Positions 1 to 64,000 of a stretch of 64,000 nt of DNA are shown here, in pieces. This DNA comes from an uncultured Blastocatellia bacterium. Lineage in GTDB: Bacteria; Acidobacteriota; Blastocatellia; Chloracidobacteriales; Chloracidobacteriaceae. The DNA is taken from positions 1-64,000 of the forward strand of contig CALGZC010000042.1 in NCBI GenBank assembly GCA_937934745.1, read 5' to 3'. The notes under the pieces were generated by a model. The model did not search any database and was not told the origin of the DNA. It saw only the letters and a list, made by a program, of their open reading frames with translations. The translations under genes and the position numbers were made by a program. Numbering within the stretch: the stretch's first letter is position 1; each line of letters begins with the position of its first letter.

Positions 1-756
1 GCCGAATGGCTGGTTGCGCTGAAAGAACTGATTCCAGATGACGTTACCGAGCAGGATGCTTTTGGCGCCACCGAGCAAGTCGGCAACCACGAAGTTGCCC
101 AAACTTGGAATGAAAACAAGTATGCAGCCGGCAATCAGGCCTGGCCGCGCAAGTGGGAAGATGATGTTCCAGAAGGTCATCCACGGCGTGGCGCCTAAAT
201 CTGCGGCAGCATCGAGTAGCCTGCGGTCGAGTCGGTCAAGGCTGGCAACAAGCGGGATGATCATAAACGGCAATTCACCGGCAATCAGTCCGACGAAAAC
301 GGCAAAGTCGTTATAGAGCAGGGGCAGCGGTTCGCGAACCAGGCCAAACTCCAAGAGTGCCGTGTTGATGATGCCTTCCGTGCGCAATATGTGCGTCCAC
401 GCGAAGGTACGCACGACCAAACTCGTCCAGAGCGGAACAACCATCAGGATGAGAAAAAACGTCTTCCGGTATGGGCGCGACTGAAAGGCAATGTACAGCG
501 CCACCGGGTAGCTCAAAAGAATGCAGACCAGTGTGACAACGACGGACATCCAAAATGAACGCCAGTAGATGGCCAAATACATCGGTTCGAGCGCTTGCCG
601 AAAATTGGCGAAAGTCCATGTCCAGGCAACGGCCCCGTAGGTTGTCCGCCTCGCAAAGGCGAGGCGTGTGACGATGATCAGTGGGAGCAAGCCAAGGAGA
701 AACAACCATATCGTTGCCGGAGCCAACAAGCCGGCCCGCTGGATAAAGCGTTGCAC
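1..756 (-). CDS. potB: Polyamine-type ABC transporter permease (PotB-like), 3' end cut by window
   Basis: Inner-membrane permease subunit of a binding-protein-dependent ABC importer, most like the PotB/PotH family for spermidine and putrescine. Translating the minus strand gives 252 codons with no stop before the window edge. The N-terminal hydrophobic segment contains WLFLLGLLPLIIV, and further membrane segments follow, including MSVVVTLVCILLSYPVAL. The late part carries the permease EAA-type loop as DAAADLGATPWMTF...FPLARPG, which docks on the ATPase. The start is a GTG at 756 (reading VQRFIQRAGLL); an AGGAGG lies about 15 bases upstream, rather far, and an in-frame TAA closes the frame further up. 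No ATPase (PotA) gene lies upstream, so the rest of the transporter, if linked, is beyond position 1. The substrate is inferred from family resemblance only. Confidence 0.82.
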   Translation of the reverse strand, partial: MQRFIQRAGLLAPATIWLFLLGLLPLIIVTRLAFARRTTYGAVAWTWTFANFRQALEPMYLAIYWRSFWMSVVVTLVCILLSYPVALYIAFQSRPYRKTFFLILMVVPLWTSLVVRTFAWTHILRTEGIINTALLEFGLVREPLPLLYNDFAVFVGLIAGELPFMIIPLVASLDRLDRRLLDAAADLGATPWMTFWNIIFPLARPGLIAGCILVFIPSLGNFVVADLLGGAKSILLGNVIWNQFFQRNQPFG

Positions 757-1494
757 CGTCGAGTACGACCACCTCCTGCTCAGAAGCCTGACCGGTAAGG
801 AACAGAGACATTAGCCTGTTCACGCCGTTCTGAAAAGAGAAACACCATACGTCTGGAAAGCTGGTCCCCTTGTGCCGCCCCGGGAAGTCGAGGGCGATGA
901 GACAACTGCTCCCGTACACGACGAGGTAAGCATTAGTCCACCGAAGTAGAACGAGTCACCTGTCTAGCCTGTCCAGCCTGCCAGAGACACGCACGCTGAC
1001 GCAGACCGGTGGCTTGCTCTCGTCAGGTTGGCGCTGTCGAGGACGGGGGCACGTCCTCACCGATGGCAACGGATAAGCTCACCAGGTTCGGGCCCCGACG
1101 ACCACCGGCTCAAGGCACTTCCTGCGCAACTGACCGCCGTCCGGCAAGTGCGAGGGACGCCATCTGTGTTACGCCGACGGCACTGGTCGCTTGGGAACGT
1201 TTGAAGTTGGGTAACAAACTTTCGACAATTTCGGCCGCCGTGTAGGATATGGTGCACCGGAGCTGATGTTCCCGACCTGGTCTCCGGACGGATTGCTTCT
1301 GGTGTCTGACCAACGGTGTGCTGATAACAACTGAACGCCCCCGGGCCAGCAGCACGGGCAAGCACCGTTCGGCGTCTGTGCTCACGGTGACACGCACAAG
1401 TTGTCGTCAATGACAAGCCTTGGCGATGTGTGCCCCCTCGAGTCGTGTCGAGCTGACCTCAGCAACACGAACTCTTCCTGGAAGTTGTTGATCA
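757..1494. other. Gene-free stretch between divergent potB and gpsA
   Basis: No reading frame in these 738 bases resembles a protein; the frames that stay open (for example a 119-codon minus-strand frame ending at 1057) look like chance. I saw no tRNA, and no tmRNA, RNase P or SRP RNA core motif on either strand. Near 961 to 985 the short word AGCCTGTC/AGCCTGCC recurs in tandem. The stretch presumably contains the promoters of the divergent genes, but I could not pick a convincing -35/-10 pair. Confidence 0.5.
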
Positions 1495-2523
1495 ATGACG
1501 CCTGTACAACGCATTGCCGTCATCGGCGCGGGAAGTTGGGGGACGGCGCTGGCGCTGGTTGCGGCCGCCAGCTCTGGCGGTGACCGTGCCCTGCGTCGAG
1601 TGACGTTGTGGGGGCACCGTCCAGCGCACTTGGCAGCCCTAGCTACTGAACGTGAAAACCGGCAATACCTGCCCGGTTTCCGTTTTCCCGCCAACCTGAC
1701 GCCGACGGCCGACTTGGCAGAGGCGCTGGACGGCGCGCAAATTGTTCTTCTGGCAACACCTTCCCACGTGACACGTGAGACGCTCACGGCGATGCGCCCC
1801 TATGTTGGGCCGACCATGGTGTTTGTCAGCGCAACAAAGGGCATCGAAACCGATACACTCATGCGCATGTCGGAAGTTGCGTTTGACGTTTGGCACGACT
1901 TATTTGAGCCACGCTACGTCGCGCTTTCTGGCCCAAACTTTGCCTACGAAGTTGCCCGAGGCGACCCAACGGCGACGGTCGTCGCCGCTTTTGCGCCGCG
2001 GTGGGGTGAGTATGTACAGAATGCGCTGAGCATTCCGACCTTCCGGCTTTACTACAACCAAGATATCACCGGCGTCGAGATTGCCGGCGCAGCGAAAAAC
2101 GTCATTGCCATTGCTGCCGGCGTTGTGACCGGTTTGGGCTTCGGCCACAACACGGTCGTGACCCTGATTACACGCGGACTGGCGGAGATTACGCGGCTGG
2201 CGACGGCGCTTGGCGCACGCCTTGAAACCCTGTCGGGACTGGCCGGCGTTGGCGATCTGTTTCTCACGGCAACAGGGACGCTCTCGCGCAACCGCTATGT
2301 TGGTGTTGAACTCGGCAAGGGCCGTCGCTTGAACGACATTCTGGCCGGCATGACTAACGTCGCAGAAGGCGTCAAGACGACCAAGGCCATTCACGCGCTG
2401 GCGCAAAAGCAGGGTGTGGAAATGCCGATCACGCGCGGCATGTACCAGGTTCTCTACGAAGGACGTAGTGTTCAGGATACTCTGGCAGAAATCATGGGCC
2501 GTCCCCTGCGCCGTGAATACTGA
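1495..2523 (+). CDS. gpsA: Glycerol-3-phosphate dehydrogenase [NAD(P)+]
   Basis: Cytosolic enzyme that reduces dihydroxyacetone phosphate to sn-glycerol-3-phosphate, the backbone for phospholipid synthesis (the acyl-chain enzyme PlsX is encoded near 50 kb). The product has 342 residues, normal for the family. The Rossmann nucleotide-binding loop GAGSWGTALA is at residues 11-20. SATKGIE and SGPNFAYEVARGDPT follow mid-protein. The helical C-terminal domain has the lysine-bearing GAAKNVIAIAAG and the signature GLAGVGDLFLT. The start is the ATG at 1495, reading MTPVQRIAVIGAG, which places the nucleotide loop at the usual distance. The gene is the only plus-strand gene in the first 13 kb, and its 3' end overlaps the convergent methyltransferase gene by 32 bases. 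Confidence 0.96.
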   Translation: MTPVQRIAVIGAGSWGTALALVAAASSGGDRALRRVTLWGHRPAHLAALATERENRQYLPGFRFPANLTPTADLAEALDGAQIVLLATPSHVTRETLTAMRPYVGPTMVFVSATKGIETDTLMRMSEVAFDVWHDLFEPRYVALSGPNFAYEVARGDPTATVVAAFAPRWGEYVQNALSIPTFRLYYNQDITGVEIAGAAKNVIAIAAGVVTGLGFGHNTVVTLITRGLAEITRLATALGARLETLSGLAGVGDLFLTATGTLSRNRYVGVELGKGRRLNDILAGMTNVAEGVKTTKAIHALAQKQGVEMPITRGMYQVLYEGRSVQDTLAEIMGRPLRREY

Positions 2524-3652
2524 ACCTCCCGGCCCGGAACCGGAGAACGGTTTCTTCCGGCAGGCATGTTGCTTGCCCATGCCCTCCACGGCCGGTCTGC
2601 GCAAGCTCATACAGCGCCTCGGCCAGCGGGCGGCAGGACGCCACATAGATAAACTCTTTGTTCCGCACGTGGCTGACATGTCCCACCCGCTTGCCCTGCG
2701 GATTGTAAATCCCGATTTGCGCACCGACGTAGCGCTTGAAATCACGCTCGATGGTGAGGACTTCTCCGGCGCCGTCCCACAGCGTTGCGAGGGTCGCCTC
2801 CATTTCGCTGCGCGACAGGTAGCCCTCGTTACTCAGCGACACAACAATCACCGGTGCGCGAATCGTGTGGAGTAGCTCCCGCAGAACGGCTGCAAACCGA
2901 GGTCGCGAGTTAAACACCGACGACCGCAGGCGGACATCGGCCCGCTTGCACGCGACACCATAGACTTCCGGTTTGTCCCACCGGACAAGGGATTCCCAAA
3001 TGTGGTAGTTGCCAAGGTATGAGTGCTGATTATACGGCGGGTCTAGGTATGCGACATCAGCCTCAAGTTGACGGGCAGCGGTAAGGGCATCAAGGCACAT
3101 TGCCCGCCCTTTGCCCTCTCTGGCGCGGGGCAGCACTGCCGGCACACGCAGTTCAAGATCGTTGTAGGCGCGTGGGGCCCAGTTCTTGAGATAGGCCATT
3201 TGCAGGCCAGTTGTCGAATCTACGCGATCTGCCGCCTCCATGAGGGCAACCAGGACCACTGCTTCTAGCTCCGGTGGCAGGCCCTTCTTGGCAATGGCTT
3301 CCCGAATCGCATCAATGCGCTCGCCATTCTTGGGCTGAAAAAAGTGCGACTTGATGCAGAAGGTTTCCGTAAAGTAACCAGGCGCGCCCTTGAGCCGGTT
3401 GAACTCTGCAATCAACTTGCGGGCGTCGTCCAGCACATCTTCGGCGTCGGCCTGCACATAACACCGCGCCAGAGTGGCGGCAAACGTCAGGTAATCATTG
3501 GACAAGACGCGATACCCTTCGGCCTTGAGGGCGTGTCCGACACGCGCCGTACCCGAAAACAGGTCCATAACGGAGCGGACACCACCGATTCGCCGGATCA
3601 CCTCGCGGATAACCGGGATCAGCGTTCGTTTCGAGCCAAGGTACTTGATCAC
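2492..3652 (-). CDS. D12-class N6-adenine DNA methyltransferase (orphan)
   Basis: Predicted DNA adenine methyltransferase of the D12 (Dam/alpha) class, transferring methyl from S-adenosylmethionine to N6 of adenine in a target site I cannot predict. The 386-residue product has the AdoMet motifs in alpha order: KYLGSK at residues 3-8 (motif X), DLFSGTARVG at 30-39 (motif I) and the catalytic DPPYNQHSY at 204-212 (motif IV). The start is GTG at 3652, preceded by GAGGG at a suitable distance; it keeps KYLGSK near the N-terminus. It is the last gene of a minus-strand series behind glgA (gap 24 bases). No restriction endonuclease is visible in the window, so it may be an orphan methyltransferase with an epigenetic or repair role rather than half of a restriction system. 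The 3' end overlaps convergent gpsA. Confidence 0.88.
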   Translation of the reverse strand: MIKYLGSKRTLIPVIREVIRRIGGVRSVMDLFSGTARVGHALKAEGYRVLSNDYLTFAATLARCYVQADAEDVLDDARKLIAEFNRLKGAPGYFTETFCIKSHFFQPKNGERIDAIREAIAKKGLPPELEAVVLVALMEAADRVDSTTGLQMAYLKNWAPRAYNDLELRVPAVLPRAREGKGRAMCLDALTAARQLEADVAYLDPPYNQHSYLGNYHIWESLVRWDKPEVYGVACKRADVRLRSSVFNSRPRFAAVLRELLHTIRAPVIVVSLSNEGYLSRSEMEATLATLWDGAGEVLTIERDFKRYVGAQIGIYNPQGKRVGHVSHVRNKEFIYVASCRPLAEALYELAQTGRGGHGQATCLPEETVLRFRAGRFSIHGAGDGP

Positions 3653-3676
3653 GACGGCGCCCTCTCGGCGGTCACA

Positions 3677-5098
3677 TCACCCCAGGCAAACGCGCTCGTA
3701 AACGGCACGGTACTTCCACGCCGACCGCGCCCATGAAAAGTCGGCCTGCATGCCGTTGCGCTGTAACACACGCCATACGTCTGGCTGCCGGTACAACAGC
3801 AGCCCCTCGTAGATTTTCTCCATGAAGCGGTTGGCGTTGTAGGCGCGGAATTTCAATCCGTTGCCTGTGCCGGTCACGCGGTCAAAATCCTGAATCGTAT
3901 CGTCCAGCCCGCCCGTCGCCCGGACAATCGGCACCGTGCCGTACTTCAGGCTGTAAATCTGATTCAGTCCACATGGCTCATACGCCGATGGCATGAGGAA
4001 GATGTCCCCACCCGCCTCCATTTGGTGCGCGAGTGGCTCGTTGAGACCGAAATACACGGCAATGCGACGTGGCGCAGTGTCACGCAGATGCTGAAAAAAG
4101 ACTTCGTAACGCGGGTCGCCCGTGCCGAGCAGGAGGAAATAGGCACCGGCATGCAGAATCCGCCAGGCGACAGCACGCACGAGGTCCAGCCCTTTCTGGT
4201 CGCTGAGGCGGGAAACAATGACAATTGCCGGCCGGTCGAGCTCAACCGGCATGCCAAACCGCTTGAGCAAATCAGCTTTGCAGATTTGCTTACCGCTCAG
4301 GTCGGCAGGTGTGTAGTGTGCCGCCAGGTGTGGATCAGTTGCCGGATTCCATTCGTTGTAATCCACACCGTTGAGAATGCCGACCAAATCATGCCGCCGC
4401 ATTCGCAACAGGCCGTCCATCCGAAAGCCGTACTCCGGCATTTGGATTTCCTGCGCATACCGCTCACTGACGGTCGTCAGGGCATCCGAAGCCAGAATGG
4501 CCCCCTTGAGCATGCTGCCTACACCGTCAAACTCTAGACCGTCGGGACCGCTGCGCAGATCGGTCGGCAAACCAAAATAGGTCAGGTCGTTGAGGTCAAA
4601 ATAACCGTGAAAAGCGAGGTTATGGATGGTCGTGATCGTCGCCGTCCGTGCGAAAAAAGGGTCGCCGCGCAACACCGTTCGGAGGTAAACCGGAATCAGG
4701 CCTGCCATCCAGTCGTGACCGTGGATGACATCCGGCGGCGCAGCAAACCACCGCGCCAGTTCAATAGCTGCACGGCTGAAGAAAGCAAACCGGGCCGCGT
4801 CGTCCGGCTCACCGTACAACTTCCGTCCCCGGTGAAAATAAGCCGGTGCATCAATAAAGAATGTCTCGACACCCTGCCGAACTTCACGGAAAACATACGC
4901 CGTCTGCACCTGAAACCCGAACGGGACGCGCAATTCACCAACATAGTCGCCAGCGGTCATAAACCCGTAGCGCGGTGTCACCGTCCGCACCGTCAATCCG
5001 GTTGCCGCCAGAGCTTTGGGGAGTGCAGCAGCCACATCGGCTAACCCACCGGTTTTTGAATAGGGCGCCAGCTCAGAAACAACAAAGAGGATGTTCAT
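3677..5098 (-). CDS. glgA: Glycogen synthase (ADP-glucose type)
   Basis: GT5 glycosyltransferase that extends alpha-1,4-glucan from ADP-glucose in the cytosol. The 473-residue product is family-typical. Its N-terminal catalytic domain opens [22 protein letters not shown], with the ADP-glucose-binding KTGGLAD at residues 15-21, followed by HGHDWMAGL-type and TIHNLAFHG motifs. The C-terminal domain has [13 protein letters not shown] and the nucleotide-sugar site [19 protein letters not shown]. It sits 35 bases after rho and 24 before the methyltransferase on the same strand. No other glycogen gene (glgB, glgC, glgP) is nearby, so its link to this housekeeping series looks positional rather than pathway-based. 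Confidence 0.95.
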
Positions 5099-5133
5099 AG
5101 AAGGGAGAACGGGCCCACCTGTCAGCCAGACGG

Positions 5134-6468
5134 CTATGTACTCATAGACGCCAGAAACTCGGTGTTGGTCTTGGTGCGCTCCAGATGGCTCAACAACAAT
5201 TCCATGGACTCAACGCTTGACAGTGGACTCAACACACGCCGCAGGACGAAAATCCGGTTCAGATCCTCTTTTGGAACCAGTAACTCTTCTTTGCGCGTTC
5301 CCGACTTGTTGATGTCCACGGCCGGGAAGATGCGTTTCTCGATGAGCTTGCGATCAAGATGGATTTCCATGTTGCCCGTCCCTTTGAACTCCTCGAAGAT
5401 GACGTCATCCATGCGTGAGCCGGTGTCGATCAGCGCCGTGGCAATGATGGTCAGACTGCCGCCTTCCTCAAGGTTACGTGCAGCTCCGAAAAACCGTTTG
5501 GGTTTCTGGAGGGCATTAGCATCCACGCCACCGGACAGGATTTTGCCGGACGGTGGGACGGTGGCGTTGTGGGCGCGGGCCAGACGGGTGATCGAGTCGA
5601 GAAGAATCACCACATCGCGCCCGTGCTCGACAAGGCGTTTGGCCTTTTCAATAACCATATCGGCGACTTGCACATGGCGCGTCGGCGGCTCGTCAAACGT
5701 CGAACTCACGACCTCGCCCTGGACGCTGCGCTGCATATCGGTCACTTCTTCAGGACGCTCATCAATGAGCAGCACGATGAGCATGATCTCCGGGTGATTG
5801 CGGGTAATTGAGTTGGCGATGGATTGCAACAGCATCGTCTTGCCGGTGCGGGGCGGCGCAACAATCAAGCCGCGCTGTCCGCGCCCGATGGGGGTAATCA
5901 AATCGAGAACCCGACCGGAAAGATTCTCCGGGGTGCTTTCCATCCGCAGCCGCTTGTTCGGATACAAAGGCGTGAGGTTATCGAAGTGCGCCCGTTCGCG
6001 GCGTAAATCCGGCGGCTCAAAGTTGATGGCCTCGACCTTGATGAGCGCAAAGTAGCGCTCCCCTTCCTTCGGCGGGCGAATTTGGCCTGAAATCGTGTCA
6101 CCGGTCCGCAGATCAAACTTCCGAATCTGCGATGGCGAGACGTAAATATCATCGGGGCCGGGCAAATAGTTGTAGTCCGGCGCCCGTAAAAAGCCAAAGC
6201 CATCGGGAAGACATTCCAGGACACCCTCCGAAAAGATCAGGCCTGACCGCTCGGTTTGCGCCTGCAAAATCTTGAACACAAGCTCCTGCTTACGCAGACT
6301 ACCGGCGCCGGGCACATCGAGTTCTTCCGCAATGCGCACCAACTCCGACAGTGGCAGATCTTTCAGCATCGTAATATCGTAGAAGCCATTGTTGGCGGGT
6401 GGAGTATCTCCACTTCCCACAGCAACCGGTTCGACGGGTTCAAGTGCTTCTTCCATGGCAGGTTTCAT
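5134..6468 (-). CDS. rho: Transcription termination factor Rho
   Basis: Hexameric RNA-dependent ATPase and helicase that ends transcription at Rho-dependent sites. The N-terminal part has the Rho_N helical region ([20 protein letters not shown]), then the cold-shock-like RNA-binding domain with [20 protein letters not shown]. The RecA-like motor has Walker [13 protein letters not shown] at about residues 206-215, [13 protein letters not shown] and the Walker B region [16 protein letters not shown]. The acidic/proline-rich insert before Rho_N is short. The frame could begin with a TTG at 6474, but the ATG at 6468 ([11 protein letters not shown]) is more likely; no clear Shine-Dalgarno sequence helps. 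It lies between engB and glgA on the same strand. Confidence 0.97.
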
Positions 6469-6588
6469 AACCAAATAGAGTGTCTACCTAACTTTGCGGC
6501 GCGTCCGAGCGAGCGTTTTCTGAACAAGCGTTTTTCCAAGCAAGTGTTTTTGCCGGCATCGGACAACACCATCGTGGCAAGCGCCGTG

Positions 6589-7188
6589 TCAGGGGTGATT
6601 GTGCTGCGCCTTCCACTCGGCCGCCGCTGCCCAAATGGTTGCCCAGAGTGGCTCGACGCCGACACGGGTCAGCGATGAATAAGCCACAACCTGGTCGCCG
6701 TAAGCGGCGCGTAGGAGCTTGAGCTGCGACATCAAGCGCGACCGTGCAAGTTTATCGGCTTTGGTAGCGACGACACAGAAACGGCGTTGCTTTGCCGTGA
6801 GCCAATCGTACATCACCCGGTCAAGGGGCTGGGGTGCAAGCCGGGCATCCACAATCAGAATGCACAGGGCTAGCGCCGACCGATGGTGTAAGTAGTGCTC
6901 GATCATTGGTCGCCACTGCTCGCGCACAGCTTGCGGCACACGAGCGTAGCCGTAACCAGGCAGATCCACAAAACGCAGCTCATGGTTGACTTCAAAGAAG
7001 TTGATCAGCTGCGTCCGGCCAGGCGTGTTACTCGTCCGAGCCAGCCCACGTACACCAAGTAAGGTGTTGATCAGGCTCGATTTGCCGACATTCGACCGTC
7101 CCAGGAACGCCACCTCCGGCAATGTCGGCGGCGGATAGTGCGCCGCTGACATTGCGCTTTTCAAAAATGTCGCCCCAACGACCTTCAT
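6589..7188 (-). CDS. engB: Ribosome biogenesis GTPase EngB/YsxC
   Basis: TrmE-Era-EngA-like small GTPase needed for 50S ribosomal subunit maturation. The 199-residue product has the full G-motif set: G1 [11 protein letters not shown] near residues 30-40, G2/switch I around [17 protein letters not shown]3 DLPGYGYA and G4 TKADK. Its ATG at 7188 overlaps the lon stop codon in an ATGA arrangement, so the two are translationally coupled. The lon-engB adjacency is also known from Firmicutes genomes. Confidence 0.95.
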
Positions 7189-9644
7189 TCAACCGGCACG
7201 GATGAAAGGTGATCGGTCACATCTGCATTCCAAATCGGCGACAGCTCATCTGCCAGCGTCTTGTCGGGCAAAGCTTTGTCGTCCACCAAGCGCGCGCCAG
7301 GCGACTCGACTAGCGCCAGCGGCAGCACCTGCTCCATCCGTTCTACGAAATGAATCTCCAACGCTTCGCGCACTTCGGTGGGGATGTCGGCCATGTCCTT
7401 TTCGTTGTCCTTCGGAATAAGGACCGTCCGAATCCCCAGCCGTAACGCCGCAAGCAGCTTTTCCTTGAGGCCGCCGATGGGCAAGACCTTACCACGCAGG
7501 GTAATCTCGCCGGTCATGGCCACGTCCTGCCGGACCGGAATTCCGGTCAATGCCGATACAAGCGCCGTGGCTATCGTGATCCCGGCCGAAGGGCCGTCTT
7601 TCGGAATAGCACCCTCCGGAACGTGAATGTGCACATCCTGCCGCCGGTAGAAATCCGGTGCAATCCCCAATTCACCGGTGCGTGACCGAACATAGGTCAT
7701 CGCTGCCCGTGCTGACTCTTGCATGATGTCGCCGAGCTTACCGGTGAGGATGACCTGCCCGCGCCCCGGAATGAGGGTGGTTTCGACAAAGAGCGTCTCG
7801 CCGCCGTTTTCCGTCCACGCCAGGCCGGTCGCCATCCCAACTTCACTGCGTTCCCTGAGCCGCGCCGGCTGATAGCGCGCCGGACCTAAGTACTCCGGCA
7901 ACGCCTCTGCAGTGACGGTCACCTGACAGGCACCACGCTCGGCTTCCGGCGTCAGCAGCAGCTTCCGGGCAACCTTGCGACAAATTGCCGCAAGGTCGCG
8001 TTCCATGTTCCGCATGCCTGCCTCACGTGTGTAGTCGTGAATGATCGAAGTCAATGCCTGCTCGGTGAAAGCCACCTGCGTTTCTGACAGGCCATGCTTG
8101 CTGCGTTGTTTAGGAATCAGGTGCCGGCGCGCAATTTCGAGCTTTTCCCGCTCGGTGTAACCGGACAGCCGGATAATCTCCAGTCGATCGCGCAGGGCCG
8201 GAGGGATCGTATGCAACACGTTTGCCGTTGCAATGAACATTACCTGCGACAGATCATACTCAACGTCGAGGTAATGGTCGCGAAAAGCGTTGTTTTGTTC
8301 CGGGTCGAGCACTTCCAAGAGTGCCGCCGCCGGATCACCGCGATAATCTGAGGTCAGTTTGTCCACCTCATCCAGCAGCATCAAGGGGTTGACAGTGCCG
8401 GCTTTTTTCATCATCTGGATAATCTGACCGGGCAGTGAACCGATATAAGTCCGTCGGTGTCCGCGAATTTCAGCATCGTCCCGCACACCACCCAGGCTGA
8501 GTCGGACAAACTTACGTCCGGTCGCCCGCGCAATTGACTTGCCAAGACTCGTTTTCCCGACGCCCGGCGGCCCGACAAAGCACAGAATCGAGCTTGGTGG
8601 CTGTTTGACGAGTTGGCGGACAGCGAGAAACTCCAGAATGCGCTCCTTGATCTTCTCCAGCCCGTAGTGGTCGGCATCAAGGATCTGTTGCGCCGCCTGC
8701 AAGTCGCCGTTTTCCTCCGAACGCTCATGCCACGGAACGGTAATCAGCCATTCAAGGTAGTTGCGCGACACAGCAGCTTCGGCCGACATCAACGGCATTT
8801 GTTCCAGCCGGCGCAACTCACTCATAGCCTTTTCGTGGGCGTCCGCCGGTAACCGTGCCGCCTCTACGCGCCGTTTCAGTTCTTCAAACTCTGACCGCTC
8901 GTCCTTCCGTCCCAGCTCCTTGTGAATGGCCTTGATCTTCTCACTGAGGTAAAACTCGCGGTGTGACCGCTCCATTTGTTTTTTGACACGTCCCTGAATG
9001 GCGCGGTCCATCTGGAGCTTTTCCAACTCAATGTCGAAGATGTCCACCAAACGGAGCAATCGGTCGGCCAGCGGGACGGTCTCCAGAACTTTTTGCTTTT
9101 CCTCGACGGAAATCTTCAGGTGGCTGGCGACGTTGTCGGCCAAACGGGCCGGCTCTTCAATTCGCAGGTCGGCATGCAGGTTTTCAGGGTTATCCGGGCT
9201 TTGTCGCACGTACTGGTCAATAAGTCCCGTCAGCTTTCCGACCAGCGCCGTAATGCGTGGGCTTTGCTCACGGTCTGTCGGCAGCCGCTGTACAAGCGCA
9301 ATCCAGCAGCCCTGATACTCTTCAAAGCGCAGCGCGCGTCCACGCTCCAGTCCCTCAAATTGAACCTTGATATTGCCATCCGCCAACTGGAGGTGATGGG
9401 TAATCCGCGCCAGCGTCCCGACGCGGTGAACCTGCTCCGGCGTCGGCTCCTCCAACGTCGGGTCGTGCTGCGTGACAAGAAAGATCAAGCGGTCGCGCTG
9501 GAGAGCGGTGTTGAGAGCGATTACAGAGGGTTTGCGCCCGATTTTGAAACGAATTGCCGTGTGGGGAAACACGACCACGTCCCGTACCGGGACTGTCGGG
9601 AAGCGCGCCACATTGTCAGGCAAGCTGTCGTGGAACTCGTCCAT
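7185..9644 (-). CDS. lon: ATP-dependent Lon protease
   Basis: Cytosolic AAA+ serine protease that degrades misfolded and regulatory proteins. The 819 residues are in the usual LonA order: an N-terminal LON substrate-binding domain ([19 protein letters not shown]), a coiled-coil middle, the AAA+ module with Walker [16 protein letters not shown] and Walker [11 protein letters not shown], and the C-terminal peptidase domain. The catalytic serine is in [12 protein letters not shown] and the catalytic lysine in [10 protein letters not shown]. The ATG at 9644 gives [20 protein letters not shown]. The gene lies 86 bases after clpX and overlaps engB by four bases, completing the conserved order tig-clpP-clpX-lon. 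Confidence 0.97.
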
Positions 9645-9730
9645 GAAAAAACTCTTGGCAAAACTCTTACCGAGCTGGATTTCAGAAAAACACCGCAGCG
9701 CCAGACCGACTGTTACCCAGCAGCAGTGCG

Positions 9731-10978
9731 TTACGCAGCTTTTTCCGGCAGCGGCAGATGCACGCGCCGGTCCTCAACCATTTCACGGGTCACAGTAAAC
9801 TCACGGATGCGTTTCTGACTGGGGAGGAAGTACATAGCGTCCAACATCAACTCTTCCAAAATCATCCGCAAGCCACGTGCGCCGACCTTGCGCTGGTGCG
9901 CCATGCGGGCAATTGCCCGCAGAGCATCGTCTGTGAAACGCAGCCGGACGTTATCCCATTCAAACTGGCGTTGATACTGCTTGATGATAGCATTTTTTGG
10001 CTTTGTCAGAATGTCCACCAAGGCTTCTTCGTCCAGTTCGTGCAGCGTTCCGATCACAGGCAACCGGCCGACAAACTCAGGGATCAGCCCGTATTTGATC
10101 AGGTCCTCCGGTTGGACCTGGCTGTAGATGCCATCCGTTTTAGCGGCAGGACGGCGGTCAATCTTGGCATTGAAACCGAGCGCCTTTTTCCCGATGCGCT
10201 TTTCAATGATGCGCTCTAGACCACAAAACGCGCCGCCACAAATGAACAGCACGTTGGTCGTGTCCACTGGGTAGAACTCCTGGTGAGGATGCTTCCGTCC
10301 TCCCTGGGGTGGGACGTTCGCAATTGTGCCTTCGAGGATTTTGAGCAGCGCCTGTTGCACCCCCTCCCCTGAGACGTCGCGGGTAATCGAGGGGTTATCG
10401 TCTTTGCGGCAGATCTTGTCAACTTCGTCAATATAGATGATGCCCTGTTGAGCACGTTCAATTTCGCCGTTCGCCGCCTGGAGAAGTTTGAGGATGATGT
10501 TCTCCACATCCTCGCCGACATACCCGGCTTCGGTCAGCGTTGTGGCGTCCACAATGGCAAAGGGAACGTTGAGGATGCGCGCCAGGGTTTGGGCCAGCAA
10601 CGTTTTACCGGTGCCGGTCGGCCCGATCAGTAAAATATTGCTCTTGGCGATTTCCACATCACCCGCCGTCCGGTTGCGCATCATTTCAATGCGTTTGTAG
10701 TGCTGGTAAACCGCCACGGCAAGCTTTTTCTTAGTCTCGTCTTGCCCAATGACGTAATCATCGAGAAACGCCTTGACCTCAATCGGACGGGGGAGATAAG
10801 GACGTTGCGTAACGGACTCCTGCCGTGCATCGTCGTTGATGATTTCGTTGCAGATGTCTATGCACTCATTGCAGATGTAAACCGTTGGACCGGCAATGAG
10901 TTTTTTGACCTCGTTTTGGCTCTTTCCACAGAAAGAGCAGCGCAGCATATCGTCTCGCCCTCTCACGTCTTGCTCCAC
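9731..10978 (-). CDS. clpX: ATP-dependent Clp protease, ATP-binding subunit ClpX
   Basis: Unfoldase ring that feeds tagged substrates to ClpP. The N-terminal zinc-binding domain has [14 protein letters not shown] and CNECIDICN, giving four cysteines. The AAA+ core has Walker [16 protein letters not shown] and Walker [11 protein letters not shown], and the ClpP-docking loop reads [10 protein letters not shown], with the LGF tripeptide. The coordinates use a GTG at 10978, which gives an N-terminus of usual length; a strong alternative is the ATG at 10948, nine bases after a GAGGG, giving MLRCSFCGK. The gene follows clpP by 45 bases. Confidence 0.96.
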
Positions 10979-11023
10979 AGACCGAGTTGAGCGTGCCGTC
11001 GGTTTCCCACCGGCACGGGTGAA

Positions 11024-11623
11024 TTAGGTGCGGGTGGTCAGCACCTGATCCACGATACCGTATTCCATGGCTTGCGTCGCCGACATAATGCGGTCGCGCT
11101 CGACATCGGCTTCGATGACTTCAAATGGCTTACCGGTGTGCTTGGCTAGAATGCTCGATGTCAACTCGCGAATCCGTTTGATTTCTTCGGCCTGGATCAG
11201 GATGTCCGTTGCCTGCCCCTGCGCGCCGCCGGACGGTTGGTGAATCAGAATCCGTGAGTGCGGCAGAGCATACCGCTTGCCCTTTGTTCCGGCAGCCAGC
11301 AGCAGGGCGCCCATCGAGGCGCACTGACCGATGCAGAAGGTCACGATGTCCGGTTTGACAAACTGCATCGTGTCGTAGATGGCCATCCCAGCCGTGACCG
11401 AGCCGCCCGGACTGTTGATGTAAATCGAGATATCCCGCTCAGGGTCCTCAGATTCCAGGAAAAGCAACTGTGCTACAACCAGACTGGCAACCGTGTCGTC
11501 AATCGGTGTGCCGATAAAAATAATGTTGTCCTTGAGCAGGCGTGAGTAGATGTCATAGGCGCGTTCGCCGCGACTAGTCTGCTCAATTACCATTGGGACA
11601 AGAGCCGCTGTTGGATCACTCAT
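11024..11623 (-). CDS. clpP: ATP-dependent Clp protease proteolytic subunit ClpP
   Basis: Serine peptidase barrel that works with ClpX and probably with ClpC, encoded near 57 kb. The 199-residue product has catalytic Ser103 in [13 protein letters not shown], His128 in [11 protein letters not shown] and Asp177 in VERDRIMS. The oxyanion-side motif [11 protein letters not shown] is intact. It sits between tig (78 bases upstream) and clpX (45 bases downstream) on the minus strand, as in many bacteria. Confidence 0.97.
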
Positions 11624-11701
11624 GGCTGTACAACCGTACCTTAGAGGCTATGGAACTGCACGCCGCAGAATCGGCGGGAAACTGCGGCAGCATGTGCCGA
11701 T

Positions 11702-13096
11702 CTATTGGTTTTCAGGCAGGAAGGAAACCGTTTCTTCCGACGTTGGGGCGTCAGACGCCGAGACAACTCTGGTCTCGATGCGCGCCGCACTGCGGATAAT
11801 GTCTAGGGCCTTTTGACTGCGCAGACGCAGGCGGAGCGTATCGAGCTGATTTTCCCTTGTCAAGCGTGCGCGCACCACTTCTGGGGGCTGTCCCAAGCCG
11901 GAGGCAAGCTGAGCGATTGCGCCGGCAAGCTCGTCTTCCGTGATCTGCACACCGGCTTCACGGGCAACCTGCTCGAGGACGAGGATTTGCTTGACTTCGG
12001 TTTCGGCGCGCGGACGGATGATGTCACTGAGCTTGTGCAGGTCTTCCGTGGTCGGCGGCGGGCTGCCCTGTCGTTCCAAATAACTTAGCCAATCTTGCAC
12101 GTGGGACTTAATCTGCTCTGCTACCAGCGACGCTGGTGCTTCGACGCCGGTCCGGATAATGAGCTGATCCAGGAGCTGGGTGTGCAGTTTGTCCAGGGCG
12201 TGGCGCTCCCTGTCGGCTTCGAGGTCAGACTTGATTCGCGCCCGTAAAGCCGCCAAATCCATGCCGGCGTAGCTGTGCGCCCAAGCGTCATCGAGCGGTG
12301 GCAGAGATGGCCGAAAAATGTGTTTGACCACCAAATGAAACTGGATGCGCTTACCGGCCAGGCTCACAGCCGGCAAGCCCTTCAGGACGACTTTCGGAGC
12401 CGTGTCATCTGCCGGATACTCAATTTCCACAACGGCAACGTCCCCAACCGTCTTGCCACGCAAGGCCGCGTCGAACTCCGGCCGTGTGCGTTCACCGCCG
12501 ATGTTGACTGTCTCAAGGTGGCCGGCAATGAGCGGCAACTGACCTTCCCTCAGGGCCGTCGCCCCATCTTCCAAAGCAAACCCTTGCAGTTCGACCTGCA
12601 CCACATCGCCCACCTGGGCGGGAATCCCATTGCGGACCTCCTCAACCGTCGCTGTGGCTCTTTGGAGCTGAGCCAACCTTTGCTCAACATCTGCGTCCGT
12701 TACCGGCGTGATTTCCTTGAGGCCTTCCAGGCCCTCCAGTGGACCTACGGTAAATTCTGGAAACACGTCCACTTCCAGCTTGAGCACGAACGGCAGTTGT
12801 TCGTTGAGGCGCACATCTTGAATGACCGGCTCACCGACAACTTGCAACTGGGCGGCGGCAACGGCTTCATTGATGGCCTCCAAACTCAACTGGCGCAGAA
12901 CCCGTTCATAAATGTCCCGTTGGTAATGGCGCCGCACGAGCGACAGCGGCGCTCTTCCCGGACGAAATCCCGGTAGCTGCACTTGGCGGGCTATCTCATT
13001 CGAAAACCGATTGAAAGCGCGGGTAACGCGTTCGGCCGGGAGTTCAACGAGCAGTGCTTTTTTAGCGGGTGAAAGATGGCTGACTTCAAACTTCAA
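11702..13096 (-). CDS. tig: Trigger factor (ribosome-associated chaperone and prolyl isomerase)
   Basis: Ribosome-tethered chaperone for nascent chains with peptidyl-prolyl isomerase activity. The N-terminal ribosome-binding domain has the signature GFRPGRAPLSLV near residue 45. An FKBP-type domain follows (VGDVVQVELQGFALEDGA), then the long helical chaperone domain. The C-terminus ends in an alanine/glutamate-poor tail. Two in-frame TTG codons compete as starts, at 13102 and 13096. I chose 13096 because a GAGG lies seven bases upstream, whereas it almost touches the first TTG; the protein then begins MKFEVSHLSP, as trigger factors do. It is the first gene of the tig-clpP-clpX-lon-engB series. 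Confidence 0.93.
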   Translation of the reverse strand: MKFEVSHLSPAKKALLVELPAERVTRAFNRFSNEIARQVQLPGFRPGRAPLSLVRRHYQRDIYERVLRQLSLEAINEAVAAAQLQVVGEPVIQDVRLNEQLPFVLKLEVDVFPEFTVGPLEGLEGLKEITPVTDADVEQRLAQLQRATATVEEVRNGIPAQVGDVVQVELQGFALEDGATALREGQLPLIAGHLETVNIGGERTRPEFDAALRGKTVGDVAVVEIEYPADDTAPKVVLKGLPAVSLAGKRIQFHLVVKHIFRPSLPPLDDAWAHSYAGMDLAALRARIKSDLEADRERHALDKLHTQLLDQLIIRTGVEAPASLVAEQIKSHVQDWLSYLERQGSPPPTTEDLHKLSDIIRPRAETEVKQILVLEQVAREAGVQITEDELAGAIAQLASGLGQPPEVVRARLTRENQLDTLRLRLRSQKALDIIRSAARIETRVVSASDAPTSEETVSFLPENQ

Positions 13097-13179
13097 GCGC
13101 AATCCTCAAGACGGTGAGCGTGCCCAACAAGCAGCGTTCGGGCAGTTTTGCGCGCCACGGTGACCAGTGCCAATCAACC

Positions 13180-13208
13180 TTGGACGCAGGTGAACAAGCC
13201 CATAGTAT
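13180..13208 (+). promoter_or_regulatory. Possible divergent promoter for the TPR membrane protein at 13277
   Basis: A plus-strand TTGGAC (13180-13185) and TAGTAT (13203-13208) are 17 bases apart and overlap the minus-strand tig -10 box. Both boxes are imperfect, so this is a tentative reading of a shared divergent promoter region. Confidence 0.28.
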
Positions 13209-13233
13209 AGTCCTTAGTACACAAGCGATGCAA
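13204..13233 (-). promoter_or_regulatory. Sigma-70-type promoter for the tig-clpP-clpX-lon series
   Basis: Read on the minus strand, a -35-like TTGCAT (13228-13233) is separated by 18 bases from a strong -10 TATACT (13204-13209), about 110 bases before tig. The -10 matches consensus well; the -35 is weak. Confidence 0.45.
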
Positions 13234-13276
13234 TCCTTCCCTCAGAGGCGGGCTCTCGCCTTGTTTGTCACCCGGT

Positions 13277-15064
13277 ATGTCACTCCAGGACTTTTGGCTG
13301 AAGGCAACCGACGTTCACCGGCGATCAGGCTGGTTGCTCGGTATTGGGCTGGTCGTGGTCGCCCTCTATGCGCCGACGGTGAGTTACGAACGGGTTTTCG
13401 ACGATCACCTACAAATCGAAGAAAATCTACACATTCGTTCGTGGGCCTTCATCGGACGAGCTTTTACCGACCATGTTTGGAGTGGCCAGCCTGGCTATGC
13501 GCAGACCAATTCCTACCGCCCGCTGTACCTGGTTTGGATGACGGCCAACTACGCACTCTTCGGCAAAGACCCACGTGGCTGGCACACAACCTCCGTGCTG
13601 TTGTACTTGGCGGCGGTCGGCGGCGTGTGGTGGGCAGCCAAGTATTTGCTTGGCAATGGTTTTGCCTCGGTGACGGCCACCGTCGTCTTTGCTCTCCATC
13701 CGACCCATGTGGAATCTGTGGCCTGGATCGCCTCCTTTCCCGATGCCCTGCTAATGGTGTTTTTCACGGCGGCGCTCGTGTGGCACCTGCAGGCCGTAGG
13801 GTGGCAACCGGGACAAGGCTGGCCAGCCACAGCAACCACCGGCTGGCGAGGGCAGCGCCATCGCAACTGGTGGTCGGCAGCAGCGTTGGCCGGGGCGTTG
13901 CTGACCAAAGAGTTTGCCGTTTTTTGGTGGCCGATGGTGTTTTGCCTTCATCTCGCCGGGCGCGACGGCCCGCTGCTTACCCGAACCACCGCTGCCATAC
14001 GGTCGCTGTGGGCACAGGCGCTGGTCGTCGTCGCCTACGCCGTTGTGCGGCAGTCAGTTCTACAGGGCATTTTTGAGGGAACGCCCTATTTGTCGTGGGC
14101 AACAGTGGCGCTGACGGCGCCGTTGGTGCTGTGGACGTACCTGACGTTGTTAGTCTGGCCCCTGGGGCTACGACTTGAGTATGAGTTGCGCTACGTGACC
14201 CACGTCACCGACCCGGCATTCTGGCTCCCACTCGCCGGCCTACTGGTTACGGGCGGTCTCGCCGGGTGGTGGTTACGGCGGCGGCCGTTGGTGTTGGTCT
14301 GGCTGGTGTGGATTGTCTTGCCGCTCCTGCCGACGCTCAACTTACGTCACTTTCGCCCGCAGGAGTTTCTCCACGACCGCTATCTGTTTCTCCCAACGCT
14401 GGGGTTCGCCCTCTTTGTTGGCTGGGCGACGGTGAATCTGGCACACCGGTTGGTGTCACCCGTGGCACAGGCGGCGGCGGCCGTTTTGTTCACCACAGTC
14501 CTTGCCATAGGTTACGCCCAACTCACAGCGCAGTACGTCCCCCACTGGCAGAACGATCTGGCGCTGTACGGGCGCATCCTCCACTTTCACCCGAACAATG
14601 CGTTCGCGTGGGGAAATCTTGCGGATGCCCTGTTGCGACGTGGACGCTTGCAGGAGAGTGTTGCGGCACTGGAACGGGCCTATGCGATAGCACCGCACGA
14701 GCGACACCTGGCATCCGCGCTGGGCAATGCCTACTGTCGCACCGGCCAGTTTGAACGCGCCATTGCAACGCTTGAACCCTGGCTGACGCAGAACCTAGAG
14801 AGCCTCAACGAGGCTGGGCTCTGCTACGACTACGGTTACGCCCTGCTGGCGGTTGGACGGCTGCGGGAAGGACGTTCTTATCTTGAGCGGGCGGCAGCCC
14901 TGGCACCGGATGACCCCCAGATTTGGTTGATGGTGGGCGAAGCACGCCGTGCACTGAGACTCTGCCCGGAAGCGGATGCGGCCTATGACCAAGCACAGCG
15001 TCTGGCGCCTGATCGGACCGACATCGCGCGGCGGCGGGCGGAGCTAGCGCAAAACTGCCCCTGA
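13277..15064 (+). CDS. TMTC-like membrane protein with C-terminal TPR repeats (putative GT-C glycosyltransferase)
   Basis: The 595-residue product has an N-terminal half of many hydrophobic segments and a soluble TPR half. Features shared with the TMTC/GT-C mannosyltransferase-like family are an early acidic loop motif (RVFDDHLQI), SYRPLYLVW and the motif ALHPTHVESVAW. Bacterial members are usually annotated only as TPR proteins. Repeats such as NAFAWGNLADALLRRGRLQE and LASALGNAYCRTGQFERAI mark the TPR half. Predicted role: transfer of a lipid-linked sugar on the outer face of the inner membrane; this is inference. The frame could open with a TTG at 13265, but the ATG at 13277 is preferred. 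The gene lies 15 bases before a GT2 gene whose family makes polyprenyl-phosphate sugars, a sensible donor partner. Two related proteins are encoded at 31-35 kb. Confidence 0.78.
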   Translation: MSLQDFWLKATDVHRRSGWLLGIGLVVVALYAPTVSYERVFDDHLQIEENLHIRSWAFIGRAFTDHVWSGQPGYAQTNSYRPLYLVWMTANYALFGKDPRGWHTTSVLLYLAAVGGVWWAAKYLLGNGFASVTATVVFALHPTHVESVAWIASFPDALLMVFFTAALVWHLQAVGWQPGQGWPATATTGWRGQRHRNWWSAAALAGALLTKEFAVFWWPMVFCLHLAGRDGPLLTRTTAAIRSLWAQALVVVAYAVVRQSVLQGIFEGTPYLSWATVALTAPLVLWTYLTLLVWPLGLRLEYELRYVTHVTDPAFWLPLAGLLVTGGLAGWWLRRRPLVLVWLVWIVLPLLPTLNLRHFRPQEFLHDRYLFLPTLGFALFVGWATVNLAHRLVSPVAQAAAAVLFTTVLAIGYAQLTAQYVPHWQNDLALYGRILHFHPNNAFAWGNLADALLRRGRLQESVAALERAYAIAPHERHLASALGNAYCRTGQFERAIATLEPWLTQNLESLNEAGLCYDYGYALLAVGRLREGRSYLERAAALAPDDPQIWLMVGEARRALRLCPEADAAYDQAQRLAPDRTDIARRRAELAQNCP

Positions 15065-15079
15065 GTAGGGACAAAAACG

Positions 15080-16087
15080 ATGGCTGACTCTGACGAACGG
15101 CGCTTGCTCTCTATTGTTGCACCCTGTTTCAATGAAGCCGAGGGACTGCCGGCCTTTCACGCTGCGCTCACTGCCGTCGTCGGCACAATGCCTTATGCCG
15201 TGGAAATCATCTACGTAGATGACGGCTCGACCGATGCCACGCCGCAGGTGTTGGCGACACTGCGGGCGCAGGATGCCCGCGTCAAAACACTGACGTTGTC
15301 ACGCAACTTCGGCCACCAGGCGGCGCTACTCGCCGGACTCGATGCCGCACAGGGCGATGCCGTGGTGACGCTGGACAGCGACCTACAGCATCCACCAGCA
15401 CTCATCCCGGAACTCATCCGGGCCTGGGAACAGGGAGCGGAGGTCGTCTATACCATTCGCCGCGAAACGGCCGACGCGACCTTGTTCAAACGCCTCACAA
15501 GTCGCTTGTTTTATCGGCTGCTACAACAGGCATCAGGCACGCCAATTATTGCCGGGGCAGCCGATTTTCGACTGATGGACCGGGTTGCGGTAGAGAGTTT
15601 TTGCACCTTGCGCGAAACGCACCGCTTCAATCGTGGCCTGGTCAGTTGGCTTGGTTTCCGAACGGCAGCTGTGGTGTTTGATGCTCCGGCGCGCTTTGTC
15701 GGCAAAAGCAAGTACTCGCTCTGGCGCATGCTGCGTTTCGCAGTCCACGGGCTGGTGTCGTTTTCGGTGTGGCCGTTGCGGGTGGCCATGCTGCTCGGTT
15801 TTGGGATGGCAGGCTTTGCAGCACTCTACATTGCTTACGCGCTCTATGTGTTTTTCGTCCTGCACCGGACGGTTCCCGGGTGGACTTCGACACTCATCAC
15901 CGTGCTCCTCATCGGCGGCGTCCAGTTACTTAGCCTCGGCATTGTCGGCGAGTACGTGGGCAAGATTTTCGAGGAAGTCAAGGGACGGCCACTGTACATC
16001 GTGCGTGAACGCCACGGTTTCGGCTCGGGCCGGGGCACCGGTCATCCCACCGCCCACCGGCAGCAGAAGTTAGGTGCCGGGCGCTAA
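15080..16087 (+). CDS. GT2 glycosyltransferase of the polyprenyl-phosphate sugar synthase type (DPM1/GtrB/ArnC-like)
   Basis: Transfers a sugar from a nucleotide donor to a polyprenyl phosphate at the cytosolic face of the membrane. Residues 1-230 form the GT-A domain: SIVAPCFNEAEGLP, the nucleotide-binding IIYVDDGSTDATPQ, LSRNFGHQAALLAG and the metal-binding LDSDLQHPP. Two C-terminal hydrophobic segments (VAMLLGFGMAGFAALYIAYA and a second near GWTSTLITVLLIGGVQLL) anchor it, and the tail GEYVGKIFEEVKGRPLYIV is typical of this subgroup. The ATG at 15080 has AGGGA seven bases upstream. It lies 15 bases behind the TMTC-like gene, so the pair may supply and use one lipid-linked sugar. Which sugar is moved cannot be read from the sequence. 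Confidence 0.92.
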   Translation: MADSDERRLLSIVAPCFNEAEGLPAFHAALTAVVGTMPYAVEIIYVDDGSTDATPQVLATLRAQDARVKTLTLSRNFGHQAALLAGLDAAQGDAVVTLDSDLQHPPALIPELIRAWEQGAEVVYTIRRETADATLFKRLTSRLFYRLLQQASGTPIIAGAADFRLMDRVAVESFCTLRETHRFNRGLVSWLGFRTAAVVFDAPARFVGKSKYSLWRMLRFAVHGLVSFSVWPLRVAMLLGFGMAGFAALYIAYALYVFFVLHRTVPGWTSTLITVLLIGGVQLLSLGIVGEYVGKIFEEVKGRPLYIVRERHGFGSGRGTGHPTAHRQQKLGAGR

Positions 16088-16153
16088 CGTCCATGCGTCC
16101 GGTCAAGCCCTGACACCTGCCCCCAAACGACGCTTTTCCAGCCTGACTTTACA

Positions 16154-16176
16154 CGCCCTGCGTCCGAGGCAGGGCG
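16154..16176. terminator. Hairpin between convergent genes (possible terminator)
   Basis: A perfect 8-base stem CGCCCTGC/GCAGGGCG closes a 7-base loop between two convergent genes. Neither side has a good T tract, so it may be a weak or Rho-assisted terminator. Confidence 0.4.
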
Positions 16177-16222
16177 GACAAAACACCTCCCGGACTCTCC
16201 CAACCGGCTGCAAGGCAGCTTC

Positions 16223-17848
16223 TTACAGATCGTCCAGATCGTCTCGGTGCCGCCGGAAGCCGTAGGCTACCAGCCCGCCGCCGATGGCGCCGGCGGTCAG
16301 CGTCCCAAATAGCCACCAGCGCACGGGAATCGGCTGCCGCTCGTATGGCTGGCGCGGCATCCAGATGAACCACGGCCGCCCGACATAAAACACCTCGAAG
16401 TTGAGCGCCCACAGGGGCGAGTCGTCGGCCCATTCCGGGGCGAGGCCAAACAAGCAGTAGGTGTTGGTGTCGTCATAGGGCCCCGGTCGAAACCAGCAGG
16501 CCAGGTCGCGCGCCGAGGGGTTGACCGGATTGAGCAGCTCGAACGGTCGCGCCAGCAGGGCGCTTTCCCGAAAGTAAAACCCCGGATCCGTCGCCCAGAA
16601 GTGCGGGGGCAGGCAGCGCTCCAGAAAGAAGCGCTGGTGATCGAGGCTCAGCCCGAGCGCCTGCACGCCTAGCCCGGCGGCTACAATCCCGGCCGCCGCC
16701 CAGCGCATGAGCGCTCGGCGCGGCAGGAAGGCGAACGTCAGCGACCACAGCGGCAGGATCGGCAGCAGGTAGCGCGGCCCCCAGCACCAATCGCCGCCGT
16801 AGAACGAGATACACCCCAGAAAAGCGACCAGCGCGACTGACGCCGCGAGCGTCATCCGCGCCACCATCGGCGCCTTGGCGCGCAGCCCGGCGTAGCCGAA
16901 CAGCGCCAGCAGAATCGGCGGGCTATACCACACGACGCCCTTGCCCGGGCTGATGAGCAGTCCCGGTATGCCGTAGAGCGGATTGCCCCAGAAGGAGGGA
17001 TGGCCCGGAATGTCAAACTTGCCGGTGGCGAGCGGATGGCCAAAGCGCAGCGCGTTGTAGATGCCGAAAACGACCAGCCCGACGCCGCAGGCGGCGCTAA
17101 AGGCCGCAATGCGCTGTAGCGACGCGCGCCCGGTCGTCGTTTTCCAAAACGCCGCCCAGAGCTGCGCCAGCCACGGGCGCAAGTCGCCGACCAGCGGCGG
17201 CCAGCTCGCGCTCACGCGCGAGCACATCAGCGCCAGAAAGGGCCAGAGCAAGACCAGGTGCTCAACGAAGTTCGCCAGCCAGCCAGCGCACAGCCCGCCG
17301 GCAACGGCGTAGCCGACCGACTGCCGGCGGGCGCTGCGGTAGGCGAGCCACGCCGCGCAGAGAACGAAAAATGCTTGCTGCACGTTGTCAAACGTTGTCG
17401 TCGCGCCGATGAAGGTCAGCGTGGCGAAGGCGTTGACCAGCGTCCAGAGCAGGGCCCGCCCGGCAGTGACGCCCAGATCGAGCAGAAAGAAAAACAGAAC
17501 GACGGCCAGCCCGGCGGCTGCCAGCGCGGACGCGAGCGAAAACAAAAACCGCTGGCGCTCGCCCTTCCAGTCGTCCCCGCCCAGCTTGCCCAGCGCCACC
17601 AGCGGCGCGCCCATCGCCGACGCGCCTAGCCCATAGTGACTGTAGAGCCGCCCATCGCGCCCGCGCACGCCAATCCACGTCAGCATAGGATCGCGCAGGG
17701 TGGGCTTGCCAACTTCGATGAGGCTGCGCGCCACTTCAAAGCGGCACTGCCCGTCAATGATGTCTATGCGGCCCGGACTCGTCAGCACATACGCCGCGCC
17801 GACCAAAAAAAACAGCCCGGCGGCCATCCACAGCGAAGAAGCCTTCAC
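16223..17848 (-). CDS. Large polytopic membrane protein, G+C-rich (possible GT-C type)
   Basis: Integral membrane protein of about 541 residues with around ten hydrophobic segments, such as LWMAAGLFFLVGAAYVL at the N-terminus. An early loop reads SPGRIDIIDGQCRFEVARS and a later one SFYGGDWCWGPRYLLPILPL. Such aromatic, charged loops between many membrane spans fit GT-C glycosyltransferase-like proteins, but I do not recognise a named family. The open frame reaches 17935; I prefer the GTG at 17848 because the longer form adds a polar, unlikely N-terminus and would overlap the divergent gene at 17921. Base composition is clearly higher in G+C than its neighbours: sampled 60-base lines mostly reach 60 to 78%. 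No pathway can be assigned. Confidence 0.72.
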   Translation of the reverse strand: MKASSLWMAAGLFFLVGAAYVLTSPGRIDIIDGQCRFEVARSLIEVGKPTLRDPMLTWIGVRGRDGRLYSHYGLGASAMGAPLVALGKLGGDDWKGERQRFLFSLASALAAAGLAVVLFFFLLDLGVTAGRALLWTLVNAFATLTFIGATTTFDNVQQAFFVLCAAWLAYRSARRQSVGYAVAGGLCAGWLANFVEHLVLLWPFLALMCSRVSASWPPLVGDLRPWLAQLWAAFWKTTTGRASLQRIAAFSAACGVGLVVFGIYNALRFGHPLATGKFDIPGHPSFWGNPLYGIPGLLISPGKGVVWYSPPILLALFGYAGLRAKAPMVARMTLAASVALVAFLGCISFYGGDWCWGPRYLLPILPLWSLTFAFLPRRALMRWAAAGIVAAGLGVQALGLSLDHQRFFLERCLPPHFWATDPGFYFRESALLARPFELLNPVNPSARDLACWFRPGPYDDTNTYCLFGLAPEWADDSPLWALNFEVFYVGRPWFIWMPRQPYERQPIPVRWWLFGTLTAGAIGGGLVAYGFRRHRDDLDDL

Positions 17849-17920
17849 GCAAAACGTTTTCTGATTCAGAGACAAAAATCGGCGTTGCACAAGCACGCCG
17901 GCCCAAGTATATGCACGCCT

Positions 17921-19477
17921 ATGAGGTTTGCCCATGTTTGCTTTCGTGCGCTCCGGCCGTTGGGCAAGCGTCCGGTCATCGCCGCCGTCTGCGCCGTCGC
18001 GGCAACGCTACCAATCCTGACCACGCCCTTCCCGCCGACGACCGATCTTCCGCAGCACGTCGTCCAGGCTCGGCTCTGGCTCGACATCTTGCAGGGGATA
18101 CCACAGGCACACGACATCACCTATATCGTGCAGTGGTGGACACCCTACAGTTTGGCGTATGTCATCCTGGGCGGGCTGTGGCAGGCGCTGCCCCCGGAGC
18201 GCGTGGGACAGTCCCTGCTGGTTGTGCTGAGCCTGGCCTGGACGCTGACCATCCACTGGCTTGCTGCCCGCCGGGGACGGTCTGCCGCCACGGCTGCCCT
18301 GGCGACGACGCTGTTCTTCAATCACACGCTCTACTGGGGCTTTGTGAGTTTCCTTATCGGCTTCCCTCTTTTTCTACTGTGGGTGCAGGTGACAACGACT
18401 GACACACTCCACATGCGCCGACGGCAAATGCTGCTGGCCGGGTTGGCAGCTGCGCTCTACGCCGCGCATGCGCTCTGGTTTGCATTGGCATTGCTTTGGT
18501 TTGGCATGGCAGGCGTGATACTGGGGCGCTCCTGGCAAAAGCTACTGGATGAGGGCCTCTGGCTGTTGCCATTGGCGGCGCTGGCGGCCGTTATGTATGT
18601 CAGCCTTGGCAACACCACGGCGCTCGTGACGCACAAGACCGTCTGGATGGCTCCCATCGGACGCCGGTTGTTCACCGGCTGGCTACCGCAGGCAGTCTAT
18701 GGCGGCCTGCGCGGGCCACTTGAGCCGCTCATGCTGCTGATCCTCGGCGGCTGGCTGTTTGCCGGGCTTGTCAGGCAGGGGAAACGACTGTGGATGACTG
18801 TCGATCCGGCGCTGCTGTTGGCAGGAGGCCTGTGTCTGGCAGCCGGGCTGTTGTTACCCTCTCAGTATCAGTACACAATTGCCTTTGCCGAACGCTGGAT
18901 GCCGGCGGCCACAGTGCTGCTGTTACTCGGCGCGCCGGCCCCGGAGCGGACGGCGCAGAATGAGGTGGCGACGGACCGCACCGTTGGGCCGCTGCTGAGG
19001 GCCAGTGCAGCGCTGCTATGCTTGTTGTTTTGCCTGTGGACGGCCGGCGTCTGGCGCGCGTTTGCGCGCGAGTATATAGCCGGTTTGGACACAGCCCTGG
19101 CCGCACTACCTTCCCGGCCGCGCGTGATCGGGCTGGATTTTGTCAAGGATGTCCCAGGCTTTCAGGGCCGGCCGTTAATGCAGACTGCTGCCTACGCACA
19201 GGTTACGCGCGGCGGCAGTTACAGTCTGTCATTTGCCAAATTCCCGCAGAGCTTCGTTCGGTATGAAACCGACGCGGTCGTGCGGTGGACGGACGGCCTG
19301 GAATGGTCGCCGGAACACTTAACGGAAGCCGATTTAGACTACTTTGACTTTGTGTTGGCGGTTGGCGATGCTTGGTCGCACGAGCGACTGCAAGCGAAGT
19401 TCCCCCAGCGCCTACGCCGTCTGACCGGCAGCGACCACCCGTGGCGGCTGTACCGCATCGTTCCGCGCGGGGCCTAG
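17921..19477 (+). CDS. Polytopic membrane protein of unknown function (GT-C-like topology)
   Basis: The 518-residue product has about ten hydrophobic segments. An early periplasmic-type loop TDLPQHVVQARLWLD carries acidic and aromatic residues, and a C-terminal soluble part (FVKDVPGFQGRPLMQT...) ends the protein. The topology, membrane core followed by a periplasmic tail, resembles bacterial GT-C transferases, but no signature is decisive. The ATG at 17921 (MRFAHVCFRALRP) is chosen; the frame is open much further upstream, inside the divergent gene, without protein-like sequence. It is divergent from the G+C-rich membrane protein and convergent with the coiled-coil protein at 19535. Confidence 0.7.
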   Translation: MRFAHVCFRALRPLGKRPVIAAVCAVAATLPILTTPFPPTTDLPQHVVQARLWLDILQGIPQAHDITYIVQWWTPYSLAYVILGGLWQALPPERVGQSLLVVLSLAWTLTIHWLAARRGRSAATAALATTLFFNHTLYWGFVSFLIGFPLFLLWVQVTTTDTLHMRRRQMLLAGLAAALYAAHALWFALALLWFGMAGVILGRSWQKLLDEGLWLLPLAALAAVMYVSLGNTTALVTHKTVWMAPIGRRLFTGWLPQAVYGGLRGPLEPLMLLILGGWLFAGLVRQGKRLWMTVDPALLLAGGLCLAAGLLLPSQYQYTIAFAERWMPAATVLLLLGAPAPERTAQNEVATDRTVGPLLRASAALLCLLFCLWTAGVWRAFAREYIAGLDTALAALPSRPRVIGLDFVKDVPGFQGRPLMQTAAYAQVTRGGSYSLSFAKFPQSFVRYETDAVVRWTDGLEWSPEHLTEADLDYFDFVLAVGDAWSHERLQAKFPQRLRRLTGSDHPWRLYRIVPRGA

Positions 19478-19534
19478 CGTCTCACTTGGTTTTCATCTGG
19501 TTGCGCTCGGTGCGCAGCCCGCCGGCTTGTCTGA

Positions 19535-20389
19535 CTATTCGTACTGCTCACGGCGGCTGGGCGGCGGCTGGAATGATTCAGGACAGTTGGCGCTCTCGAC
19601 CAGGTTGAGGCCCGATAGCGCCGGTGCGGACTCTTCCAGGATTTGCTTCGTGATCTCAATGTTAGCCAGCAGCTCGTCGAAATCCAGATCGGCTGCGCCC
19701 GTGCCATCCAGCGCTGTCATGGTCACGATGTGGTCGTTGATGAGGCTAAAGCGATTCTCGATGGCTTGAAGCTGGGCCTCGACCCGGCGCACACTGCGTT
19801 CGATCTCGTCAAAGGTCTTGAGCCGCCGCCGCAGAACATCGAGGTTGTGTTCGAGCAAGGGGCGCGTCGCGGCGTCGGATGTCGCCAGTTGGCGTTCAAT
19901 CTGGGTGATTTGGTTCTGAATTGCTGCTCGGTTGACGGAGCGCAGGTGTGTTTTACGCCGTCGGTACACGTCGAGCAGATCGACAAACTGCTCCCACATC
20001 GTATCCAGGCACTGGATGGATTCGGGCAGTTTCTCAAGCTTGGTGAACTTGAGGTAGTTCTCGTAAATCTTGTTTTTTTGAAACCGCAGATATTCGACCA
20101 TTTCACGGTCACGCGGTTCAAAGGTACGAATTAGCTCTTCACGCTGCCGCCGCCGGAGCATTTGGCGCTGCCGCGCAGCACGGCGCTCGACCAAACGGCG
20201 GTAGATGGTCATCGCCGGCACAACCGTCAAGTACGCTGCTTCGAGCACCGCCCCGGCCAGAAGTGGCGTCCAGTCCTGGGTGTACGCCGCTGCCGACAAC
20301 AGGAGTACCATAGTCCAGATGTTGTACGGCTCGCCGGCCGCTTCTTTAATGTAGTTGATTCGTGACGTAGAGACAGTCAACCCACTCAT
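19535..20389 (-). CDS. Membrane-anchored coiled-coil protein of unknown function
   Basis: The 284-residue product has one or two hydrophobic segments at about residues 20-65 (WTMVLLLSAAAY and AGAVLEAAYLTVVPAMTIYR). A very basic stretch RRLVERRAARQRQMLRRRQR follows, then a long, highly charged helical region to about residue 235 with heptad-like patterns (QITQIERQLA, RRVEAQLQAIENRF). The C-terminus PPPSRREQYE is proline-rich and polar. By the positive-inside rule the coiled coil should be cytosolic. I do not recognise the family; a role as a membrane-bound scaffold is speculation. The ATG at 20389 has only a weak GAG upstream. A 7-base-stem hairpin (TTCCCTG...CAGGGAA) lies 27 to 44 bases before the start. 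Confidence 0.72.
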   Translation of the reverse strand: MSGLTVSTSRINYIKEAAGEPYNIWTMVLLLSAAAYTQDWTPLLAGAVLEAAYLTVVPAMTIYRRLVERRAARQRQMLRRRQREELIRTFEPRDREMVEYLRFQKNKIYENYLKFTKLEKLPESIQCLDTMWEQFVDLLDVYRRRKTHLRSVNRAAIQNQITQIERQLATSDAATRPLLEHNLDVLRRRLKTFDEIERSVRRVEAQLQAIENRFSLINDHIVTMTALDGTGAADLDFDELLANIEITKQILEESAPALSGLNLVESANCPESFQPPPSRREQYE

Positions 20390-20688
20390 AACTTGGACTC
20401 AGATGCAGCCGGCGACTTCCCTGAGGCAGGGAAAATCAAGTGTCGCACCATCGCACTGGCATTTCAAGGCGTTCTCACACCACACCACATGGTATTCACC
20501 CAACGCGCCGGTATCCGCCCAGCGCGCTGCCCCTGACCGGCAGCTCCCAATGAATAAGGACGCGAAACTTCCAGGGCACAGCCAGGCGAACCGTCCGCAG
20601 CACAACACCCTTGCCGGCAGTCTATAGAACCTCCATGAGGCCACCGAGGTTTCCCCGTCCACGGCGCTCGGGGCCGAAGCAGCGCCTG
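20390..20688. other. 299-base spacer downstream of dtd
   Basis: Between dtd and the coiled-coil gene I see no convincing gene. An 87-codon minus-strand frame (20399-20662) is open and cysteine-rich but has no recognisable domain. The hairpin at 20417-20433 is the only clear structure. Confidence 0.4.
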
Positions 20689-21129
20689 CTATGGATGCTC
20701 GAGGATGAGCGTTACTGGGCCGTCGTTGTGTATTTCGACCCGCATCAGTGCCCCAAACACACCTGTCTCAACGGACACTCCCAACAACCGCAGGGCATCG
20801 GCGTAACGCGCCACCAAGGGGGCGGCGACATCCGGCGGCGCGGCGTCCACAAAGGAGGGGCGGCGCCCCTTCCGCACATCACCGTAGAGGGTAAACTGCG
20901 ACACGACCAGCGCGCCACCGCCGATTTCCAACAGCGAACGGTTCATCTTCCCGGCTTCATCCTCGAAAACACGCAGATTGGCCGTCTTTTCAGCCAGCCA
21001 ATCGGCGTTAGCTTCCGTGTCTCCGTGCGTGACACCGACCAAGATGCACAGCCCACGTTCACACCGTCCGACCACCTTGCCGGCAACTGACACAGAGGCC
21101 CGCGCCACCCGCTGAATGACCAGTTTCAT
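20689..21129 (-). CDS. dtd: D-aminoacyl-tRNA deacylase
   Basis: Cytosolic proofreading enzyme that removes D-amino acids from mischarged tRNA. The 146-residue product matches the DTD family along its whole length: it opens [17 protein letters not shown], has the catalytic motif [17 protein letters not shown], and ends near [10 protein letters not shown], the Gly-Pro cross-dimer motif. Stop codon and next minus-strand start (20389) are separated by 299 bases, so it is probably the end of its own transcript. Confidence 0.95.
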
Positions 21130-21357
21130 GCTTCACCGTTCCGTCAAAGCAACGCAAACGGGCATCGGACCGTGTCGGAAGGGCGATACTGTTGGTATCC
21201 CAGGGCGCTCAAATGAGCGGCGATACCCGTACGCAACCATGGTTCAGACCCAAGATGAGTTTGTGTCAGATGTCGTGGTGCGATGCCCTGGTGAGATTGG
21301 CATAGCCTGGGAAAGTGTCAACTGCTGGCCGTCCCCCCCGACGACAGCGCGGCCCGA

Positions 21358-21936
21358 TCAATCACCTTGACGCCCAAGCTCAAACGGGGCCAGGTTGACC
21401 ATGAGTTCACGGAGAGGTATTTCACCGGTGAGTCGCGCCTGCAGACGACGCGTGAACAGCCACAAAAGGCTCACCTCGAACGCCACATCAATCACATACC
21501 GAAAGCGCACGCCCACATCGAGGTCTGTCGTCAACAGGGTATAGAGTCCCAGTTGGAACACCTTGGAGAGGTCACCCGCTACCGGAAAGGTTACATCCAA
21601 CGCACCGTTTTTCGGTAAGGTTAGTGCGTCGGGCCGGCGTCCACGCCCGCACTCGACATCATTGATCGTGAGCCGGTACGTCAGGTTGGAGAGCTTCAGT
21701 TCACGGTTGGGGTTGTGAACCGTGACGGTAGCGCGGAAATCGGCGATGGGATAATCCACATGTTCAACCTGGAGCGCCCTCAGCGTCAGCGTCGGCTCGC
21801 GAAAGCCCTTGGGTAGCCGGCCGGCACTTTGGCCGGCGACGGCTGATTGCCCCTCGCCGGCCAATCTGCCAACCGTGAGGCCACCGAGCAGCCCAACCCA
21901 AGTCAAAAAGCGCCGGCGTCGAACTTCAACCGACAT
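21358..21936 (-). CDS. LEA-2/WHy-domain protein with a twin-arginine-type signal
   Basis: The 192-residue product opens MSVEVRRRRFLTWVGLLGGL, a twin-arginine-type signal (RRxFL) followed by a short hydrophobic core, so export in folded form by Tat is likely. The mature part resembles the LEA14/WHy immunoglobulin-like fold: LRALQVEHVDYPIADFRATV followed by VHNPNRELKLSNLTYRLTIN, where the asparagine-proline pair is characteristic. LEA-2 proteins are linked to desiccation and stress tolerance in plants and bacteria; the role here is unknown. The frame extends upstream to 22071 but the ATG at 21936 gives the clean signal. It lies 140 bases after the TMK-like gene on the same strand. Confidence 0.75.
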   Translation of the reverse strand: MSVEVRRRRFLTWVGLLGGLTVGRLAGEGQSAVAGQSAGRLPKGFREPTLTLRALQVEHVDYPIADFRATVTVHNPNRELKLSNLTYRLTINDVECGRGRRPDALTLPKNGALDVTFPVAGDLSKVFQLGLYTLLTTDLDVGVRFRYVIDVAFEVSLLWLFTRRLQARLTGEIPLRELMVNLAPFELGRQGD

Positions 21937-22076
21937 ACACCGCACAACAACAGCACCGGCAAAGCTCACCGCCGGCGATGTTCGCCCAGATGTGCCATCC
22001 CACACAGGCGATGGTTTGTAACGACCCGACAGCATAGGCAAGCAGCGTGGCCCACCATAGTCGAAGAACAAGCTGC

Positions 22077-22967
22077 TTATGCCTCTTCGCCTATCGGCTT
22101 GGCAACCTGGTGGTTTGGTTTCATTTCCTCCCTGCCGGTCAGATCGGACCGTACACCCACAAGCGAGCTGTGCGTTTGCCGCCGGCCTTCGAGCGCATCC
22201 GCGCCCCCGGCTACGGCGGCAGCGTCTGTGGGTGGGCTGCCAGAGGTCAGGCCGCTGGGCATCGCATCTGCGGCCGACGTCGTCCGCGGCAACACCTTCC
22301 GAATCTTCCGTTGCAGAACGCTAAAGACTTTGTTGATCGTCTGCCGTGCATCGACGATGTCAAAACCATACTGCCGCGCCAGTTGGTCGAAGGTTGCCAA
22401 CAACCGGGTTTGATACTGCACAAAGCAGTCATACATATCATCACCGGGCAGAAAATCCATCCCCGACTCCCAGTAGTCAAAGCCGGTACTGGTCAGGACG
22501 CGCGGAATCAGATGCGGTAGGTCAATCTTGAGGTATAACACAGCATCTGGCTTGAGTGCGAAACCATAAACACTCTGAATCCAATCAGCCGAGGCGCCGC
22601 GGACAATCGCCCGCGCCATGAGCGAATACACATACCGGTCGGTGAGAACAATGAAACCTGCCCGGAGGGCCGGGATCATCTGATTTTCCAGGCGGTCGGC
22701 GAGATCGGTCGCATAGAACAAATCCATGGTCTTTGCGCCGAGCGTATGCCCTTCCTTGGCTTTTTTGAGGCCCCGCCCGGCGAGGATCGAGCGTGTCAAT
22801 CCCGTGTCCAGCACGGCAAACCCCGAGGACTCCAACCAGTTTTTGAGCAGCGCAATCTGGGTCGAGCGGCCGACCCCATCCGTTCCCTCCAAGACGATGA
22901 GGCGGCCGGGTAAGTTTGTTTCTTGAAAGCCGGGCAATCCGGCTCCAAAGAATTGAATCTTTGTCAT
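22077..22967 (-). CDS. Thymidylate-kinase-like P-loop protein with altered Walker A (K to R)
   Basis: A TMK-fold nucleoside-monophosphate-kinase-like protein of 296 residues. The P loop reads EGTDGVGRSTQ at residues 27-37: arginine 34 (codon CGC) stands where kinases have the catalytic lysine. The DR(Y/F) nucleotide-binding motif is present as TDRYVYSLMARAIVRG. The last 60 residues, after KIRKVLPRTTSAAD, are polar, low-complexity and probably disordered. The start is the ATG at 22967, with GGAG seven bases upstream; the GTG six codons earlier lies before that ribosome-binding site. The gene is 27 bases behind a second TMK-like gene with an intact P loop. It could be an inactive or regulatory partner, or an enzyme tolerant of arginine; thymidylate kinase activity should not be assumed. 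Confidence 0.82.
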   Translation of the reverse strand: MTKIQFFGAGLPGFQETNLPGRLIVLEGTDGVGRSTQIALLKNWLESSGFAVLDTGLTRSILAGRGLKKAKEGHTLGAKTMDLFYATDLADRLENQMIPALRAGFIVLTDRYVYSLMARAIVRGASADWIQSVYGFALKPDAVLYLKIDLPHLIPRVLTSTGFDYWESGMDFLPGDDMYDCFVQYQTRLLATFDQLARQYGFDIVDARQTINKVFSVLQRKIRKVLPRTTSAADAMPSGLTSGSPPTDAAAVAGGADALEGRRQTHSSLVGVRSDLTGREEMKPNHQVAKPIGEEA

Positions 22968-22994
22968 GCCATTACTCCAGGGCACCGGTGGGCG

Positions 22995-23705
22995 CTAGGA
23001 TACCAAACGGCTACGGCGGTGCGCCCGAAACTGTGGATCACGCAGCACGCCCTTCAGGTGCGGTTTGACAAGACTGCGCACAATCCGTTGCTGTTCTGTG
23101 ATCGGCAACGTCGCGTCAATCACCGTCAGGTTGTATTCCGCAACCAGGCGTTCGTACTCCTCCAAAATCTTGCCTTGAAAAATCCGAAACGACTCGTAGG
23201 GGTCTTCCGACCACCCCATATCGAGTCCGGCTTCGTAGTACTTCAACTCGGGACGTCCGACCAGAATGCGGTCGAGCGCCGTCTCCAATGGGACACGGAA
23301 ATAAAAGCCAATCGTCGGCGGCACGGCAAAGGCATACACTTTCCTGACCCATTCACGGTCATTACCGCGCACCGCATCACGGGCAAACGCCGTGTACACG
23401 TAGCGATCGGCCAGCACAATCGCTCCGGCCTTGAGTGGCGGGATGATGTCGCGCTCTGTGCGGTCGGCGAAGTCTGTTGCGTGAATTAGACTAAACGTTG
23501 TCGGTGACAAGGCGTGGGTTTCTTTCCCTAGCTTGGTGGTTTTCTTCACAAGCGGCGAAGAGTTCCACGCGCTGAAAAAGACACAGTACCCTTCCGAGAC
23601 TAACCATTTGTGGAGCAGGTCGAGTTGGGTACTTTTGCCAGAACCGTCAATGCCTTCAACAATAAACAGTTTTCCGGGGAAGCCGGTGGGGCGTCCAGCC
23701 TGCAT
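22995..23705 (-). CDS. tmk: Thymidylate-kinase-like protein (intact P loop)
   Basis: A 236-residue dTMP-kinase-family protein; such enzymes phosphorylate dTMP to dTDP. Walker A is EGIDGSGKSTQ with Lys24, followed by ATDFADRTERDIIPPL and the DRY motif ADRYVYTAFARDAVRG. The central part (VPPTIGFYFRVPLETALDRI) matches the family, while the LID region GRPELKYYEAGLDMG is unlike E. coli or human TMK. The ATG at 23705 has GGAG six bases upstream. It lies between cysE (60 bases upstream) and the K-to-R paralogue (27 bases downstream) on one strand. No other TMK is visible, so this may be the true thymidylate kinase, but the unusual LID leaves the substrate open. Confidence 0.85.
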   Translation of the reverse strand: MQAGRPTGFPGKLFIVEGIDGSGKSTQLDLLHKWLVSEGYCVFFSAWNSSPLVKKTTKLGKETHALSPTTFSLIHATDFADRTERDIIPPLKAGAIVLADRYVYTAFARDAVRGNDREWVRKVYAFAVPPTIGFYFRVPLETALDRILVGRPELKYYEAGLDMGWSEDPYESFRIFQGKILEEYERLVAEYNLTVIDATLPITEQQRIVRSLVKPHLKGVLRDPQFRAHRRSRLVS

Positions 23706-23765
23706 GCCATACTCCGTAGTCTGAGCCAGCGTCGTCGGGCGACCAAACTCAAGTTGCCCACACCA

Positions 23766-24683
23766 TTACGTGGTGTGGGCAACGCCAGCGCGCGTAATGA
23801 TGCGAATCTGCGGATCTTCAATCACCACCTTACTGTACGGCTCAACGGAACGGGTCAACCATACGTTGCCGCCGATGATGCTGCCACGCCCGATCACCGT
23901 CTCACCGCCCAAAATCGTTGCACCAGCATAGATCACGACATCGTCCTCAATGGTCGGATGGCGCTTCACGTGCCGTACCAACAATCCGTCGGCATCCTTG
24001 GGAAAGGACAACGCGCCAAGCGTGACACCTTGATACAGCTTGACATTGTCGCCGATGACCGTGGTTTCACCAATGACGACACCTGTGCCATGGTCAATGA
24101 AAAACCGACGACCGATGCGGGCACCGGGATGGATGTCAATACCGGTTCGTCCGTGGACGTATTCCGCCATAATGCGCGGAATCAGCGGCACCCCCCGCAT
24201 GAACAGATCGTGCGCAATGCGGTGTACCAAAATCGCCTGGATGCACGGATAACTCAAAATCACCTCGTCGTAATCATGGGCGGCCGGATCGCCGAGGTAG
24301 GCCGCTTCGACATCTTCGGCGAGCCACTCGCGCAAGGCCGGTAGTCGGTCAATGAGGTCCCAGACAATGGCTTCCGCCGTTGTCCAGCAATCGGTACACT
24401 CGGCACAGGCATCGTGCGGCAACTTGCGGTCATGACACAACGCCAGAGCAATTTGTTTGGGTAGTTCGGCCGCAATATCGTCGAGCAACTCCTGCACCCG
24501 CTCTGGGGTTGCCGCCCGCGTGACGGCACCGTAGTAGCCCGGGAAAAGCAACTCCCGAAAGTCAAGCAGGGTTTTAATGATGGCATCGCGCGACGGCAGG
24601 GCTCCCCGGTCGTGACGGAGCGCCGATGACGCTGCATACGACTGCAGGATGGCTTGGGTGGCCTGGGTCAGACGTGGATGCAT
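23766..24683 (-). CDS. cysE: Serine O-acetyltransferase (EpsC/SrpH-type)
   Basis: Makes O-acetyl-L-serine from serine and acetyl-CoA, the first step of cysteine synthesis. The 306-residue product has the helical N-terminal SATase domain, including [20 protein letters not shown] and [17 protein letters not shown]. The left-handed beta-helix of hexapeptide repeats follows ([48 protein letters not shown]), with catalytic histidines in these motifs. The start is set at ATG 24683 ([12 protein letters not shown]); the frame opens as far as 24794, but that N-terminus is serine/arginine junk overlapping the promoter zone of hpd. No cysK gene is nearby. Divergent from hpd. Confidence 0.9.
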
Positions 24684-24874
24684 GGCGTGCGCAGCAACTC
24701 CGGGACAGCACCGTGATGAAGATGATGACATACCGACTCTAAACCAGAAGCGCGTCCTCCGTGAAATATTTCTCCACAGACGGCTCCGCACCACAGGTTC
24801 GCTTGCGCAGCGTCAACAACCGAACGACAATCCAACGTGAGTTTGGTAACCTTCTGCTTACGGGGTATCATCGT

Positions 24875-25990
24875 ATGTCTGCACCTCAAGAAGCGCGTCA
24901 GCAGCGTGCGCCACTCGCCGTTGTGGATTTTGACCATGTTGAGTTTTACGTTGGCAATGCTAAGCAGGCAGCGTATTTCTACCGCACGGCGTTTGGGTTC
25001 AACATTGTCGCCTACTGTGGGCCGGAAACCGGCGTGCGTGACCGCGTCTCCTATGCCCTTCAGCAAGGCGCTATTCGCTTGCTCATCACGGGAGCGCTGA
25101 CAGCCGACCATCCGATTGCGGAACATGTTCATCGTCACGGCGACGGCGTCTATGCCGTGGCGTTTCGCACGCCTGACGCGACGGCTGATTTCCAACAGGC
25201 CGTCGCGCGCGGAGCCAAGGCATGGCGCGAACCGGTCACCCTGCGTGATGCGCACGGAACCGTGCAGGTCGCCGAAATCGCTGCCTATGGCGATACAATT
25301 CACCGCTTTGTGACCCGTGACAACTACACAGGCCCGTTTCTGCCGGGCTTTGAGCCGCGCTCTGTCAGGGCTGCCCAGACTGAGTTTCTCCAGCGAATCG
25401 ATCACGTTGTCGCCAACGTCGGCTGGAATGAAATGGAGACCTGGGTGCAATTCTACGAAGACATCTTTGGTTTCTTCCAGTTCCGCCACTTCGACGAAAC
25501 AGACATTTCAACGGAATACACGGCGCTGCGCTCAAAGGTGATGGCCAGCCCGAGCCTGGCCATCAAACTCCCGATCAACGAGCCGGCCAAGGGCAAGAAG
25601 CGGTCCCAAATTGAAGAGTACGTGGATTTCTACGGTTCACCCGGCGTACAGCACATTGCAATTGCCACGTCGGACATTCTCGGCGCTGTCGCACAACTGC
25701 GCGCCAACGGCGTTGAGTTCCAGAGCGTGCCGCCGGGTTACTATGACACCGTCACGGGGCGAGTGGGCGACATTGCTGAGGATTTGTCCGCACTCCGCGA
25801 CCTCAACATTTTGGTTGACCGGGATGATCAGGGTTATTTGCTGCAAATCTTTACCAAGCCGCTTCAGGATCGTCCGACTGTATTTTTTGAAATCATCCAG
25901 CGCCGTGGCAGTGAAAGCTTTGGCAAAGGGAATTTCAAAGCCCTGTTTGAAGCGATTGAACAGGATCAGGCCGCACGCGGAACGCTCTAG
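24875..25990 (+). CDS. hpd: 4-Hydroxyphenylpyruvate dioxygenase
   Basis: Non-haem Fe(II) enzyme that turns 4-hydroxyphenylpyruvate into homogentisate in tyrosine breakdown, and in tocopherol or plastoquinone synthesis where present. The 371-residue product has two vicinal-oxygen-chelate halves; the first opens VVDFDHVEFYVGNAKQAA. The iron ligands appear as His in QRIDHVVANVG, His in GVQHIAIATS and Glu in FFEIIQRRGS. The C-terminal helix FGKGNFKALFEAIEQDQ, which gates the active site, is family-typical. The ATG at 24875 is chosen over an open upstream frame. No homogentisate dioxygenase or prenyltransferase lies nearby, so degradation versus quinone synthesis is not decided. Confidence 0.95.
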   Translation: MSAPQEARQQRAPLAVVDFDHVEFYVGNAKQAAYFYRTAFGFNIVAYCGPETGVRDRVSYALQQGAIRLLITGALTADHPIAEHVHRHGDGVYAVAFRTPDATADFQQAVARGAKAWREPVTLRDAHGTVQVAEIAAYGDTIHRFVTRDNYTGPFLPGFEPRSVRAAQTEFLQRIDHVVANVGWNEMETWVQFYEDIFGFFQFRHFDETDISTEYTALRSKVMASPSLAIKLPINEPAKGKKRSQIEEYVDFYGSPGVQHIAIATSDILGAVAQLRANGVEFQSVPPGYYDTVTGRVGDIAEDLSALRDLNILVDRDDQGYLLQIFTKPLQDRPTVFFEIIQRRGSESFGKGNFKALFEAIEQDQAARGTL

Positions 25991-26084
25991 TCGGTGCAGT
26001 GCAACCGGCAGGCGTGGCTCGCCGACCAATCCGTGCGCTAACCTTACCTCTCACACGTGCTGAGGTCACCGGGAAACAGCAACA

Positions 26085-26110
26085 GGCGCAGGTCAGGAAC
26101 GACCTGCGCC
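26085..26110. terminator. Intrinsic-terminator-like hairpin between hpd and tRNA-Asn
   Basis: A perfect 10-base stem GGCGCAGGTC/GACCTGCGCC closes a 6-base loop. It lies downstream of both convergent units. On the minus strand it is followed by a T-rich run (TGTTGCTGTTT), so it probably ends the tRNA transcript. Confidence 0.65.
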
Positions 26111-26126
26111 TATCCTGTGAATTAGG

Positions 26127-26201
<75 letters not shown>

Positions 26202-26214
26202 ATAGAGAAGGCAG

Positions 26215-26243
26215 TTTCTACTGACCCCAGCGCAGCTTGTCAA
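26215..26243 (-). promoter_or_regulatory. Sigma-70-type promoter of tRNA-Asn, -35 overlapping the ruvB stop
   Basis: A consensus -35 TTGACA (26238-26243) and a -10 TAGAAA (26215-26220) are 17 bases apart. The -10 lies 13 bases before the mature tRNA 5' end. The TGA inside TTGACA is the stop codon of ruvB. Confidence 0.68.
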
Positions 26244-27334
26244 TAGCTTTTCTTCAGGCTTTCGTCATAACCGTCGAACAGCGGTGTTTGTGCTGTTTCA
26301 GCCGTTCGGCGCGGTGCGACGCCCAAATGCGCATAGGCGGCGCTTGTCGCCACCCGTCCCCGTGGGGTGCGGTTGAGCAAGCCCGTCTGGATCAGATACG
26401 GCTCGTAGATTTCCTCGATGGCGTCCTTTTCCTCGTTGATGGCCGCCGACAGCGTCGCCAGCCCGACCGGTCCGCCATCAAACTTCTCAATAATCGTGAG
26501 TAGCAGTTTGCGGTCGACTTCGTCGAGGCCAAACTTATCCACTTCCAGCCGATCCAGGGCTTCGGCAGCGACGGCGGCCGTGATCTGCCCGTCGTACATG
26601 ACTTCGGCAATGTCGCGGACGCGCCGCAGTAGCCGGTTGGCAATGCGGGGTGTTCCGCGTGAACGGCGGGCAATTTCTGCGGCGCCGTCCTCGTCAATCA
26701 GTGTGTTCAAAATCCGGGCAGCGCGCATCACGATCTGCCGGAGATGCTCCGGCGTGTAAAAGTCGAGGTGAAGGTTAATGCCAAAGCGCCCTCGCAATGG
26801 GGCCGTGATGAGGCCGGCGCGCGTCGTGGCACCGATGAGCGTAAAACGGGGCAAGTCCAGCTTGATGGAACGTGCCGATGGACCCTGTCCGATCACAATA
26901 TCCAGTTGAAAGTCCTCCATGGCCGGGTAGAGAATCTCCTCAACCGCTGGCGACAAACGGTGGATTTCGTCAATGAACAGAACATCCCGTTCCCGAAGAT
27001 TGGCCAGGATCGCTGCCAGATCGCCGGCCTTTTCAATGACCGGGCCTGAGGTGGACTTAATATCGACGCCCATCTCATTGGCGACGATCATGGCCAGGGT
27101 CGTTTTGCCCAGTCCCGGTGGGCCACATACCAGCAGATGATCGAGTGGCTCACCCCGCCGGCGCGCCGCCTGCATAAACACGCCGAGGTTCTCCGTGGCA
27201 CGTGTTTGTCCCACATAATCACGCAGAAAGCGTGGGCGCAGTGAAGCTTCAATGGCGCGCTCGTCAAGGTCTGTGTCGCCCGCGACCAGTCGCCGCGCGG
27301 CAGCGTGCTCGGCGTCCCGCATCAATGACATCAT
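26240..27334 (-). CDS. ruvB: Holliday junction branch migration ATPase RuvB
   Basis: Hexameric AAA+ motor that drives Holliday-junction branch migration with RuvA. The product of about 364 residues has [11 protein letters not shown] near the N-terminus, Walker [16 protein letters not shown], Walker [13 protein letters not shown], sensor 1 [19 protein letters not shown] and the winged-helix C-terminus ([20 protein letters not shown]). ATG at 27334 is used; TTG 27337 or ATG 27322 are possible, as no Shine-Dalgarno sequence discriminates. ruvA and ruvC are not in the window. Confidence 0.96.
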
Positions 27335-27399
27335 CAAAGAAGGATGTTACTGCCGCCCCAGGTGTAGACGGTGCCCTGTCCTGCAAGGGATGTGCAACG

Positions 27400-29154
27400 C
27401 TAATTGCTGTTCTTGTTGTTGTTCTTGACACCTTCGGTCATCCGCGCCGGTAACACATTGAGCCGACGGGCATTTTCGGCCAGGGCGCGTGCCTGGGGAA
27501 TTTCGGCCAGGGCGCGCTTGACCACATTTTCCTCACGGATGATGACTTCCTGCGCCGTGTCGAAGCCGTAAGCCGCTATCAACACCTCACGCCGCAGTTG
27601 ACGTTGTAGGAACGCATCCTGTCCTGCCAGTGCGTTCGGCGTCAAACCAAACTCCTGTAACCGCTCCCGTGCAAATGTCTTGAACGTCGCCAGCAGCTTG
27701 TCCGTCACCGGATAGTCGGTCTCTTGCAGCGTGTGATTGAAATCCACATCGTGCGGAACCCGATACGCCGTCAGACCTTCCACCTGCCCGTTGACCAGGA
27801 GGCGCGCAAACAGGAAGGTCAAGCTGCTGAGCTTTTCCTGCGCCAACGTGTAGGTCTCGCCCTTGACTTCGACATCCGGCGTAATCCCCAAGCCGCCGTA
27901 CACCGTCCGCTTACCGTCGGTGAAGTACTGAGTCAACCCACCTTGACCGGTGGCTGCCGTCCGCGAGCGCCGGCGCTGATAATCGTAGAGTGAAACATTG
28001 TCGTAGCGCCGCTGAATCAGACGGCCCGTTGGCGTGTAGTATTTTGCCGAGGTCAGCGTCAGCCCATAGCCGTCCGGCAGCCGGTAGGGTGTTTGTACCA
28101 AGCCCTTGCCGAAGGTTGTTTCACCCACCAGCAGGGCGCGGTCGTGGTCCTGGAGCGCGCCGGCAAGAATTTCAGCAGCGCTGGCACTCCCGCCGTTGAC
28201 CAACACAACCAATGGAACGTCTTCAGGATTGGAGTTATTGGACATCAGCGCATTCTCATACATCGTCCCGCGCGGCGTCCGGCCGCGAATACTGACGATT
28301 TTTTGCCCCCGCTGAAGGAATAACTCGGCGATGGCGCGTGCAGCCTCCACGAGTCCCCCTGGATTATCGCGCTGGTCGAAGATGATGGCCTGCGCGCCCC
28401 GTGCCTTGAGCTGGTGTACGGCCGCGGCGACCTCTTCCCCGCTGGCCTGGGCAAAACCGCGCCGGAACGCCAAATAACCGACGTCCGGGGTCAGCATAAA
28501 CACATTTGACACCGAGGGCTGCCCGACGGAATCGCGGACAATCCGTACTGTCATAGGGTCTGGCACACCCGGACGACTGACTGTCACCGTAACGGCCGTA
28601 CTGCGCAGCCCGCGCAATCGAGACCGAACTTTTGACACACCCCAACCTTCGGTGGACTCCCCGTCAATGGCGAGAATTTCATCGCCGTAGCGCAGTCCGG
28701 CACGGTACGCAGGTGTGTCGGCAATCGGCGACCAGATATAGACTTTGTTGCCGTGCTGCGCAATGAGCGAACCGATGCCGGAGTAGTTGGCTTGCTGCTG
28801 ACTGCGAAATTCGTTGAATTCCTCGCGGGTGAAGAAGTTCGAGTGCGGATCCAGCATCCGCAGCATGCCCGTTGCGGCAGCATCACACAGGCGTTCATAG
28901 TCCAGCGGGCCGGCGTAGTATTCCTCGGCCAGCGTCAGGGCTTCGATATAGGCCGTTGTGACGACCTTTCCTTTCCAGGCATCACCCTGCGCTGCATCCG
29001 AAGCCAAACCGAACTCGACTTCTTGAGCCTGAACAGTGCCGTACCCGGACGGACTCACCAGGGCCGGGATACCTGTCAGCCAAGTCAGACAGGCAACCCC
29101 AAGGAGACCAACAACCAGGCGTGATGGGATTGGGATGCACGTAAAAACCTTCAT
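27400..29154 (-). CDS. ctpA: S41 family carboxyl-terminal processing protease (CtpA/Prc-like)
   Basis: Periplasmic serine protease that trims or degrades envelope proteins from the C-terminus. Residues 1-45 form a signal peptide (VVGLLGVACLTWLTGIPALV, cleavage near VQAQ). A PDZ domain with YSGIGSLIAQHGNKVYI and YRAGLRYGDEILAIDG follows. The S41 core has DQRDNPGGLVEAARA, the nucleophile in NGGSASAAEILAGAL and the general-base lysine in TTFGKGLVQTPYRLPDG. An extra C-terminal helical region of about 130 residues extends past the protease domain. The ATG at 29154 begins MKVFTCIPIPSR. It is divergent from miaB and 62 bases upstream-to-downstream of ruvB on the same strand. Confidence 0.93.
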   Translation of the reverse strand: MKVFTCIPIPSRLVVGLLGVACLTWLTGIPALVSPSGYGTVQAQEVEFGLASDAAQGDAWKGKVVTTAYIEALTLAEEYYAGPLDYERLCDAAATGMLRMLDPHSNFFTREEFNEFRSQQQANYSGIGSLIAQHGNKVYIWSPIADTPAYRAGLRYGDEILAIDGESTEGWGVSKVRSRLRGLRSTAVTVTVSRPGVPDPMTVRIVRDSVGQPSVSNVFMLTPDVGYLAFRRGFAQASGEEVAAAVHQLKARGAQAIIFDQRDNPGGLVEAARAIAELFLQRGQKIVSIRGRTPRGTMYENALMSNNSNPEDVPLVVLVNGGSASAAEILAGALQDHDRALLVGETTFGKGLVQTPYRLPDGYGLTLTSAKYYTPTGRLIQRRYDNVSLYDYQRRRSRTAATGQGGLTQYFTDGKRTVYGGLGITPDVEVKGETYTLAQEKLSSLTFLFARLLVNGQVEGLTAYRVPHDVDFNHTLQETDYPVTDKLLATFKTFARERLQEFGLTPNALAGQDAFLQRQLRREVLIAAYGFDTAQEVIIREENVVKRALAEIPQARALAENARRLNVLPARMTEGVKNNNKNSN

Positions 29155-29311
29155 CGTGTTAGACCGGTGCGATCAGGAGGTGAAACAAGGCGCGCTGAGA
29201 ACTGGCAGAGCAAACTCTACGGGAAGCCACCAAGTCGGACGACTACCGCATTGTTGGATGTCGGCGGGTTGGGGTCAAGGCCCGAACGATGGTCGGATGC
29301 TCACTGACGGA

Positions 29312-29339
29312 TTGAAAAGCTACCACCGCACGGTATAGT
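29312..29339 (+). promoter_or_regulatory. Sigma-70-type promoter upstream of miaB
   Basis: TTGAAA (29312-29317) and TATAGT (29334-29339) are 16 bases apart, about 40 bases before the miaB start. Both boxes match consensus in five of six positions. Confidence 0.6.
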
Positions 29340-29379
29340 CACGCTGCATCTTTTGTTTTCAGGACAGGTCGGGTCGCCT

Positions 29380-30729
29380 ATGCAAGCCTGTGTCATCACG
29401 CTTGGCTGCCAGATGAACGAATACGACACCCATGCCATCCAGTCACAACTGGCTGGGATTGGCTATTCATTTGTGGACAATATTCATGACGCCGATCTGG
29501 TTTTGCTCAACACCTGCGCCGTACGGGGCAAACCCGTGGAGAAAGCACGCTCGATTCTGGGAGCGCTGCGCAAGGAAAAACGGCGCCGACCGGTCACGGT
29601 GGGCCTGATGGGTTGCTTAGCCCAGTTACCGGAAGGTCAGGTAATGGGCGCGCAGTTCGGCGTGGATTTCATGCTCGGCCCTGGGGCGCTGACCGATCTG
29701 ATTCCTGCACTACAGCAGAAAGGGTTCACAAGCTTTGCGTTCAAGGATGAACTACGTGACTACGCGCCACCGCCCCCGCAGGGCGTCCTCTCGGCCCATG
29801 TGGCGATTACGCGCGGCTGCAACCACAAATGCACCTACTGCATTGTCCCAACGACGCGCGGGCCAGAAGTGTCGCGGCCGGCTGCGGACATCCTGCGCGA
29901 GGTTGAGGCCCTGCGCGCTGCCGGCGTTGTGGAGGTCAACTTGCTAGGACAAAACGTCAACAGCTACGGGCTTGAGCCGGGACTCGGGCCGCACCGCAAG
30001 CTCCTACCGGGATTTCCATCCTTTGCCGAACTGCTGCGGATGGTCGGTCAACTTGGCCTGCCGCGCGTGCGCTTCATTACAAGTCACCCCATCAACTTTA
30101 CCGATGACATTATTGCAGCCATTGCCGAAACCCCGGCCGTGTGCCGGTACATTCACTTGCCGGTCCAGGCCGGGTCCAACCGCACTCTGCGGCGGATGGC
30201 ACGTGAATACACGCGTGAGTACTACCTGGAGCGCATCGCTGCCATTCGCTCACAGCTTCCCGACGCGACCATCTCCACGGACATCATCTGTGGTTTTCCG
30301 GGCGAGACAGAAGAAGATTTTGAAGAAACACTGACCCTCTATGACGCCGTCCGGTTTGATATGGCGTTTATGTTCATCTATTCCGAACGTGCCGGCACTC
30401 CGGCAGCCAAGCACTTTGACGACATTCCGCATGCGACCAAAGTTGCCCGGCTGATGCGGCTCATTGAGCGCCAGAAGTACTGGAGCTTGCAGCAGTACCG
30501 ACGGTGGGTCGGACAAACTGTAGAGGTCCTTGTCAAGGGACCGGCCCATGAGGCGAACTTGATGCAGGGCCACACGCGCGGCAACCACACCGTTGTCGTG
30601 CCTAACACAACGGCCCCGCGTCCGGGGCTGTATAGCGTACGTATTGCTCATGCGACACCGCACATGCTGTATGCGGAAGGGGCAGCAGTGCCGGAGGGCG
30701 GGTTCGTCACCACTGCCGTCCTGAACTGA
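29380..30729 (+). CDS. miaB: tRNA-2-methylthio-N6-dimethylallyladenosine synthase MiaB
   Basis: Radical-SAM methylthiotransferase that modifies i6A37 of tRNA. The 449-residue product has the N-terminal UPF0004 domain with three cluster-binding cysteines ([27 protein letters not shown]). The radical-SAM triad is in [16 protein letters not shown], followed by [13 protein letters not shown], and a C-terminal TRAM RNA-binding domain includes [12 protein letters not shown] and [14 protein letters not shown]. GCNxxCTYCIVP with EVSR favours MiaB over MtaB or RimO. The ATG at 29380 is preferred to the upstream TTG at 29353, because it places the first cysteine at the usual position. Confidence 0.95.
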
Positions 30730-30765
30730 GCGTCCATGGGCTGTGGCCGATGTGCAATGTGACCC

Positions 30766-31287
30766 ATGAATGAAGAAGAACTCGCCGCACTGTACGCAGA
30801 CGTGGCGCAGGCACTTGGCGACCGCCTCTTGCCAAACCTGTACGCTTCCCAAGTACTGAGCCAACGGACTCGACGCTACAACCTATTCAACACACCTTGC
30901 CTCCGACGTCCCTCCGTACGGATTCAACACACCTTGCTCGGCGTCGAACTGAAAGTCGGGCGACGCCGACTGACCTGCCCGGATGTGGCCACGGCGCGTT
31001 ACTTAGCAGTGTTTGCCCAGCTCGGCGTCGCAGCCGTAGCCGTTCCCTACGACATTTCACAACTTCCGCGCATCGCTGATGATCTGGAAACTGCCTGGCA
31101 GCAGTTTTTGCTCACCGTCGAGCAGCGACTTCAACCATACGGTGGACGCACACGGGTCTGGGTGCGCAACCGCCTCCTTGACCGGGTGCGACATGCCATT
31201 GAAGCGCTTGGGGCAGGCGCAGCGCGTCCGAGCTTCATTCAAACGACTCGCCAACGGCCTTTCTCCGGCCCGGCCCGCCAATCATGA
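30766..31287 (+). CDS. Conserved-looking small protein of unknown function
   Basis: The 173-residue product has no signal or membrane segment and no motif I recognise. It opens MNEEELAALYADVAQALGDR; the middle, SVRIQHTLLGVELKVGRRRL, alternates polar and hydrophobic residues as beta strands do, and the second half looks helical (RIADDLETAWQQFLLTVEQR). The tail is basic. It starts 36 bases after miaB and overlaps the next gene by four bases (ATGA), so it is probably translationally coupled to the TMTC-like pair. Codon pattern and coupling argue that it is real. Confidence 0.66.
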   Translation: MNEEELAALYADVAQALGDRLLPNLYASQVLSQRTRRYNLFNTPCLRRPSVRIQHTLLGVELKVGRRRLTCPDVATARYLAVFAQLGVAAVAVPYDISQLPRIADDLETAWQQFLLTVEQRLQPYGGRTRVWVRNRLLDRVRHAIEALGAGAARPSFIQTTRQRPFSGPARQS

Positions 31288-33224
31288 CGTCGGGACGACT
31301 TCTCGTTTCACCGCTTGGGGCTAGGGTGGGTGCCGACCGGTGGCACTGGGACTCACCGCGAATTGCCTTCGCATTAGCAGTCGTTGCCGTGGCGGTCTAT
31401 GCCAACACGCTGGTCAATGACTTTGCCTACGACGACATTCCCCTCATTGTTGATAACCCAGCCGTTCACCGGCTAGATTGGCCGGTAATCTGGCTGCGCG
31501 GCTACTGGAGCCATGTCGTCGGCCGCGGCGGTAACTACCGTCCGCTTACGGTCACCACCTTCGCCGTGGACTATTGGCTGTGGGGCTTGCGCCCGTTCGG
31601 CTACCACTTGACCAATGCGCTGCTGCACGCCGCCAATGTCCTCTGGTTGTTCTTTTTGCTGCGGCGCTATCGCGTCCCCCCGGAGACGGCCGGACTGGCG
31701 GGGCTGCTGTTTGCCGTCCACCCGGTCCACACGGAAGCGGTCGCGAATGTTGTTGGGCGGGCGGAGTTGCTCGGCATGTTTTTCGGCGGGCTGATGTGGT
31801 GGATGTGGCTGGAGGGCCGCGGGCGCGGCGCCTGGGGGTGGCGGATTGGCGCGGCGGCAGCATACCTGGCAGCTGTGCTGTCGAAGGAAAACATGATCGC
31901 TTTGCCGGCGGCGCTTTTCGTTGCCGAGTGGCTGGTCGGCGCCCGCTCGCGTCGGCCGTCGCTGGACTGGCTGCAGCAACGCGGGCTACCCTTGGTCACG
32001 CTCCTTGCCGCGCTCGGCCCTTATTTCTGGCTGCGCTCCCTGGCCGGCGAAGACCTGGCTCAGGCGGTCGAAGTCGGACAAGTGCCGCTCGCAGGGAGAA
32101 GCTTCGGGGAACGCCTCATTATCATGGCGCGCATCGGCGTGGAATGGTACCGGCTGGCGCTCATCGGCTATCCGCTACAAGCATTCTACAGCATTCGCGA
32201 ATTCAACCTGACCCCAGCCTGGGACGGGCGGGCTGCCGCCGGTTTGGTCATCCATGCCGGACTGATCGCGTTGGCGATCCTCTGCCGCCGGCGGGCGCCG
32301 CTGGCAACCTTTGCCGTGGCGTTCTGGTTCATCACGCTGGCGATTACGAGCAACGTGCCGTTTCCGATTGGCGCGTTGCTGGCGGAGCGCTGGCTCTACC
32401 TACCCTCCGTCGCCGTTTCGCTCGCGATGGCGATGGGCATTGTCTGGGGCGTCCGCCAGGGCGGTCTGCCGCGCGCCGCGGCCGTTGGGACAACGGTCGG
32501 CTTGCTTGCCTTTCACGCCGCCGCGACCATCCAGCGCAACCGTGACTGGCGCAACAACGTCACGCTGTTTGAAAGCCTGGTGGCCGCGGCGCCGAACAAT
32601 CCGTCGGGCTACATGATGCTGGGCCATGAGCTGATGCAGAGCGATCCACAGCGCGCGCGCGCGTTGCAGGAACGGGCACTTCAGCTTGACCCCGAGTTTC
32701 TATCGCCGCAGGGCAGCCTGGCTGACCTCGATCTGCGTGAAGGCAAGGCAGCGGCGGCCCGCGATCGGCTGGCACGCCTGCTGGCGCAGGAGCCGGAAAG
32801 CTTGCCTGTCCCGACCGGAGAATGGGCCGACTGGCACGCGCTGTACGCCAAATCGCTGGCGCTGACGGGCGACCTGCCCGCCGCCCTTGAGCAAGCCGAG
32901 ATCGCCCGGCGCCAATCGCCAACATCAATCGTCGTTCTATTTGAAACGAGCCAAGTGTTGCTGCAAGCTGGAAAGGTTGAGGCGGCACTAGATGGTTTCC
33001 GGCGTCTAACAGTTTACGACCATGACCACGTGCGCGCTTACGGTAATCTGGCAACGGTCCTCATTGATTTAGGACGCTACCCTGAAGCCGAAGATGTCCT
33101 ACTGAAAGGGTTGCAACTTGCCCCACATGCACCGTCGCTGCAAGCCAGACTTGATTTCGTCCGCCAGAAGCGCGCAACCGGCACTAAGTCGCCGGGTGCG
33201 GCACCATTGAGCGCATCCCCGTGA
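31284..33224 (+). CDS. TMTC-like membrane protein with TPR repeats, first of a tandem pair (G+C-rich)
   Basis: The 646-residue product has an N-terminal block of about ten membrane segments and a C-terminal TPR block. TMTC-type motifs are clear: FAYDDIPLIVDNPAV with the acidic pair, GGNYRPLTVTTF, FGYHLTNALLHAANVLWL, and FAVHPVHTEAVANVVGRAEL. The TPR half includes ALQERALQLDPEFLSPQGSL and RAYGNLATVLIDLGRYPEAE. Eukaryotic TMTCs are O-mannosyltransferases; glycosyl transfer here is inference. Its ATG overlaps the previous stop (ATGA), and its own stop overlaps the next start (GTGA). Sampled lines within it reach 70 to 80% G+C, above the following paralogue (about 62%). Confidence 0.82.
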   Translation: MTSGRLLVSPLGARVGADRWHWDSPRIAFALAVVAVAVYANTLVNDFAYDDIPLIVDNPAVHRLDWPVIWLRGYWSHVVGRGGNYRPLTVTTFAVDYWLWGLRPFGYHLTNALLHAANVLWLFFLLRRYRVPPETAGLAGLLFAVHPVHTEAVANVVGRAELLGMFFGGLMWWMWLEGRGRGAWGWRIGAAAAYLAAVLSKENMIALPAALFVAEWLVGARSRRPSLDWLQQRGLPLVTLLAALGPYFWLRSLAGEDLAQAVEVGQVPLAGRSFGERLIIMARIGVEWYRLALIGYPLQAFYSIREFNLTPAWDGRAAAGLVIHAGLIALAILCRRRAPLATFAVAFWFITLAITSNVPFPIGALLAERWLYLPSVAVSLAMAMGIVWGVRQGGLPRAAAVGTTVGLLAFHAAATIQRNRDWRNNVTLFESLVAAAPNNPSGYMMLGHELMQSDPQRARALQERALQLDPEFLSPQGSLADLDLREGKAAAARDRLARLLAQEPESLPVPTGEWADWHALYAKSLALTGDLPAALEQAEIARRQSPTSIVVLFETSQVLLQAGKVEAALDGFRRLTVYDHDHVRAYGNLATVLIDLGRYPEAEDVLLKGLQLAPHAPSLQARLDFVRQKRATGTKSPGAAPLSASP

Positions 33225-35146
33225 CCTCCTCCTTTTCGCCACGCCAAACCGTCTTTGCGCTGGTCCTGCTCACCGGGTTGGTGTACGCCAACACCCTCGC
33301 CAATGGCTTTGCCTTTGACGACATCAGCATCGTCCAGACCAACCCGTACATTACCGACTGGCGCCGCATTCCCTGGCTGTTCACGAAAGGCTACTGGAGT
33401 CACCAAACCGGCGGCGGCGGCAACTATCGCCCCCTGAGTATCGTGACCTTTACCCTGGAGTACAGCCTCTGGGGCCTGTGGGCAGCGGGCTACCACTTGA
33501 CCAATGTCCTGTTGCATGCGGCAAACGTCGCCCTGCTGTTCCATTTGCTGCGCCGCTACCGCGCTTCCCTCGGCGTCGCCGGTCTGGCCGCGCTGACGTT
33601 CGCCGTCCATCCCGTTCACGCGGAAGCCGTTGCCAACATCGTCGGACGCAGCGAGCTCTTGGGGATGACCTGCGGTGGTCTGATGTGGTGGGCCTGGCTC
33701 AAGTCCCGGCAGACCCGGCCGGCGCTTGGCTGGCGGATGGTTGCCGCAGTGGCCTACCTCGCTGCAGTGCTCTCAAAGGAGAATATGATCGTCCTTCCGG
33801 CGGCGCTCTGGCTGGCAGAGGGACTCCGTGCACGCCGGCGTAGTTTCATCCACGGCGATATGACGCAGCGTTGGCGCTACCTCCGGCAGCAAACCATCTC
33901 CTTCTGGGTCTTTGCTGCGGCACTGATACCGTACTTTGGCCTGCGCATGCTGGCTGGTGAAGGTCTGAGGCAAACTTCTGGGGTTGGTGTGATTCCCCTT
34001 GCCGGCTATTCCCTAGGACAGCGCGCCGTTATTATGCTTGAGACCGGGCTGACCTGGTACCGCCTACTCTTGATCGGACACCCACTCCGCCCTTGGTATG
34101 ACCACCTGAATGTCCCGGTGACGCTCGGCTGGAATGGGGCCAAGTTGCTCGGGTTGGCGCTCAACGGGGGACTGGTCACGGCTGCCTGGTTTTGTTGGCG
34201 CTCGGCACCGCTTGTCACCTTTGCCGTTGGTTTTTGGTTCATTACATTGTCTGTTGTGAGCAACATTCCTATCCCGCTCGGGGCGCTCATCGGCGAGCGG
34301 TGGTTATATCTTCCATCGGTGAGTTACGCCATTGCACTCGGCTACGGGACTTGGCTGGCTTGGGAACGTGCGCCGCAACTCGAGGTCACACTAGCCGGCA
34401 TAGGCTGGCGCTTGCGTTCTACAGTGATGCAACTCGGCTTGAGCCTCTGCCTGGTCAGTCTGGTTGTTGGTTATGCGTCTCACACAACCGCTCGGAATCT
34501 TGATTGGCGCGACAACTACGCCTTGTTCAGCCGCTTCATCGAAACTGACCCACAGCATCCCCTGGGCTATGTCAATGTCGGCGACGCCATTGCACCCTAT
34601 CGGCCGGAGCAGGCCCGCGTCTTCTATGAACAGGCCGTGCAGGTTGAGCCACGCTCGGTGGCAGCGCGCATCCGGCTGGCAATACTTGACATTGACGCCG
34701 GAGCGTTTGCGGCAGCTAAGGCAGGTTTAGCGTACATGCTGACCAAAGAACCGCCACACCTGCCGCTTCCGTCCAATGAATGGGGTATGATTCACGGACT
34801 GTATGCCCGCGCCCTAGCCGAGTTAGGTGATGTAGAGCATGCTGTCGCCGAGGCGGAGACCGCCATTCGCTATGCCCCTCAGGCTCCACAGTCACTTTTG
34901 TCCGCCGGTGAGGCGCTGGTTGCCGCCGGGCGACGGGCAGCAGCCATCGAGATCTATCGGCGACTTACCGGCCTGCTGCCACAGGCCGCTGGCCCGCGCG
35001 CCAGACTCGGCGTCCTGCTGCTCGAAGCAGGCGACGCGGCAGCGGCAGAGCGCGAGCTGACCGTTGCTGCACGGCTGCTGCCAGACTCGCCCCTAGTTCG
35101 GGAATGGCTGGAGCAAGCCCGGCGACAGAGGAGTGCCGGGCAATGA
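33221..35146 (+). CDS. TMTC-like membrane protein with TPR repeats, second of a tandem pair
   Basis: A 641-residue paralogue of the preceding product with the same order of parts: FAFDDISIVQTNPYI, GGNYRPLSIVTF, AGYHLTNVLLHAANVALL, FAVHPVHAEAVANIVGRSEL in the membrane half, then TPR repeats (ARVFYEQAVQVEPRSVAARI, AGPRARLGVLLLEAGDA). It starts with GTG at 33221, whose last two bases begin the stop codon of the previous gene, so translation is coupled. The pair may work as a heteromer or act on different acceptors. Substrate and donor are unknown; the only GT2 donor-synthase-like gene in the window is at 15 kb. Confidence 0.82.
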   Translation: MTSSFSPRQTVFALVLLTGLVYANTLANGFAFDDISIVQTNPYITDWRRIPWLFTKGYWSHQTGGGGNYRPLSIVTFTLEYSLWGLWAAGYHLTNVLLHAANVALLFHLLRRYRASLGVAGLAALTFAVHPVHAEAVANIVGRSELLGMTCGGLMWWAWLKSRQTRPALGWRMVAAVAYLAAVLSKENMIVLPAALWLAEGLRARRRSFIHGDMTQRWRYLRQQTISFWVFAAALIPYFGLRMLAGEGLRQTSGVGVIPLAGYSLGQRAVIMLETGLTWYRLLLIGHPLRPWYDHLNVPVTLGWNGAKLLGLALNGGLVTAAWFCWRSAPLVTFAVGFWFITLSVVSNIPIPLGALIGERWLYLPSVSYAIALGYGTWLAWERAPQLEVTLAGIGWRLRSTVMQLGLSLCLVSLVVGYASHTTARNLDWRDNYALFSRFIETDPQHPLGYVNVGDAIAPYRPEQARVFYEQAVQVEPRSVAARIRLAILDIDAGAFAAAKAGLAYMLTKEPPHLPLPSNEWGMIHGLYARALAELGDVEHAVAEAETAIRYAPQAPQSLLSAGEALVAAGRRAAAIEIYRRLTGLLPQAAGPRARLGVLLLEAGDAAAAERELTVAARLLPDSPLVREWLEQARRQRSAGQ

Positions 35147-35203
35147 GGCGCACTCAGCAATAAAACCAACCTGTTTGGGCGAAAAAGCGTTGGGAAATAT
35201 GCC

Positions 35204-35228
35204 AAAGCCCCGAGGTCATCGGGGCTTT
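35204..35228. terminator. Intrinsic terminator hairpin between the TPR pair and tRNA-fMet
   Basis: A perfect 10-base stem AAAGCCCCGA/TCGGGGCTTT closes a 5-base loop. It begins just 3 bases past the tRNA CCA end on the minus strand and lies 57 bases past the TPR gene stop, so it can serve both strands. The stem itself supplies the short T run. Confidence 0.75.
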
Positions 35229-35231
35229 GAA

Positions 35232-35308
<77 letters not shown>

Positions 35309-35356
35309 ATAAGCAGCCGCCGAATGAACAGGGCGTTCAATCAGGGCGGTTTATTG

Positions 35357-35386
35357 TTATAACAGAGGCAGGGGACTAGTTGTCAA
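35357..35386 (-). promoter_or_regulatory. Sigma-70-type promoter of tRNA-fMet, -35 overlapping the aroK stop
   Basis: A consensus -35 TTGACA (35381-35386) and a -10 TTATAA (35357-35362) are 18 bases apart; TATAAC one base further is an alternative -10. The -10 is about 50 bases before the tRNA. The TGA within TTGACA is the aroK stop codon. Confidence 0.7.
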
Positions 35387-35988
35387 GCCTTGGCTTCCCT
35401 ATTGCTGTACTGTAAAAGCGCCTGAACGATCTCCTCCGCAATCTGGTGCGGCGGGGCATCGGTCACAGACAACCGAATGTCAGCCTGCGCATAATCGGCC
35501 CGCCGCACTGCATATCGCAACCGGGTCTCTTCCAGGGAAGTCCAGAGCGGGCGGGTTACGTTTTGTGTCAGGCGCGCTGCCAGCAGCTCAAAGGGTACGT
35601 CCAACCACACACTCCATCCTGTCCGACGGATGCGGTCGCGGTTTGCTGGAACCGTAAAAGTTCCACCGCCTAGAGCCACAATTTTCCAGGGCGTCTGGTC
35701 TTGCGCCAGCGCCGTACAGAGCTGCACAAGTGCGACCTGCTCGCGTTGCCGAAAGCCTGCTTCCCCTTCCTGCCGAAATAAGTCACGAATTGTACATCCC
35801 GTCGTGGATTCAAGGTACTCATCAAGGTCAACAAAGCGTCCCTGTACCAGCGTTGCCAGTTGTCGGCCGACGGTTGTTTTACCGCATCCCATAAAACCGG
35901 TCAGGAAAACAACGCCGGGGCGCCGGGCAAAGCGCACTTGGTGACTGTCCTCCGCAACATCCGTTGCAGGTGATGGAGAGTGTGACAC
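35383..35988 (-). CDS. aroK: Shikimate kinase
   Basis: Phosphorylates shikimate in the aromatic amino acid pathway. The product of about 201 residues has P loop GFMGCGKTTVGRQLA, the shikimate-binding FVDLDEYLESTTG, GEAGFRQREQ and ALGGGTFTVPANRD, and a LID arginine region RPLWTSLEETRLRY. The frame starts with GTG 35988, with no good ribosome-binding site; a GTG further in (VRFARRPGVVFLTG), 11 bases after a GGAGG, would give an N-terminus closer to E. coli AroK. No other shikimate gene is close. Confidence 0.94.
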   Translation of the reverse strand: MSHSPSPATDVAEDSHQVRFARRPGVVFLTGFMGCGKTTVGRQLATLVQGRFVDLDEYLESTTGCTIRDLFRQEGEAGFRQREQVALVQLCTALAQDQTPWKIVALGGGTFTVPANRDRIRRTGWSVWLDVPFELLAARLTQNVTRPLWTSLEETRLRYAVRRADYAQADIRLSVTDAPPHQIAEEIVQALLQYSNREAKA

Positions 35989-36248
35989 CTTGTGTTTTCA
36001 CCTACCTTAGGCTGGAATCAGGAAGACAAAACTTCACGGAAAATCCTGAAGGAAAATCTTGTTGCTACTCGTGGATGACAGTAACATGTTGACTGCCGTA
36101 CCCGGCAAGGTGGGTGTTGTGCGCATCACCTGGCACTTGTCTGAAGGACTTGTGAAGCGTTGGGTGCTTCCACGCCCTAAGGGTCATTGGTTTCTTCGTC
36201 TCTCCAACGCGTTTTGGTCGTCACCTGGCGCGAGGTCATCCGAAATCC

Positions 36249-37856
36249 ATGGCTGTCAGCAAGACTGTATCTAACCTGCTGGTTGTGTCCCTCAGCGGAG
36301 CGGGTCAGGGCCAGTCGTTTATTTTCGATCAGGAAGCCGTCACCATCGGTGCCGGGGCGGAGTGTGACGTGGTGCTCGACCTTCCCGAAAAGAGTGCTGC
36401 GCCAGGCGCTGTTGCTGCCATTCGTCGCCGCGCCGAGCAACTGGAACTGTTCGTCCACGATGCCGACCACTACGCATTTCGCATCAATGATGAGCTTCGG
36501 ACACCCGCCGACGGCACGCCGATTGTCCTGACCAGCGGTGATGTTGTCGCCGTTGAACCGCGCAGCACCGTGGAGGGCACAGGCCCGACAAAGGTGGTCG
36601 TCCAGGTGGTCGCCAAACCCCAGACCACCGGCCTTGAGCCAACCAAAACGCCTTCACTCAAAGGCGTGAGCCAGTTTCCAGCGGTAGATGCCGGTGGACA
36701 AATCCACCCTCGCACGGCGACGCGCTTCCTCAAGGAACTCGTCTTCGCTCTCTATGCAGAGATGCCTGCTTGGGTGCGGGCAGTGGCGTTGCTGTTGACC
36801 GTCTCCGTGCCTGTTGCCGTGATGTCCGCAACGGTGATTGTGTTTGTTTTCCTGTGGAACTACGCCAAGTTAACTGAAGACCTGCGGATGAAAAACCAGA
36901 GTTCGGGCATCCAGATTGACGAACTCATGGAGGAAAACGAAAAACTCAAGAACCGAATCAGGGATTACGAAGAAGCCATTAATTTTGCTCCCAGGATTGC
37001 GGCCAGTTACCGGGGCGGAGTGTGCCTCATTATCGGTACTTACGGCTACCGCGACGCCCAGCAGCGCCCCCTGCGCTATCTCGACCACAGCTTTGACGAC
37101 AGCCGGGCAATCTCGGCCGACGGCAAGCTCAACGTGAGCTTTGAAGGCACAGGGAATGAATTCTTCGAGGAGTTCAGCGGCACAGGGTTTGTCGTCGCCG
37201 AAGGGTTGGTGCTGACCAATCGGCACATTGCCCAGCCCTGGTGGACCGACCCGACCGACAAGCTCATCAACCAGCTTGGTGGGAAGCCGTACATCAAGGA
37301 GATTCAGGCTTACTTCCCAGAGCACAAAACGCCGTTTACGCTCAAACCGATTGGCTTTTCTCAGGAAAGTGATGTTGCAGCCTGTACCTTTACGTTGGGC
37401 GACGCTAAAATTCCCATCCTCCCGATAGAAGGCGTTGGTGGCAACGAAGCCGATCCCCTCCCGGACATTACCGGGCAGGCCATTCTCCTGATGGGTTTTC
37501 CCAACGGCGTTGATGTGTTGGTGGCGCAGTTGACGGACGGACAACTGAAACGTGACCTTGAACGCCGCCTCAAAGTCTCGGAGAAGGCATTCCTGCTCGC
37601 CCAACGTGGCGAACTCGTCCCACTTGTCACGCAGGGCCACGTCACGCGGCTCGTAGCCGGACGCATTGTTCACGACGCCGCAACGCAGGAAGGTGGGTCA
37701 GGTAGCCCAATTTTCAACAGCGCCGGGAAAGTCATCGGCATCAACGCGCAAGTCACCGTGGATGAAGGCGGCGGACAAGTACCAGGGAACAATTTGGCGG
37801 TCCCGATTCGCGCTGCCCTCAAATTGCTTCGTGAAATAGGAAAACCGCTTGGCTGA
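36249..37856 (+). CDS. Membrane-bound trypsin-like serine protease with N-terminal FHA-like domain
   Basis: A 535-residue fusion not seen in the common HtrA plan. Residues 8-120 look like a forkhead-associated fold (FIFDQEAVTIGAGAECDVVL, then VLTSGDVVAVEP), but the arginine, serine and histidine that bind phosphothreonine are not recognisable, so the domain looks degenerate. One membrane segment spans about 176-203. A coiled coil (QIDELMEENEKLKNRIRDYE) follows, and a chymotrypsin-fold protease closes the protein: His326 in LTNRHIAQPW, Asp375 in SQESDVAACTF and Ser484 in EGGSGSPIFNSAGKVIGIN. There is no PDZ domain. Predicted topology: FHA-like part in the cytosol, protease in the periplasm. 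The gene heads a four-gene operon; gph overlaps it by 8 bases. Confidence 0.84.
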   Translation: MAVSKTVSNLLVVSLSGAGQGQSFIFDQEAVTIGAGAECDVVLDLPEKSAAPGAVAAIRRRAEQLELFVHDADHYAFRINDELRTPADGTPIVLTSGDVVAVEPRSTVEGTGPTKVVVQVVAKPQTTGLEPTKTPSLKGVSQFPAVDAGGQIHPRTATRFLKELVFALYAEMPAWVRAVALLLTVSVPVAVMSATVIVFVFLWNYAKLTEDLRMKNQSSGIQIDELMEENEKLKNRIRDYEEAINFAPRIAASYRGGVCLIIGTYGYRDAQQRPLRYLDHSFDDSRAISADGKLNVSFEGTGNEFFEEFSGTGFVVAEGLVLTNRHIAQPWWTDPTDKLINQLGGKPYIKEIQAYFPEHKTPFTLKPIGFSQESDVAACTFTLGDAKIPILPIEGVGGNEADPLPDITGQAILLMGFPNGVDVLVAQLTDGQLKRDLERRLKVSEKAFLLAQRGELVPLVTQGHVTRLVAGRIVHDAATQEGGSGSPIFNSAGKVIGINAQVTVDEGGGQVPGNNLAVPIRAALKLLREIGKPLG

Positions 37857-38538
37857 CGCACCACCGGTTTATGCCGTTCGCGCGCTTCTGTTTGACCTGG
37901 ATGGTACGCTTGTGGATTCCCGGCGCGACCTGGCGACAGCCCTCGATGGCATGTTGCAGGATTTAGGGCTGCCGGCGCTCGGTGTCGAAGCTGTCACACG
38001 TTTCGTCGGTGATGGGGCGCGCCGGCTGGTCGAACGGGGGCTGGCGGTTGCCTGCCCGAATGCTGTCTTAGAGGAAGCTTTCATTACGGAGGCACTGACA
38101 CGCTTCAAAGTCCATTACGCACAGTGTTTACTGGCGACAACCCAGCCATATCCAAACGTTGTCGCCACCCTGGAACATTTCGCCGCTTTGCCTAAAGCGG
38201 TTGTCACAAACAAGCCAGCCGCGTTTTCCGAAGCGATTTTGCAAGGTTTAGGGCTACGGACCTACTTCGTCGGTGTCATCGGTGGTGACTCGGTGGCGGA
38301 GCGAAAACCGCATCCGGCTCCGGTACTGGCCGGACTCGCTGCCTGTGGCGTCTCCGATCCGGCCGATGCCGTGATGATTGGCGATAGCCCGAATGACATT
38401 CGGGCCGGTCGCGCCGCCGGCACGCGCACCTGCGGCGTCACCTACGGCTTTCGCGTTGCCCATGAACTTGCCGAGGCAGACGTTATCATTGATGATCCCT
38501 TGCAGCTCCGGGAATCGTTCCGCGCGTGCCTTGCTTGA
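37849..38538 (+). CDS. gph: HAD-family phosphatase, phosphoglycolate-phosphatase-like
   Basis: A 229-residue HAD subfamily IA hydrolase. Motif I is LLFDLDGTLVDS with the nucleophile and acid aspartates, a helical cap follows (TRFVGDGARRLVERGL, typical of Gph), then motif II AVVTNKPAAF, motif III lysine in ERKPHPAPV and motif IV MIGDSPNDIRAGRAAG. Likely removal of phosphate from 2-phosphoglycolate, though related enzymes act on other small phosphates. It starts with TTG 37849 inside the end of the protease gene, an 8-base overlap that implies coupled translation. No other start is better placed. Confidence 0.88.
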   Translation: MADAPPVYAVRALLFDLDGTLVDSRRDLATALDGMLQDLGLPALGVEAVTRFVGDGARRLVERGLAVACPNAVLEEAFITEALTRFKVHYAQCLLATTQPYPNVVATLEHFAALPKAVVTNKPAAFSEAILQGLGLRTYFVGVIGGDSVAERKPHPAPVLAGLAACGVSDPADAVMIGDSPNDIRAGRAAGTRTCGVTYGFRVAHELAEADVIIDDPLQLRESFRACLA

Positions 38539-38550
38539 GGAACCTGCGTC

Positions 38551-39408
38551 ATGACTAATTATCGCCTGCTTGCCGTCGATTTGGACGGGACGCTGTTGGG
38601 GCCGGACAGCCAAATCACACCACGCACGCGCGCTGCTCTGGAGTGCGCCATCCGGGAGTATGACGTGGCGGTCGTCGTGGCGACCGGCCGGCGCTTTCAT
38701 TCGGCGCGTCCGATTGCCCAGAATGTCGGACTCACAACACCGCTGGTGACGCATAACGGGGCACTGGTCAAGGACATCGCCACGTCGGCTGTTCACTACT
38801 ACCAACCGTTAGAACTGCACGTGGCACGCGAACTGCTCGCCCTGGGTAAGGCCTATGGTGCAGACACCATTGTGCTGGACGACCCAGAGGGTGACGGCCG
38901 CATCGTGACCGACGGCGTATCAGAACGAAACGCCGCGCTGCGGTACTATCTCGAGCTGAACCGTCGGTATGTTCACGAGGTGGACGACCTACGCACATCG
39001 GTCACTGCCCCCGTCACGCAGGTGATGTTCTGCGGACCCTGTGTCCCGATGCAGGAACTGGCGCAGATTCTGGAACGCGACGTCACCGGTGCCCGCCTGC
39101 TGATGACGACTTACCCACACAACGACATGACCATTCTCGACCTGATGCACCCGGCCTGCTCAAAGGCAGCCGGCATCGCGTATGTCGCCGCGCAGCTCGG
39201 TGTTGAGCCGGAAGCCATTCTGGCTGTTGGAGACAACTACAACGACCTCGACATGCTGCGCTATGCCGGACGCGGTATCCTCATGGGCAACGCCGAACCT
39301 GAACTCAAGGCACTCGGCTTTGAACTCACAGCCCCCAACACAGAAGACGGCGTTGCCCAGGTCATCGAAACGTACATCTTTGGAAACCCCAGGCCCACCG
39401 CCAGCTAA
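38551..39408 (+). CDS. Cof-type HAD phosphatase (HAD-IIB)
   Basis: A 285-residue Cof/YbiV-like hydrolase acting probably on sugar phosphates or related small molecules. Motif I is LLAVDLDGTLLGPD, motif II VVATGRRFHSA, a large C2B cap follows, and motifs III/IV are CSKAAGIAYVA and AVGDNYNDLDMLRYAG. It begins 12 bases after gph with a GAGG ten bases before the ATG, and its stop codon shares one base with the next ATG. Its true substrate cannot be told from sequence. Confidence 0.9.
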   Translation: MTNYRLLAVDLDGTLLGPDSQITPRTRAALECAIREYDVAVVVATGRRFHSARPIAQNVGLTTPLVTHNGALVKDIATSAVHYYQPLELHVARELLALGKAYGADTIVLDDPEGDGRIVTDGVSERNAALRYYLELNRRYVHEVDDLRTSVTAPVTQVMFCGPCVPMQELAQILERDVTGARLLMTTYPHNDMTILDLMHPACSKAAGIAYVAAQLGVEPEAILAVGDNYNDLDMLRYAGRGILMGNAEPELKALGFELTAPNTEDGVAQVIETYIFGNPRPTAS

Positions 39409-39980
39409 TGGACACTGCCGGTTCACATCAGCCGTCCATCTGTATTCAGATTTCACCACGAACGCTGGTTGCGCTGGCCGGCGCATCCGGTTCCGGTAAA
39501 ACCACATTTGCGCGGCGATGGTTTGCACCGACCGAAGTACTCTCCTCTGATGCCTTCCGGGGACTGATTGCCGACGACGAGACTGACCAGGCGGCGACGG
39601 TTGATGCTTTTGACACCCTGTACTTTATTGCGGCACGGCGGCTGGCGCACGGTAAGCTGGTTGTGGTGGATGCCACACACACGAAGGCAAATGCGCGCGC
39701 ACGGCTGCGCGCATTTGCCACCGCGCAGCGTGTGAACATCTTGCTGATTCTTTTTGACTTGCCACTGGAGGACTGCCTGGCCGGCAACGCCGCCCGCCCA
39801 ACACGGCAAGTGCCGACGAGTATCGTCAAACAACAACACGCCGCCCTTCGGCAGGCCCGCCCGGGGTTGTTCACCGAGGGATTTCCCGCGGTAGTCGTCT
39901 TGGAAACCCCCAAAGCCGTTGCGTCGGTTGAAGTTCGGCGCCTGACAGCGCTCCCCGCGGCAGAAGCTGTGGTAAGGTGA
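39408..39980 (+). CDS. Stand-alone polynucleotide-kinase module of the bacterial Pnkp type
   Basis: The 190-residue product matches the kinase module of bacterial Pnkp, the end-healing part of the Pnkp/Hen1 RNA repair system. The P loop ALAGASGSGKTTFARRWF is at about residues 22-39. The strand and helix after it, EVLSSDAFRGLIADDETDQ at 43-61, hold the Asp and Arg (here D48 and R51) used by Pnkp to activate and bind the 5'-OH. VVDATHTKANARARL follows, and the lid is arginine-rich (NAARPTR). The phosphatase and ligase modules of Pnkp are absent, and no hen1 is seen. The ATG at 39408 overlaps the upstream stop by one base, so it is coupled to two HAD phosphatases. Kinase fold is secure; an RNA or DNA substrate is inference. 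Confidence 0.83.
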   Translation: MDTAGSHQPSICIQISPRTLVALAGASGSGKTTFARRWFAPTEVLSSDAFRGLIADDETDQAATVDAFDTLYFIAARRLAHGKLVVVDATHTKANARARLRAFATAQRVNILLILFDLPLEDCLAGNAARPTRQVPTSIVKQQHAALRQARPGLFTEGFPAVVVLETPKAVASVEVRRLTALPAAEAVVR

Positions 39981-40016
39981 GCGCGACCCTACTTGCCTCA
40001 TAATGGAGACAGTCTT

Positions 40017-40532
40017 ATGCAAACAACCCTGCTCCTCACAACGGTGGTGCTGGCCGGATGCTGCCTGGTTGGGGCGTGCCAGGATGCACCGCGGCCGGTT
40101 TCTTCCCCGACCACGACACCATCTGGCAGTTACGGGGCAGCGCCCCAGGCGACACCGGCAACCGGGGGACAGCCGCCGACGGTTGAGGCCAACACTACGC
40201 CCAAGTACGGCGACCCCGTGACCGACGAAAACTTTGTCAAGCTTCTCAAGCCGGAGACGGCAGCCCTTGTGGAGAAGGTCCGCAAACTCCAGGCAGCCTA
40301 CGACGCCGCGCCGCAGGATGCGGCTCTCAAACGCCAACTGGTCGCCGCCAAGGTTGAATACGGCAACGCACTGCGCGATCTTGGACAAGCCGGACCACGC
40401 ATTTACTATCCGGCCGCCCTGCGTATGTACCGCCAAGTGCTTGCCCTTGATGCCGGCCACAAGGAAGCGGCCGAGAAAAAAAAGGAAATCGAACTCATTT
40501 ACCAGAGCATGGGACGGCCCATTCCCGAATAA
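40017..40532 (+). CDS. Lipoprotein with a TPR-like C-terminus
   Basis: The 171-residue product has a lipoprotein signal: MQTTLLLTTVVLAG followed by the lipobox LVGAC, with Cys as lipidation site. A serine/threonine/proline-rich linker comes next, then a helical region (KLLKPETAALVEKVRKLQ and YPAALRMYRQVLALDAGHKE) resembling one TPR unit. The ATG at 40017 has GGAG eight bases upstream; the frame extends further but without a signal. It lies 36 bases after the kinase module and may be the last gene of that operon. Function unknown. Confidence 0.78.
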   Translation: MQTTLLLTTVVLAGCCLVGACQDAPRPVSSPTTTPSGSYGAAPQATPATGGQPPTVEANTTPKYGDPVTDENFVKLLKPETAALVEKVRKLQAAYDAAPQDAALKRQLVAAKVEYGNALRDLGQAGPRIYYPAALRMYRQVLALDAGHKEAAEKKKEIELIYQSMGRPIPE

Positions 40533-40570
40533 AACCGGTGCAGGTAGCCCGGATGTTGAAACGGCGGCCA

Positions 40571-40615
40571 GGTAGAGGCACAACAGCTCCTGCCTCCAAG
40601 GCCACTGCCTCTACC
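40571..40615. repeat. 10-base inverted repeat downstream of the lipoprotein gene
   Basis: GGTAGAGGCA (40571-40580) is repeated inverted as TGCCTCTACC (40606-40615) across a 25-base loop. No T tract follows, so it may be an mRNA-end stem or a protein-binding site near the mutA promoter. Confidence 0.45.
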
Positions 40616-40624
40616 CGTGTATCG

Positions 40625-40654
40625 TTGCTGCTGTTGGGTGGCTTTGGGTATAGT
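40625..40654 (+). promoter_or_regulatory. Possible sigma-70 promoter for mutA
   Basis: TTGCTG (40625-40630) and TATAGT (40649-40654) are 18 bases apart, about 100 bases before mutA. The -10 is good, the -35 only half-matches. Confidence 0.38.
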
Positions 40655-40756
40655 CCGCTGTGGTCTTCCTGAGAGCATCAACGCTACGATCTCAATGGAG
40701 GCACTGGACGGCAGGACAACTGCCGACGCCGAACAAGATCCTAAGGAAGGTGTTTC

Positions 40757-42454
40757 ATGAGCGCAGTTTCCACGAAGTTGAGCGCTGATCCCGAAGGTGG
40801 CCACGTAGAAGCAGCAGAACGGCGGTGGGAAGCGACGACCCTGGCACAGACGTTGGCCAAGATGCCGGAAAGCCAGTCTGCTTTCACAACCGCGTCGCTG
40901 CGTCCGATTAAACGGCTATACACCCCTAACGACCTTCCTGATTTCGACTACACCCGCGATCTTGGCTTCCCAGGTGAGTTTCCTTACACCCGGGGGATTC
41001 ATGCCACCGGCTACCGAGGCAAGCTGTGGACGATGCGGCAGTTCGCCGGCTTTGGCTCGCCGACAGACACGAATCGGCGGTTTAAGTACCTCCTGGAACA
41101 AGGCCAAACCGGACTGTCGGTGGCTTTCGACCTTCCGACGCTGATGGGCTATGACGCCGACAGCCCGTTTTCGATTGGTGAAGTTGGCAAGTGCGGCGTA
41201 TCGGTGTCCAGTCTGGCCGACATGGAAACTCTGTTTGACGGCATCCCGCTCGAACAAGTGACGACCTCAATGACCATCAACGCGCCGGCATCGGTCATCT
41301 TTGCCATGTTCATCGTCACGGCCGAAAAACAGGGTGCCGATCTGCGCCGTGTCTCCGGCACGCTCCAAAACGACATTCTCAAGGAATACATTGCTCAGAA
41401 GGAATGGATTTATCCACCGCGCCCGGCCATGCGGCTGGTGACGGACAGCATTGCGTTCTGTATCGAGCACATGCCCAAGTTCAACCCGATCTCGATTTCG
41501 GGATACCACATCCGCGAAGCCGGGGCGACGGCAGCCCAGGAACTGGCGTTTACGCTGCGCGACGGCATAGAGTATGTGCAGTTTGCCCTAGATGCCGGAC
41601 TTAAGATTGATGACTTCGCCCCGCGCCTGTCATTTTTCTTCAACGCCCACAACGACTTCTTTGAAGAAATTGCCAAATACCGGGCTGCCCGCCGACTGTG
41701 GGCGCGCCTGATGCGTGATCGCTTCGGGGCGACTCGGGAACGGTCGTGGATGCTCCGCTTCCATGCCCAAACGGCTGGCTGCACGCTGACGGCGCAGCAA
41801 CCCTACAACAATGTTGTGCGAGTAGCGATTCAGGCACTTGCAGCAGTCTTGGGGGGGGCGCAGTCGTTGCACACGAACTCACTGGACGAAACCTTGTCAC
41901 TGCCGTCCGAGCACGCCGCCACGATTGCCCTACGCACGCAACAGATTGTTGCCTACGAGACCGGTGTCACAAACACGGTGGATCCGTTGGGAGGGAGTTA
42001 CTTTGTTGAGAAACTCACCAACGATCTGGAAGCCGAGGCACTGGACTACATCCAGCGCATTGATGCTATGGGCGGCATGGTGGCGGCGATTGAAGCTGGC
42101 TTCCCGCAGAAGGAGATTCAGGAAGCGGCGTATCAGTACCAAAAGGCCGTGGATAGCCGCGAGAAAATTATCGTTGGCGTCAACGGTTTCACACAGTCAG
42201 CGTCGCAGCAGGTGCCGCTGTTGCTCATTGATGAAAGTGCCGAACGGGCGCAGCGCGAACGCTTAGCGGCGCTGCGCGCCAAGCGTGACAACGCGGCTGT
42301 GACGCGCGCCCTACAGGCGTTGGCCGACGGTGCGCGGACCGAGGCCAATACGATGCCGCTGATTATCGAGGCAGTGCGTGTTTACGCAACGCTCGGTGAG
42401 ATTTGCGACTGCCTCCGGCCGGTCTTCGGCGAGTATCAGGAGCCGGCGTTTTAG
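40757..42454 (+). CDS. mutA: Methylmalonyl-CoA mutase, catalytic (alpha/N-terminal) subunit
   Basis: Acyl-CoA mutase large subunit without the B12-binding domain; the 565 residues equal the TIM-barrel catalytic part alone, so a separate small cobalamin-binding subunit must exist outside this window. Motifs include [78 protein letters not shown] and [17 protein letters not shown], all strongly conserved in this family. It interconverts methylmalonyl-CoA and succinyl-CoA, or possibly a branched acyl-CoA such as isobutyryl-CoA. The ATG at 40757 follows AGGAAGG at six bases, the best ribosome-binding site nearby. It is followed by a response regulator gene 31 bases on. Confidence 0.92.
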
Positions 42455-42485
42455 TTCTCAACCATAAGGCAATCCTGTTCCGGTT

Positions 42486-43184
42486 ATGGCACGCATTTTA
42501 GTCATTGATGATGAAGCTGATGTGCGCTTGGCAACGGTGATGGCGCTCAAGCATGGCGGACACACGGCAGTTGAGGCCGACAGTGGGATGGCGGCACTGC
42601 GCTTGCTGCAACAGTCAGGCCCCTTTGACCTCATCGTGTGTGATGTTGTGATGCCCGGTCTCAGCGGGCATGAACTCTGTCAACTGATCCGTCTCAACCA
42701 GGCAACCAAAAACATTCCGTTCATCTTTCTGAGTGCCAAGCGGGAAGTTGAAGAACGGGTCGAGGGCATCGGGCTAGGCGCTAACGACTACCTTGGAAAA
42801 CCATTTGCGTTGGAAGAGCTTTTGATTCGCGTCAACAGCGCCCTAACAAGACATCAGGCGACGGCAACCGGTCGGGCGACGCCTGACCCGCTACAACAAG
42901 TCACCATGGCGCAGTGTATTGACTTCATCGTGCGGCACAAGCTGAGTGGAAAATTGACGGTTCTCATCAAAGCCGCCGAGGAGGGACAAACACCACTTTC
43001 GGGTGCAATTTTCTTCGAGGGAGGGCACGCGGTGCACGCCAAGCTTGCCGATCGCCTTGGTGAAGCTGCGGTGCGGGAAATTTTGACCTCGCCGTTGCTG
43101 ATGTACTCCTTTGAGGCGTACGAAGTCGCCGACCAAATTACATTGGCCATGGACATCACACGGCTGATCAAGCAACAAGGTTAG
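42486..43184 (+). CDS. Response regulator with C-terminal DUF4388 (PATAN-like) domain
   Basis: Residues 1-120 form a CheY-like receiver: acidic pair in ILVIDDEADVRL, phosphoacceptor Asp53 in IVCDVVMPGLSG, and the conserved Lys in ANDYLGKPFALEE. The C-terminal part (MAQCIDFIVRHKLSGKLTVL and GAIFFEGGHAVHAKLADRLG) matches DUF4388, common in Acidobacteriota, Myxococcota and Deinococcota response regulators and thought to mediate protein contacts rather than DNA binding. The ATG at 42486 is chosen. No histidine kinase is adjacent. It is followed by the long gene of unknown function at 43294. Confidence 0.88.
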   Translation: MARILVIDDEADVRLATVMALKHGGHTAVEADSGMAALRLLQQSGPFDLIVCDVVMPGLSGHELCQLIRLNQATKNIPFIFLSAKREVEERVEGIGLGANDYLGKPFALEELLIRVNSALTRHQATATGRATPDPLQQVTMAQCIDFIVRHKLSGKLTVLIKAAEEGQTPLSGAIFFEGGHAVHAKLADRLGEAAVREILTSPLLMYSFEAYEVADQITLAMDITRLIKQQG

Positions 43185-43293
43185 TTGGACGTGTGTGGCA
43201 GCCTGCGGCTGCCCAGGGTCAAGACGGCTTGGGGTGGAGAACTGCTCCTCACACTGTTGCTTGCCTCATTCTCACGGCTCTGGTGGCTGTTCT

Positions 43294-46182
43294 ATGGAAC
43301 GGACCTCTCCCACCGCAGTTCCACCGTCCACCGCCCCTCGACAGGCGGCGTCGGAAGAGCCATTGCCGACGAACACGTCACTCGAGGAGATTGAACGGGA
43401 ACTCAACGAACGGCTCAGTCAACTCGGACTGCCGGTGCTGACGATGGCGCCGGCAGCTCGTGCCACCGCACCGCTGCGTGCCGACGCTGCCGGGGCCACG
43501 CAAATTCTCAACCTCAGCGAACTACGGCATGTCCTACGGCAGCAAGTTCGCATCGCCGAAATCAAAGAACAGGTAGCTGCCGTCATTCAGGACTGGCACC
43601 GTGAGCAGTTCCGCACCGGTGAAATCAAGATAGCCGAGTTTGAACTGCGGGCGGCCGGTCTGCTGCTACCCTATTGCCAGGAGTTTATTCCGAACTTTCC
43701 CGCGACCATGCGCCCCGTTGAGCTGGCGGTGGACCTTAACCTAGAAACCATCTTGCGCACAGCGCTGCCGCGTAGCCGCGAACGGGCGCTGACGCCGGAT
43801 GAGGTTGACCGGTGTGCAGTCCAAGTGCTTCAGGCGCTTTTGAAACACCCACTGATTCCACAAACGGCGGCCGATCAAGCGGAAGTTAGCTTACAAACAA
43901 CGGTTCTCAGGGACAAAAACGGTACGGCAGTGTATTCCCCTTCGGATGCTGCTTACCTGAGGCGTCTGATTGAAGAGCAGAAGCTGCTGGACCGCGAAGG
44001 CGAAATCGGGCTGCTGGCAATGCTTGTCAGCGCACGCAAATGGCAAAAGATCACCGATGATACCCTCTTTGCAGCAGCAGTCGAATACACGCTGGAAGCG
44101 CTCGCCAAGCGCCGGGGGATTCCAAGTATCGTGATCCGCAACCAAGGTGCCGATCACCCGGTTGCCTACATCCTCAGCGAATATATCCAACATCACCTGT
44201 CTGACTCACTCGAAGGCCAGATCACCTTCGTTGAGACCTTCCTCAATACAACGGTCCAGATGCTGAGAGAGGAAGGGGTAAGGTTTGTGGAGGCAGTCCG
44301 CCACCGGTACCTGTCGCTGTTGCGGCAGGTGTTTTTTGACCTCTTCCCCGAAGTGGTCCACCGCTTCCTGCACGCTTTTGAACGGGAGTTCTTGGGTTCC
44401 TCCCAGACCATCCGCAGTAAACTGTTTCTGCTCAAGCGGATCGGGGACTTCTGTGAACTGGCGTTCTACTGCCATGAAGCGATGCGCAACATTGCGACCC
44501 CAACTGGGGACATTTATGCCATTGAGCGCTTGACCGAAGGGGCGGCGCATTTTGCCCGGCGCAATAATCTGCCCGTCGCCGAGGGAATGGATGCTTTCAA
44601 CCAGCGCAACACCCTTGCTGAGTTACTCATCAACGCCATCAAGCACCGTTACTCTCTGCCGATGCCGGTCGGTGACACGGAAGCAACACGCCGCCAAGTT
44701 GAAAGTCTGGTGACGAGTGACCTGCTCAACTGCCTTAATCATCTGCGCCGCGTCTTTGACCACAACTATGCGCGCGCACGGGAAAATAGCTACGAGCACT
44801 ACCTGTACTGGCGCGGCCTGGTTCTGGAGTGGAGCCGCACCTACGTCCGTCTGCTTACCGGCCGAACACCAAACGACGTCGAGCAGTACCACTTGGATAA
44901 CATCGCCGCCTGGCACATTGAACAGGAACTGGCGTTTACCAAAATTCACTTCCCAGTCGTGTTGCAGGATGACCAAGCGCCCAGGCTCACGGCTGCGCCA
45001 ACCATGCGCCAACCGCATGAGGTTTTGAAGGAAGCGTTTCTCCGCTTCTGGCGCGCTTTCCACGTCAGTCTCCTCACCCGTGCGCAGGAGCGCGCCGAAC
45101 ATGAGGAACGGTTTTTTGCCCCAGAAAAGACCGACCGGACCCTTGTGCGGATGTCGGTGGATGATCTCGGGAAGCGCGCTTTTCTGGCGCGTAGTGATTT
45201 ACCCCTGGCGACCTACACCTTTGAGCGTCTTGCGCAGCACGTGACGCCGCAAACCCACGACGCCCTGGTGATCAGCCAATCCATTGAGGTCGTGCTGGAA
45301 CTGGCCAGTCAGGCCTATGTTTACGAGGAAGTCGCTGCTGCACGCACCTGCTTACGCCGCATTCAACGCCGGTTGGATGACCTCTTGGCGTTGAGTGAGG
45401 CTGAACGACTGGAATACCGAGCACGTATCCCGGCGATGCTCCACGATCTCGACCGCCGTGAACCAATCCGGCTGGCATCGTACATTGTTGCGCTCAGCGA
45501 GTTAGAGACGCTCGAACTGACCGACGAACGGGTTTTCGCGGAATGGCAAACCCTTGAAACGACCATCCAGCGTCTGACCGAGATCACCTGTGTGCTGCTG
45601 ATGATGCGTTCGCGGCCGGCACTGCGTGCGCTCGCACAGGCCTTTGGCACCTGGTATGCCTCCCTGCCGGAGACTACAGACACAGCGGAACGTCGTACGT
45701 ATGCCCAACGATGGCAGGCCATTCAAGACCTGGCCAAGATGACCTGGGTGGCTTGGTGGCTGCGCCGTTGCGCGCTCTGGCTGATTTGGAAAGTGCAATG
45801 TGTTGCCTCAGTGCCAGACTGGCATCCACCAGAAACCTATATCCTGGAGGACTGTTTGGGACTCGACACACCGGAAGTCCGGGTGCGTGATCTAGAGACG
45901 GTGCTGGCATCTTATCCACCGACCGCAGTTGCCCGTCTGGCACAGCAACTGCGCGCTATGCTCACGGAGCGGCTGACCTTGGATGACAGCGGCAATTACT
46001 ACACCAACGAAGAACGCGCTTTGCTGGAAAAGCGTCTGCAACGGATTGAACGGTTAGCCCGTCGCCAACCATGGCAAGCCGTCACGACCCGCTGGATGTA
46101 CCTGGTGCTGCGCTGGTGTTTGACACCACTGCGGCGGTGGACAGCACCCCACCCTGACACCAGTCATCCGCAGCAATCCTGA
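43294..46182 (+). CDS. Large protein of unknown function (962 residues)
   Basis: No domain is recognised. After a disordered Pro/Thr-rich N-terminus (MERTSPTAVPPS...) the chain is predominantly helical and rich in Arg, Glu and Leu, for example LSELRHVLRQQVRIAEIKEQ and RLIEEQKLLDREGEIGLLAM. Several hydrophobic tryptophan-rich stretches near the C-terminus (MTWVAWWLRRCALWLIWKV and RWMYLVLRWCLTPLRRW) could touch a membrane. The start is placed at ATG 43294, with GGTGG upstream; the frame opens at 43195, but that part is cysteine/serine-rich and improbable. Its TGA overlaps the yraN ATG, so the two are coupled. The gene begins 109 bases after the DUF4388 response regulator on the same strand, so a shared transcript is possible. 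Confidence 0.75.
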   Translation: MERTSPTAVPPSTAPRQAASEEPLPTNTSLEEIERELNERLSQLGLPVLTMAPAARATAPLRADAAGATQILNLSELRHVLRQQVRIAEIKEQVAAVIQDWHREQFRTGEIKIAEFELRAAGLLLPYCQEFIPNFPATMRPVELAVDLNLETILRTALPRSRERALTPDEVDRCAVQVLQALLKHPLIPQTAADQAEVSLQTTVLRDKNGTAVYSPSDAAYLRRLIEEQKLLDREGEIGLLAMLVSARKWQKITDDTLFAAAVEYTLEALAKRRGIPSIVIRNQGADHPVAYILSEYIQHHLSDSLEGQITFVETFLNTTVQMLREEGVRFVEAVRHRYLSLLRQVFFDLFPEVVHRFLHAFEREFLGSSQTIRSKLFLLKRIGDFCELAFYCHEAMRNIATPTGDIYAIERLTEGAAHFARRNNLPVAEGMDAFNQRNTLAELLINAIKHRYSLPMPVGDTEATRRQVESLVTSDLLNCLNHLRRVFDHNYARARENSYEHYLYWRGLVLEWSRTYVRLLTGRTPNDVEQYHLDNIAAWHIEQELAFTKIHFPVVLQDDQAPRLTAAPTMRQPHEVLKEAFLRFWRAFHVSLLTRAQERAEHEERFFAPEKTDRTLVRMSVDDLGKRAFLARSDLPLATYTFERLAQHVTPQTHDALVISQSIEVVLELASQAYVYEEVAAARTCLRRIQRRLDDLLALSEAERLEYRARIPAMLHDLDRREPIRLASYIVALSELETLELTDERVFAEWQTLETTIQRLTEITCVLLMMRSRPALRALAQAFGTWYASLPETTDTAERRTYAQRWQAIQDLAKMTWVAWWLRRCALWLIWKVQCVASVPDWHPPETYILEDCLGLDTPEVRVRDLETVLASYPPTAVARLAQQLRAMLTERLTLDDSGNYYTNEERALLEKRLQRIERLARRQPWQAVTTRWMYLVLRWCLTPLRRWTAPHPDTSHPQQS

Positions 46183-46604
46183 TGGGACAGATGGCAACAC
46201 CACCCGCCGCCGAGTGGCACCACGCCCAACTTGGGCGCTTGGGCGAACAACTTGCCGCAGACTTTCTTACGCGGCGGGGGTGGCGTATCGTCGCCCACAA
46301 CGTCCGTCTCCCCGTTGGCCGCAACCGCTCTGGAAGCCGAGTGTACGGCGAGATTGATATCGTCGCCTTTGATGGGCCAACGCTGGTGTTTGTTGAGGTC
46401 AAAACCCGAACATCGGCCGCCGTTGCGGCACCGGAAAGCGCCGTCACGCTGCACAAGCAACACCGCCTGCGCCAGGCAGCGCAACGCTACCGGCAGCTGA
46501 TCGGACCGGCAGACGCGCCATATCGCTTTGACGTCATTGCCCTTTTGTGGCCGGCGACGGCACCGCCCACCGTTACCCTCTTCAAGGACTTTTTCCCGCG
46601 ATGA
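46182..46604 (+). CDS. yraN: UPF0102 family protein YraN (endonuclease-like fold)
   Basis: A 140-residue member of UPF0102/YraN, with a restriction-endonuclease-like core: HHAQLGRLGEQLAADFLTRR, GWRIVAHNVRL, GEIDIVAFDGPTLVFVEVKT (the E-x-D...E-V-K catalytic arrangement) and LHKQHRLRQAAQRY. The biological role is not established. The ATG at 46182 shares one base with the preceding stop; its own stop overlaps the purN ATG (ATGA). An 11-residue insert (PVGRNRSGSRVYG) lengthens the loop before the catalytic acid. Confidence 0.9.
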   Translation: MGQMATPPAAEWHHAQLGRLGEQLAADFLTRRGWRIVAHNVRLPVGRNRSGSRVYGEIDIVAFDGPTLVFVEVKTRTSAAVAAPESAVTLHKQHRLRQAAQRYRQLIGPADAPYRFDVIALLWPATAPPTVTLFKDFFPR

Positions 46605-47224
46605 CCAGCCTGCCGCGCCTTGTCGTGCTAATTTCCGGTCGTGGGTCGAACCTACAGGCGCTGGTCGCGGCTATCCGGCAGGGTCGCCTGCACGCAACAG
46701 TGGCCGCCGTCGTCAGCAACCGTCCCGATGCTGCCGGACTGCACTTTGCTGTTGCCCAAGGATTCCCAACCCGCGTAGTGTCGCACGTGGGGCTATCACG
46801 TACCGAGCACTCGGCTGCGCTGCGCGAGGTTGTCCTACCGTTTGAGCCGGACCTGATTTGCCTGGCTGGGTTTATGCGGTTGCTTGCACCGCCGTTTACG
46901 CGTACGTTCCCCAATCGAATTGTCAACATTCATCCATCGCTGCTCCCGGCCTTTCCGGGCCTTGACGCTCAGCGACAGGCATTCGACTACGGCGTGAAAG
47001 TCTCCGGTTGCACCGTTCATCTTGTGGACGATGACCTTGATCACGGCCCGATTGTCATGCAGTCGGTCGTACCGGTGCTGGATGATGACACGCCGGAGAC
47101 GCTCGCGGCGCGAATTCTGGCGGCTGAGCATAAAACCTATCCGGCAGCCGTGGAACAGTTGCTCCATCAGCCCTGGCGCATCGAAGGACGGCGGGTGGTG
47201 TTTCAATCATACCAGTCGGTGTAG
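46601..47224 (+). CDS. purN: Phosphoribosylglycinamide formyltransferase (10-formyl-THF-dependent)
   Basis: Third step of de novo purine synthesis: formylates GAR to FGAR. The 207-residue product has LVVLISGRGSNLQALVAAI, VVSNRPDAAGL, LICLAGFMRLL, NIHPSLLPAFPGLDAQRQA with catalytic Asn and His, and VHLVDDDLDHGPIVMQ with the catalytic Asp. The ATG at 46601 lies in an ATGA overlap with yraN. The gene end overlaps the convergent rhomboid gene by 22 bases. Confidence 0.95.
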   Translation: MTSLPRLVVLISGRGSNLQALVAAIRQGRLHATVAAVVSNRPDAAGLHFAVAQGFPTRVVSHVGLSRTEHSAALREVVLPFEPDLICLAGFMRLLAPPFTRTFPNRIVNIHPSLLPAFPGLDAQRQAFDYGVKVSGCTVHLVDDDLDHGPIVMQSVVPVLDDDTPETLAARILAAEHKTYPAAVEQLLHQPWRIEGRRVVFQSYQSV

Positions 47225-47928
47225 TACACCACACGGCGCGGCGGAATTCGGCGGGCAAAGGCCCAGACGAGGACGGTGCCAACCACAAAGCCGCCGATGT
47301 GCGCCCACCAGGCCGTACCGCCGCTCTGCGCCGTTTCCACGCCGAGCGTGGCCACGCCGGAGGCGAAGTTCTGGAGAATCCATATGCCAAGGAAAATCCA
47401 CGCCGGAACCTCAGCAGTCAGGAAAAACAGTAGCACCGGGACGAGTACCAGTACTCGCGCGTGGGGGTAGAGGCAAATGTACGCGCCGAGGACACCGGCA
47501 ATGGCGCCGCTGGCGCCGAGACTGGGAATGCGGCTCGTGGGGTCAGACAGAATGTGCGCCCCAGAAGCAAGCACACCGCACAGAAGATAAAACACAAGGT
47601 ACTTAACATGCCCCATGCGATCCTCAACGTTGTCGCCGAAAATCCACAGGTACAGCATGTTGCCGATGATGTGCATCCACCCCCCGTGCAAAAACATTGA
47701 GGTAAACAGCGGCAGGACAAGGTCGGTCAACGTCAATGCACCCTGATTGTAAGGGCTGAAGTAGAGCAGGTATTCGTAGGGTTGGACGGCGAACTGGTGG
47801 AAGAAGCGCTGGAGTTGACGTTCCGTGAGGGTCAGCTCAAAAACAAAAACGATGACATTGATCACAATGAGGCTGATGTTGACAAACGGGATGCGGCTAG
47901 AGGGAATGTCATCACGAACTGGAATCAC
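47203..47928 (-). CDS. Rhomboid-family intramembrane serine protease
   Basis: Six-to-seven-segment intramembrane protease that cuts transmembrane helices. The 241-residue product has the L1 loop motif FLHGGWMHIIGNMLYLWIFG, the nucleophile Ser140 in GASGAIAGVLGAY, and the catalytic His210 in WWAHIGGFVVG. The N-terminus IPVRDDIPSSRIPFVNISLI is typical of the short bacterial group. The GTG at 47928 is chosen as start because AGGAGA lies six bases upstream. Substrates are unknown. Confidence 0.93.
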   Translation of the reverse strand: MIPVRDDIPSSRIPFVNISLIVINVIVFVFELTLTERQLQRFFHQFAVQPYEYLLYFSPYNQGALTLTDLVLPLFTSMFLHGGWMHIIGNMLYLWIFGDNVEDRMGHVKYLVFYLLCGVLASGAHILSDPTSRIPSLGASGAIAGVLGAYICLYPHARVLVLVPVLLFFLTAEVPAWIFLGIWILQNFASGVATLGVETAQSGGTAWWAHIGGFVVGTVLVWAFARRIPPRRVVYYTDWYD

Positions 47929-47996
47929 GGGACATCTCCTGTGTGACCGTCTCAACGGAAAAACAACAACACATCTTGCCGACTGAAGCAGCGAAC

Positions 47997-48416
47997 ATGC
48001 GCGAACCTACAATTCTTGTGACCGATTTTGCCCGGCCACGGGCTCATTATCCCCACGCCCGCTACGCCGGGGGGTTGCTGTTTGTCTCAGGGCTATCGGC
48101 GCGGCAGGCCGACGACACCATCGCCGGCGTAACGCACACCCCAGACGGACAGACCATACGCGACATCGCAGTGCAGACTGCGGCCGTCATTGAAAACCTG
48201 CGAACGGTGCTGCAGGCTGCCGGCGCCGAACTTGACCATCTCGTGGATGTGACCGTGTTTTTGGTGAACATGGCCGATTATGCCGCTTTCAACACCGTTT
48301 ATAACCGCTATTTTACGGCTGCAACCGGTCCGACACGCACAACGGTAGCCGTTCATGCGCTGCCCCACCCTGATTTATTGATCGAGATCAAGGCTGTTGC
48401 CATTGCCCCACGTTGA
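47997..48416 (+). CDS. RidA/YjgF-family protein
   Basis: A 139-residue RidA-like protein. Typical enzymes deaminate reactive enamines or imines; distant groups act on aminomuconate or chorismate-related substrates. Motifs include YAGGLLFVSGLSARQ, RDIAVQTAAVIENLRTVLQA and VTVFLVNMADYAAFNTVYN. The classical RidA arginine lies within TGPTRTTVAVHALPHPDLLI. The ATG at 47997 is chosen, but a GTG at 47943 is also in frame and neither has a strong ribosome-binding site. It is divergent from the rhomboid gene. Confidence 0.88.
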   Translation: MREPTILVTDFARPRAHYPHARYAGGLLFVSGLSARQADDTIAGVTHTPDGQTIRDIAVQTAAVIENLRTVLQAAGAELDHLVDVTVFLVNMADYAAFNTVYNRYFTAATGPTRTTVAVHALPHPDLLIEIKAVAIAPR

Positions 48417-48508
48417 GCAGGCGCGTACTTGTGTCGGGGTTCACACGGCGCACTTGGGGCGTCTGTGAGAGTCCTGTCTCGATGCCGTGTGCGCAATGTG
48501 AGCAATGC

Positions 48509-49093
48509 CTAGGGTAGGGGACGAAACGAGTACGCCAGCCGGTCAGTTTGATAGCGCAGGGTGTCATGAAAGCGTGACTCGCCCTCAAAACGCAACACCC
48601 ACACTGTGTCGGCGTCGGTTTGCAAAAAATAGTAGCGCCCCGTCATCGGCTTGCCAACGCGGCGAAAAGTGAAGGTCAACAATGTTCCACGCGCCACAGC
48701 CGTTGAGAAGCGTTCGCGTTTTTTCAATTGGAAGTCCGGCCGAAACTGAAGCGAGTTTCCAGCTTCACGTTCTGCCAAACAACGCGGTGGATCGTCTTCA
48801 CAGTCGGCCGGAACGGCTTCCCGGTGAACCCGAAGCAACGACTGACTGCGATCACGGTAAATAATCTCCAGAAGGCGCCGGCCGTCATTCTCAATGCTGT
48901 TCTCTATCCGCCAACCAGGAAGCAACTCAAGTTCAAAACCGGCCTCGAGATCGGCAAACCGGCGTACATCGCCGCCGCGTTCGGCAGCCGGTGTTCCGGA
49001 CGGCACCGGAATCCCCTGTGCTGCGGCCACAGCTGCCAAACAGCTTCCGAGGAACAACCATAGCGCAGGGCGTTGGGTTCGTCTTCTCACCAT
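48509..49093 (-). CDS. Secreted protein of unknown function (possible PsbP/DUF1795-like fold)
   Basis: The 194-residue product has a signal peptide (RPALWLFLGSCLAAVAAAQG, cleavage after AAA). The mature part, ADLEAGFELELLPGWRIENS, followed by many beta strands (LLRVHREAV, RGTLLTFTFRRVGKPM, VWVLRFEGESRF), resembles the PsbP/DcrB-like fold of small secreted proteins, but this is a guess from pattern. The ATG at 49093 has GGAG five bases upstream. It is 30 bases behind the peroxiredoxin gene on the same strand and may be cotranscribed. Confidence 0.72.
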   Translation of the reverse strand: MVRRRTQRPALWLFLGSCLAAVAAAQGIPVPSGTPAAERGGDVRRFADLEAGFELELLPGWRIENSIENDGRRLLEIIYRDRSQSLLRVHREAVPADCEDDPPRCLAEREAGNSLQFRPDFQLKKRERFSTAVARGTLLTFTFRRVGKPMTGRYYFLQTDADTVWVLRFEGESRFHDTLRYQTDRLAYSFRPLP

Positions 49094-49123
49094 CACGTCT
49101 CCGGGCCGCTTTCGCTGGACGGC

Positions 49124-49630
49124 CTAATCCGCTGCACCGCCTTTCTGAGGCCCGAAGTTAGCCAGCGCCTCGAGCACCTGCACTTCATGGCCCTCAACTC
49201 TGACCTTGGGGAACACGCGTGCAATGCGTCCCTGTTCGTCAATGATAAAGGTCGTGCGTACCACGCCAAAGTAGGTCTTGCCGTAGTTTTTCTTCGCCTG
49301 CCAGACCCCGTACCGTTCGGCGACAACGTGTTCAGGATCGGACAACAACGGGAATGCCAGCCCGAACTTGGCGGCAAATTTTTTATGGGAAGCGACATCA
49401 TCGGGACTAATCCCGATGACCTGCGCCCCGAGGTCCGCTAACTGAGCGAGAACGGTGTTGAACGCGCAGGCTTCCTTAGTGCAACCCGGCGTGTTGTCCC
49501 GTGGGTAGAAGTACAACACAACGCGCCGTCCGGCAAAGTCAGATAGCTTGACAAGGTTACCTTGAGCATCTTGCAGGGCAAAGTCTGGAGCCGGGTCGCC
49601 AACAAGTAGCGAAGTGTTCTGCGCAGTCAT
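49124..49630 (-). CDS. bcp: BCP-type peroxiredoxin (thiol peroxidase)
   Basis: Thioredoxin-dependent peroxidase that reduces H2O2 and organic peroxides. The 168-residue product has the active-site block YFYPRDNTPGCTKEACAFN with peroxidatic Cys50 and a second Cys55 five residues later, the atypical 2-Cys spacing of the BCP group. GDPAPDFALQDAQGN and ISPDDVASHKKFAAKFGL are family hallmarks. The ATG at 49630 gives MTAQNTSLLVGD. It lies 15 bases after plsX. Confidence 0.95.
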   Translation of the reverse strand: MTAQNTSLLVGDPAPDFALQDAQGNLVKLSDFAGRRVVLYFYPRDNTPGCTKEACAFNTVLAQLADLGAQVIGISPDDVASHKKFAAKFGLAFPLLSDPEHVVAERYGVWQAKKNYGKTYFGVVRTTFIIDEQGRIARVFPKVRVEGHEVQVLEALANFGPQKGGAAD

Positions 49631-49645
49631 ACCAGAAACCTGAAA

Positions 49646-50698
49646 CTAAACCGATTTGTTGTAGGTCTGGGCGACGCCATTGCGGTGAGCAGGGGAAGTC
49701 GGCACGGCGACCGCTGCATCGGCGGCAATCTGGTGACCGACGTTTTGCACATAGGCGTCCCGCGCCACGCGAATTGCATTGTAAATGGCGCGGCCGGTCG
49801 AGCGCCCGTGGGCGATGACGACAGGGTACGGGACACCCAGCAACAGTGCGCCGCCGTACTCAGCATCATCAAACTGCCGCCGTACCCGCTGCAACCCAGA
49901 CAGAACATCCGCACTCGATGATGCAGCTGCGCAGGTTTGCTGCACCAGTGTCAACACAGCCGCAGCCAATCCCTCACTCGTCTTGAGGACAACATTGCCC
50001 GTAAACCCATCACAGACGACCACATCGGCAACCCCGGCGTAGAGATCCTTGCCTTCGACGTTCCCAATGAACACAAATGTCCGGTGCGGTGCCTGCCGGC
50101 GCAGCAGGGCGTGGGACTGCCGGATTAGGAGATTGCCTTTGCTACTTTCTTCTCCGATGGAGAGCAAACCAACGTGTGGGCAAACAACGCCGAGGACACG
50201 TTCGGCATACGCTGCCCCCATTACGGCGAACTGGTCAAGCATTGCCGGTTTACAATCGGCATTGGCGCCGATGTCCAACAACAGAGTCCGGCGCCCGGTC
50301 AGCGTCGGCAACACGGTTGCCAGCGCCGGGCGCGCAATGCCCGGTATGGTGCCCAGGTATAACGTCGCCGCGGCGACAATTGCGCCGGTATGCCCGGCAC
50401 TCACCAGGCCAACCGCTGCGCCCTGCTTGAGGGCCGCGATGCCGACCCGCAGAGAGGAATTACGCTTGCTGCGTACGGCACGCACGGCGCGTTCCTCCAT
50501 AAAGACGGCCTCGCCGGCAGGCAGGATGTCAATCGGCTCGGCTGTCCATCCGGCAGCGTAGAGTGCCGGACGCAGGACGTGGGGCGCCCCAATCAGCAAC
50601 ACCTTGACGCCCAGCTCACGGGCAGCCAGGAGCGCACCTTCAACTTCCGGCCGTGGGGCGTGATCGCCACCCATGGCGTCCAGTGCAATGTGCAGCAT
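49646..50698 (-). CDS. plsX: Phosphate acyltransferase PlsX
   Basis: Makes acyl-phosphate from acyl-ACP for phosphatidic-acid synthesis; its acceptor, glycerol-3-phosphate, comes from GpsA. The 350-residue product opens LHIALDAMGGDHAPRPEVEG, and has [44 protein letters not shown] and VVCDGFTGNVVLKTSEG, all diagnostic. It lies 68 bases after rpmF, the common rpmF-plsX order, but no fabH or acpP follows, only the peroxiredoxin gene. Confidence 0.96.
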   Translation of the reverse strand: MLHIALDAMGGDHAPRPEVEGALLAARELGVKVLLIGAPHVLRPALYAAGWTAEPIDILPAGEAVFMEERAVRAVRSKRNSSLRVGIAALKQGAAVGLVSAGHTGAIVAAATLYLGTIPGIARPALATVLPTLTGRRTLLLDIGANADCKPAMLDQFAVMGAAYAERVLGVVCPHVGLLSIGEESSKGNLLIRQSHALLRRQAPHRTFVFIGNVEGKDLYAGVADVVVCDGFTGNVVLKTSEGLAAAVLTLVQQTCAAASSSADVLSGLQRVRRQFDDAEYGGALLLGVPYPVVIAHGRSTGRAIYNAIRVARDAYVQNVGHQIAADAAVAVPTSPAHRNGVAQTYNKSV

Positions 50699-50766
50699 TG
50701 TTGTCTTGTCTCAACCCAGGCGGCGGCCGGTACGCACTGCCAGACCTTTGTCGTGCCCCGACGACC

Positions 50767-50958
50767 CTACGCTTCTTCCTTCCGACGAACCTGGATCACC
50801 TGACGGCCGCGATAGTAACCACACTCGCCGCAGACGCGGTGCGGCAAGCGCGGCGCACCGCAGTTTGGGCAACGCACAAGGGTTGGGTAAGGAAGCGCAT
50901 CATGCGCACGGCGCTTCCCACGCCGCGACGAAGAATGACGTCGTTTTGGATTCGGCAT
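50767..50958 (-). CDS. rpmF: 50S ribosomal protein L32
   Basis: A 63-residue ribosomal protein of the large subunit. It begins MPNPKRRHSSSRRGKRRAHD, has the zinc-binding pairs CPNCG and CGECGYY, and ends in the basic RGRQVIQVRRKEEA. The zinc-ribbon form is the C+ type. The ATG at 50958 is chosen; the longer open frame is 5' leader. The yceD (DUF177) gene that usually precedes rpmF is absent. The leader contains a 15-base tandem repeat and a strong promoter. Confidence 0.95.
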   Translation of the reverse strand: MPNPKRRHSSSRRGKRRAHDALPYPTLVRCPNCGAPRLPHRVCGECGYYRGRQVIQVRRKEEA

Positions 50959-50974
50959 GCTTACGAACCGCCTT

Positions 50975-51004
50975 TCAAAAACACTGACATCAAAAACACT
51001 GACA
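50975..51004. repeat. Perfect 15-base tandem repeat in the rpmF leader
   Basis: Two adjacent identical 15-base units, TCAAAAACACTGACA on the plus strand, lie 17 to 46 bases before the rpmF start. In the rpmF mRNA sense each unit reads TGTCAGTGTTTTTGA. They are downstream of the promoter, so they should be transcribed. Confidence 0.85.
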
Positions 51005-51048
51005 ACAAGATCGGCAACAGTACTTCGGTGGAGGTGCAAAAGTCTACA

Positions 51049-51076
51049 AGTATAGGTGTCAGGTGTCGTTTGTCAA
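51049..51076 (-). promoter_or_regulatory. Strong sigma-70-type promoter for rpmF-plsX
   Basis: Consensus -35 TTGACA (51071-51076) and -10 TATACT (51049-51054), five of six, are 16 bases apart on the minus strand. The leader to the rpmF start is about 85 bases. Confidence 0.78.
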
Positions 51077-51145
51077 CGGGCGGCAGTCCTGGCGATCACA
51101 CAGCGCATTGCCGACGCCACCCCGAGCCAGCGGCGTCGCCGTCTG

Positions 51146-52600
51146 TCATACCGGGAAAAATGATGTCTGCGTGACCTGAAAACCGACCCCACGGTGTGGC
51201 AGGTTGAGTCGTTCTTCGCACAACCGTGTCAACGTGCGGCGAATCGCGGTGTCGTGCCGGCCAAAGTGGGGGCAGGTTAGGACGACCAGTCGCCACAGTT
51301 GACAGTGCCGTACCCGCAGGGTTTCGATCTCGGGATGGTTGAGTGACGATAGCGGCGCCGACTGAATTGCCGACAACTGCACCGTTACATCAGCTTCCTT
51401 GAGCGCCATATCTGGTGCCGGACAATAAACGATGACGCTCCCGTCAGGAGCGCCAACGGCTTCACACAACTCAGCTTCGAGCCGGACGCGCGCGCCGTCG
51501 GTATTGTCGTAAAACCGGCGCTTGAGGGCGGCAAGGTCATCGTCTTCGAGACCATCGCGGGTCACGAGGAAGACCGGCTTGTACAGGCGCCGACACTCGA
51601 GGTCGAACAGCAGCTTCCGGACGTTGGCGAGGTCGGCCGTGCGCTCCCGGAACACATGCAGAAATGCATCGTCCCGGAGACGGAACAGTTCGGCATAGCG
51701 AAAGCACCCCGCAGCCATAGCCATTTCCAGTGCTTTCGATAACATCGCACCAGCCGCAACCTTCGCGTGGTGGAAATAGACCCGTTCGGTGAGGAGGTAG
51801 CGCATGCGCAACACCTGCACAACTTCCGACAGGGCATCGTGGCGAAACCGACCCTGACGCTGTAAGTCAAGTGCCAACCGTCCGCCCAAACGGGTAAAAA
51901 GTGTCAGCAAACGGTCATCGTAGTCCACCGTCAAACCACAAAAACGCGCATCCCGGCGGAGATAGTCCAGCAGATCGGCACAGACCGTCCCGGCAAAGAT
52001 GTCCCGGATAAAATAATCGTCCGGCGTCGGTGGCGCACCGCCACCGAGGTGGGCGCGCACTGTGCTCAACAACCCCTGTCGTTCTAGCTCGTCACCTAGA
52101 TCGTCTTCCAAAATCGCCTCAAGGCGGGCGGCGTCGGCGTCATGGCGTGGCGCAATGCGCCGCTCATCTTCAAACGTGTGTCCAAAGGGAACGTGCGTTA
52201 CGTCGTGAAGGAGCGCCACGGCACGGATGCGGCGGCATTCCTCTTCGGAAAAGCGGTACACGCCTTTTTGCCACAGGCTCTCGATGATTTTGCCGGCGAC
52301 ATGGCACGCGCCCAGGGCGTGCTCAAAGCGGGTGTGCACAGCCGACGGGTACACCAGCGCGCTAAGTCCCAACTGCTTGATGCCGCGCAGACGCTGCATG
52401 GCGCGGGTGTCTAACAGCCGGACTTCGTCGGGGGAAAAGACCATGTCCCCATGGACGGCGTCGCGGATCGTCTTTGTGGCACGTCTCCCCTTCGCCAGCA
52501 GCGGCGAACGCCGGCTTGGTCGGAAGGTGGTGAAGGTTTTGACAGGCTTCGACAAGGGTGTTAACTTTTGTGTGCTTTCTGTCTCGTACTCAGAGCTCAT
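51146..52600 (-). CDS. HD-domain phosphohydrolase (SAMHD1/dGTPase-like superfamily)
   Basis: A product of about 484 residues resembling the COG1078 HD proteins. The early motif DAVHGDMVFSPDEVRLLDT, then MQRLRGIKQLGLSALVYPSA, is common to these. The metal-binding residues are His94 in HTRFEHALGA, His132-Asp133 in ALLHDVTHVPFGH, and a late Asp in CADLLDYLRRDARFCG. Relatives hydrolyse dNTPs or other nucleotides; the true substrate is unknown. The ATG at 52600 (MSSEYETESTQK) is chosen; the frame extends to 52675 into the divergent gene. The first 60 residues are polar and may be disordered. Confidence 0.84.
   Translation of the reverse strand: MSSEYETESTQKLTPLSKPVKTFTTFRPSRRSPLLAKGRRATKTIRDAVHGDMVFSPDEVRLLDTRAMQRLRGIKQLGLSALVYPSAVHTRFEHALGACHVAGKIIESLWQKGVYRFSEEECRRIRAVALLHDVTHVPFGHTFEDERRIAPRHDADAARLEAILEDDLGDELERQGLLSTVRAHLGGGAPPTPDDYFIRDIFAGTVCADLLDYLRRDARFCGLTVDYDDRLLTLFTRLGGRLALDLQRQGRFRHDALSEVVQVLRMRYLLTERVYFHHAKVAAGAMLSKALEMAMAAGCFRYAELFRLRDDAFLHVFRERTADLANVRKLLFDLECRRLYKPVFLVTRDGLEDDDLAALKRRFYDNTDGARVRLEAELCEAVGAPDGSVIVYCPAPDMALKEADVTVQLSAIQSAPLSSLNHPEIETLRVRHCQLWRLVVLTCPHFGRHDTAIRRTLTRLCEERLNLPHRGVGFQVTQTSFFPV
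52539..52567 (+). promoter_or_regulatory. Possible sigma-70 promoter for the Pro-rich response regulator
   Basis: TTGACA (52539-52544) and TAACTT (52562-52567) are 17 bases apart, about 68 bases before the ATG at 52635. It lies within the first codons of the divergent HD gene. Confidence 0.45.
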
Positions 52601-52634
52601 AAGAGGCCTCACCGTAGAAAAGGGAGAGCGGGCA

Positions 52635-55007
52635 ATGCGTCGTAAAGTCCTGCTGGCAGATGACAGTCTGAGCATTCAAAAAATGCTCGGGCTGTATCTC
52701 GAAAAGTGTGAGATTGATGTTGTTGCGCTAAGCAATGGTGAAACAGCAGTCTCGAAGCTGCCCACGGTTCAGCCAGACCTGATTTTAGCCGATGTCTTCA
52801 TGCCCGGTCGCACCGGTTATGAGGTGTGCGAGTACGTTAAGCAACACCCTGATTTCAAGCATATCCCAGTTCTCCTGCTCACCGGCAAATTCGAGCCGTA
52901 CGACGAAAAGGAAGCCAAGCGTGTCAAGGCCGACGGCCACATTGTCAAACCGGTTGCGGAACAAGAATTCATCACACTTGTCCGGAAGATGTTAGAACAG
53001 GTTGCGCCTCGACCGGCCGCACCGCAACCGGCAGCTCCGACGCCTTCTATTGCCCAAACCCAAGTACTCGGCTCCCTCACACCACCTGTCGCCAAAGAAT
53101 CTTCTTCGCTCGGAGGCCAGCTACCGCAGTTTCATTTTGGTGGCAGAGACCTGCCGGCCGACATTCCGCCACCAACCATCAAGGTCACACCTTCGATGCT
53201 CGACGATGGACGGCTGCCGGATTTAGAGCCGTTACTCCCGTTGGATACCCCTCCTGCGCCGCCGTCCCAGGACACGGGGGACTTTATTCTCGATTTGCCG
53301 CCACCAGAACAAGCGCCGCCGATCCTCGCTTACCCGGAGCCACCGAAAACGCTCTCCACCCCCCTCCCACGACCGACCTTCTCACCGATGCCGGTGCCGG
53401 ACTTCGGCACAACGACGGTCAAACTTGCCCCGGGGGAACTCCCTGAACTGCTGGCCGATGTGTTGCCGCCGGCACCGGCTGCGCCGACTGTGGTCGAGGC
53501 AGAATCTCCGTTGGAGTTAGACGATGCGCCTCCTCCGGCAGCGGCAACTGTCACCGTTGACACTGCGCCCATCCCACCTTCGGCAGGTAGTGACGTAACC
53601 GACCGTGCCATAGAAGACGCCGGATTCCCGACCACGGCAGCTCCACCGGCCGCCGAAGGTTTCGGTTTGGCACCTGAGACACCGGCGATTGAAACCACTC
53701 CCCAACCCCCTGCCTTCGCCGAGGTTACTCCGGCTTTTGTCGTACCTCCACCAGAACAGGTCGCGCTGCTCGGAGCACCCGAACAGCTGGGCACAGCCCC
53801 CATGACCATCGAGGCCGCCCCTGCGGCGGGTCCAACAGACGCTCTTTCAACAGAACCGGTTCCGCCACCTGACTTTCTCGTGGGCTTGGTTTCAGCGCCG
53901 GCAGCCGAGCCGTTGCTAGCAGTGGCCGAAGAAACAGTGCCACCGGTGGCACCAGCTAGCGTCATGCCACCCGTCTCGTCGGTGACAACGTCAGTGGCAC
54001 CGGTTCCGACTTTTGAGGTTGTCACGGAGGAGTCGTCGGCTCCGGAGACCGACTTACTCCCCGACGAGCTGCGTGCCATCCACGCACAACAACACGCCGA
54101 AGCCCGCGTTGAACCGCGCGCCGAACCGGTAGCCGAACCTGTGTTTGAGGCCACCTCAGAGGGGTCGGTGACATCAGCCGGGGCACCACCATCCTTCACC
54201 TTTGAAGTGCCGGTAGCAGAGGCAGTTGAAGGTGGACCGGTGCCAACCTTTGAACCAATGTTTGCAACACCGCTTGCACCGGCTCCAGAACCGACGATAA
54301 CGCCGGCGGAAGGGACACCTTCTGCTTTTGCCGTTGAGACCCCACCGGAGACAGTCGCCACAGAGGTGTCTCCTATCAGCATCCCATCCACCGCCGCCGA
54401 GCCGGCAACACCTGTCATCGGTCCAGCAATACCGGAGGCAACAACGTTCAGTTCGACGTTTGCGCCAGCTCCGCTCGAAACGGTGTCTCTTGTGCCGGAA
54501 TCCCCTGCCGGTGAGCAGCCCACTCCTGTTGAAGTCGCGGTAGCCCCGCCGGCCGTGGAAAATGATGAAGTAGCAGTCGCCCCGGTCGGGTCGGTGACAC
54601 TGGTGGACGAGTCAGTTCACTGTGTGGAAAGTCCGGCGACACTCGTTGACGAGTCGGTGAAGGTGGACGAAGTTGCCGCCGCCGTTGCACCAGTCCTGCC
54701 CAGCCCACTGCCGGAGACTCCACTACCACCCGTTGAGACGGTGACCGATACGGTGGGCAAGGTGCCGGTGGAGACGTCGGCCGGCAGCCTCGTGGTCGGC
54801 GGGAGCACAGCGTCAGGGCTGGTTGCTGTTGATTGGTCATCTTTGACCCTGCCACCACCCGTCATGGACGACATCGTTCGGCGAGTTGTCACCGCAATCT
54901 CAGATCGGGTCGTTCGCGAAATTGCGTGGGAGGTCGTCCCCGACCTGGCCGAACTGCTTATCAAGAAGCATCTGGCAGAGGGTCTTGGGCGGAGGACGGA
55001 TGGCTGA
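52635..55007 (+). CDS. Response regulator with a very long Pro/Ala-rich linker
   Basis: A 790-residue protein in three parts. Residues 1-120 are a receiver domain (KVLLADDSLSIQKMLGLYLE, phosphoacceptor Asp53 in LILADVFMPGRTGYEV, Lys in DGHIVKPVAE). Residues of about 125-730 form a Pro, Ala, Glu, Thr and Val-rich linker with no fold. The last 45 residues form an amphipathic helical tail, MDDIVRRVVTAISDRVVREI and AWEVVPDLAELLIKKHLAEG, a C-terminal motif I recall from Acidobacteriota and deltaproteobacterial response regulators; its function is not known to me. The ATG at 52635 has GGGAG eight bases upstream. The last 8 bases overlap the aminotransferase gene. Confidence 0.86.
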   Translation: MRRKVLLADDSLSIQKMLGLYLEKCEIDVVALSNGETAVSKLPTVQPDLILADVFMPGRTGYEVCEYVKQHPDFKHIPVLLLTGKFEPYDEKEAKRVKADGHIVKPVAEQEFITLVRKMLEQVAPRPAAPQPAAPTPSIAQTQVLGSLTPPVAKESSSLGGQLPQFHFGGRDLPADIPPPTIKVTPSMLDDGRLPDLEPLLPLDTPPAPPSQDTGDFILDLPPPEQAPPILAYPEPPKTLSTPLPRPTFSPMPVPDFGTTTVKLAPGELPELLADVLPPAPAAPTVVEAESPLELDDAPPPAAATVTVDTAPIPPSAGSDVTDRAIEDAGFPTTAAPPAAEGFGLAPETPAIETTPQPPAFAEVTPAFVVPPPEQVALLGAPEQLGTAPMTIEAAPAAGPTDALSTEPVPPPDFLVGLVSAPAAEPLLAVAEETVPPVAPASVMPPVSSVTTSVAPVPTFEVVTEESSAPETDLLPDELRAIHAQQHAEARVEPRAEPVAEPVFEATSEGSVTSAGAPPSFTFEVPVAEAVEGGPVPTFEPMFATPLAPAPEPTITPAEGTPSAFAVETPPETVATEVSPISIPSTAAEPATPVIGPAIPEATTFSSTFAPAPLETVSLVPESPAGEQPTPVEVAVAPPAVENDEVAVAPVGSVTLVDESVHCVESPATLVDESVKVDEVAAAVAPVLPSPLPETPLPPVETVTDTVGKVPVETSAGSLVVGGSTASGLVAVDWSSLTLPPPVMDDIVRRVVTAISDRVVREIAWEVVPDLAELLIKKHLAEGLGRRTDG

Positions 55008-56217
55008 TACCGCGCCAAGTTACGACGCGGTTGCAGAAGCAACAACGCCGGCCGCCACTTTAGCGGCGCTGGAGAGCGCCTACGGCTTAGGGTTATACGC
55101 CCCACGCGGGATTACCCTGGTTCGTGGCGCAGGAGCTTACGTCTGGGACATCGAAGGGCGCCGCTATCTCGACTGTACCGCTGCATACGGCGTTGCGAGC
55201 CTTGGTCACTGTCATCCGGCCGTTGTTGAGGCAATCGGTCGCCAGGCGGCGACGCTGATTGCCTGTTCCGGCTCGTTCGGCAACGACCAGCGTGCGCAGT
55301 TCTACGCCGAACTGGGTGCTGTGCTTCCGTCCGGCCTGAAGCGGCTGTTTCTCTGTAACTCAGGTGCAGAGGCCAACGAGGCAGCGCTCAAGTTTGCCCG
55401 TCTGACAACCGGTCGCCACGGCGTTGTGGCGGCTATGCGTGGGTTTCACGGGCGAACGGCCGGGGCGCTGACGGCAACTTGGGAGCCAAAGTACCGCGAA
55501 CCGTTTGAGCCGCTGTTACCGGGCTTCACATACATTCCCTACAACGACACGGCCGCACTGGAGCGCGCCGTCACAGATACCGTTGGGGCGGTGATCCTTG
55601 AGGTCGTGCAGGGCGAAGGTGGTGTCCGCCCCGGAACGGCTGAGTTCCTCCAGGCGGCCCAGCGTCTCTGTTGCGAGCGCGGGGCGCTGCTAATCGTGGA
55701 TGAGGTGCAGTCCGGGTTTGGACGAACAGGAACGTTCTTTGCTTGCGAAGCAGTTGATCTGCAACCAGATATCCTGACCATGGCCAAGGGGATTGCCGGT
55801 GGCTTCCCCATGGGAGCTGTAGCATTTGGTGAGCGCGTTGCACAACCGGCAATCGGCCAGCATGGCACGACATTCGGCGGCGCGCCGCTGGCTTGTGCGG
55901 CTGCCCGCGCGACGCTTCAGGTACTCCGGGAAACCGATCTCCCAGGGCAGGTAGCACGTCGCAGCAGTATCTTTTTTGAGCAACTGCGTGCTATACCGAG
56001 TGACCGGATTCGGGATGTGCGTGGGCGCGGTTTTATGATCGGTATTGAACTGACCGAACCGGTGTCCCCGTACATTGCAGCAGCCCAAGCACGCGGGCTG
56101 CTTGTTCTCAACGCCGGGCCACAGGTGATCCGGCTTCTACCACCCCTAATTCTAAGCGAAGATGAGATTGCCGACGCCGTCGCCATCCTGACTGAAGTAC
56201 TCTGTGCAGGGCGTTGA
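55000..56217 (+). CDS. lysJ: Acetylornithine / LysW-gamma-lysine aminotransferase (ArgD/LysJ-like)
   Basis: PLP-dependent class-III aminotransferase of 405 residues. The PLP lysine is Lys263 in MAKGIAGGFPMG; NSGAEANEAALKFAR binds the cofactor phosphate; LIVDEVQSGFGRTG contacts the ring. The blocks ALTATWEPKYREPFEPLLPG, YIPYND, QGEGGVRPGTAEFLQAAQ and AGPQVIRLLPPLILSEDE resemble Thermus LysJ more than enterobacterial ArgD, so the substrate may be N-acetylornithine or the LysW-bound aminoadipate semialdehyde. LysW, LysX, LysY and LysZ are not in the window, so the pathway is undecided. The ATG at 55000 has GGAGG five bases upstream and overlaps the response regulator gene by 8 bases. Confidence 0.88.
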   Translation: MADTAPSYDAVAEATTPAATLAALESAYGLGLYAPRGITLVRGAGAYVWDIEGRRYLDCTAAYGVASLGHCHPAVVEAIGRQAATLIACSGSFGNDQRAQFYAELGAVLPSGLKRLFLCNSGAEANEAALKFARLTTGRHGVVAAMRGFHGRTAGALTATWEPKYREPFEPLLPGFTYIPYNDTAALERAVTDTVGAVILEVVQGEGGVRPGTAEFLQAAQRLCCERGALLIVDEVQSGFGRTGTFFACEAVDLQPDILTMAKGIAGGFPMGAVAFGERVAQPAIGQHGTTFGGAPLACAAARATLQVLRETDLPGQVARRSSIFFEQLRAIPSDRIRDVRGRGFMIGIELTEPVSPYIAAAQARGLLVLNAGPQVIRLLPPLILSEDEIADAVAILTEVLCAGR

Positions 56218-56400
56218 CGCCCTCTTGGGCGGCATCATGGCCTCTCAGAGGTAGCCGTGCGTTGTTCGGCATCTGAAAACCGGCTTAACGTAGTTCAGGC
56301 TACCACTTCGGAAGAGTGCCAGTGTCACTCATCCTCAGTTGTAGCCTGTTCCTCTACGTGTTGCCGGCAACAGGCACCGGCAAGCTGCGCGCCAAACGCC

Positions 56401-58698
56401 CTAGTTGATAGAGAAGGGTACCAATGCTGCTTCGCTGCGGTCTTCTGTGACGACTATCTGTCCGTCGCGCATATCCACTATAAAGGCGTTTGCTGCGTTC
56501 CACTGAAGCGTGATCGGTAGCTTGACCTTTTCGTCAATTGTCCGCTTGAGGAACCGTGCACCATAGGCCGGGCTGAAGCCCTGCTGCACGAGCTGGTCCA
56601 CTGCCGACTCCGTCACCTGCAGAGACTTTCCGTATTTTGCCATCTGGCGCTTGATTTTTTCGAGGTACAGCACCGCAATTTGGCGCACCTCATCCTGGGT
56701 CAGAGGCGAGAAGACGACAATTTCATCAATCCGGTTGCGGAACTCAGGTGAAAAGCGCGTCTCGGCGGCCTTCATGACCTCATTTTTGATTTCCTTCAGG
56801 TCACCCAGCGACTTTGTACCGAAACCAAGTGGCTTCATGTACTTTTTGAAGTTCTCGCTGCCGAGGTTCGAGGTCATAATAACGATAGCGTCCGACAGAT
56901 AGACCTTCTTGCCGCGCCCATCCGTCAGCCAGCCTTCGTCAAAGGCCTGCAAGAACAGGTTGAGCAAGTACGGTGACGCCTTCTCTATTTCGTCTAGCAA
57001 CAACACCGTGTAGGGGTTGTCACGCAGACGTTCGGTCAAGATACCACCCCGTTCTGAGCCAACAATCCCGCGCGGCATCCCGATCAGCTTTTCGACCGCA
57101 ACGACACCATCCTGGTACTCAGACATGTCAATGCGGATCATCTTTTGTTCATCGCCAAACATAAACTCCGCAACGGCTTTGGCCAGTTCGGTTTTCCCGA
57201 CGCCGGTCGGCCCTAGGAACAGCAGCACACCATCCGGCTTATAGAAGTTTTCCTTAAGTGGCCCTTTGTTGAGGCGCAGCCGGCGGGCAACGCTTTCTAC
57301 TGCCTCCCGCTGACCGATGACGCGCTTCGCCAGTTCGGCCTCCATATTGGCAAAACGTTCGGTCGTCTCGCGGAAGATCATGTCGTGCGGAATGCGCGAC
57401 TCCTGGGCAATCACGTCAATGACGTGATGCTTGAGCACCGTCGGATCATCCGGTTGGTTAATTTCTACCTTGACTGAGGCAGTATCCAACCATCCAATGA
57501 CCTTGTCCGGCATGTGGAGACTGCGAATGTAGCGCGGTGCCATTTCCAGCGCCGTCTCCAGAGCTTCATCGGAAATGTGAACCGAGTAGTTTTGCTCCAG
57601 TCGCGGCCGGATGCCCTGCAAAATCTTGCGCGTATCCTCCACGCTCGGCTCGGCGATAAACACCGTACGGAAGCGGCGCGCCAGGGCTTCGTCTTCGGCA
57701 ATGTACTCCTTGTACTCCGTTGTCGTCGTCGCCCCGATGATACGCAGCTCACCGCGACCAAGCGCCGACTTGAACATATTGGCGGCATCCGCCGCAGCAC
57801 CCATCGCCGACCCGGCCCCGATGATGGTGTGGATCTCGTCAATGAACAGGATCAGGTTTTCGCGCTCCTTAACTTCATTGATGACCCCTTGGATGCGCTC
57901 CTCAAACATCCCGCGCAGCATAGTTCCGGCAACGACGTTGGAGATCTGCATGGAGACGATATGGGCGTTGCGCAGCCGCCGCGGGACACGATCCGGTTCA
58001 AGTTCGATCCACTGCGCTAGCCCTTCCACAACGGCCGTCTTCCCAACACCGGGCTCACCGATGAGAATCGGCGAGTTGGCGCGCTCACGGTGGCAGAGAA
58101 TCTCAATCATCTGCTGAATTTCACGCTCGCGCCCAATCACCGGCGGCAGTTTCCCTTCGCGAGCCAGCTTATTGAGGCTCGTTCCGAAGTGTTTGATGTA
58201 GGGCGGCAACTCAAACTTGCGGCTGATCCGCGCTTCACGCTCCTCACGGGACTTGAGCCGCGAGCCAACGCGCTCAATAACCTCCCGCGGATCGGCGCCA
58301 AACTGCCGGAGCACGGAAGCCGTCACACCATCTTCATCTTGAAACAGCGAAATGAGCAGATCGGTTGAATCGATCGTTTGCCGCCCATTCTGCCGTGCCC
58401 GCCGCATCGCTTTGTTAAGGATGTCGCGCGTGGCATCGTGCAGTTTCATGCGTTTACCGACAAACTGCCGTTGAATAGAGAGTCGCCCATCCAGCGCGTT
58501 GCGAATCGCCTGCGGATCGAGGTTGAGGCTCTGCATGATCTCGTTGATCAGTGGGCGCTCAACTTCCGTCAGAGCGAGAAAAATGTGCTCCGGTGCTAGA
58601 AAGTTGTGCTCGCGGTTCTTCGATTCCTCGTAGGCGCGGCGCATGACGCGCTGTCCGCTTTCTGAAAATCGGTCTGCGAAATCGCCAAAGTCAATCAT
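56401..58698 (-). CDS. clpC: ClpA/ClpC-type Clp protease ATPase lacking a middle domain
   Basis: Two-ring AAA+ unfoldase of 765 residues. The N-terminal Clp_N repeats open SESGQRVMRRAYEESKNR. AAA-1 has Walker [16 protein letters not shown], and AAA-2 has [16 protein letters not shown]. Between them only about 35 residues remain (IFRETTERFANMEAELAKRV), so the coiled-coil middle domain that ClpC uses for MecA-like adaptors, and the longer one of ClpB, are missing. The ClpP-docking tripeptide is present as LGF in MKPLGFGTKSL, so it should feed ClpP. The absence of a middle domain makes it more ClpA-like in layout. It is the last gene of the clpB-hsp20-grpE-clpC series, 159 bases behind grpE. Confidence 0.93.
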   Translation of the reverse strand: MIDFGDFADRFSESGQRVMRRAYEESKNREHNFLAPEHIFLALTEVERPLINEIMQSLNLDPQAIRNALDGRLSIQRQFVGKRMKLHDATRDILNKAMRRARQNGRQTIDSTDLLISLFQDEDGVTASVLRQFGADPREVIERVGSRLKSREEREARISRKFELPPYIKHFGTSLNKLAREGKLPPVIGREREIQQMIEILCHRERANSPILIGEPGVGKTAVVEGLAQWIELEPDRVPRRLRNAHIVSMQISNVVAGTMLRGMFEERIQGVINEVKERENLILFIDEIHTIIGAGSAMGAAADAANMFKSALGRGELRIIGATTTTEYKEYIAEDEALARRFRTVFIAEPSVEDTRKILQGIRPRLEQNYSVHISDEALETALEMAPRYIRSLHMPDKVIGWLDTASVKVEINQPDDPTVLKHHVIDVIAQESRIPHDMIFRETTERFANMEAELAKRVIGQREAVESVARRLRLNKGPLKENFYKPDGVLLFLGPTGVGKTELAKAVAEFMFGDEQKMIRIDMSEYQDGVVAVEKLIGMPRGIVGSERGGILTERLRDNPYTVLLLDEIEKASPYLLNLFLQAFDEGWLTDGRGKKVYLSDAIVIMTSNLGSENFKKYMKPLGFGTKSLGDLKEIKNEVMKAAETRFSPEFRNRIDEIVVFSPLTQDEVRQIAVLYLEKIKRQMAKYGKSLQVTESAVDQLVQQGFSPAYGARFLKRTIDEKVKLPITLQWNAANAFIVDMRDGQIVVTEDRSEAALVPFSIN

Positions 58699-58857
58699 AG
58701 CGTGCCTCAGTGAGGATAATGTGAGTTGTTATGTCATGCGCATCCAACGAGCTCCGGCCTCTGGAAACGCAGCGCAGACGTTGGAAGGGGAGTAGGTGAA
58801 CCCTTGGACTGAAGAATACCATACACACGCATTGCGTCGTACAGCCCTTTCGCAATG

Positions 58858-59556
58858 TTAGGCCGGAATTTCCGTTTCCGAAAGTACGGCTGACGCGCTT
58901 GAAGCCCGTCCGACCGTCACCAGCGCCGGACGAATCAAACGGCCGCCAAGACGGTAACCGGCACGGGATTGCGCCACCACCTGCCCATCTTGCTCCGGCG
59001 CTACCGGTGCGGTTTCCACCGCTTCGTGAAGCTCAGGATCAAATGGACAACCGACGGCTTCGATGCGTTCCACCTCGTGGCGTTGCAACGCCTGGATCAG
59101 GAGTCGTTGCATGGCCGCTAGGCCCGTCAATAGGTCCTCGCGAGTCGCTTTGTCGGCCCCGGTCAACATTAAATCCAGATTGTCAAACACAGCCAACCAA
59201 TCTTCAAGCAGTGTTTGCCGCGCACTCAGCACCCGTTGCTCAACGGTACGCTCCAAACGGCGGCGGGTTTCACGCAATTCCTCCTGCACCTTGGCTTCAA
59301 ATTCCACAACCTGCGCCCGTAGGCGGGCAATCTGCGCTTCCCGCTCCTCCAGTTGGAGTCGCAGTTGGTGAAGGTCGGGCATCTCAGGCGGTGCCTCGGG
59401 TGGCATCTCAGCCTGCACCTCAGTCTGGCTTTCCGTCTGGGTTTCCGTCGGCACTGCATCGGACGCCACATCACCCTCTGTAAACAAACGGCGTTTGTCC
59501 GTGACCTGCACAGCCGGGGTAGCGGCGTCCGTCATTTCACGTGCTTCGTCACTCAT
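58858..59556 (-). CDS. grpE: Nucleotide exchange factor GrpE
   Basis: Co-chaperone that releases ADP from DnaK. The 232-residue product has a long acidic, Gln/Thr/Glu-rich N-terminus, the dimerising coiled coil (LQLEEREAQIARLRAQVV, ETRRRLERTVEQRVLSAR), and the C-terminal GrpE signature: VGCPFDPELHEAVETAP and GYRLGGRLIRPALVTVGR. ATG 59556 (MSDEAREMTD) is preferred over an open frame to 59625. dnaK and dnaJ are not in the window; grpE instead sits between hsp20 and clpC. Confidence 0.93.
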   Translation of the reverse strand: MSDEAREMTDAATPAVQVTDKRRLFTEGDVASDAVPTETQTESQTEVQAEMPPEAPPEMPDLHQLRLQLEEREAQIARLRAQVVEFEAKVQEELRETRRRLERTVEQRVLSARQTLLEDWLAVFDNLDLMLTGADKATREDLLTGLAAMQRLLIQALQRHEVERIEAVGCPFDPELHEAVETAPVAPEQDGQVVAQSRAGYRLGGRLIRPALVTVGRASSASAVLSETEIPA

Positions 59557-59657
59557 AGTGTTTTCCGTTTTTGCTCCTCTTCCGGCCAAACTAACGGTGA
59601 ACCCCACGGGGTCCACCGTTGGCAAAAGTCGTGCACACAGGGTGCGCCAACCGCAGT

Positions 59658-60110
59658 TTAGCCGACCTGAACATTAATGTTGCGCCCCTGCGCCACTTCG
59701 CGCTTCGGCAACGAAATGGTCAGCACCCCCTGCTTGTACTCCGCCCGAATGTTGTCCTGATCGACAGTGGGCGGCAAGGTGAAGGTGCGTGCAAAGCTAC
59801 CATATGACCGTTCGATGCGATGATAGTTTTCACGTTTGACCTCAGACTCGAACTTCCGCTCCCCGGTCAACGACAGGCGGTTGTTGTCCACACTCACCCG
59901 GATGTCTTCCTGCTTGACATCCGGCAGCTCGGCCTTGAGGACAATTTCCTTGTCCGTTTCATAGATATCCACTGCCGGTGACCACATGGCCGCTGCCTCA
60001 CTTTCGTTCGTCATCCGAGGCAAGAGGCCAGCTTCGCTAAAGAGAGCATTCATCCGGTTTTGCAGCGTTATGAGTTCACGGAACGGATCAAAGCGCTGTA
60101 GCATCGTCAT
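59658..60110 (-). CDS. hsp20: Small heat-shock protein (Hsp20/alpha-crystallin family)
   Basis: ATP-independent holdase. The 150-residue product has the N-terminal FDPFRELITLQNRMNALF, the alpha-crystallin beta sandwich (SPAVDIYETDKEIVLKAELP, IRVSVDNNRLSLTGERKF) and the hallmark A-x-x-x-x-G-V-L motif AEYKQGVLTISLPK. An I-x-V motif (INVQVG) ends the chain, for oligomer contact. ATG 60110 with GGGAGG ten bases upstream is chosen. It lies 62 bases behind clpB, its functional partner in disaggregation. Confidence 0.94.
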   Translation of the reverse strand: MTMLQRFDPFRELITLQNRMNALFSEAGLLPRMTNESEAAAMWSPAVDIYETDKEIVLKAELPDVKQEDIRVSVDNNRLSLTGERKFESEVKRENYHRIERSYGSFARTFTLPPTVDQDNIRAEYKQGVLTISLPKREVAQGRNINVQVG

Positions 60111-60172
60111 GGCTTTTGTACCTCCCTTGGTACACGATTCCTTGTTGTTCATAGGGTTCCAGTGAGGTCAGT

Positions 60173-62806
60173 TCACCGTATGGCAGCTTCGGCCACGGCA
60201 TTGGTATCAGCCGTCGGCACGGCCACAAAGGTGAAACCATCACCAGTTTCGTTGACATCCACCCGTACGGTTTGCCCATCCAGGATGGAACCGTCGAGCA
60301 ACTTCAGTGCCAGCGGGTTCTGAAGCAGATTCTGGATTGCGCGTTTGAGCGGACGCGCGCCATACGTCGGATCGAACCCTTCGCTGGCGAGCAAATCCTT
60401 CGCCAGATCGGTCAGTTCCAACGTGATGTGCCGGCCGGCCAGCATTGCCTGCAACCGTGCCAGTTGAATCTCGATAATCCGGTGCAAATGCCGCCGTCCG
60501 AGGGGATGGAAGATGACGATTTCATCCACCCGGTTGAGAAACTCCGGCTTGAACACCCCTCGCAGGAGGGTCATCACCCGCTGCCGAACCTCGGCGTTCG
60601 TTTCAGAATCGCCACCCCAGTCGAGGATTTCGCCGCTCCCAATGTTGGAGGTCATAATGATGACCGTGTTTTTGAAATCCACAGTGCGGCCCTTCCCGTC
60701 CGTCAGACGGCCGTCATCGAGGACCTGGAGCAGCACGTTGAACACGTCAGGGTGAGCCTTCTCAATCTCATCAAGCAAAATGACGGAGTACGGCCGCCGG
60801 CGGATTGCCTCCGTGAGCTGCCCCCCTTCGTCATAGCCGACATAGCCGGGCGGAGCACCGATAAGGCGCGCGACGGTGTGTTTTTCCATGTACTCCGACA
60901 TATCCAGCCGCACCATCGCCTGCTCATCGTCAAAGAGAAACTCCGCCAGCGCCCGCGCCGTCTCCGTTTTCCCGACCCCAGTCGGCCCCAGGAAGAGGAA
61001 GGAACCGATCGGACGGTTGGGATCCTGCAAACCCGACCGGGCCCGCCGGACGGCATTGGCCACTGCCTCCAGAGCAGCTTCCTGGCCAATGACACGCTGC
61101 CCCAGCCGGGATTCCATCTGAATTAGCTTTTGCACCTCACTTTCGAGCATCTTGGCAACCGGAATACCCGTCCACTTGGCAATGACTAGCGCAATGTCGG
61201 CTTCGTCAACCTCTTCTTTGAGCATAGCGCCGGATGCCTGCAACTCGATCAGTTTGGCGCGGTTGGCCTCAATACGCTGCCGAACTTCGTTCATCGAGCC
61301 GTAGCGGATTTCCGCTACCTTGGCGTAGTCGCCCACGCGCTCGTAGCGTTCGGCCTCGACCTTAAGCGCTTCAAGTTGCTCTTTGTCCGCGCGAATGGCT
61401 TCAATGATCTGTTTTTCGTTGGTCCACCGCGCTTTGAGCGCGGCACTGCGCTCACGCAACTCGGCAATTTCCTGTTCAATTTTTGCCCGCCGTTCGCGCG
61501 ATGCCGGATCGTCTTCACGTTGCAGCGCCTGGCGTTCGATCTCCCGCTGCATAATGTCGCGCTCGATTTCGTCAATCTCCGTCGGCAGGCTGTCAATCTC
61601 AATGCGCAAGCGCGATGCCGCCTCGTCAATCAAGTCAATTGCCTTGTCCGGCAAAAAGCGGTCGGCAATGTAGCGATTTGACAGGGTCGCCGCCGCAACT
61701 ATGGCAGCGTCTTTGATGCGCACCCCGTGGTGAACTTCATACCGTTCCTTCAACCCACGCAAAATGGCAATGGTGTCTTCCACTGACGGCTCCGGCACAT
61801 AGACCGGCTGGAAGCGCCGTTCGAGGGCGGCATCCTTCTCGATGTGCTTCTTGTACTCATTGAGCGTTGTTGCGCCAACGCAGTGCAACTCACCCCGGGC
61901 CAGGGCCGGCTTGAGCATGTTTGATGCATCCAGCGCTCCCTCGCCAGCGCCGGCCCCGACCAACGTGTGCAGCTCATCAATAAAGAGGATGATTTCACCG
62001 TTAGAACGCACCACCTCCTTGAGCACAGCCTTGAGGCGATCCTCAAACTCACCCCGGTACTTTGCCCCGGCCAGCATCGCCCCCAGATCAAGCGTCATCA
62101 ACCGCTTGTTTTTGAGTGATTCCGGCACATCCCCGGATACAATCCGCATTGCCAGGCCCTCGACAATGGCAGTCTTCCCAACGCCCGGTTCACCAATGAG
62201 AACGGGATTGTTCTTCGTCCGGCGCGACAAGACCTGGATCACACGGCGAATTTCATCGTCGCGGCCAATGACCGGATCGAGCTTGCCGGCGCGCGCCAGC
62301 TCCGTCAGATCCCGTCCGTACTTCTGCAGAGACTGGTATTTTGATTCTGGGTCCTGGTCCACAATCCGCTCGTTGCCCCGTAGGTCGGCAATCACCTTCA
62401 GCAGGGCCTCGCGCGTGACACCTTCCTGGCGCAGAAGGCGACCCGCGACGCTTTCCTTATCCTCCACCATCGCCAACAGTAAATGCTCGGTGCTGATGTA
62501 GGCGTCCTGAAGCTTGTCGGCTTCTTTGCGGGCGTTGACGAACAGGGTCGAGGTGCGCCCTGAAAAGTAGCGCTCGCCGCCACTGGTCTGCGGGAGCTTT
62601 GCCAAGGCCGCCTGCATTTCCTTGAGCAAGCGCGGGAGGGCCACGCCGATTTTTTCAAAGATCGGCTTGGTAATGCCTTCCGGCTGCTCCAGAAGGGCAG
62701 CAAGCAGGTGCTCCGGCTCAACTTGAGGATGCTGTCGTGTTTGAGCGAGCGTCACCGCCGCGGCAATGGCTTCCTGAGCGCGTAGTGTGAACTGATCTTG
62801 TCGCAT
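60173..62806 (-). CDS. clpB: ClpB disaggregase
   Basis: Hsp100 disaggregase working with DnaK and small heat-shock proteins. The 877-residue product has Clp_N repeats ([20 protein letters not shown]), AAA-1 Walker [19 protein letters not shown], a full coiled-coil middle domain ([20 protein letters not shown] through about residue 530) and AAA-2 with [19 protein letters not shown]. The ClpP-docking loop is absent, as expected for ClpB. The ATG at 62806 has GAGG five bases upstream; the open frame starts five codons earlier. It heads a minus-strand series with hsp20, grpE and clpC behind a near-consensus promoter. No CIRCE element was seen. Confidence 0.96.
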
Positions 62807-62853
62807 AACAACCTCGTCCAATCGGAAAACCGACCATTTCTTAGCCTGCCGCT

Positions 62854-62883
62854 AGTATAAAAATCTTAGCTTGTTATTGTCAA
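62854..62883 (-). promoter_or_regulatory. Near-consensus sigma-70-type promoter of the clpB series
   Basis: On the minus strand a perfect -35 TTGACA (62878-62883) is 18 bases from -10 TATACT (62854-62859), 48 bases before clpB. The region is A+T-rich compared with its surroundings. A short word GCTAAG occurs twice, once inside the spacer and once downstream of the -10 box. Confidence 0.75.
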
Positions 62884-63073
62884 GCACTTTTTCGCTGCGG
62901 TCGTGTTCACTCACCCGAACCAACAGCCTCAGCAGCAATGTCTTCCGGCCAGTGCCGTGCGTGGGATACACTAGTCGGGCACACTGACCGCGTCACAAGA
63001 AACCCACAAAGCAGCCGTCTGGCCGGCAACACACAGTCAGGACCACGGATAGCGGGATCAACGAGTGAATACC

Positions 63074-64000
63074 ATGGGGTGGACATACGGGCGATTATCA
63101 GTGGTACTGCTCACCTGGTTATGGATCGGTCTGTGGTCGCCAAGCAGGGCGGCAATGGCTACTGAAGTCATCCTTACCCTTCCTTTTGAACATACAACGG
63201 CCCGACCGGAACATAACTGGATTCGTGAAAGCTTTACGGTCTCCATGGCCGAACTGCTTGATGCACCGGGCTTAATCCCTGTTCCCCTGGACGAGTGCCA
63301 TTTGGCCTATGAAAAACTCGGCCTGTCGCGGGCAGCCCTACTGACGCGCGCCACGGAAATCAAGCTTGGTGAAGCTGTTGGGGCAGACCTCCTCGTTCGT
63401 GGCTCTTACATGGTGATGGGTGAAGGCAAAGACAGCACGCTGACGGTTCGGGCACAGATGCTTTCGCTCCGCGAAGGGAAATTGCTTGGGAGCGAGCATA
63501 CGCTCAGTGCGCCGCTGTCCGATTTACAAGTTGTCCACGGGAAGTTGGCATGGGCGCTGCTGTACCAACGCGATCCGGCGCTGCCGTTCTCGCGTGATCG
63601 CATCATTGCACGGGCTCTGCGCATTGCCCCGAGCGCTTACGAAATTTATATCAAGGCATTGGTGACGGAGGACGCCGCCGACCGGATGCGGTTGCTGATG
63701 CGCGCCATAGAGGAGGCAACGCGCAATGCCCAGTTGACCTTTCCGCAAGCCTATTTCGAGCTCGGGCTGCTTCACTACCGCGCCGGACGGTATGACGAAG
63801 CCATAGCCTGGTTAGAACGGGTCCGTCCGACTGACCCGCGCGGTCTCGAAGCCAACTTTTACCTCGGAGTCTGTCAAATTCTGACACACAGAGCTGCTGC
63901 GGCCGTCAAGACACACAGCACATTGCTGGTACCAATGCCGCTGTTTGAAACCTATGTCAACGCCGGGGTGGCACACATGCAGAAAGGCGATTTCGGCGAG
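63074..64000 (+). CDS. Secreted TPR protein with an N-terminal TolB/FlgO-like domain, 3' end cut by window
   Basis: The frame is open through the window end (309 codons seen). It begins with a signal peptide, MGWTYGRLSVVLLTWLWIGL, cleaved near SRAA. The first domain (LGEAVGADLLVRGSYMVMGE then LTVRAQMLSLREGKLLGSEH) resembles the TolB/CsgG-like module found in front of TPR arrays; the rest has TPR units such as AYFELGLLHYRAGRYDEAIA and LEANFYLGVCQIL. The ATG at 63074 is chosen; a GTG at 63065, seven bases after GGGA, is equally possible. It is divergent from clpB. Function unknown; it should be periplasmic or membrane-attached. Confidence 0.76.
   Translation, partial: MGWTYGRLSVVLLTWLWIGLWSPSRAAMATEVILTLPFEHTTARPEHNWIRESFTVSMAELLDAPGLIPVPLDECHLAYEKLGLSRAALLTRATEIKLGEAVGADLLVRGSYMVMGEGKDSTLTVRAQMLSLREGKLLGSEHTLSAPLSDLQVVHGKLAWALLYQRDPALPFSRDRIIARALRIAPSAYEIYIKALVTEDAADRMRLLMRAIEEATRNAQLTFPQAYFELGLLHYRAGRYDEAIAWLERVRPTDPRGLEANFYLGVCQILTHRAAAAVKTHSTLLVPMPLFETYVNAGVAHMQKGDFGE

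Follow-up and report, generated by a model that had tools for sequence, protein, structure and literature searches.

The window, a 64,000-nucleotide stretch of DNA from an uncultured Blastocatellia bacterium, carries a small kinase gene directly downstream of two HAD phosphatase genes. These genes, and the motifs of the kinase discussed below, lie at the following positions of the window.

37849–38538, + strand: phosphoglycolate-phosphatase-like HAD-IA protein (Gph), upstream neighbour (NCBIfam and PDB matches)
38551–39408, + strand: Cof-type HAD-IIB phosphatase, directly upstream of the kinase (NCBIfam and PDB matches)
39408–39980, + strand: solo Pnkp-type polynucleotide kinase, 190 aa (profile, PDB sequence match and predicted fold)
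39480–39506, + strand: P-loop GASGSGKTT, kinase residues 25–33; Lys31 corresponds to Lys21 and Thr32 to Ser22 of CthPnk, the Pnk of C. thermocellum
39543–39560, + strand: acceptor-site motif SSDAFR; Asp48 corresponds to CthPnk Asp38 and Arg51 to Arg41
39783–39806, + strand: lid motif G126-x3-R130-x2-R133; Gly126 lies at the position of CthPnk Arg116, and Arg130 and Arg133 correspond to Arg120 and Arg123

The ATG of the kinase gene shares one base with the stop codon of the Cof gene (TAATG), which itself starts 12 bases after the Gph-like gene. The exact start of the kinase is a little uncertain; conservation in the alignment begins at about residue 12, and residues 1–6 have pLDDT values below 50 in the structural model. 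To judge by its gene content and by a genome of two chromosomes, the genus is probably Chloracidobacterium. The gene occurs in six other genomes of the genus with 71–75% identity and is under purifying selection, with dN/dS values of 0.06–0.22 among 21 pairs (NG86, 165 codons; many dS values exceeded 1). This presence in six further genomes, together with the low dN/dS values, excludes a chance open reading frame.

Family and predicted structure of the kinase

We compared the kinase with NCBIfam, Pfam and PDB sequences. The best NCBIfam model was TIGR04075 (bacter_Pnkp), which matched with 172.8 bits (E = 1e-50) over positions 3–169 of its 851 positions only, and the second-best model reached 21.2 bits; accordingly, the protein was classified as a kinase module of the CthPnk type. 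Its score falls short of the value (>750 bits) taken to mark a full-length, three-module Pnkp, and no protein in any of the seven genus genomes passed the TIGR04075 cut-off. In Pfam, the kinase matched AAA_33 (91.1 bits). Kinase constructs of C. thermocellum Pnk were the top phmmer matches in the PDB (E = 5.5e-35 to 5.2e-34), followed by T4 Pnk (E = 1.8e-5), and identity with CthPnk was 40–42% across the whole module.

An AlphaFold model built from seven sequences (pLDDT 87.9, pTM 0.83) could be superposed on CthPnk with a Z score of 28.1 and an rmsd of 1.1 over 170–171 residues, gapless and with a constant offset of ten. The corresponding Z scores were 16.0 for T4 Pnk, about 16 for mammalian PNKP and PSTK, and 15.3 for Pnkp1; PFKFB and the remaining kinases of the list did not exceed 14.5. 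Judged by sequence and by the predicted fold, CthPnk is therefore the nearest solved structure. Since the solved CthPnk chains are 171-residue constructs comprising the kinase only, the Pnkp kinase module can fold alone.

These results bear out the initial annotation, which had read 39408–39980 as a stand-alone Pnkp kinase module: the product corresponds to the complete kinase module of bacterial Pnkp and stands free. No other P-loop family matched it better, whether compared by profile, by PDB sequence or by fold. Membership among zeta toxins, PSTK or small-molecule kinases was rejected, as PSTK scored 19.2 bits and the zeta family was absent from the profile matches listed. An N-terminal HD domain of the HD-Pnk type was likewise sought, and Pfam reported P-loop families only in the 190-residue kinase. 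One relative (G011) encodes a protein with HD and AAA_33 domains.

Active-site residues and the altered lid

The close likeness to Pnkp that the initial annotation saw in the P loop and the lid arginines, among others, was recovered in part: the P-loop lysine and the equivalents of Asp38, Arg41, Arg120 and Arg123 are kept, but the equivalent of Arg116, a lid arginine, is glycine. Lys31, Asp48, Arg51, Arg130 and Arg133 are present in all seven genus rows of the alignment. More widely, the Lys21, Asp38 and Arg41 equivalents occur in all 58 aligned rows, that of Arg120 in every aligned row reaching the position, and that of Arg123 in every genus row. The P-loop serine is replaced by threonine in the genus, and threonine also occupies this position in three fused homologues.

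The position of Arg116 (residue 126) is glycine in 7/7 genus genomes. It is arginine in all 15 Pnkp rows with a ligase part or the start of one, namely nine phylum proteins over the TIGR04075 cut-off (L058–L066), five named multi-domain homologues (L031, L033, L035, L036 and L037) and CthPnk. Among kinase-phosphatase proteins, surveyed without the second copies of G210 and G251, arginine is found in L032 and G027 and another residue in G174 and G324. The solo kinases divide almost evenly, with arginine in 12 and another residue in 13 of 25 rows (seven from the genus, 16 others of the same class, G226 and one plasmid protein; G050 was excluded because of a gap).

We take the residues equivalent to Lys21, Asp38, Arg41 and the lid arginines to have the same catalytic roles as in CthPnk, with Arg120 and Arg123 presumably holding the gamma phosphate and Arg116 presumably contacting the donor base. 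If these roles are right, catalysis should survive the loss of Arg116, which is not known to be essential, and donor preference may change. The altered lid could also go with an altered substrate.

Occurrence, gene neighbourhood and repair partners

The kinase was matched in 37 of 58 genomes, its own included (E of 0.001 or better), comprising 24 solo Pnkp-type kinases, one kinase-phosphatase protein (G027) and 12 more distant kinases. Solo kinases were called by score and reading frame (≥90 bits), and G050 was counted despite an in-frame TAG (L012), which may be an assembly error. Solo forms were found in several families of the class, and three solo relatives scored 165–170 bits with TIGR04075. 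When 297 genomes of the phylum were searched with this model, 59 contained a match at E = 1e-18 and nine were over the cut-off. Other partial forms were also seen: the G062 row, which may have been cut by assembly, spans model positions 475–851 only; five proteins (L071–L075, from G064, G235, G075, G215 and G070) are relatives of Pnkp with the phosphatase module and without the ligase part (297–382 bits); and G311 and G274 encode such relatives in addition to a full Pnkp.

Among plasmids, 190 records matched the kinase, 159 of them from Streptomyces. We inspected four Streptomyces copies, one of which, on pYINM00001, is a 165-residue solo kinase (158 bits with TIGR04075) annotated as an AAA family ATPase. 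In the other three (L099, L100 and L101; 317–326 aa), the Pnkp-type kinase is extended at its C terminus by about 150 residues, and L099 gave no NCBIfam match besides the kinase. Phage relatives amounted to 20 records, all below 60% identity, and a scan of 600 stretches gave at least six viral loci; no lead came from either. The solo form thus recurs across genomes and on a plasmid and is not peculiar to the present one. Among the literature matches listed, no title named a solo Pnkp-type kinase, which is weak evidence of absence.

In a tree of 57 rows, the seven genus copies grouped together (support 100/100), and the place of this group among fused and solo kinases was not settled; loss from a fused ancestor accordingly gets no support from the tree. 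The tree omits L009, L034, L038–L057, L076 and L078–L086, which, except for L034, duplicate loci that were already represented or are neighbourhood stretches surrounding such loci. The G050 kinase was too short to be included, L092 and L093 yielded no row at the threshold, and one and the same protein underlies L077 and L097. The kinase frame of L034 stops early compared with the similar L033, possibly also through an assembly error.

The initial annotation had likened the HAD neighbours to the phosphatase of T4 Pnkp, a parallel that the profile matches did not sustain. With TIGR01449, the model for phosphoglycolate phosphatase, the Gph-like protein scored 181.2 bits, narrowly above the cut-off of 180, and the Cof protein passed TIGR00099 (143.8 bits, cut-off 137). 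The PNK-3'Pase model was absent from all 22 NCBIfam rows of the Cof protein and from the 25 of 38 rows listed for the Gph-like protein. In Pfam, neither protein matched a PNK phosphatase family, and in the PDB both matched other HADs. On these matches, a T4-like Pnkp split into a kinase and HAD neighbours was set aside as unlikely, the likeness to T4 lying at the superfamily level.

The order Gph–Cof–kinase is found in 7/7 genus genomes; however, because most of the surrounding gene order is common to the genus, over compared stretches that reach 16 kb (8 kb in G002), we give this linkage little weight. The Cof and kinase genes overlap by 1–4 bases in the window, L038 and L039 (in L039 by the first ATG) and are separated by 16–67 bases in the other four genus genomes, by the ATGs taken. 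In six of the eight genomes of family f7 with a stretch available (L046, L048, L049, L050, L055 and L056), the solo kinase is preceded by a gene for a 7TM-HD membrane protein, which we take to be PgpH-like; the two are immediate neighbours in five of them, and a single gene separates them in G026. In four stretches of family f3, convergent CstA genes were observed in G021, G044 and G029, and PIN genes upstream of the kinase in G021 and G029, as follows.

L054:2346–2828 and 2843–3385, same strand: PIN gene, then solo kinase (G029); the PIN gene ends 14 bases before the kinase
L051:8557–8895 and 7926–8468, same strand: PIN gene, then solo kinase (G021); the PIN gene ends 88 bases before the kinase

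In these two genomes, a nuclease-kinase pair is possible. No functional neighbour common to these lineages was found: the genus has Cof beside the kinase, family f7 has 7TM-HD, and f3 has PIN or CstA. PADLOC gave just two matches (17–19 bits), and promoter and terminator scans gave 2 and 6 sites, compared with shuffle means of 1.9 and 7.5. Elsewhere in the window, positions 43195–46182 hold a 995-residue open reading frame with no Pfam match that clusters across six genus genomes.

We then searched the seven genus genomes, including the 85% complete G002, for the enzymes with which a Pnkp kinase might act. The Pnkp ligase part (TIGR04075), RtcB, RNA_ligase, the ATP-dependent DNA ligase fold and Ku were each found in 0/7, and Hen1 (TIGR04074) gave only weak matches of 19–28 bits over model positions 203–397 of 462 (cut-off 340). 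The remaining TIGR04075 matches, one per genome, scored 34–40 bits over positions 178–271, within the phosphatase part. The absence of phosphatase, ligase and Hen1 noted from the window itself thus extends to the seven genomes, where no Pnkp-grade match was obtained. The one examined, a 253-residue protein encoded in the window's own genome (G000:C40), belongs to the generic calcineurin-like phosphoesterases. Because it matches Metallophos and reaches just 40 bits with TIGR04075, we rejected it as evidence of a Pnkp phosphatase encoded apart from the kinase. TIGR02258, the family of 2'-5' RNA ligase/cyclic phosphodiesterase, was present in six of the seven genomes and in 11 of 14 control genomes.

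Three genomes of the same family (G007–G009) contain RtcB and RNA_ligase, and a solo kinase of this type is absent from them. Among the 58 genomes, RtcB was present in 11/24 with a solo kinase versus 29/34 others (Fisher test, P = 0.003). With the genus removed, the fractions were 11/17 and 29/34 (P = 0.15), kinship being ignored in this comparison. Because the contrast rests largely on the genus and ignores kinship, we claim no rule of exclusion between RtcB and solo kinases, and the 11 solo-kinase genomes with RtcB argue against a general one.

Proposed function and relation to known systems

We consider that the protein is probably a monofunctional kinase of the CthPnk type that depends on NTP, phosphorylates the 5'-OH of polynucleotides and acts as a 5' end-healer, its activity, substrate and downstream step being what we infer from the comparisons above. 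Such an enzyme would take the gamma phosphate from an NTP and place it on the 5'-OH end of RNA or DNA, with the aspartate of the SSD motif as general base and with the P-loop lysine, Mg2+ and the two lid arginines taking part. General enzymes would then act on the 5'-phosphate product: RNases that require a 5'-monophosphate in the case of RNA, and the DNA ligase of the cell in the case of nicked DNA. Since a dedicated RNA ligase of the families searched, Hen1 and a Pnkp phosphatase were not found in the genus, the kinase most likely works alone. Against this reading stand the loss of the Arg116 equivalent in the genus, the change of the P-loop serine to threonine, tempered by its occurrence in the fused homologues, and the lack of a conserved partner gene pointing to RNA or DNA.

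There is a small but appreciable chance that the kinase instead heals DNA ends in the repair of oxidative breaks, supplying 5'-phosphates to the NAD-dependent DNA ligase, with Gph clearing 2-phosphoglycolate from 3'-phosphoglycolate ends. Gph has been linked to phosphoglycolate derived from DNA repair, and the narrow pass of the Gph model, the Gph–Cof–kinase order throughout the genus and the crystallization of CthPnk with DNA (by its title, 4mde shows bacterial Pnk in a product complex that contains GDP and DNA) are consistent with such a role. However, the genus-wide synteny of the neighbourhood makes the linkage weak, none of the kinase neighbours in other lineages proved to be a Gph, as far as a scan of part of them shows, and Ku is absent from all seven genus genomes.

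The pattern of RtcB suggests a more speculative extension of the end-healing reading, which may be called 'heal and discard' and which we regard as rather unlikely: the solo kinase would turn 5'-OH ends that RtcB could seal into 5'-phosphates feeding 5'-phosphate-dependent decay, and RNA breaks would become irreversible.

It is improbable that the acceptor has changed and the kinase phosphorylates a small molecule or a protein. The loss of the lid arginine, which the genus shares with several further solo or two-domain copies, the small-molecule families of the adjoining HADs and a fold shared with gluconate and shikimate kinases and with zeta toxin (Foldseek rank 42) would fit such a change, but every aligned row retains the acceptor-site counterparts of Asp38 and Arg41, and the overlay on CthPnk far exceeds that on the small-molecule kinases listed (Z of 28 versus at most 14.5). 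Least credible, and highly improbable, is a drifting leftover of an RNA heal-and-seal system that lost its other modules: the phylum does hold three-domain, kinase-phosphatase, phosphatase-only and kinase-only forms, and the genus lacks the RtcB and RNA_ligase of G007–G009, but purifying selection, the preservation of the P-loop, the acceptor residues and two lid residues in 7/7 genomes and the recurrence of solo forms in several families of the class argue against it.

Pnkp is usually taken as a single heal-and-seal machine. A lone kinase module that is under selection, in a genus where no ligase was found, would mean that 5'-OH phosphorylation has a bacterial use outside RNA sealing. The small size of the protein and its predicted chemistry should make assays simple, and a characterized member would give a name to the other solo kinases, at least one of which carries no annotation beyond AAA family ATPase.

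Among known systems, CthPnk (4gp6, 4mde and related structures) resembles the kinase in the sequence of the whole module, predicted fold, P-loop, SSD/R motif and two of three lid arginines. The kinase described here differs from it in being encoded alone, without a phosphatase or ligase module, and in the replacement of Arg116 by Gly and Ser22 by Thr. The solo kinases of same-class genomes and of Streptomyces pYINM00001 likewise consist of the kinase module without a ligase, and their neighbours differ. In the Pnkp1–Rnl–Hen1 system, as described in PMC4411300, Pnkp1 is a homologue of T4Pnkp that unites kinase and phosphatase in a single polypeptide and has Rnl and Hen1 as its partners; its phosphatase is T4-like and of a different superfamily from that of Pnkp. 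The PNK-fold kinase is common to that system and ours, but partners of the Rnl or Hen1 type were not found in the genus. The Clp1 of Thermus scotoductus, according to PMC6777427, is an active bacterial polynucleotide kinase that prefers single-stranded RNA; it too stands outside a Pnkp polypeptide, but it belongs to the Clp1 family and is not Pnkp-like.
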